Virus record (IMG/VR): IMGVR_UViG_3300030101_002145
Coordinates: 1 to 26,232 of that record
Source of the DNA: a virus
Direction: 5' to 3' (one strand)
DNA length: 26,232 bases
The stretch's first letter is position 1. Every line of letters starts with the position of its first letter. The notes beneath the pieces are model-generated. The model saw nothing but the letters and a program-made list of their open reading frames with translations. It did no database searches and had not been told where the DNA came from. A program made the position numbers and the translations under genes. Shown here piece after piece: positions 1-26,232 of this stretch.

Positions 1-49
1 CATCACGAATAACCCATACATGTAGCCTCTGTAAGAACCTATATATGGG

Positions 50-87
50 GGGTTTCAGAGGGTGTTTTAACGAAATCGCTGAAACCC
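50..87. repeat. Inverted repeat GGGTTTCAG / CTGAAACCC at the left edge
   Basis: A perfect 9-bp inverted repeat (50-58 and 79-87) separated by 20 bases lies just beyond the leftmost gene, in 142 bases with no gene I can support. No T-run follows either arm, so it does not look like an intrinsic terminator. An operator or part of a recombination or attachment site are possibilities, but nothing here distinguishes them. The minus frame from an ATG at 142 stays open to the window edge (47 codons), directly abutting the upstream stop (TAAATG); its peptide resembles nothing I recognise, so I do not call it. Confidence 0.4.
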
Positions 88-142
88 TTGAGAAATAAGG
101 CTTCGCAAGGATTGTAAAAATAGATAGTAATATAAACAGCAT

Positions 143-745
143 TTATACTTTAGCCTTCCTTTTTGCTCTTGCAAAAGCAACTCTTAATTGTTTAGGGAAT
201 TCTTTTTTTGCAAATTTTTCAGCTTCTTCAAAGAATGGAAATTTCTTTTTATAGTTAGCGAAGTTTTGTGTTAGCAATATTAGTGGTTTTACACCAGACT
301 TACCAACCCTTTCCCATACAGCAAGAGTTCCTTTGATCTCTGCAATGAACTGATTTTTATTTTTTGCTAAACCTCTTTTACTTCTTTTGCCTACTATATT
401 TCCAAACTGATCTAGTCTTGCATTGCCTTTAATTGGTACTGGGTTTCTTTTATCACTATATCTGAAGCCACCTCTTATCTGAAATTGCATGTATTCTTCA
501 ACAAAGTCTCTAAAGTTTAGAGAACCAACTAAAGTTTTTTTACCTGAAAACTTAATAAAGTAGCCTTTAGTGGTCTGAGGTTTAGGTCTATCTAAAAATT
601 TATTTTGAAGCTGTTTCTGTTTTAGTTTCAATTTTTCGAGGGTTTTGTTTATGGCTCTTGATGAAGCACTAGGCACTAAATCTTTTTGCAACAGCGATAC
701 TTTTTTTTCAAACTCTTTAATATTTGTTCTTACATTAATCTTCAT
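143..745 (-). CDS. Minor tail protein, gpZ-like (displaced)
   Basis: A 200-residue, very basic protein whose layout fits the lambda gpZ / Minor_tail_Z group of tail-completion proteins, about 190 residues long. It has an N-terminal helical segment with a conserved-looking SRAINKTLEK stretch, a central beta-rich part, and a C-terminal part running from GVKPL through FPFFEEAEKF to a basic tail. In lambda, gpZ sits at the head-proximal tail end and its gene lies between FII and U. Here the gene is last in the leftward replication operon, overlapping the DUF3310 gene by 11 bases, far from the other tail genes. The family call rests on overall pattern rather than a decisive motif; another HK97-gp10-type neck protein is the main alternative. 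Confidence 0.5.
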   Translation of the reverse strand: MKINVRTNIKEFEKKVSLLQKDLVPSASSRAINKTLEKLKLKQKQLQNKFLDRPKPQTTKGYFIKFSGKKTLVGSLNFRDFVEEYMQFQIRGGFRYSDKRNPVPIKGNARLDQFGNIVGKRSKRGLAKNKNQFIAEIKGTLAVWERVGKSGVKPLILLTQNFANYKKKFPFFEEAEKFAKKEFPKQLRVAFARAKRKAKV

Positions 746-953
746 ATTCTATTTCTATAAGTAGTTGTAGATAGTGTATTGCTTTGAGTAAATCTTCTTT
801 ACCATTTTTATCAGTGTGTCTGCATACATATTTAATGACTGCTGACTCGCAATAATTAAGTTCATTGACTTGGCAAAACTCTACTGGTTGTAATCTAAGT
901 TTTTTATAATGTGATCCTGCTATCTGTTTGTCTGTTGCTTTTTTATCAGCCAT
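735..953 (-). CDS. DUF3310 (SaV-like) small protein
   Basis: This 72-residue protein carries the DUF3310 signature from end to end: an HYK motif near residue 15, a QPVEF step, a CESAVIKYVCRH core (residues 35-46), and a C-terminal DLLKAIHYLQLLI helix. The family is common in phage early regions and includes T7 gp1.7, reported to be a nucleotide kinase; whether this short member has such activity cannot be told from sequence. It overlaps both neighbours (8 bases with the upstream nuclease candidate, 11 with the gpZ-like gene), which implies translational coupling in the leftward early operon. Confidence 0.8.
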   Translation of the reverse strand: MADKKATDKQIAGSHYKKLRLQPVEFCQVNELNYCESAVIKYVCRHTDKNGKEDLLKAIHYLQLLIEIEYED

Positions 954-1407
954 ATTTAATAAATCCTTTTTGTAAATGTTTTATATCATTATATCTAACC
1001 TGAACCAGTAAATCTTTTCTCCCATGCCTTGTATAGAGTTTATTGTATTCAAATTTATGTTTGGCTGTCTCTGTTATGTTTGAACAATAATCTAGTAAGT
1101 CTGTTCTTGGAAAAAAATAAAACCCTTTGAGTTCTTTAATATCCATTACGATATAATCTGCTTTACCCTTGAGCCATCCATCTTTGCCTTGCACATTGTT
1201 TAACTCTAGCCATATACAGTTCAAATGACGATTGCCTTTGACATCTATACCTATATCATCAACAAAAAAGTCTATGTGATCTTCCATATTCTGCTTTGGA
1301 TAACTTGGCATACAAAATCTACCTTTGGCATCCATAAGTTCTTTGAACCTATGTTCTGCTTTATCACCTTGCACTTTGCATTGTCTTAGTCTTTCTTCTA
1401 ATCTCAT
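946..1407 (-). CDS. Putative PD-(D/E)XK nuclease
   Basis: A 153-residue protein. I place the start at the ATG at 1407 because AAAGGTG sits 6 bases upstream; a TTG at 1443 would add 12 residues but has no comparable ribosome site. The central part reads as a restriction-endonuclease-like core: Glu19 in an N-terminal helix, Asp46 in an HIDFFV strand, then IDVKG giving Asp55-x-Lys57, followed by WLELNNV and a further strand YIVMD. This matches the D...(D/E)xK arrangement of Holliday-junction resolvase-like and other phage PD-(D/E)XK proteins. It sits between the RepA-like ATPase and DUF3310 genes, consistent with a role in DNA replication or recombination. Motif reading only; the specific family is not identified. 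Confidence 0.5.
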   Translation of the reverse strand: MRLEERLRQCKVQGDKAEHRFKELMDAKGRFCMPSYPKQNMEDHIDFFVDDIGIDVKGNRHLNCIWLELNNVQGKDGWLKGKADYIVMDIKELKGFYFFPRTDLLDYCSNITETAKHKFEYNKLYTRHGRKDLLVQVRYNDIKHLQKGFIKYG

Positions 1408-1420
1408 TTGTAACACCTTT

Positions 1421-1518
1421 GTATCATACCCTGATACAAGCAATCGCTGAAAGGCTTATTTTGCCAAGATATTATTTGTATCAAATCTAAATACTCTATA
1501 AGAGTATTAGATTGATAC
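1421..1518. promoter_or_regulatory. Clustered GTATCA/TGATAC inverted repeats (operator or RNA structure candidate)
   Basis: The 120-base gap between the RepA-like gene and the nuclease candidate holds two inverted repeats built on the same half-site. The first is GTATCA-N5-TGATAC (1421-1437). The second is longer: GTATCA at 1478 and TGATAC at 1513 are outer arms of an imperfect 17-19 bp stem whose centre is ATACTC-TATAA-GAGTAT (1491-1507). No T-run follows on either strand, so it is not an obvious intrinsic terminator. Four copies of one half-site in two dyads suggest binding of a dimeric regulator, or a processing or folding element in the leftward transcript. The first dyad lies just upstream of the ribosome site for the ATG at 1407. 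Confidence 0.5.
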
Positions 1519-1527
1519 GATATATCT

Positions 1528-2634
1528 TTATTCATCCCTTACCCACCCTTCTTTCTTAGCCCATCGCTGTATTCTGCTATGACTGACATTGAATGAAATA
1601 TCTTCCATGATCTGTTCGGATATTTTTCTTAAGGGCAAACCTTCTTCGTAATATTTTTTAGCTAGTGCCAACTGTTGTTTGTAGGGGTTTTCTACAACCT
1701 CAATATCACCATTAATAAGTTGAAACTCGACATCTTCTTGTTGCAGAGAATTAAGATGCCTTGCTTTCCTAAACTCCCATGTAAAAGCAAACTCAATATC
1801 TGAATCATCTTCTTCAAAGTGATCTATCTCTTTTTTCTCTGATTCAACTTTTATCATCAGATCAAGTGTTACTTGTTTACCCATAGTCCCAAATAACTCA
1901 CCACTTTTGTTTGCATGATCTACAATCCATACACACTTGTTTCTTTGCCGACAATAATTAAGAAAAGGTTGCACATAAGTCAGCCAATCTTCAGGGTTGT
2001 TATACCCATTAGGAAAGTTGAACAAAGTAAATATATTGTCTAAGACTATAATTTCATATTTTCCTATCTCAATCGTGTTCATTAACTGCTGCATATTCTT
2101 TTCTTCCTCTAAGGTTCTGAGCATGATTTCAGGCTCTTGTTTGTAATGATGTTGCCCTGTTTCTATATCAAACTCTTTAAACTCAGGCACAATGAATCTT
2201 GATATGTAATGTAGATTATTCAATCCTCTAACCCAGTCATCGGGGTTGCCTAACTTTGGTTTCATTTTTCTATATCTTTTTTGCAAACTGGAAGGTGTCA
2301 TTTCACCATCGACATAAAGGATTTTTCTTGCTTTTGGTATTTTGTAATAAGAAAAGTCTAAACCCATAGCTAAAGATAAACACAATCGCTGAGTAATATA
2401 AGACTTCCCTGAACCTGATTTACCAAACAAGATACATTGATCTCCCAAATGCAATAGACCATCAATGACAGGTTCAGGAATAGGATATTCTTTATCTAAT
2501 ATATTACCTAAAGGAGATACCCATAGCTTAGTATTAGATTCGTGAACTCTAGCGATACTTAATGAAGCGGGAGACTCAAAATCACTAGAGTCACGACTTG
2601 TATTAGAATGGGATTCCTTCCGATTCTTGGTCAT
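1528..2634 (-). CDS. RepA-like RecA-fold ATPase/helicase with C-terminal HTH
   Basis: A 368-residue protein of the AAA_25/RepA (RecA-fold hexameric helicase) type. A Walker A motif GKSGSGKS lies at residues 71-78, a YVDGEM segment with the probable catalytic Glu at 111, Walker B IIVLDN at 195-200, and a WIVDHANKSG segment (236-245) matching the sensor region of RepA-like ATPases. An acidic, variable stretch (265-281) precedes a C-terminal domain (about 320-368) reading as a helix-turn-helix, with SEQIMEDISFNVSHSRIQRW as its core. Likely role: replicative helicase or helicase loader of the phage. It overlaps the upstream SSB-like gene by 32 bases, so the two products are probably made and used together. 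A site-specific regulatory ATPase is the alternative. Confidence 0.75.
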   Translation of the reverse strand: MTKNRKESHSNTSRDSSDFESPASLSIARVHESNTKLWVSPLGNILDKEYPIPEPVIDGLLHLGDQCILFGKSGSGKSYITQRLCLSLAMGLDFSYYKIPKARKILYVDGEMTPSSLQKRYRKMKPKLGNPDDWVRGLNNLHYISRFIVPEFKEFDIETGQHHYKQEPEIMLRTLEEEKNMQQLMNTIEIGKYEIIVLDNIFTLFNFPNGYNNPEDWLTYVQPFLNYCRQRNKCVWIVDHANKSGELFGTMGKQVTLDLMIKVESEKKEIDHFEEDDSDIEFAFTWEFRKARHLNSLQQEDVEFQLINGDIEVVENPYKQQLALAKKYYEEGLPLRKISEQIMEDISFNVSHSRIQRWAKKEGWVRDE

Positions 2635-3136
2635 CTGAACTATCGTCTCCTAGTGGTTCATCAAAATCTTCAGGAATATCTTTCCATTCAAGGTATTTGA
2701 GTTGGGCTTGAAAGCCCTTGCCATTTCTGACGACAACACTCTCATTTCCCATATATTCAAATACTGGTGCTTTGCCATCAACTTTATCAGACCATGCTGA
2801 ACTAATAGCTTCGTCAAAGGCTTTACATTCAAATATACTGTTTCTTGACCAAACAAAAACACCCTTATCTTTTATAAGAACCCTACACCAGAAACTTCTA
2901 CGATAGCCATCAGCTATTAGTTCTTTGTGATTATCAGGTCTTACACCTACTTTTTCATCCCACATATTTTTATAGACACCATTTTCATATTTAGAAAATC
3001 CAGTCTTAAAATCAGGATGAATCATAAAATACTTTGCTTCAATTATTTCATCTTTGGACTTCCATACTCCATCTTTGAAAACAAATTGAATATACATACT
3101 AGAACCTTCGTTCTCGTTTAATTGTAAAAAAGACAT
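2603..3136 (-). CDS. Putative single-stranded DNA-binding protein (SSB-like acidic tail)
   Basis: A 177-residue protein whose body I do not recognise, but whose C-terminus is a textbook SSB tail: an acidic, Ser/Asp-rich linker GDDSSDDQESEG followed by the terminal tripeptide IPF. In bacterial SSB this tip recruits replication and recombination partners. The body (about 1-155) is beta-rich with many aromatics (Trp, Tyr, Phe), compatible with an OB-fold, though no canonical SSB motif is visible. AAGGAG lies 9 bases upstream of the ATG at 3136. The neighbouring RepA-like ATPase, the nuclease candidate and the YqaJ exonuclease across the divergent region fit an ssDNA-binding role. The tail is seen; the function is inferred. 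Confidence 0.6.
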   Translation of the reverse strand: MSFLQLNENEGSSMYIQFVFKDGVWKSKDEIIEAKYFMIHPDFKTGFSKYENGVYKNMWDEKVGVRPDNHKELIADGYRRSFWCRVLIKDKGVFVWSRNSIFECKAFDEAISSAWSDKVDGKAPVFEYMGNESVVVRNGKGFQAQLKYLEWKDIPEDFDEPLGDDSSDDQESEGIPF

Positions 3137-3180
3137 TATTTTTTCTCCTTATTGGCTTATCACCATCCACTTTTTTTACT

Positions 3181-3399
3181 TTACACACATCCCTTTTCAC
3201 TTTGTAAAAACTCAGTCAAAAGAGCAACATGATTTTCTGCTAGATATGTTTCAAGTGTCAGTTGTTCTTGTGGAAAACCATTGCAAGATAATTGGTATCT
3301 CTCATAATTTACCCATAACAACTTCTGCCCTACCCAATACAAAAAATCTTCTTCATTAGTATTAATACTTTTAACACTATTAACAGCACATTTACTCAT
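3181..3399 (-). CDS. Hypothetical small protein
   Basis: A 72-residue protein with no family I recognise. It is mixed acidic/hydrophobic, with a Trp/Tyr-rich middle (WVGQKLLWVNYERYQ) and a C-terminal helix, and no membrane segment. AAGGAG lies 8 bases before its ATG, and it overlaps the upstream ribbon-helix-helix candidate by 4 bases (ATGA), supporting a real, coupled gene in the leftward early operon. Confidence 0.65.
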   Translation of the reverse strand: MSKCAVNSVKSINTNEEDFLYWVGQKLLWVNYERYQLSCNGFPQEQLTLETYLAENHVALLTEFLQSEKGCV

Positions 3400-3620
3400 T
3401 TCAAAATCTCCTTATCGAAAATTACTGGTTGATTCGGAAAATGTTCGAGAGTATTGATACCCATAGAAATAAAATATTCTGCTATTTTGCTTGGACAAGA
3501 TTTATTATCAGCAGCAAACTTATTTAACTTTTCTGCTAATCTGTCCTCTACCCAAACCTTAGTTTTACCATTCCTTTCTTTGTAATACTTACAATCAGGA
3601 TCGAATATCTCTCCCATCAT
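3396..3620 (-). CDS. Ribbon-helix-helix DNA-binding protein candidate
   Basis: A 74-residue protein taken from the ATG at 3620, with AAGG at about 9 bases; a GTG at 3626 is an alternative. After about 18 residues it shows the Arc/MetJ pattern: a short beta strand KTKVWV, a first helix DRLAEKLNKFAADN, a turn containing Ser/Pro, and a second helix KIAEYFISMGINTL. Such dimers insert the strand into the major groove and usually repress nearby promoters. It overlaps the 3' end of another ribbon-helix-helix candidate (3595-3759) by 26 bases in a different frame, so two potential regulators are stacked at the start of the leftward operon. An RHH antitoxin is possible, but no toxin is adjacent. Confidence 0.55.
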   Translation of the reverse strand: MMGEIFDPDCKYYKERNGKTKVWVEDRLAEKLNKFAADNKSCPSKIAEYFISMGINTLEHFPNQPVIFDKEILK

Positions 3621-3759
3621 CTTCACCTACCTTTTTTTTAAAAGTTGTGCATATTAACCCTTCAACAAACTTAGACATAATAAGACCTTGTTCAGCACAA
3701 TACTCTTTGATCTGTCTATGCAGAGTTGGATTAATTGGAATCAGTTTTCTTTCTTCCAT
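3595..3759 (-). CDS. Small ribbon-helix-helix DNA-binding protein candidate
   Basis: A 54-residue ORF, first gene of the leftward early operon. Its sequence fits a minimal ribbon-helix-helix repressor: strand RKLIPINP, helix A TLHRQIKEYCAEQG, turn, helix B MSKFVEGLICTTF, then a charged tail. Length and order match Arc-like phage repressors. The start is the ATG at 3759; no strong Shine-Dalgarno sequence is visible in the A/T-rich leader. It adjoins the divergent control region and is therefore the best candidate for a regulator of the leftward versus rightward early promoters. Its 3' end overlaps the second RHH candidate. Confidence 0.6.
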   Translation of the reverse strand: MEERKLIPINPTLHRQIKEYCAEQGLIMSKFVEGLICTTFKKKVGEDDGRDIRS

Positions 3760-3884
3760 AATTAACAACTATAAGGGCAAATAAAAAAAAAGCAACTTTT
3801 TTGCTATTTTTATTGAAAAATATTTATTTTTGTTTACTTTTGTATATGTAGGCAATGATGCTTACACATTTTAGAGGAGATTGA
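3760..3884. promoter_or_regulatory. Divergent early control region
   Basis: This 125-base A/T-rich gap separates leftward and rightward early genes, so promoters for both directions are expected here. It contains an imperfect inverted repeat TGTAGGC-N6-GCTTACA (3847-3866, one mismatch) just upstream of the rightward ribosome site AGAGGAG (3873-3879), and a small hairpin AGCAA-N5-TTGCT (3791-3805). I see no convincing -35/-10 pair, only A/T-rich partial matches. The dyad is a plausible operator for the adjacent ribbon-helix-helix candidates. Confidence 0.45.
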
Positions 3885-4004
3885 ATGAAAAATAATAATT
3901 GGACTTTTTCGGAAATCGCTTTTTGGGATAGAACAAGACCAAAAAGAAATAGAAACTATCTGATCTTTTTAACGATAGGTATTGTAATAGGACTTTGTTT
4001 TTAA
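3885..4004 (+). CDS. Micro-protein with C-terminal membrane segment
   Basis: A 39-residue ORF at the head of the rightward island. It has AGAGGAG 5 bases before the ATG. The N-terminal half is polar and basic (WDRTRPKRNRN) and the C-terminal 16 residues form one hydrophobic segment (LIFLTIGIVIGLCF), giving a likely inner-membrane protein with the basic part in the cytoplasm. It ends exactly one base before the next ATG (TAAATG), as in a compact operon. Function unknown; small early phage membrane proteins often act in host takeover or superinfection exclusion, which is only a general parallel. Confidence 0.5.
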   Translation: MKNNNWTFSEIAFWDRTRPKRNRNYLIFLTIGIVIGLCF

Positions 4005-4175
4005 ATGAAACTGAGTAAACAAGAAACAAACGATTTAATAAATTGTCTTGAAGAAGTTATAGACAGAAAGGGCAAGTTGTATAAAACAAATGATCGACTT
4101 GCTCTTGAACGATTGACAGCTTTATACTACAAGGTAATCAAAAACTATTTATGGGAAAGAGAAAGTGTTAGATAG
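4005..4175 (+). CDS. Hypothetical small helical protein
   Basis: A 56-residue ORF that starts immediately after the stop of the preceding membrane micro-protein (TAAATG), suggesting coupled translation. It is charged and probably all-helical, with leucine spacing in NDLINCLEEVIDRKGKLY and RLALERLTALYYKVIKNYLW. No family recognised. A coiled-coil or adaptor-type early protein is possible. Confidence 0.5.
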   Translation: MKLSKQETNDLINCLEEVIDRKGKLYKTNDRLALERLTALYYKVIKNYLWERESVR

Positions 4176-4260
4176 TCTGCTTAATGTTATAGCAGTAATA
4201 TTGTTATCATGGGTTTTTATAGCAGCATTTGATGACAATGACAATCATCCCTTTCTTTAA
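4165..4260 (+). CDS. Micro-ORF with one membrane segment
   Basis: A 31-codon ORF starting at GTG 4165, overlapping the preceding ORF by 11 bases, with GGGAAAGAG just upstream as a possible ribosome site. It encodes a single hydrophobic helix (LLNVIAVILLSWVFIAAF) followed by a short acidic tail ending in FL. Its length, coupling and composition support a small membrane protein, but the non-ATG start and small size keep confidence low. Confidence 0.35.
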   Translation: MLDSLLNVIAVILLSWVFIAAFDDNDNHPFL

Positions 4261-4273
4261 GGAGAATATATAA

Positions 4274-5227
4274 ATGGAAAAAGCACAAGGAAAATTGACA
4301 AGCGATAATCATGCTAGTTGTTCTGGACTTGCTGCCCTTTTTGGGGTTAGTGGTTATGAAACTAGAAATGAATATTTAGATTCAAGGATAAGAGCAAGAA
4401 AGGGTGAGAATGTTAGATCAGAAAAAGGCATCCACGCTGAAATGGGAAATATTTTGGAAAATCCTATTCTTGAAATCACAGCAGAAAAATTAGGTTTACA
4501 TAATTTAAAAAAAGATATAACTACTCCTGTATTGCATGAAGAATATCCTTTAGGTGGTTCAATAGATGGTATAGCTTATGCTCTTAATCACTCAGTAAAG
4601 CCTGATAATGAACTTATCTATACCGAAGATGACCAAGAAATTTTATTGCATGGACAAGGCATACTAGAAGCTAAAGCTACAGGTAACCATCCAGAAGAAG
4701 ATGGAAAGCCACCTTTGTTTCGTGGTGTCTTGCAAGTAAAAGGATTGATGGCGATAACTGGCTATGATTGGGCTTGTGTCTCAACTTTGCATAGATCAAC
4801 AATGCTTAAAATTTTTCTGCTTAGAAGGGATTTAAAATTTGAGTCAGAACTTAAGGATGTGATCTTGGACTTTGAAAGAAGGATCAAAGAAGCTGACTAC
4901 TATCCACCAGTCACCCATAAAGACACTCAAATCATGTTTCCAAGTCCTGAGACATCGAAGGTGGTTGATTTAAACAATAACGAAGCCATAGGTCTATGTA
5001 AGAGCATTGTGTCGGCTAAAGAGCAAATAAAAGGTCTGAATGATGTCATAAGTGGTGCTGAAATCAGACTGCAAGAAATGATGGGAGATGCAGAGATTGG
5101 CAACATGAATGGTTTTGAAACATCTTGGAAAACAACAACAAGAAAAACCAAGATGGTAAGTGTGCCTTTAGATGAACCAGTCACAACCAGAAACAAAACT
5201 GTCAGAGTCAAAAAGTTAGAAGATTAA
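4274..5227 (+). CDS. YqaJ-like viral recombinase/exonuclease (PD-(D/E)XK)
   Basis: A 317-residue protein matching the YqaJ-type phage recombination exonuclease, relative of lambda Exo. Conserved features in order: Glu56 and Glu62 in the GIHAEMGNILENPILE helix, GGSIDGIA with Asp98, ILEAKAT giving Glu132-x-Lys134, and a QVKGLMAITGYDWACVS helix-strand with Gln154. These form the metal-binding nuclease core that resects double-stranded DNA ends. The C-terminal 90 residues are a coiled-coil-like region and a basic tail. AAGGAG lies 10 bases before the ATG. No beta/RecT-type annealase is seen nearby; the SSB-like protein across the divergent region may be the partner, which is inference. Confidence 0.8.
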   Translation: MEKAQGKLTSDNHASCSGLAALFGVSGYETRNEYLDSRIRARKGENVRSEKGIHAEMGNILENPILEITAEKLGLHNLKKDITTPVLHEEYPLGGSIDGIAYALNHSVKPDNELIYTEDDQEILLHGQGILEAKATGNHPEEDGKPPLFRGVLQVKGLMAITGYDWACVSTLHRSTMLKIFLLRRDLKFESELKDVILDFERRIKEADYYPPVTHKDTQIMFPSPETSKVVDLNNNEAIGLCKSIVSAKEQIKGLNDVISGAEIRLQEMMGDAEIGNMNGFETSWKTTTRKTKMVSVPLDEPVTTRNKTVRVKKLED

Positions 5228-5247
5228 GGATGATGGGGGTAACCTAA

Positions 5248-5352
5248 ATGGCAAGTGGTGGTGTCATAGACCAAAACAAGATGAAGTGCAGTACCCATCA
5301 AACTTATTTTTCATATCCTGTGAATCTTGTTGTCCACCACATTTTACCATGA
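5248..5352 (+). CDS. Micro-ORF upstream of the HNH gene
   Basis: A 34-residue ORF from the ATG at 5248, preceded by GGGGGT, ending in a TGA that overlaps the ATG of the HNH gene (ATGA). The tight coupling argues for translation. The peptide has Cys/His residues (KMKCSTHQ and VVHHILP) but no recognisable family. It could equally be a leader that feeds ribosomes into the HNH frame, or remnant sequence left by insertion of the HNH gene. Confidence 0.35.
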   Translation: MASGGVIDQNKMKCSTHQTYFSYPVNLVVHHILP

Positions 5353-5885
5353 AGATATGTAAAGACTGTAACCAACAAAAAGAACTGACAGCTTTTTACT
5401 ACAACAAAAAAAAAGACTTGTATGAGACCAGTTGTAAAGTTTGTCGTGCCAAAAGAAAAAGAGTTCATATTTCAAGCAGTCCAAAAGAATATATAAAGAA
5501 CTTAGTTCATCAATCTAAGAACAGAAGCAGAGCAGGATTGTTTTTTAGCATCACACCTGATGAAGTCTATAAGATTTATCAGAAGCAAAAGGGTAAATGT
5601 GCTATCTCAAATATCACAATGTCGTATGTCAAAGATGGTAAAGGTGATCTGATAAACAACTACAAAAATATTTCAATAGATAGGATTGATAATGCTAAAC
5701 CATATTCTTTTCAGAATGTTCAGCTTATATGTGTAGCTTTGAATTTTTGGAAAAGGAATCTCAGCAATGAAGATTTTTGTTTAGTGCTTGATTTATTTTA
5801 TAAAGGAATGTCTGGTGATACTTCAGTAGGTGACAGACACCCTATGCGATTTTTTAAGCACTCGCATTTAATAAAGAAGAATTAG
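5349..5885 (+). CDS. HNH endonuclease with N-terminal zinc-ribbon
   Basis: A 178-residue protein taken from the ATG at 5349, because the frame upstream lacks an ATG and the conserved region begins at MKICKDC. Cys4-x2-Cys7 and Cys29-x2-Cys32 form a zinc-ribbon-like knuckle. The HNH core follows: GKCAISN (about 95-101), then NISIDRIDN with the DRIDN motif, and FQNVQLICVALNFWKRN carrying the conserved Asn residues. Free-standing HNH proteins of this kind are common in phages as homing endonucleases or DNA-processing nicking enzymes. It is the last gene of the rightward island and overlaps the convergent lysozyme gene by 32 bases tail to tail. A homing origin would explain its position but is not shown. 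Confidence 0.7.
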   Translation: MKICKDCNQQKELTAFYYNKKKDLYETSCKVCRAKRKRVHISSSPKEYIKNLVHQSKNRSRAGLFFSITPDEVYKIYQKQKGKCAISNITMSYVKDGKGDLINNYKNISIDRIDNAKPYSFQNVQLICVALNFWKRNLSNEDFCLVLDLFYKGMSGDTSVGDRHPMRFFKHSHLIKKN

Positions 5886-6276
5886 CCAATGCCCTTCGCT
5901 TTACTTGTTGTGCATACCTAGAATCTAGTAATTCTTCAGCAGCTTTCTCGAAATCTCTTTGGTCTATAGCATCAAGCATTTTTTCAAAACTTAATAGCTT
6001 AGACAAGCCTAGATTGTAGTGCATATCTATTAGCACAAGTTTGGCTTTATCAGGTAGCTTTTCAAAATTTTTAATTATTCCTGAGAGTTCTTTAATAGAT
6101 ATATCAATATCATTTTGTAAAAGATAGTTGGCTTCTTCTTTTGTGATTCCTCTTTGTTCAAGATTTCTACCATGTGCTATGCTCATATATCCACTTTGAC
6201 ATTCGTACAGCAGGGTTGAATAGCCCTCGAACTCCTTAATATGATTAGAAACTTCCTCTCTGAGTTCTTTTTTCAT
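5854..6276 (-). CDS. GH24 lysozyme (T4-type endolysin), variant triad
   Basis: A 140-residue endolysin that degrades peptidoglycan by glycan cleavage. The T4-lysozyme N-lobe is clear: IKEFEGY with the catalytic Glu, then a segment aligning to T4 Asp20-Thr26. Aligned without gaps, the Glu of FEG matches T4 Glu11, a Cys (YECQSGY) takes the Asp20 place, and a Ser (YMSIAHG) takes the Thr26 place. Phage P1 Lyz is known to use Glu-Cys-Thr, so the Cys is not necessarily inactivating. The C-lobe includes a LVLIDMHYNLG helix typical of the family. No signal or SAR anchor is seen, so release needs a canonical holin. I chose the ATG at 6276; a TTG at 6300 in the same frame has no ribosome site. Confidence 0.8.
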   Translation of the reverse strand: MKKELREEVSNHIKEFEGYSTLLYECQSGYMSIAHGRNLEQRGITKEEANYLLQNDIDISIKELSGIIKNFEKLPDKAKLVLIDMHYNLGLSKLLSFEKMLDAIDQRDFEKAAEELLDSRYAQQVKRRALANSSLLNASA

Positions 6277-6343
6277 TTTCTTAGTATAAGGGAAGGGCAA
6301 CCAAAGTGGAATATGGGTTAAGGAGATTATGAATATGGCTGCC

Positions 6344-6571
6344 CTAAACTGGAAATAACAAACTTCTCATCATTAATGTAATGAAACTGGTAAGCAAGAC
6401 AACAAGCAATCCTATGATTGTTCTTGTGCCACTTTCTAGTCTTGTTCTGATCTCTTTGACATCGCAATCAAGCTCTTCAAACTTGTTGAAAGCTGTTTTC
6501 CACCTTTCTTGATTCTCTGCTTCTAAGACACATAATTCTAAATGAACGTCTTGAGCAGTCTTTCTAGCCAT
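6344..6571 (-). CDS. XhlA-like holin/lysis accessory protein
   Basis: A 75-residue protein with a charged, coiled-coil-like N-terminal half (residues 5-47, including ELDCDVKEIRTRLES) and one C-terminal hydrophobic segment (TIIGLLVVLLTSFITLMM) followed by a short tail. This is the architecture of the XhlA family, which assists holins in lysis. It lies immediately upstream of the lysozyme and starts within the stop of the preceding coiled-coil gene (TAATG). Sequence identity to XhlA is not obvious; topology and position carry the call. Confidence 0.5.
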   Translation of the reverse strand: MARKTAQDVHLELCVLEAENQERWKTAFNKFEELDCDVKEIRTRLESGTRTIIGLLVVLLTSFITLMMRSLLFPV

Positions 6572-6738
6572 TATTTACCCTGTTTGGATAACATCATTTG
6601 CACTTCTAATTGATCTGCTTTATTTCTATATCCTTCTACCAACATTGATAACTGCCTGATTGTTTCCTCAAGCTGTTCATAAGTTGGTTTATCTTTTTCA
6701 TTTTTAGCAGCATTTGATGTTTTACTTTCTTTTGCCAT
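6571..6738 (-). CDS. Small coiled-coil protein in the lysis region
   Basis: A 55-residue, lysine- and glutamate-rich protein with AAGGAG 6 bases before its ATG. Residues 20-50 (YEQLEETIRQLSMLVEGYRN onward) have the heptad spacing of a coiled coil. It overlaps the next gene by one base (TAATG) and follows a small membrane-type ORF by one base. No family recognised; its partner may be the adjacent coiled-coil membrane protein. Confidence 0.6.
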   Translation of the reverse strand: MAKESKTSNAAKNEKDKPTYEQLEETIRQLSMLVEGYRNKADQLEVQMMLSKQGK

Positions 6739-6739
6739 T

Positions 6740-6886
6740 TTATCTCCTTTTCCTTAATGATAAGTAATCTACGATATCATAAGCCCTTTTATTCCATCCT
6801 TTTTTAGGTTCAGGGTATATGCTTATTAGAATGTTAGAGCAGCCATTGGCAAACACTAACCAAAATATTAAATCAAAAATCCACAT
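6740..6886 (-). CDS. Small hydrophobic N-terminal protein
   Basis: A 48-residue ORF lying one base upstream of the coiled-coil gene. Its first 25 residues are strongly hydrophobic (WIFDLIFWLVFANGC then ILISIY) and could be one membrane segment; the rest is basic. The ATG at 6886 lacks a good Shine-Dalgarno sequence, but a TATAAT-like hexamer (6894-6899, minus) lies close upstream, without a clear -35. Position among lysis genes is suggestive only. Confidence 0.4.
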   Translation of the reverse strand: MWIFDLIFWLVFANGCSNILISIYPEPKKGWNKRAYDIVDYLSLRKRR

Positions 6887-6922
6887 GAGTTTGATTATAT
6901 CTAATAAAGTTATAAAAAAAAG

Positions 6923-7156
6923 CTATTCAGGTAAGTTTGGATAAACAATATCAGCTATATTGTCATCATTTGTATAGCTTGAAGGTAAATCTCTTAACTG
7001 TTGTCTGTATGTTCTCCAAGACTCTTTTTGCTGATCTGTTAATGGACTGTCGTTGTTTTGTGTCCAGTCACAATCAGATAGCATACGATTTCTAACCTGC
7101 CTAAGATGTTCAAGTGTTGTAAGAGGGTTATTTGGATATGCCTTTTTAAATATCAT
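6923..7156 (-). CDS. Phage tail assembly chaperone (APC family)
   Basis: A 77-residue protein matching the Phage_tail_APC pattern: LRQVRNRMLSDCDWTQNND, then PLTDQQKESWRTYRQQLRDL, and a Pro-rich C-terminus (VYPNLPE). Members usually sit directly after tail-fibre or tip genes and are thought to aid their folding or assembly. The start is the ATG at 7156, which overlaps the stop of the J-like gene (ATGA); a longer reading from 7201 would lie inside that gene. The terminal stop is followed by a T-run but no hairpin is visible. Confidence 0.75.
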   Translation of the reverse strand: MIFKKAYPNNPLTTLEHLRQVRNRMLSDCDWTQNNDSPLTDQQKESWRTYRQQLRDLPSSYTNDDNIADIVYPNLPE

Positions 7157-9906
7157 GTTGTGAACCCTGATGAATTTACTTTGATAGCAAAAATAGCACA
7201 ATTAAATGAAACAAGATCATCACTTACTGATGTATTTTTTTTGCCTTTAAGTTCAAATGTTTTTGTTTGTGTTGTATCTGCTGACACTTGTGCTGCTAAA
7301 ACAAAAGGTGCAAGAGCAGCTTCTACACCGACTGAAGATGTGTAATTTGCTACTGAAGTGCCACCATGAAAGATATCAAATCTTACTTGCGAACCTGATG
7401 TTGCTAAATTTCCAATATCACCAACAGCAATAATACCAATAGTCCCTGCTTCTTTTGATGCAGGTATCGTAAAACTTTCTAGAGTTTGAAAAGAAGTTGT
7501 AAGTGTTGTGTTACCTGACTGTCCTGCTTCAACACCAAAGTCACCTAGAAAAGCATCAGCAATAATATTCACATTGTTTAGACCATTAGCTTTAATATTG
7601 TCTGCTTCTAAGTTGCTAACAGTAATATTATCAGCATCTATTGTTCCTGCTGTTATAGTTCCCATGTCTGCCGATATAGCAGCAAGACTGGTGACTGAAA
7701 TGTGGTCTGCATCAATTTGGTCGTCTCCAATATCAGGATTTGATATTGGTGCTACAGTCACATTAAATGACAAACTAGAAGCAGCACTTTCTACACCCAA
7801 ACTATTGACTGCTGAAACTTCTCCTGAATATCCTGTTGCTATCTCTATTCCATCTAAATCAAAAAATTCATTTTGTGTTTCACCATCGAATCTGACATTA
7901 CTGCCACTATCTTTGACAACTACTCTAAACTTATAAGAAGGATATTTAGATGAATCTGTCCAAGTAAGTCTTGCTGGAACACCTGTTGAAGCATTTTTGT
8001 CTGTAAAAGCAAGACTTGATGGTGCTAAAACTCTATTCATTTCTACTGGATCATTTGGTATTCCTAAATCTTCGACTGGTGGTGCTGTATAGCCATAAAT
8101 GTTGCCCTGATAAACAACAGCACTGACTTCTATGTTTAGATCAGGATTTATATTCATGTGGGTTATTCGATATTGCTCTGCTGATAAACCAAGATCAGAA
8201 TTTGTAATAGCAATAACTTCACCCACTCTAGATTTCAAAACTCTTGGTGTAGCTACAAATGTTATTGTTTTTTGATTTCTTGATCTCTGTAATATGCCTT
8301 TAGCATGATTATTCGCAATCCTGTGACTTGTGACGTAGGGAAACTGAACTCTTGCTTCTAAAACTTCATTACCATCATCAGCTAACAAAGTTTCTCCTGA
8401 CTCACCAGTATTACTTATGGTGTCTGTTTCATATCTTTTTTGTGCATTAAAAAATTCAACCTCAACTTTGTTAAATTTAGCTTCTTTATTTTCTAATGAT
8501 AATTGTATGCCTGAATCAAGAATCATATCTTCTGTAAGAGTTTGAACTGGTGTTTCTGAACCCTCTACCTTGATAGAGTATTTGCCATTGGTATAGGTAA
8601 ATATACCCCTCATGTTTGCTACAAGTTCTTTAGTATTTTCTAAAACAGATTCATTGGTATCAACAACCCCATGACAATGAAATCTCCTTTGTCCTTGTGA
8701 AAAAGTGCAAGTAGTATTTGTTGCAAACTCTGAAATAATTGCATCTTTTTCAAAATGTAAAAATAACAATGAGATTGGATTGCTTCCACTTATATCAATA
8801 ATGTCATAGCTTTTATCAACTAATTCTTTGTTATTCACAATAGTAGTGCCACCTGCTGTTGTCACTGTAAAGCTATTGCCTACTTGAAGATTGTTGTAAA
8901 CACTTCTTTCACCTGAAGCTAAAAGTATTTTGTCATTATTGCCTGATGCAGATACACATAATGCAGATTGTGATATTGTCTCAGCATCATCACCACAATC
9001 ATTAGCTGCTGACACAAAACTTGGTAAATCTAAATCTGATTCTGCTAACCCTTTACCATAATCTTCATTTTTTAAATAATCCAAAAGACATAAAGCAGCA
9101 TTACTTGAGAAAGTGTGTCCTGATGTTGTGCCGAAATCTTGTGAACCTGAACCATAAGTGTTATCAAGTCTAGGATCATAGACTTTTTTACCATTGACAA
9201 CTACTGTTAGATTAGGGACACCCTGAAACATACCTTTAGTGTCATATTCGAAGTTAGCAGCTATATAGCAAATATTGTTAAGTTTATGGTTTGAAGTCCA
9301 GTTGGTGTTACTATTTGAGCCATCAAAAACCCCTGTAAGCATCGGATCAGCAGTTTGTGATTGTTCTCCTTTATGTAAGTTAAAAACCATTCTAGGCTTT
9401 GTAAAAGGATTAGCACCACTTAAAATATTGGCAACTGATCCTGTTCCTGATCCTGTACCAAAATAATTGCTGTTTGTTGTTCTTGTAAAATTAGAAGCAT
9501 CCTTTCTTTCAAACCTTTCGACACCATCTGCTATTGCATAACCTTGCCTAAAAACACTTGTATCATCTATTGATCTACCATTTAGCTGAATTGTTAGTGG
9601 TTCAAAACTATCTATTTCATGTCCTGCTATGGCATACACTACAAATAGTTCTTTGTTGTTTACTGTCTCCATAAAGACAACAGTAGAGCCTACTCGCCTT
9701 CTACCATAAACAACTGGCATACCCCCACCTGTACCATACTTTTGTAGCAATATTTCAGCACCTTGTCTTTTTGCTTTCATCCTTGCTTTATGGCTCATTA
9801 CACCTTGAGCAGTAAATAAAGCAGCTTGAACATAAACTGCTGCCGAAGCAGCACCAGTAAAGAAATTGACGATAGCAGAACCGACAGTAGCGAAGAACTG
9901 TCCCAT
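7153..9906 (-). CDS. J-like tail tip / host-specificity protein
   Basis: A 917-residue protein in the position of lambda gpJ, last of the large tail genes. The N-terminus is short and hydrophobic (FFATVGSAIVNFFTGAASAA), followed by a GMPVVYGRRRVGSTVVF segment typical of tip-attachment proteins. The middle (about 200-640) is the large beta-rich hub part. A fibronectin-III-like domain follows at about 650-745 (PARLTWTDS to YSGEVSAVNSLG). Then comes a DUF1983-like linker of short repeats ending in an ISADMGTITAGTIDADNI helix-turn. The C-terminal 130 residues form a beta-rich domain that probably contacts the host or binds another fibre. It joins its upstream neighbour by TAATG. Confidence 0.75.
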   Translation of the reverse strand: MGQFFATVGSAIVNFFTGAASAAVYVQAALFTAQGVMSHKARMKAKRQGAEILLQKYGTGGGMPVVYGRRRVGSTVVFMETVNNKELFVVYAIAGHEIDSFEPLTIQLNGRSIDDTSVFRQGYAIADGVERFERKDASNFTRTTNSNYFGTGSGTGSVANILSGANPFTKPRMVFNLHKGEQSQTADPMLTGVFDGSNSNTNWTSNHKLNNICYIAANFEYDTKGMFQGVPNLTVVVNGKKVYDPRLDNTYGSGSQDFGTTSGHTFSSNAALCLLDYLKNEDYGKGLAESDLDLPSFVSAANDCGDDAETISQSALCVSASGNNDKILLASGERSVYNNLQVGNSFTVTTAGGTTIVNNKELVDKSYDIIDISGSNPISLLFLHFEKDAIISEFATNTTCTFSQGQRRFHCHGVVDTNESVLENTKELVANMRGIFTYTNGKYSIKVEGSETPVQTLTEDMILDSGIQLSLENKEAKFNKVEVEFFNAQKRYETDTISNTGESGETLLADDGNEVLEARVQFPYVTSHRIANNHAKGILQRSRNQKTITFVATPRVLKSRVGEVIAITNSDLGLSAEQYRITHMNINPDLNIEVSAVVYQGNIYGYTAPPVEDLGIPNDPVEMNRVLAPSSLAFTDKNASTGVPARLTWTDSSKYPSYKFRVVVKDSGSNVRFDGETQNEFFDLDGIEIATGYSGEVSAVNSLGVESAASSLSFNVTVAPISNPDIGDDQIDADHISVTSLAAISADMGTITAGTIDADNITVSNLEADNIKANGLNNVNIIADAFLGDFGVEAGQSGNTTLTTSFQTLESFTIPASKEAGTIGIIAVGDIGNLATSGSQVRFDIFHGGTSVANYTSSVGVEAALAPFVLAAQVSADTTQTKTFELKGKKNTSVSDDLVSFNCAIFAIKVNSSGFTT

Positions 9907-10502
9907 TATCTATTCCACCTTACATCCGAGTTTGTTAGATGTGCAAAAGCTAGACCTAAATCTGTACCAAGTGATTTTCTTGTGCAAAAATCAGTTTGCG
10001 ATGTTTGTGTAAACTTTCTTCCATTTTTTATATCCCAATTTTTCCAATGTGAAGCCAGTTCTACAGATAAACTAAAATTACCATTTGCTACTGATAATGT
10101 TGATCCTGCAACAGTTCCTTTAAAATATTCATAAACATCTATAACCTGTTCAGTTGAATCAAGAAAAGCTAAAAATATGGTTGCTTCTTTATTTATGTAA
10201 TCTTGATTTTTAAATAAATCTCTGATAGTGGTTGTAACATTATTCAAAGATACATTTATGCTTGAGTATTCTAAAGAGCCTGATTCTTCAACAGCACCTA
10301 TATCTAAAAAATTACCACCTGCTTCATAGGTCAGATTGTCTGTTCCATCATTGTATGTAATGTTTTTAACATGATTTGTGACACTAACAGTTGTTGTCCC
10401 CCCACTTGAGTTTCCTAAATTTTTCAGTTTAAGTAAATGTGCAAGTCTTATACCCTCTTGTTGAGATTGTGTTTCTATGTTTGAACTTATAGTCCTTGCC
10501 AT
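9906..10502 (-). CDS. Minor tail-tip protein, gpL / DUF2163-like
   Basis: A 198-residue, beta-rich protein occupying the position of the tail-tip hub genes between the distal-tail-type protein and the J-like protein. The central part (SSINVSLNNVTTTIRDLF to YEYFKGTVAG) resembles the first domain of gpL/DUF2163 hub proteins, where a curved beta barrel surrounds the tail channel. Four Cys of a gpL-type iron-sulfur site are not present; only one Cys is seen near the C-terminus. It is coupled on both sides by TAATG junctions. The family label is tentative; the tail-tip role follows from position. Confidence 0.6.
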   Translation of the reverse strand: MARTISSNIETQSQQEGIRLAHLLKLKNLGNSSGGTTTVSVTNHVKNITYNDGTDNLTYEAGGNFLDIGAVEESGSLEYSSINVSLNNVTTTIRDLFKNQDYINKEATIFLAFLDSTEQVIDVYEYFKGTVAGSTLSVANGNFSLSVELASHWKNWDIKNGRKFTQTSQTDFCTRKSLGTDLGLAFAHLTNSDVRWNR

Positions 10503-11113
10503 TATAAGACCTCACGAACATCAAAAGACAAAGTAAAAAATCCTGCTGCATCTGTTGAATACAGAATATCGTCTTGCTCAAGGGCAACTGTAAAAGATGG
10601 TTGATTGACTGTGACTGCTTCATTATTTGCCACATCTGCTTGAAGTGGTGGCTCAATATCTACTGCTGCAACTTCTCCTGAACTGTTGGCATTTTCATTA
10701 TCTGTAATCATGTATATTTTATTGTGACTTGCAAACTTAATAAGATCACCTGATCTTAAAACATTATTTGTTGTGCCTGATGCTGTGAAGCCATCCATAG
10801 GAACTTGAGTAGCACCTGCACTTGTAGCACCATTAACTAAAATGTCTGTTTGTCCTTTATCTACTCCTTGATTCTCTAAAGGGTATTGAAAAGTAAATGT
10901 ATCAAAAGAACCCTTTTGCTTGATTAGGAAAGCATAAAATTCCATAAAATCAGATTGGTTCATAGGTGGCATTTGCACACTAAAAGTAAAATATTGAGCA
11001 GCAAATTGCTTTACTGATCTTTTGCCTGAAAGAGTATATGCAGTTGAGTTTGGTCTATTAGATGCAAAATTAAATACTCTCGGTTTTTTAGATGTAGGAA
11101 AAGCACCACTCAT
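10502..11113 (-). CDS. Distal tail / gpM-like minor tail protein
   Basis: A 203-residue protein directly downstream of the tape measure, where lambda encodes gpM and other siphoviruses the distal-tail protein. The N-terminal 90 residues contain RSVKQFAAQYFTFSVQMPPM and FDTFTFQYPLENQG, a pattern typical of these beta-sandwich ring proteins. Residues 100-200 form a second beta domain. Junctions at both ends are TAATG. Precise family not certain. Confidence 0.6.
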   Translation of the reverse strand: MSGAFPTSKKPRVFNFASNRPNSTAYTLSGKRSVKQFAAQYFTFSVQMPPMNQSDFMEFYAFLIKQKGSFDTFTFQYPLENQGVDKGQTDILVNGATSAGATQVPMDGFTASGTTNNVLRSGDLIKFASHNKIYMITDNENANSSGEVAAVDIEPPLQADVANNEAVTVNQPSFTVALEQDDILYSTDAAGFFTLSFDVREVL

Positions 11114-12834
11114 TATATTAGTCCTGTTTTACCTCTTTGATTCATTGCCTGTGAGATCATAGCAACTATTTGATTTTTTCTTGAGGTTAGTAGTTGGTCG
11201 AAACCACTTGTGTCTGTGGCTTGTATGGTAAAGTTTATGTTTGTTGATCCCATGCTTTGCCCTTTTGTATGATCCACGACTGTTTCGTTTGGATGTAATA
11301 TAGCAGGGAAGCCACCCTTACCATCAATACCACCAACTCTAGCACCCATACCTGTAAAACCACCACCATCAAAAGAATTTAAGAAACCACCAAATAAACT
11401 TGTGATACCTTTTCTAATTTGTATTCTTGCTAAATCTGAGACTATTGAATTGACTAAATCTTTAAATGATGATTTACCAGTCATAATAAAATCGAGCATA
11501 GCATCTTCAGCAGATTTAAAAGCATTTGTGAAAGCATTTTTTAACATAGAATCTACTGATTCTTTAGAAAATTCTTCTAGTCCTTGTTTTGCATTTTTAA
11601 GGAAGCCACCGAATGTATTAGTGCCTTCATCATCATCACCATCACCATTTTCTTTAGGAAAAAGGTTTATTGGATTTTCTTTTAAATTAGTCCTTAGTTG
11701 TTCTAATTTTGCTAATAAATTATCAGCATTAAGTTTCTGTATTGATCCCTGACTTTGCAAAAGAGCAATTTGTTCTTGCAAAAATTTTATTCTTTGTCTT
11801 TCTGCTTCTGCTTGTCCACTATCAATATTTTCTTTTCTAAATCTAGCATTTACTGCTTGAACACTATTAAGCATATTAAGTTCTTCTCTTAGAGCTTTGA
11901 CTGCTTCAGTCTCTTCTGTAAGACCTAAAAATTGACCTGCTCCTTTGATTGTATTCAAAACATCAATTACAACATTGCTTAGAGTTGTTAAAGCAGAAAT
12001 AATCATTTGTAAAACACCAATAAATTCATTTGCAAGAAAATTACCAAAGTTGCGAAAACCACCCTGTAATTCAACTTGCTTTTGCACAAAAGTTACAAAA
12101 TCATTTGTAATTTGTTCTAATGCAGGTGCTAAAGATGCAGTCAGATTATTTACCAAACCACCCAATAAGGTTTTAAGTCTTGTAAATTCGTCTGCAAAGT
12201 CTGCTACACCTTTTGCAGCACTTTGACTCAGAACTCCACCCAATGATTCTGCATCATTAAAAAATTGTCGCAAAACTTCTGATCCACCTTTCATTGTGCC
12301 AACTAAAGCCACACCTTCTGAATCGAAGAATTTAAAGGCAAGTCTTACTTTTTCTGATTCATTTGAAACATTTGCGATGCCATCTGCTACATCTAATAAA
12401 ACTTCTTCAACTGGTCTTAAAGCACCAGTAGAATCTCTTAATTGTATGCCTAGTTGTGCAAGTGCATCTTTAGCTTCACCAGTTCCTTTATCTGCTTCAG
12501 CAAGTCTCCGAGTAAATCTTTGGACTGCCATATCTGCTGTTTCTACTCTTATACCTGCTTGTTCAGCAGCGAATCTGAATTTTTGTAAAAACTCAACAGA
12601 AACACCTAACTTTTCTGATGTTTTTACCAATCTATCTATTTTCATAGTAGAAACACCCACTGCAACAGATACAGCAGTAAAAGTAGCAGTTGCAGATTTT
12701 GCAACAAAAGCGAAGGACTTTTGCAGTCCTTTTGTTTTTCTATCTAAGACATTTAAGTTTCTTTTTATATCATTAAATGCTTTTTGGGTGTTGTTTACAC
12801 CCTGTAGAATAAAATTTATTTTTTCTTTAGCCAT
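11113..12834 (-). CDS. Tail tape measure protein
   Basis: A 573-residue tape measure protein, the rod that sets tail length and leads DNA ejection. The N-terminal region is helical with an Ala-rich hydrophobic patch (residues 40-62). A region at about 65-210 carries the usual KLGVSVEFLQKFRFAAEQAG and FKFFDSEGVALV signatures. A coiled-coil region with VKALREELNMLNS follows at about 320-390. The C-terminus has the lambda-tape-measure pattern FKDLVNSIVSDLARIQIRKG and a Gly-rich tail. At roughly 1.5 Angstrom per residue the tail would be about 85 nm, an inference. It begins 8 bases inside the frameshifted gpGT stop region. Confidence 0.85.
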   Translation of the reverse strand: MAKEKINFILQGVNNTQKAFNDIKRNLNVLDRKTKGLQKSFAFVAKSATATFTAVSVAVGVSTMKIDRLVKTSEKLGVSVEFLQKFRFAAEQAGIRVETADMAVQRFTRRLAEADKGTGEAKDALAQLGIQLRDSTGALRPVEEVLLDVADGIANVSNESEKVRLAFKFFDSEGVALVGTMKGGSEVLRQFFNDAESLGGVLSQSAAKGVADFADEFTRLKTLLGGLVNNLTASLAPALEQITNDFVTFVQKQVELQGGFRNFGNFLANEFIGVLQMIISALTTLSNVVIDVLNTIKGAGQFLGLTEETEAVKALREELNMLNSVQAVNARFRKENIDSGQAEAERQRIKFLQEQIALLQSQGSIQKLNADNLLAKLEQLRTNLKENPINLFPKENGDGDDDEGTNTFGGFLKNAKQGLEEFSKESVDSMLKNAFTNAFKSAEDAMLDFIMTGKSSFKDLVNSIVSDLARIQIRKGITSLFGGFLNSFDGGGFTGMGARVGGIDGKGGFPAILHPNETVVDHTKGQSMGSTNINFTIQATDTSGFDQLLTSRKNQIVAMISQAMNQRGKTGLI

Positions 12835-13293
12835 CTTTACGTCTTTCTTCCTTTATTCTAAAGTAAGCTAACCATAATTGGTATTCTTCAAGTGTCATTT
12901 GTTGAACTTCAAAAAGAGATTTGTTAAGACACTCTGCTAAAGATAATTGATTATAGGTGTTGTGATCTACTTCTAATTTTTTTTTACTTCGTCTTGATTT
13001 TGCTGATTCATAATTTCATTTGCCACTCTTGCAAGAACATCCTTATCAACATCATTAAGTAATGCTGATTTATCTTCTAAAGTAAAAAGATTATCTCCTT
13101 TTTCATCTAGTGCTTTAAGCATCACTACATAAGCTAACATTTCTATTGAATCATCATTAGCATATTTCATTAGTTTTTTCGTCTCGAATAGATTTAAAGG
13201 TCTTGCATAAATTTCCATATCCCATTCAGGCACTTTAATTTTTTTAATTTCGAGACTGTTGAAGTGCGATTTAGCACGATCAATAGCTTTCAT
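12827..13293 (-). CDS. gpGT-like tail assembly chaperone, -1 frameshift product
   Basis: The 155-residue product made if ribosomes slip -1 on the A run near the 3' end of the gpG-like gene. After the shared 105 residues it continues for 50 residues, with LSLAECLNKSLFEVQQ then MTLEEYQLWLAYFRIKEE, and stops at 12827 inside the tape measure start. The extension has the small, Trp/Tyr-rich form of gpT/DUF4035 domains. In lambda and many siphoviruses the same gene pair, between tube and tape measure, uses a -1 shift so that gpGT recruits tube subunits to the tape measure. Without the shift, this 140-base stretch would have no gene. Confidence 0.75.
12973..13293 (-). CDS. gpG-like tail assembly chaperone (zero-frame product)
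   Basis: A 106-residue protein ending at TAG after the slippery A run. Its N-terminal half (IDRAKSHFNSLEIKKIKVPEWDM) and LETKKLMKYAN-like middle segment fit phage tail assembly chaperones of the gpG type, which coat the tape measure before tube polymerisation. AAGGAG lies 10 bases upstream of the ATG, inside the basic micro-ORF. Normally the major product, with the longer gpGT form made at a few percent in lambda. Confidence 0.75.
   Translation of the reverse strand: MKAIDRAKSHFNSLEIKKIKVPEWDMEIYARPLNLFETKKLMKYANDDSIEMLAYVVMLKALDEKGDNLFTLEDKSALLNDVDKDVLARVANEIMNQQNQDEVKKN
12979..12985 (-). other. Programmed -1 frameshift site (A AAA AAA)
   Basis: Nine consecutive A residues on the minus strand (12977-12985). 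In the gpG frame they read as GTA AAA AAA AAT TAG. The heptamer A AAA AAA meets the X-XXY-YYZ rule for tandem slippage. Slipping back one base turns AAT-TAG into AAA-TTA and opens the frame for 50 codons. The stop right after the slip and the T-like extension are as expected for a programmed site; an indel hot-spot is the alternative, but the downstream frame looks coding. Confidence 0.75.
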
Positions 13294-13387
13294 CTATCTT
13301 CTTTCTCCTTTTATATTTCTTCTTCCCATATACTCTCAACCTGTATTTAGGTGTCCTTAAATCCTTTTTAAGAGGATTTCTTCGCAC
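13280..13387 (-). CDS. Very basic micro-protein between tube and gpG genes
   Basis: A 35-codon ORF from GTG 13387, six bases after the tube gene, overlapping gpG by 14 bases. The peptide is extremely basic, with the pattern RNPLKKDLRTPKYRLRV then KKKYKRRKK. It resembles, at motif level, the C-terminal part of ArfA-type ribosome-rescue peptides (a P-Y/F-R-x-R-V core followed by a Lys/Gly/Tyr-rich tail), but this is a weak resemblance. Similar short basic proteins occur in marine phage virion operons. A preceding in-frame TAG fixes the start at GTG or later. No strong ribosome site; coupling to the tube gene is likely. Confidence 0.45.
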   Translation of the reverse strand: MRRNPLKKDLRTPKYRLRVYGKKKYKRRKKIDESY

Positions 13388-13390
13388 CTA
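13348..13390. promoter_or_regulatory. Two-part hairpin over the basic micro-ORF start
   Basis: Nested arms TAGGTG/CACCTA (13348-13353 and 13385-13390) and AAATCCT/AGGATTT (13359-13365 and 13373-13379) surround a 7-base loop, with 5-base internal mismatched stretches. It lies directly after the tail tube stop. On the minus transcript its outer arm includes the GTG of the micro-ORF. No T-run follows, so it is more likely an RNA processing, stability or translational control element for high tube expression than a terminator. Confidence 0.5.
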
Positions 13391-13777
13391 TTATACAGTT
13401 CCAATAGTTAAAGCACCTGTTCCTTGAACAGAGAATGATATCTCAACTAAACCATCAAAACTTTGTGATCTGGATATACCAGTTACAATGCCTGTACCTG
13501 ATAGTTGATAAGCACCTGAACCTGATCCTTCAGGTTGAAATAAAAATGCTAGTTCACTACCAATGGTCATAGCAGTTTGGGCTGTATCAGTATCATCGAA
13601 TAATGCTTCAATACTTGCAGTAAATTGAGTCAATGAAGGTTTGAATGTTCTTGCTGAGTCTCCCATTTTTGTATCTTCAATCACATCGCCTGACTGTTCA
13701 ACTGAAAATGATCTGATCTCACCAATAGCATTACCACCTGCTTTAACTACTCCTGCTGATCCTACAAATGTTGCCAT
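13391..13777 (-). CDS. Major tail tube protein
   Basis: A 128-residue beta-sandwich protein in the tube position before gpG/T and tape measure. It begins with VGSAGVVKAGGNAIGEIRSF, has EDTKMGDSARTFKPSLTQFT in the middle and closes with FDGLVEISFSVQGTGALTIG. This pattern, with a conserved 'V..G....GE..S' start and Gly-rich end, is common to small siphovirus tube subunits related to gene-transfer-agent tail proteins. No Cys or membrane segment. It directly follows the second tail-completion paralog. Confidence 0.75.
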   Translation of the reverse strand: MATFVGSAGVVKAGGNAIGEIRSFSVEQSGDVIEDTKMGDSARTFKPSLTQFTASIEALFDDTDTAQTAMTIGSELAFLFQPEGSGSGAYQLSGTGIVTGISRSQSFDGLVEISFSVQGTGALTIGTV

Positions 13778-13779
13778 AA

Positions 13780-14274
13780 TTATAAATTTCCTTCGTTATG
13801 GTGATATACAACTTGGAAGTCCATCAAGACTCTAGCAAGTGGTGTTTCACCTTCATTTTCATATTCTATAACACTCTCTGTTAAAAAAGTATCTTTTACA
13901 AGATTATTTAATAACCTATTTGTAAATAATGCTTCTTCTACCTCAACACATATATCATCAATTTTATCGTCAAAATTGGTGTTTTGCTTGACATAACCTT
14001 CAACATGAAGTGTTAAATTCTTTTCGATAGTTCTAGTAGCACCAAGCACTAAAGGTTCTGATTCTAAGTCTCTTGTATATAAAAGTAATGCAGGAAGTTT
14101 AATAGCTTCTAAGTTATGAACCCTAGATGCAAAAATGTTTGATCCTGTTGTTGTGAGTCCAGTCAAACTTGATGTTGCTGTTTCTCTGATAAGCTGTTCA
14201 ACTGATTTTGTCCCTGTAGCATCTGATTGAGATGCTAGAGGTAGTTCTGCAAAGGCAGATAGACCAAATGACAT
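13780..14274 (-). CDS. Tail-completion / terminator protein, paralog B (gpU-like)
   Basis: A 164-residue protein homologous to the product at 17645-18076. Shared signatures in order are LTGL-x3-TGSN-x-F, SR-x2-N-x-EA-x-KLP, the SEP and RTI segments, E-x-YVK, and a C-terminal YHH-x-EG-x-L. Compared with its paralog it has 21 extra residues at the N-terminus. Position before the tube gene and size fit lambda gpU, the tail terminator that caps the tube. Two paralogs separated only by the fibre gene suggest duplication followed by division of labour, or one terminator and one connector. Overlaps fibre stop by TAATG. Confidence 0.65.
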   Translation of the reverse strand: MSFGLSAFAELPLASQSDATGTKSVEQLIRETATSSLTGLTTTGSNIFASRVHNLEAIKLPALLLYTRDLESEPLVLGATRTIEKNLTLHVEGYVKQNTNFDDKIDDICVEVEEALFTNRLLNNLVKDTFLTESVIEYENEGETPLARVLMDFQVVYHHNEGNL

Positions 14275-17200
14275 TATGCAGCCCTTATTTCAGATTCCAG
14301 TTGTTCTACTTTTTGCGATAATTCTTGAACCGATTTAATTAGTAATGGTACAAGTTTAGATTGATCTATTCCTTGAGGTTTGATAGTACCATCATCATTC
14401 ATTGCATCTTTTTCACCTACTATAGCTTCAGGTACATAAGGTGAAACTTCATGTGCTAAGAAACCATCCACCACTCTATCTGTTCCATCCCCAATAAAGT
14501 TAAATCTACATGGTTTTAATTCATTTAATCTTTCTAAGGCATTAAAATCATAATTAACATTTTCTTTTAATCTGTAGTCAGAAGATGTTGAATAAGTAAC
14601 AGTAGATGCTCCGTCTTGAGAAATACTACCTATAGCAGCACTATCACTATCATTAAATCTAATATATGTTGAACCTGTCGCATCTCTGGTAGTTTCAAGG
14701 ACAATACCATTATTGGTAGTTCCGTTAAACTTGACACCAAATTTACCTAAAGATAATACTGAACTGTTATTAACTGTTAGTTCATTAGTTGTAAATAATC
14801 TTTCACTTGAATCTATCGTTAAAGCTGTAGCATTAGCTGATGTGCTGATACCTGCTGTACCACCACCACTAACCACTAAGTCTATAGTACCATCGGCATC
14901 TTGATAGGTTGCTGTAATGTCTGTTTCAGTATTTGAACTAAACATTGCTCCTACTGTATCTTGAATCACCTCTGTTAAATCAATGTTTCCAGTTCCATCA
15001 AAAGATACTCCATGTATTGTTCTTGCAGTCTCTAAAGCTGTAGCTGTTGCTGCATTACCAGTGGTATCTTGGTTCAATGTGCCTACAACTAAATCTATAG
15101 TTCCATCTGCATCTTGATATGTAACAGTAATCCCTGTTTCTGTATTAGAACCAAACATTGCACCGACTGTATCTTGTATAACTTCTGACAGATCAATATT
15201 GCCTGTACCATCAAAAGATACTCCATGAATAGTCCTTGCTGTTTCAAGTGCTGTAGCTGTTGCTGCATTTCCTGTTGTGTCTTGATTTAAAGTGCCAACA
15301 ACAAGATCAATAGTTCCATCGGAATCTTGATATGTCGCAGTTATACCTGTTTCTGTATTTGAAGAAAACATAGCACCCACTATGTCTTGTATTTCTTCTG
15401 CTGTTTGGTCAGCAGTTGCATTAGCTTCAATGCCATTTAATTTTGACAGTAGTGCATCTGTAAAAGCATTTGTGTCACTATTATTTTCATAGGCTGTTTT
15501 GATTTCGCTATCGCTTTGGTCAGCAGTTGCACTCGCTTCAATACCATCAAGTTTGTTTTTAAGTGTTGTTGTAAAATCGTTAGCTGTTTGTGTGGCAACT
15601 ACTAAATCTATCGTTCCATCACCATCTTCATAAGTTGCTGTAATACCTGTTTCTGTATTACTGGAGAACATAGCACCTACTGTATCTTGAATAACTTCAG
15701 ATAGGTCTATATTTGCAGTACCATCAAAACTTACACCATGTATTGTTCTAGCAGTTTCAAGAGCAGTAGCAGTAGCAGCATTTCCTGTAGTGTCCTGATT
15801 TAAGTTTGAAACCACTAAATCTATTGTTCCGTCTGAATCTTGATAAGTTGCTGATATATTTGTTTCAGTATTGGAACTGAACATTGCTCCTACTGTGTCT
15901 TGTATAACTTCTGTTAAATCTATATTTCCTGAACCATCAAAACTTACACCATGTATTGTTCTTGCTGTTGAAAGGGCATTTGCTGTAGCTGCATTGCCTG
16001 AATATTCTGCATTAATACCAAGATTAGTAAGAGCATTTGTTTTTTGTGTGCTAGTAAGACCTTGATTGCTGACATCTATTCTTAGTCTGTTGCCTAGACT
16101 TGTTGCTGTTGTAGTAGCGAAATTTGCATCGTCACCAAGAGCAGCAGCTAACTCATTCAATGTATCTAATGCTGAAGGTGCTGAATCTACTAAATTGCTT
16201 ACTGCTGTATTGACAAAAGATTGAGTAGCATAGCTGTTTGTTGTTAAAAATGAATTGACTCTTGCATCTGTATAGTAAAGATTGCTTGAGCCTTCACTAA
16301 GATTGTCGGTATCGAAAGATGATAAAGACACAACAAAATCAATAGTACCATCGGAGTCTTGATAAGTTGCTGTTATGCCAGTTTCAGTGTTGGAACTGAA
16401 CATTGCACCTACAATATCTTGAATCTCTTCTGATGATTGGTCTGCTGTTGCACCTGATTCTATAGCATTAAGTTTTGAAAGCAGAGCATCAGTAAAAGCA
16501 TTTGTATCGGAATTGTTTTCATAAGCAGTCTTAATCTCTGAGTCACTTTGGTCTGCTGTAGCACTTGCTTCAATGCCATTTAATTTAGTGTGGTCAGCAT
16601 CAGTAAAAACATTTGAATCAGAAGCCGACTCAACAAGTGTTCTTATTTCAGCAGCAGTTTGATCGGCTGTAGCACTTGCTTCTATACCATCTAGCTTTGA
16701 ATGGTCTGCATCTGTAAAAACATTTGAATCACTAGCTGATTCTACAAGTGTTCTTATCTCCGAAGCTGTTTGATCTGCTGTAGCATTTGATTCGATAGCA
16801 TTGAGTTTATTAAGTAGTGTCGTTGTAAAGTTATTATCTGATTGTGTAGCTACAACAAGATCAATAGTTCCATCGCTATCTTCATACGATACTGTTATGC
16901 CTGTTTCGGTATTACTACTAAACATAGCACCAACAATATCTTGTACTCTTTCTGTCGTGTGATAAAGATTGCTTGATCCTTCGCTAAGATCATCTGTATC
17001 AAAAGAAGATAGAGATATAACTGGTGTCAATGTATTAGAAGAATCATTATAAGTGAAACTTATACCTGTACCATTCTGTAAAAGACTAGCAACTCTGTCA
17101 TCAACTCTTTCATTTGTAAAATATAAGTTGCTTGATCCCTCAGAAAGATTATCAGTATCAAATGGGGATAATGTGACTGTAGGTGTAAAAGTATTGCTTG

Positions 17201-17645
17201 AATCATTGTAAGCAAAACTTATACCTGTTCCTGATTGAAATAAAGCACTTATTCTGTCATCTACCCTTTCATCGGTATAGTAAAGATTAGTGTTCTCTGA
17301 AAGATTAGCTGTTGTTAGTTCTGCAATATTACCTGAAGCATCCCTAAAGACTGCTTTGCCTGATGGTTGAGTAATGAATACATTTTTTGTGCCTGTTGAA
17401 AAACTTACAGCACTATTAGAATTTGAACTAGATAATACTGTTGTCCTTGCTAATGTATTGCTTGAATATGTGCCAAGTCCTACTTCAAACTGGGTATCAG
17501 CAACAATAGCATAATAAGTAGTGTCATTGTCTGATAAAACAGAAGAGAAAGTCCTAAAACCTGTGACAGCACCACCTAATGTAATAGTGCCTGTTCCTGT
17601 TGTGGTTGTTGTTTCTTTTACTCTATCTCTTACTTTTAATGCCAT
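14274..17645 (-). CDS. Repetitive tail fibre with C-terminal S74 chaperone
   Basis: A 1123-residue fibre. The N-terminus (about 1-110) is a beta-rich attachment part shared with phage stopper-type fibres. It is followed by tandem modules: seven copies of a VGAMFxSNTE...DGTID.VV unit, four of TARTIHGVSFDG, and six of a KLxxIExxATADQ helix-turn unit, plus two degenerate first modules. The C-terminal 103 residues are a Peptidase_S74 intramolecular chaperone: SSDYRLKEN with the cleavage Ser near 1022 and Asp 1023, then GFLAHE, and DQSKLVPLLIKSVQEL leading into a coiled coil. The chaperone trimerises the fibre and cuts itself off. It probably forms a side or shaft fibre that binds the host surface. 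Confidence 0.85.
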   Translation of the reverse strand: MALKVRDRVKETTTTTGTGTITLGGAVTGFRTFSSVLSDNDTTYYAIVADTQFEVGLGTYSSNTLARTTVLSSSNSNSAVSFSTGTKNVFITQPSGKAVFRDASGNIAELTTANLSENTNLYYTDERVDDRISALFQSGTGISFAYNDSSNTFTPTVTLSPFDTDNLSEGSSNLYFTNERVDDRVASLLQNGTGISFTYNDSSNTLTPVISLSSFDTDDLSEGSSNLYHTTERVQDIVGAMFSSNTETGITVSYEDSDGTIDLVVATQSDNNFTTTLLNKLNAIESNATADQTASEIRTLVESASDSNVFTDADHSKLDGIEASATADQTAAEIRTLVESASDSNVFTDADHTKLNGIEASATADQSDSEIKTAYENNSDTNAFTDALLSKLNAIESGATADQSSEEIQDIVGAMFSSNTETGITATYQDSDGTIDFVVSLSSFDTDNLSEGSSNLYYTDARVNSFLTTNSYATQSFVNTAVSNLVDSAPSALDTLNELAAALGDDANFATTTATSLGNRLRIDVSNQGLTSTQKTNALTNLGINAEYSGNAATANALSTARTIHGVSFDGSGNIDLTEVIQDTVGAMFSSNTETNISATYQDSDGTIDLVVSNLNQDTTGNAATATALETARTIHGVSFDGTANIDLSEVIQDTVGAMFSSNTETGITATYEDGDGTIDLVVATQTANDFTTTLKNKLDGIEASATADQSDSEIKTAYENNSDTNAFTDALLSKLNGIEANATADQTAEEIQDIVGAMFSSNTETGITATYQDSDGTIDLVVGTLNQDTTGNAATATALETARTIHGVSFDGTGNIDLSEVIQDTVGAMFGSNTETGITVTYQDADGTIDLVVGTLNQDTTGNAATATALETARTIHGVSFDGTGNIDLTEVIQDTVGAMFSSNTETDITATYQDADGTIDLVVSGGGTAGISTSANATALTIDSSERLFTTNELTVNNSSVLSLGKFGVKFNGTTNNGIVLETTRDATGSTYIRFNDSDSAAIGSISQDGASTVTYSTSSDYRLKENVNYDFNALERLNELKPCRFNFIGDGTDRVVDGFLAHEVSPYVPEAIVGEKDAMNDDGTIKPQGIDQSKLVPLLIKSVQELSQKVEQLESEIRAA

Positions 17646-18076
17646 TACTCTAATGTTCCTTCTGTATGATGATATTCGACTCTATAGGTAAGAATACCAA
17701 AAGCAGTTGTCTTATCACCTTCTCCATTATAGTTCAACTCTTGCGATACTAAGAAGCTATCTTTAGCCAAATTGTTAATATTCTTGTCCGATGCCATAGT
17801 TTCTTTGACTTCTTTTAGTGTTGCATCAAGTGTCGCATCGTATGTTGATGACTTGACATACACTTCTATCACCAAATCAAGTATCTTTTGTATTGTTCTT
17901 GGTATGCCTATCGTGACTGGTTCTGATGTCTCTGATTGAGTATAAATACAAATGCAGGGTAGTTTGTCAGCTTCTACATTATATATTCTTGATTGAAAAA
18001 CATTTGATCCAGTAGCATCTAAACCAGTCAGTGTAGTGCCTACTCTTTCTCTAATCTGTTGTCTAAAGTGTGCCAT
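17645..18076 (-). CDS. Tail-completion / terminator protein, paralog A (gpU-like)
   Basis: A 143-residue protein sharing nearly its whole length with the product at 13780-14274 (see motifs LTGLDATGSN, SRIYNVEADKLP, SEP, RTIQKILDL, YHHTEGTL). The fold is not obvious, but size, position between head-completion genes and the fibre, and the C-terminal YHH motif suit a neck or tail terminator ring. The stop joins the fibre ATG (TAATG). Being nearer the head genes, this copy is the better gpU candidate if only one is the terminator. Confidence 0.6.
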   Translation of the reverse strand: MAHFRQQIRERVGTTLTGLDATGSNVFQSRIYNVEADKLPCICIYTQSETSEPVTIGIPRTIQKILDLVIEVYVKSSTYDATLDATLKEVKETMASDKNINNLAKDSFLVSQELNYNGEGDKTTAFGILTYRVEYHHTEGTLE

Positions 18077-18090
18077 AAGACAATTCTAGC

Positions 18091-18249
18091 TTATTTGCCT
18101 TGTCCACGATACTTCTTGAAACTTCTCCTATAGTTTTTATTCATTGTTTTTGTGCTGATATTATTCCTGCCTTGTGAGGTTTTTTTACCTCTAACACCAC
18201 ATACAGGTTCGTGAACAGTTACAAATTGTTTTTTTGTTTTCTTTGGCAT
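18091..18249 (-). CDS. Small basic virion-operon protein
   Basis: A 52-residue, Lys/Arg-rich protein starting at the ATG immediately after the holin stop (TAAATG). It ends with YRRSFKKYRGQGK, a KYRGQG pattern I associate with short proteins of marine phage virion operons, without known function. One Cys (PVCGV). Nucleic-acid binding is the simplest guess from charge but is not shown. Confidence 0.55.
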   Translation of the reverse strand: MPKKTKKQFVTVHEPVCGVRGKKTSQGRNNISTKTMNKNYRRSFKKYRGQGK

Positions 18250-18645
18250 TTATTCTTTCAGACTATTTCTAGCAACTCCTTTCATTTTTTCATAAGTTCT
18301 CATACCACCAAGCCCTAAAAGCGAAAGTGTTAATGTTAAAAGTCCTTCAGTTTCTATTTGAGGTAAAGGCACATCACTACCACTCACAACAATAATCCAA
18401 TTCAACATAGGTGCTAAAAAATATGACCAAAATAAACCAAAACATGCCACCCACATAATCGCAGGTCTAGCACCTGAGACGAATATTGAAGAATGTTTAG
18501 CTTGTTCTTTGTTTACTTCAATTTGTGCTAAATTAGCTTTATGTATTTCAGTTCTTAGTTCATGTTCTAGCCTTATTTTAAGGTCTTTATCAACAATGAA
18601 TTTATCTAATATTGCACTTACTGGTTGTATTAACTTATCAATCAT
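18250..18645 (-). CDS. Holin, GTA_holin_3TM type
   Basis: A 131-residue protein matching the 3-TM holin superfamily: an amphipathic, charged N-terminal helix (residues 10-50), a SGARPAIMWVACFGLFW first membrane segment, a second (FLAPMLNWIIVV), and a third (TEGLLTLTLSLLGLGG), with a basic C-terminal tail beginning RTYEKMK. Such holins permeabilise the inner membrane for the endolysin. It is placed in the head-tail operon, about 12 kb from the lysozyme. Joined to the upstream gene by TAATG. Confidence 0.75.
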   Translation of the reverse strand: MIDKLIQPVSAILDKFIVDKDLKIRLEHELRTEIHKANLAQIEVNKEQAKHSSIFVSGARPAIMWVACFGLFWSYFLAPMLNWIIVVSGSDVPLPQIETEGLLTLTLSLLGLGGMRTYEKMKGVARNSLKE

Positions 18646-18881
18646 TAATTAATAGTATCTTGAACATTAACGAGTATTTCTTCATCTATAGTTTCAAATA
18701 CCCATCTTGGAATGTAAATTTTCAGTCTTACTAATTTTGTACCTGCTAAAATATTTTCAAGGTGTTGCATGAATAATCTTTCATATTGCCCCCTTGATAT
18801 TTTCTCTCTGTTTTGTGTTTCTCTCTGTTCGCAGTCATAAACCCAACAGTCATCTAATTGTTCTTCGGTATAAAGGATCAT
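18645..18881 (-). CDS. Hypothetical protein of the head-completion region
   Basis: A 78-residue protein, mostly charged, with WVYDCEQRETQNREKISRGQ in the N-terminal half and a beta-rich KLVRLKIYIPRWVFETI segment in the second. It sits between the FII-like and holin genes and overlaps both by 1-4 bases, as true genes do here. No family recognised; a neck or head-completion role is only positional. Confidence 0.55.
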   Translation of the reverse strand: MILYTEEQLDDCWVYDCEQRETQNREKISRGQYERLFMQHLENILAGTKLVRLKIYIPRWVFETIDEEILVNVQDTIN

Positions 18882-19183
18882 TGTGTTTGCAGGATCAATA
18901 CAGTAATACCTGTGCCATCAGGTTGAATATTAGTTATGTTGTAATTAACTGAATCAATGGTAATACTGTCTGATGTATCTATATTTGCTACATCTGATGT
19001 CCTGCAAGTTGCTACTGGTTGAGTTCCATCAATATCTACTGACTCACCTGCTATTGCAAAATATTCATTATTTAAAATTACACTTATGGTTGAACTGCTG
19101 CCATCTATTGTGACTGTCGCAGATTTACCATGTGTGTCTGTATCAAAAAAATTCAGTAAATCTTGTGCTGACTCTAATGCCAT
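18878..19183 (-). CDS. Head-tail joining protein, gpFII-like
   Basis: A 101-residue all-beta protein. It begins with QDLLNFFDTDTHGKSATVTI, continues with a loop and VILNNEYFAIAGESVDI, and ends SITIDSVNYNITNIQPDGTGI followed by a final strand. This matches the short gpFII/ head-tail attachment pattern, in which a D...GDxhxhDGxxYxVxxhxpDGTG C-terminus is common. gpFII forms the neck ring where the tail attaches. The gene lies where lambda encodes FII, after the capsid gene. Joined to neighbours by ATGA and TAATG overlaps. Confidence 0.65.
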   Translation of the reverse strand: MALESAQDLLNFFDTDTHGKSATVTIDGSSSTISVILNNEYFAIAGESVDIDGTQPVATCRTSDVANIDTSDSITIDSVNYNITNIQPDGTGITVLILQTQ

Positions 19184-19359
19184 TATCTTTTACTAAATTC
19201 TTTTTCTACTTTATCTCTTTTTGCTTTGCTTTGTCCTTTTGCTAGTTCTACACCTTGAGGTTCAAGGTTAGCAAAATCACTTTCTGAACAATGAAAACAA
19301 TCACCTGCTTTATACCATTGTCCTTCAAAGAATACTTTTCTTGTTGCTACTACTTCCAT
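19183..19359 (-). CDS. Small head-region protein, GDC-motif paralog 1
   Basis: A 58-residue protein with KVFFEGQWYKAGDCFHCSES, matching the FYFDGHKYQSGDCIEVSE segment of the next upstream gene product (19359-19523), so the two appear to be diverged tandem copies. The C-terminal half is Lys-rich. It has TAATG overlaps at both ends. No family recognised. Confidence 0.65.
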   Translation of the reverse strand: MEVVATRKVFFEGQWYKAGDCFHCSESDFANLEPQGVELAKGQSKAKRDKVEKEFSKR

Positions 19360-19523
19360 TATTTCTCCTTCTTGGATTTCTTAGGTTTAAACACTTTACC
19401 AAAATGCTTACTAGACCATTCCTTCGCTTGATCTTCAGACACTTCAATACAGTCTCCTGATTGATATTTGTGTCCATCAAAGTAAAAGGTTTGGTTGAAC
19501 TCGAATTTTATTTTTTTATCCAT
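19359..19523 (-). CDS. Small head-region protein, GDC-motif paralog 2
   Basis: A 54-residue protein and first gene after the terminator. It has FYFDGHKYQSGDCIEVSE (residues 13-30) and a Lys-rich end. The shared F/Y-F-D/E-G...Y..GDC...SE pattern with the next gene suggests tandem duplication. A TATAAT-like hexamer (19530-19535, minus) lies only 7 bases upstream of the ATG, without a -35, so a promoter here is doubtful. The ribosome site is weak. Confidence 0.6.
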   Translation of the reverse strand: MDKKIKFEFNQTFYFDGHKYQSGDCIEVSEDQAKEWSSKHFGKVFKPKKSKKEK

Positions 19524-19537
19524 ATTTCTATTATACA

Positions 19538-19564
19538 TAAAAAAAGGGCTACCGAAGTAGCCCT
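19538..19564 (-). terminator. Rho-independent terminator after the capsid gene
   Basis: On the minus strand, AGGGCTAC and GTAGCCCT form a perfect 8-bp stem (19545-19564) closed by the very stable TTCG tetraloop, followed by seven T residues (19539-19545). It lies 21 bases past the capsid stop. Because more virion genes follow in the same direction without a strong promoter in between, it probably acts as an attenuator that makes capsid mRNA more abundant than head-tail mRNA. Confidence 0.9.
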
Positions 19565-19584
19565 AAATCTAAGACTGACTAATA

Positions 19585-22500
19585 TTAAGTCACAATGTCT
19601 TTACATACTGAAAAGGCATTTTCGTCTCTGATTGCAACATCCATATCTTGGAAGAAAGCAAGTCTTGTTGTTCCTGCTGAACTTCCTGTGTACGGATCAA
19701 CTACTACATCAACACCTGAGTAATACCCAAGCAATAATTGTGAGAAGTCACCAAATAGTAGAGCAGATAGGTTTGAACCTGATCCTTTCGACAAGTCGGA
19801 TGGTACTAATGAAGATGATAAGTAGTCATAACCAAACATTTGATTGTTAGGTTCAAGAATAAAATTACCTTCAACACCACTAGCCTGTTTTGATGTTGTT
19901 CTCAATTTAGCAGTTACTTTAGCGTTACCTATGAAGTGAACACTACCATCATTTCTGATTGCATTGTCTTCTTCAACTAATTTAATCATATCAACTAGGT
20001 TTGTGTAAGCAAATGCACCACCATTTGTTCCTATAGATACAACATTGTTTGACATTGTGCCTATTAGACCTGATGGTTCATTTGATCCACCACCTTCTAA
20101 TGCAACACCATCAATTTTTCTTGCGAAAGATTGAATAATATCGTCTCTGACTATCTGTTCAACAGACGGATCAGATTGCATCATTAATTTTCTGCTCAAG
20201 TCTATGAAACAAGCTAAAGTCTTTGGAGACATTGTAACTTGTGCATAAGTTTGGCTTGATTCAGAAGGTGCTGCGTTTTCTGCTACAAATGAAGCATTGT
20301 TTACTGAAGCTGAAAGTTTAGGAATAGCAACATCCCCTTTTAGCCCTTGTAATACTCTTGCTCCTGCCTGACCAATAACTAGATTTTCATAAACTGCTTC
20401 GATGAACTCATTACCAAGATGATCTGTTCCTTTTAAGAATCCACCTGCATTATTTGTTCCAACAGTTAAATCCCTTTTGCCAAAACCAATATTTGTTGGC
20501 ATATAGAATCCTCTTGCAGCTTTGCCAGTTTGAGCAGCTATTTCATCAGAAACTTCTCTTTCAAGTCCTGATAATTTGCCACTTGCACTTTCTCTGATAG
20601 CTTTAATAAGAGAATAATCTCTTTTCTCTGCTACATTCATATCGACATCGGATGGTAAATCCAATGGCTTATCGTTTGCGATTGCACCTAGAAGTTTACC
20701 TCTAAATTGTTCAAGAGAATCACCATTTGCGATTGACTCATGTGCTAAGTCTCTCTTGTTGTGTTGAACACCAAGATCGATAATAGCTTTTGATTCTTTA
20801 GCAAATTTTTCTCTTAACTCATTAGGATTTACTTCAGGAACATTATTAATTTCTTTAGTTTCCATTTTATTTTCCTTATTGTTAATGGGGTTAATTTCAA
20901 TTTTTGTTTGTGCTTTTTCTATATTTCTTGCGAATCCAACTGACGGACTGGAATCAGCAGGAATTGAAACTGCACTAACCTCTAAAGGAGACCAAGAATT
21001 GACTCTATAGATAGGAACACCCTCTCTTTCTTCATCTTCTTTTTCCATACTATTGACTTGATAGCCAACAGATATGTTTTGTCGTATGCCATCTTTCACA
21101 TCTTGAAAGACCTCGTCAGCCATTCTATTTTTAGAAAAGCGAACTTTAGCTACTGTTCTTTTGTTTGCTTTGTCGATACCAAACTCCTCAACTACTCCTA
21201 TTTGTTTGGTTGAATCGTGGTCTAGTAAAAGTGGACTTCTACCACTTGCCATAAATTCCATATCTATTTCTTCTTCGTTATGTCCTAAAACTTCAAAACC
21301 AAATCTTCTTTGAACTGGTTTCTCACTTGATACACCAATGACAACTGTTCTTTTTTCTTCGTTTATTTTTTCTCTATCGAAATCAAAGTTTCTTTTTAAA
21401 TCTTCTTTGGCATAAAAATCTAATATTTCTGAATTTGATCTATCTTCATCTTCCTTAAAGCCTTTTTCTTCTTCGTCATAATGATATGGTCTTTTTTCTT
21501 CTTCTTCTTCTTCGTGATAGGGTTCGTGAGGTCTATCTTCTTCCATTTGTCTTGTTGAAATTTTGCCACCCATGCCTTTGTGATTTACACAATAGTAGTA
21601 AAGATCAGGTGTGTCATCATCCACCATTATTTTTATACTTGCACCTTCTTCACCTGCTTTACCATTTATTTCAACACCTTGCTTATATTCTTCACCTTCG
21701 TTATGTGAACCATCTTCTGTTGCTGAGAATCTAAGAGCATGAGTTTTATTTGAGCCATCGCTTATATTAAAAATATATTCATTGCCTGAAAGCATAATTA
21801 GACTTGGTGAGTTTTCACCATCTAAATAAAACTTGTTTCCTTCACCATATTTGTTTTCACCTTCTTTGATGATAACTTCATATTCTATGGTTTCTTGTCT
21901 TGTTTCATTATCCATATCAGCTATTCTATCACCATTTTCTTTAGAAGATAAAGGATGTTCTTTCGGAAGTAGGTCTGTATCGAATTTGTTTTTACTTGGG
22001 AATCTCAAATTTCTAAGAGCAAATAAGAAAGCATTTACTCTAGCATAAGCCCATTGTTCGGGTGATGCCACACTTGGTCTGACTGAAGATGGGTTCGTTT
22101 TGTATGCACCTATACCTCTTTCAAAGACTGCCAACAACATTCTATAAGTTGCTCTTTTTCTTTTATCATTACCATATTCTTCATTGTGATCTTCTACTTT
22201 TTTTCTTAATCCCTTTTCAACTGTTTTACTTACTTGCCTTTCTGCTGATCTATCTTCTTTATCTTCTAAGTATTTGACAGCTTCTAAAATTACATCTTTC
22301 ATTTTTTGTTCACCTAATGTACCTATCACAAGCCATTTCATCTGAGCTACAATTCCTGCAATATTAGATGGTCTTGCTTTTTTATCACCTGACTTAAACT
22401 GTCCACCATCTTCAAAATGTCTTGCAGCCCATGATTCTCTTTCTTTTATCTTTCGTAAAACAGCAGGAGAATCATCACCATCTAATGCTCTTAATAGTAA

Positions 22501-22659
22501 TCTGTAAGAGTTGTTGCCTTCAATGTTGCCACCTGCTTTCCATATCTTAGGATCATCTTCTTTTATAGAAGCAGCAAAGTTCCTATCAAACAAAGGATAG
22601 TTAGAATTTCTTAGTGATATTTTTTTATCATCACCTTTTTTGGGAAAGTCAGTTGCCAT
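19585..22659 (-). CDS. Capsid polyprotein: unknown domain + cupredoxin-like + S78 protease + HK97-fold major capsid protein
   Basis: A 1024-residue polyprotein. I start at ATG 22659 (GGAAG 10 bases upstream) because the earlier ATG at 22701 lies deep in the small gene 22649-22783. Residues about 15-235 are an unrecognised phage domain with ERGIGAYKTNPSSVRP and PEQWAYARVNAF. Residues 258-369 resemble a cupredoxin, with His307, Cys357, His360 and Met363 (CVNHKGM) in the type-1 copper arrangement. An acidic linker follows. Residues 426-581 are an HK97/S78 prohead protease, with His481 in LLLDHD and Ser530 in NISVGY, then PLEVSAVSIPAD. From about 599 to the end is an HK97-fold major capsid protein, its first 120 residues forming a delta-like region. 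Protease-capsid fusions are known; the N-terminal additions are unusual. Confidence 0.85.
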   Translation of the reverse strand: MATDFPKKGDDKKISLRNSNYPLFDRNFAASIKEDDPKIWKAGGNIEGNNSYRLLLRALDGDDSPAVLRKIKERESWAARHFEDGGQFKSGDKKARPSNIAGIVAQMKWLVIGTLGEQKMKDVILEAVKYLEDKEDRSAERQVSKTVEKGLRKKVEDHNEEYGNDKRKRATYRMLLAVFERGIGAYKTNPSSVRPSVASPEQWAYARVNAFLFALRNLRFPSKNKFDTDLLPKEHPLSSKENGDRIADMDNETRQETIEYEVIIKEGENKYGEGNKFYLDGENSPSLIMLSGNEYIFNISDGSNKTHALRFSATEDGSHNEGEEYKQGVEINGKAGEEGASIKIMVDDDTPDLYYYCVNHKGMGGKISTRQMEEDRPHEPYHEEEEEEKRPYHYDEEEKGFKEDEDRSNSEILDFYAKEDLKRNFDFDREKINEEKRTVVIGVSSEKPVQRRFGFEVLGHNEEEIDMEFMASGRSPLLLDHDSTKQIGVVEEFGIDKANKRTVAKVRFSKNRMADEVFQDVKDGIRQNISVGYQVNSMEKEDEEREGVPIYRVNSWSPLEVSAVSIPADSSPSVGFARNIEKAQTKIEINPINNKENKMETKEINNVPEVNPNELREKFAKESKAIIDLGVQHNKRDLAHESIANGDSLEQFRGKLLGAIANDKPLDLPSDVDMNVAEKRDYSLIKAIRESASGKLSGLEREVSDEIAAQTGKAARGFYMPTNIGFGKRDLTVGTNNAGGFLKGTDHLGNEFIEAVYENLVIGQAGARVLQGLKGDVAIPKLSASVNNASFVAENAAPSESSQTYAQVTMSPKTLACFIDLSRKLMMQSDPSVEQIVRDDIIQSFARKIDGVALEGGGSNEPSGLIGTMSNNVVSIGTNGGAFAYTNLVDMIKLVEEDNAIRNDGSVHFIGNAKVTAKLRTTSKQASGVEGNFILEPNNQMFGYDYLSSSLVPSDLSKGSGSNLSALLFGDFSQLLLGYYSGVDVVVDPYTGSSAGTTRLAFFQDMDVAIRDENAFSVCKDIVT
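20863..20877 (-). promoter_or_regulatory. Internal in-frame ribosome site and ATG for free capsid protein
   Basis: Inside the polyprotein frame, AAGGA (20873-20877) lies 7 bases before an in-frame ATG at 20865. The ATG falls precisely between the protease and capsid domains (METKEINN). Spacing and strength are better than at the full-length start. An independent capsid protein of 427 residues, about the size of HK97 gp5, would result. This may supply the large excess of capsid over protease. Confidence 0.6.
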
Positions 22660-22783
22660 GTTTTGTTTTCTTCCATTTATATTTTTTTGGGTTTTCACCA
22701 TTCTTACCGAATATTTTTATCCAGTTTTGATAAAACTCATCATCAGATATTGTCTTTGGTCTAACTTTGCTGCCTTTACTCAT
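22649..22783 (-). CDS. Small basic protein between portal and capsid genes
   Basis: A 44-residue basic protein beginning MSKGSKVRP and with FYQNWIKIFGK in the middle. I recognise the pattern of N-terminal GS..RP followed by F..NW..IFGK from short phage proteins of head and tail operons, with no assigned function. It starts within the portal gene's last codons (8-base overlap) and its stop overlaps the ATG of the capsid polyprotein by 11 bases. This coupling is also the reason for choosing the 22659 start for the polyprotein. Confidence 0.65.
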   Translation of the reverse strand: MSKGSKVRPKTISDDEFYQNWIKIFGKNGENPKKYKWKKTKHGN

Positions 22784-24260
22784 CTTCATCTTCGCCTTGC
22801 TGTATTTCAGCATCGACTGGCATTTTCATAGCACCATAAGGTTGATAAGCCATAGCAATATCGTATTGTTTAGCAAGTTCTTCCTCTCTTTGATGTTGTT
22901 CAAATAGTTCTTCAACATCTCTGCCATAATTAGACTGAACATCTTGCATAGTGATAACACCTGCATTAAGTCCATCAACATTAGCTTTAACTTCTTTAAC
23001 TGGATCAATCCATCCCCAACTTCTAGGAATATAAATCATATTGTCGGCAAACTTGTTGTATTTATCAGGTGGTAATAAAAAGTTTTCTTTGAAAGACATA
23101 GTTTGTAAAAGCCAATGTCTAAATACTGGTTCAATAAAGTGTTCAATCATAAACTTCTGTAATATTCGATAGTTGTCTCTTTCTTCTAATGTGCCTTGCC
23201 TGATTGATGAATAGTTTACACCCTCAAGATTGTTGGCAAGTGAAACATAAGATACACCAAGTCCTGATGCTATACCTCGCAAAACTGCTTTCTGAAAAGA
23301 GTCAAATGAAGATGTTGGATGTTGAGGATCGAATGTTTTAAAATCCATACCTTCAGGTAGCTGCTCAAATGTTCCTGCTTCAGCATTCATAATTGGGGTA
23401 TAGTCATCTTCTTTATCGTCACCAACATAACCATCACCTGCATCACTTGTAAAAAATCCCATCTTACTTGCACCAACTCTAGCTGCTACCAGTTCAGCTT
23501 CTAAATAGCCATCTAGCATTTTCATACCACTTAATGCTGTTGTCATAAATGGTAGTCCTCTAGTTTGTTCAGGTCTTTCTGATTGATAAGCATGGATCAC
23601 ATCTTCTGCTTTGACTTCAATATGCTTTCTATTGTATTTACCATGATAGTTATTATGAGGATGTTCTTGGAACAACATATATGCTATCGGTTTTTTGAAT
23701 TTATCTAGCTTGACACCCATAATGATCTCTTGACCATTGTTTAGATTTTCATTTTTTTCTTCATCAAGATAATCGGCATCTAGGAATTGTATTCTGTATG
23801 GATCAAGTGGGTTATTGGTTTTGATATGTCTGACAAGCACTTCACCATCTCTAGCTAATGTTTCAATGAATAGTTTTTGTGCATCTAAGAAGGACATTTT
23901 GCCATCTATTGTGCAATTACCCTTCTTACCCCACTTCCTAAACTCTCTTTCTATGATCTGATTGCCGATAAAATCTAGGCTATTGTCCTCATTTCTTGCT
24001 TTGGATTGTATTCTGATACCATTTTGACCGACAACATTAGTCACTAATAGTTGCAAATACCTTCTTGCATACTGGTTATTTCTTGCTTGATCTCTGCATC
24101 TATCTCTTATTTTTCGTAGATTAAATCTGATATTGCTGTCTGCATTACTAGATGAACCAAAGAAATCAGCAAATAAATTACCTGAATTACTTGCTTTATA
24201 GTTTCTTCTTCTTCGTATTTGCTTTTTCCTGCTTTTAAACAGTCTATCCCATACAGCCAT
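22776..24260 (-). CDS. Portal protein, lambda gpB family
   Basis: A 494-residue portal of the Phage_portal_2 (lambda gpB) type. The N-terminus is highly basic (KSRKKQIRRRRNYK). Family landmarks in order are RDRCRDQARNNQYARRYLQL, then VGQNGIRIQS, FLDADYLDE, DVIHAYQSERPEQTRGLPF, ASGLGVSYVSLANNLEGVNY, and a C-terminal clip region with WGWIDPVKEVKA. Twelve copies form the ring through which DNA enters the capsid. The acidic end overlaps the next small gene, and the start joins the upstream gene by TAATG. Confidence 0.9.
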   Translation of the reverse strand: MAVWDRLFKSRKKQIRRRRNYKASNSGNLFADFFGSSSNADSNIRFNLRKIRDRCRDQARNNQYARRYLQLLVTNVVGQNGIRIQSKARNEDNSLDFIGNQIIEREFRKWGKKGNCTIDGKMSFLDAQKLFIETLARDGEVLVRHIKTNNPLDPYRIQFLDADYLDEEKNENLNNGQEIIMGVKLDKFKKPIAYMLFQEHPHNNYHGKYNRKHIEVKAEDVIHAYQSERPEQTRGLPFMTTALSGMKMLDGYLEAELVAARVGASKMGFFTSDAGDGYVGDDKEDDYTPIMNAEAGTFEQLPEGMDFKTFDPQHPTSSFDSFQKAVLRGIASGLGVSYVSLANNLEGVNYSSIRQGTLEERDNYRILQKFMIEHFIEPVFRHWLLQTMSFKENFLLPPDKYNKFADNMIYIPRSWGWIDPVKEVKANVDGLNAGVITMQDVQSNYGRDVEELFEQHQREEELAKQYDIAMAYQPYGAMKMPVDAEIQQGEDEDE

Positions 24261-24844
24261 TAGAACCTTACCTTAATTGTGTTACCTGTATCTTGTTTGT
24301 TTTTAATTCTTTTCAATTTAAGTTCTTTTAGATACTCTGCTCTGTATCTTGCTCTAAAAGTAAGGAGATCATCAATAGACATTCTTGATAATGACCTTCC
24401 TGCAATACTATAACTCATTTGGTCTTGAGAAGCCCTATTCTCCAAAACAGCTTCGATGCCATCAAGCACCTTTTTAACATGGCTTCTATTGTCAGCACTA
24501 GAGTTAGCTAAGTTTATTTCTAATGTAGTGTGTCCTGTATCAACTGAAAATCTATTTGAATCTGATGATCTTGTAATGTATGCAGTCCAATTATACTCAC
24601 CTGCAACATAATCTCTTGTGGTTGCAGAATTTACTTCAATTATATAATCGGTTGAAGTTTCGGATGCAGTAATAGAAAATTTATTAGAACCACCACTATC
24701 TTCATTGAAGTTATATGTCAAAACAAAACTGCTTGGATCATATACTGATGCAAGATCAGGTCTTCTCCATACAAATCTATCACCAACGATTAGGGTATCA
24801 GGTTCTTGTGTTGGATAATTAGCTGTATCGAATAAATTTTCCAT
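24260..24844 (-). CDS. Protein at the gpW position with N-terminal beta domain
   Basis: A 194-residue protein between terminase and portal, where lambda encodes gpW. Residues 1-110 form a beta-rich domain (DTLIVGDRFVWRRPDL to VDTGHTTLEINL) that resembles an Ig-like phage head domain. Residues 120-194 are helical, with VKKVLDGIEAVLENRASQDQ and SYSIAGRSLSRMSIDDLLTF-RAR, a pattern seen in gpW-like head-completion proteins of marine phages. The composite suggests head completion with an added surface or connector domain. The ribosome site before the ATG at 24844 is poor. Confidence 0.55.
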   Translation of the reverse strand: MENLFDTANYPTQEPDTLIVGDRFVWRRPDLASVYDPSSFVLTYNFNEDSGGSNKFSITASETSTDYIIEVNSATTRDYVAGEYNWTAYITRSSDSNRFSVDTGHTTLEINLANSSADNRSHVKKVLDGIEAVLENRASQDQMSYSIAGRSLSRMSIDDLLTFRARYRAEYLKELKLKRIKNKQDTGNTIKVRF

Positions 24845-24873
24845 GTGTCAATAGTTTAACTGATATTTTAATC

Positions 24874-26232
24874 TTAATCTTTCCAAGAAGTAATAAAGTT
24901 TCTTTCTTTTCTACGATATAATCTTCGCCTTTCTTGTAATAATGATGACTTTCGATTTGTATTTTTTTGTTTTTTTACTTCTGTTTTCCCTACTAATTTG
25001 GAAAAATCAGGTTGTAGTATATGGATTCCTGCTAAAGAATATACAAAACAGTCCAACGCTTCATTCCTTTGCCGAGTTTGTTTCCACACCAAACTTTTCT
25101 TACCTCTTACAAATTTCGATACTCTCCTTTCGGCTGTAAGCTGTTTAAAATATTCTTCATCTACTGTGTTTGGAAAGTGAATTAGATCAGTTGCTTCATC
25201 TTTCAGTCTTGCATGGATAAATTCTTTCGCTGTATCTGTGCCAACTGAATACAATGCTGTTCTTCTTCTACCCACAAAGGTTGGCCTTGATGCTATAGGT
25301 TTATTAGATTGCGATGCACCTTTGACAGCAAATATTCTTCTGTTGTTTCTACCTCTTGTAAAAGCATAAACTTGATCTGTAAAAGAACCACCTGAGTCAA
25401 TACAAGCAATGCTGATTGGTAGTCTAGCACCATCTTCTTTGTCAAATGATAGTTTTAAATATTCGTCTAGTTCCATCCATATTTCTTTGGTTGCAGGATT
25501 TCCCCAAATGATACGATGTTCAACTACCCATGCTTCCATGTTCTCACCATAACCTATAACTGTTATTTCTACCCTATCGTTTTGTGTATCAATACCTGCT
25601 GATAATACAAGAACATCTTTGGGTATGCTTTCATGGTTATAGTTTTCGCATTTCTCCATTAATCCTTCGGCTTCTATCTCCTCACCCTGTTCTTCCCATG
25701 TTTCACCAAGCGATGTATTAATAAATGTTTGTAATAATTCAGGTGACTTCTTGGCTTCTAAAAAATCCTCTACTAGTTCTACCCAAGTTCTAAAAGGTGA
25801 ATATAGTTCTGAAATATGAAAGCCAACTTTCTTACCATTCGGTTCTGTTGCTTTCCACTTACCATTTTGCAACATCCATTGTTTTTTACTTTCTTCTATA
25901 ACTGAGCCACAATGCTTACATGATAAACAAGCTGTTTCAGGTTTATTTTCGTGCCATACTATTTGTTGCCACTTCAGTTCTTGTAATTCTTTACATTCTG
26001 GGCATGGCACTTGGAATACTCTTTTATCTGATTCATCGTATGCTTTTTCTATTCGTGATAATCCTTTTATTGTTGGTGTTGATGTCATAATTATTTTTCT
26101 ATTCCAAAAAGTAGTAGTTCGCTTTCTACCTAACAAGATTGGATCACCTTCACTACCTGCTGATATTGGGTATCTATCTACTTCATCAAACAAACAAATT
26201 CTGACTGGTCTTGATGCAAGACCTGATGGAGA
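24874..26232 (-). CDS. Terminase large subunit, GpA family (5' end outside window)
   Basis: 452 residues of a GpA-type terminase, lacking the N-terminus because the frame runs off the right edge. The window begins in the ATPase domain near RPVRICLFDEVDRYP, which is Walker B with the catalytic Glu. It continues with IIMTSTPTIKGLSRIE (coupling motif), a zinc-binding CPEC/CLSCKHC module typical of GpA, and the nuclease domain with AGIDTQNDRVEI, ACIDSGG and a C-terminal NEALDCFVY. GpA terminases cut cos ends and pump DNA into proheads. It is the most upstream virion gene in view. Confidence 0.93.
   Translation of the reverse strand, partial: SPSGLASRPVRICLFDEVDRYPISAGSEGDPILLGRKRTTTFWNRKIIMTSTPTIKGLSRIEKAYDESDKRVFQVPCPECKELQELKWQQIVWHENKPETACLSCKHCGSVIEESKKQWMLQNGKWKATEPNGKKVGFHISELYSPFRTWVELVEDFLEAKKSPELLQTFINTSLGETWEEQGEEIEAEGLMEKCENYNHESIPKDVLVLSAGIDTQNDRVEITVIGYGENMEAWVVEHRIIWGNPATKEIWMELDEYLKLSFDKEDGARLPISIACIDSGGSFTDQVYAFTRGRNNRRIFAVKGASQSNKPIASRPTFVGRRRTALYSVGTDTAKEFIHARLKDEATDLIHFPNTVDEEYFKQLTAERRVSKFVRGKKSLVWKQTRQRNEALDCFVYSLAGIHILQPDFSKLVGKTEVKKQKNTNRKSSLLQERRRLYRRKERNFITSWKD

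Follow-up and report, generated by a model that had tools for sequence, protein, structure and literature searches.

Several viral head-assembly systems provide the background for the gene described here. In phage HK97, an S78 protease (gp4) and a capsid protein with an N-terminal delta domain that is removed on maturation (gp5) are encoded by two separate genes. In phage lambda, an in-frame internal start in the protease gene C gives rise to a second, C-terminal head-assembly product, Nu3; this short product is the scaffold, and the capsid protein comes from a separate gene. With herpesvirus UL26/UL26.5 and retroviral Gag/Gag-Pol, a few protease-bearing and many protease-free versions co-assemble and so bring the protease into the particle, the versions being generated by a separate nested transcript or a frameshift. 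Fusions of protease and capsid protein are already an established kind in phages. The families phrog_617, phrog_4523, and NF045541 likewise combine an S78 protease and an HK97-type capsid protein in one frame, annotated as one product, and a "major capsid and protease fusion" is named in actinobacteriophages and Rhodobacter RcC phages (PMC9671004, PMC8601537), where the passages on these fusions make no mention of an internal start. We found no report of a second start in protease-capsid fusions in the open literature, which, for a search of mainly open-access papers, is weak evidence of absence. A conserved start of this kind, yielding the capsid protein, is apparently undescribed.

The window analyzed here is a stretch of 26,232 nucleotides, positions 1 to 26,232 of IMG/VR virus record IMGVR_UViG_3300030101_002145. 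The initial annotation had recognized a capsid polyprotein frame at 19585 to 22659. The open reading frame was verified, but its orientation had to be corrected to the minus strand, on which it runs from the ATG at 22659 to the stop at 19585. A second in-frame ATG lies upstream at 22701; because a stop directly precedes TMATDFPKK in the relative L001 (94% identical), the full-length protein probably begins at 22659. The fusion gene comes after the genes for TerL, a head-tail joining protein, and a lambda-type portal, and is itself followed by a hairpin. The domains are ordered as a helical module, a DUF5824-like segment, a cupredoxin-like segment, an acidic linker, the S78 protease, a short joint, and the capsid protein, as listed below.

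22670..22674, minus strand: GGAAG, weak ribosome-binding site of the full-length start (-3.3 kcal/mol, 10-nt spacer)
19585..22659, minus strand: full-length fusion gene, stop included (1024 amino acids, 114 kDa)
22312..22659, minus strand: N-terminal helical module A, about residues 1 to 116
21955..22242, minus strand: DUF5824-like segment, about residues 140 to 235
21541..21888, minus strand: cupredoxin-like segment, about residues 258 to 373, with invariant His and C-x2-H-x2-M
21397..21540, minus strand: acidic linker, probably disordered
20923..21339, minus strand: predicted S78 prohead protease domain, about residues 441 to 579, conserved His/Ser/Glu positions kept
20873..20878, minus strand: TAAGGA, internal Shine-Dalgarno (SD) site, 7-nt spacer to the internal ATG
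20863..20865, minus strand: internal in-frame ATG, residue 599, predicted start of the free capsid protein
19585..20865, minus strand: reading frame of the free capsid protein (426 amino acids, 45.6 kDa)
20446..20865, minus strand: presumed delta/scaffold region, residues 599 to about 738
19588..20445, minus strand: HK97-fold core, about residues 739 to 1024, homologous to the R4C mature chain 8GTA
19545..19564, minus strand: intrinsic-terminator-like hairpin and T-run, directly after the stop codon

Elsewhere in the structural operon, a GTA-type 3TM holin gene (18253 to 18645) sits between head-closure and tail-terminator genes. The contig is mostly minus-strand apart from two plus-strand genes at 4274 to 5885, encoding a RecE-like exonuclease and an endonuclease VII-like protein.

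Profile and structure matches identify the window protein as a fusion of a predicted S78 protease with an HK97-type major capsid protein. Pfam Phage_capsid matched at 4.7e-33 and Peptidase_S78 at 2e-08 (35 bits, against a cut-off of 21), and the S78 His/Ser/Glu positions are invariant in alignment A1 as H77, S126, and E89. A single profile, phrog_617, spans both protease and capsid (E = 2.8e-115, profile positions 6 to 624 of 626). The window protein missed the curated NF045541 cut-off of 525 bits, scoring 152.7 bits over the protease part only; eight other phrog_617 fusions tested likewise fell below it. Among solved HK97-fold capsids, the capsid part matched 8GTA at E = 7e-27 and HK97 gp5 at about 1e-4. 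The gene shares with HK97 an S78 protease and a capsid protein with a presumed delta region, but as a single fusion gene rather than two, and its lineage differs from the known fusions in adding N-terminal modules.

These modules vary across the family. By profiles, 247 of 436 fusions are plain protease-capsid proteins, and the remainder mostly have either of two modules at the N-terminus. Two relatives, L018 and L019, are 94 to 95% identical to the window protein over residues 1 to 255 and only 68% identical over the protease-capsid part, and they lack the cupredoxin-like segment, which shows exchange of N-terminal modules within one gene. DUF5824 scored 22.2 bits on the whole protein and 25.8 bits on the N-terminal piece alone, around its cut-off of 25. 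The cupredoxin-like part is a rare accessory, present in only 7 of the 436 fusions. That the initial annotation was right to call it cupredoxin-like is supported by PHROG matches and by an invariant H...C-x2-H-x2-M in the 7 sequences (H48, C98, H101, and M104 of alignment A3), which is the His, Cys, His, Met pattern of type-1 copper ligands; the other searches gave the name no backing. The segment had no Pfam match and no PDB sequence match, its AlphaFold model was weak (mean pLDDT 57), and azurin and Ig domains were equally weak fold hits. Residues 1 to 420 were likewise modeled with low confidence (mean pLDDT 58), and PDB fold searches with these low-confidence models of residues 1 to 420 and of the segment returned nothing at E <= 0.001.

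The joint between protease and capsid holds an in-frame ATG at 20865 preceded by AAGGA, as was initially annotated; the full site is TAAGGA at 20878 to 20873, 7 nucleotides from the ATG. The full-length start was said to have the weaker ribosome site, and pairing with the anti-SD sequence of the 16S tail bears this out, at -3.3 kcal/mol compared with -6.2 kcal/mol for the internal start. Internal pairing was the stronger in 32 of 46 sequences, but the full-length start often has a good SD too and in other members can match the internal one in strength, so the ratio of the products is not predicted from sequence. The window joint reads AAG GAA AAT AAA ATG (K-E-N-K-M), and that of Roseobacter phage CRP-821 reads CAA AGG AGT GAT CCC ATG (Q-R-S-D-P-M); the two share the SD but differ in its codon phase and in the encoded peptide.

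Relatives were compared in a first alignment set (eighty IMG/VR loci, Roseobacter phages CRP-406, CRP-811, CRP-821, and CRP-823, and more distant phages) and in a full set of 436 usable fusions, prophages from many bacterial groups included, which fall into 57 clusters below 50% identity. The residues of the joint linker vary freely, while a Met is nearly always present with AGG or a close variant upstream. With joints taken as profile-anchored linkers, an in-frame ATG was found within the joint in 55 of 57 clusters and an ATG with an SD core in 47, compared with 74% and 16%, respectively, for length-matched windows from other parts of these genes; for ATGs in frame +1 of the joint, an SD was seen in just 6 of 57. 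Among the relatives aligned first, for which a few starts were mis-assigned, an SD core preceded 88 of 93 junction starts versus 13% of 1851 other in-frame Met codons. Four clusters at 70% identity had no ATG, and three of them carry GTG with a strong SD; pairing at internal GTG starts was -10.3 in L193, -9.3 in L339, -5.9 in L281, and -10.2 in L518. The exceptions are cyanophage-like fusions, kin of S-CBS1, S-CBS3, and S-LBS1, in which the ATG is kept and the SD mostly lost, perhaps reflecting hosts that rely less on SD pairing. These include L095, L096, L089, L272, L286, L288, and related loci, where the ATG often lies within C-rich sequence. The internal start had been presented as an arrangement of this phage, with conservation in homologs as one check. 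The site proved to be no peculiarity of this phage: its nucleotides are conserved throughout the fusion family, and it recurs in unrelated fusion families.

What is conserved is the nucleotide sequence and not the residues, so we rejected the idea that the joint encodes a conserved peptide, be it a motif or a cleavage site. The GG of the SD falls in all three codon phases (78, 23, and 9 cases, in a count for which the best start was chosen partly by SD energy) and encodes differing amino acids. When codons were drawn from each gene's own usage, the synonymous null gave a mean pairing of -4.4, and the observed mean was -6.8 (P = 3e-8, 56 clusters). Limiting the test to joints with a single ATG, which removes the bias of start choice, gave P = 8e-7, and no synonymous SD excess was seen at 830 control Met codons elsewhere in the genes. 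This synonymous-codon test ruled out a chance SD arising from K-E codons. The mRNA near the internal site is less structured than the rest of the gene (mean z = +1.7; positive in 125 of 133), which could partly reflect the low-GC linker (mean GC difference of -12 points). The residue after the junction start was Pro, Ser, Asp, Glu, Thr, Ala, Asn, Lys, or Gly in 96% of cases compared with 60% after other Mets, and Pro alone followed 17 of 56 junction starts versus 3% of other Mets. The SD, the codon bias, the open mRNA, and the N-terminus-like residue are separate hallmarks of a working translation start. They show that a start signal is present and that selection maintains it at the nucleotide level throughout the fusion family. 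The window gene has the conserved in-frame internal SD and start codon of a lambda C/Nu3-type nested start, although here the short product would be the capsid protein with its delta region.

The claim that a free capsid protein is made from an internal start is strongly supported by this comparison, and we consider it very probable that the gene makes two nested products, a 114-kDa fusion and a 46-kDa free capsid protein. We infer from the signal that initiation actually occurs there, and likewise infer in what ratio the products are made, that they co-assemble, and what becomes of the N-terminal modules. Ribosomes starting at 22659 would make the fusion, comprising the N-terminal modules, protease, delta region, and capsid core; those starting at 20865, with its better SD, would make the free protein, comprising the delta region and core. 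Because the assembly domain is common to both, a minority of fusions would co-assemble with a majority of free subunits. This would put the protease inside the prohead, where the delta regions and the protease itself would be cut off. It is plausible that the fusion is the minority product that carries the protease into the prohead. The two products are predicted to arise by internal ribosome binding, unlike those of UL26/UL26.5 and Gag/Gag-Pol.

HK97-type proteases cut themselves off, and the best-surviving alternative is that only the full-length fusion is made and that its own protease, present in cis, cuts the joint early, in the cytosol, the conserved motif being a peptide such as a cleavage site. 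The Dinoroseobacter phage R4C (L456) bears on this, being a member of the fusion family with an internal SD-ATG at residue 189 but, unlike the window protein, without N-terminal modules. Its mature shell, determined by cryo-EM, has T=7 and 415 subunits, and the modeled chain is residues 362 to 629 of a 629-residue ORF (PDB 8GTA, PMC10276861); the main text of that paper never uses the term "protease". The mature shell lacks everything before residue 362, as early cleavage would have it, and begins about 170 residues past the internal start, so that both protease and delta region are missing from the model. The equivalent residue in the window protein is near 739, and by analogy with R4C and HK97 the delta region at 20446 to 20865 is presumed to be removed on maturation. 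Since the R4C shell would lack protease and delta whichever start was used, N-termini of virion proteins, which had been proposed as a test, cannot reveal the internal start. Against early cleavage, the amino acids of the joint are not conserved, whereas the nucleotides are, in three phases and with ATG or GTG, and synonymous codon bias favors SD pairing. Furthermore, the N-terminal mass of 415 full-length copies (68 kDa each) comes to 28 MDa, or about 34,000 cubic nm, and the interior of an HK97-sized prohead to about 33,500 cubic nm at an assumed inner radius of 20 nm. As the N-terminal parts would about fill the interior, cleavage would have to precede assembly, and a prohead built of fusions only is otherwise hard to imagine. 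We regard early cleavage of a single product as very unlikely.

Still less probable is an internal promoter with a separate mRNA that yields the free capsid protein. It would still need the internal SD-ATG, which would serve that mRNA, but the coding strand showed no promoter-like match immediately before 20865, and the region contained 8 such matches versus 11.5 expected from shuffles.

Two nested products are also suggested by fusions that are unrelated to the window family. An S78-type protease is fused to a capsid protein of another Pfam family (PF25209, with five of the six checked) in Stenotrophomonas phage S1, Vibrio phage 1.049.O, Shewanella phage 1/44, RcKemmy, a Mu-like Bordetella phage, and Paenibacillus phage Pd_22F, and an internal SD-ATG was present in all six. 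Among the clusters of this second family, 20 of 21 had the ATG and 17 of 21 the ATG with SD, against 13% in the control, in a count that omits 23 of 86 capsid loci without a fused protease by profile. In Microbacterium phage Anseraureola, residue 166 is encoded by an internal ATG with GAGAGGA before it; the relative L547 retains the whole SD-ATG in a displaced position. Other relatives have split protease and capsid genes: in the gut phages Faecalibacterium phage Epona and Dulem virus 34 (L457 and L459), the capsid gene begins at the corresponding joint, with SD pairing of -11.6 and -12.0. Such split homologs, with their strong SDs, would fit an internal start that is an unused relic of two genes fused through loss of a stop codon, but that is the least probable reading, as a relic should decay and this signal has instead survived between clusters less than 50% identical, is preserved through the choice of codons, and is seen again in Microbacterium phages as well as in at least two fusion families that are unrelated. 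Separately, in Roseobacter phage CRP-823 (L083), a T-run at about 4490 is one T longer than in CRP-821, which separates the N-terminal module from the protease-capsid part, and the two are annotated as two major capsid proteins; this may be a sequencing error or a real split.

The breadth of this recurrence is the main surprise. The internal start signal is found in phages that infect enteric bacteria, pseudomonads, Rhodobacter, marine bacteria, Paenibacillus, and Microbacterium, and its presence in hundreds of distantly related phages suggests a general means of producing abundant shell subunits alongside a few that bear the protease. The cupredoxin-like and N-terminal segments might be delivered into the head, as was initially envisaged. 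We think it rather unlikely, but conceivable, that all phage protease-capsid fusions, in at least two unrelated capsid families, run a Gag/Gag-Pol-like scheme by internal initiation, with the region before the protease accommodating interchangeable modules (here one that is cupredoxin-like and binds copper) that are carried into the head at low copy and possibly released or ejected. Encoding protease and capsid in one gene poses a problem of stoichiometry, as hundreds of capsid subunits are needed per HK97-type shell and far fewer proteases. A conserved hidden start would solve this and give the protease a built-in entry to the shell, and the scheme would be the equivalent, among viruses of bacteria, of Gag/Gag-Pol and of UL26/UL26.5 in herpesviruses. 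The second product would then be needed in every capsid annotation and every mass-spectrometry search for such phages.
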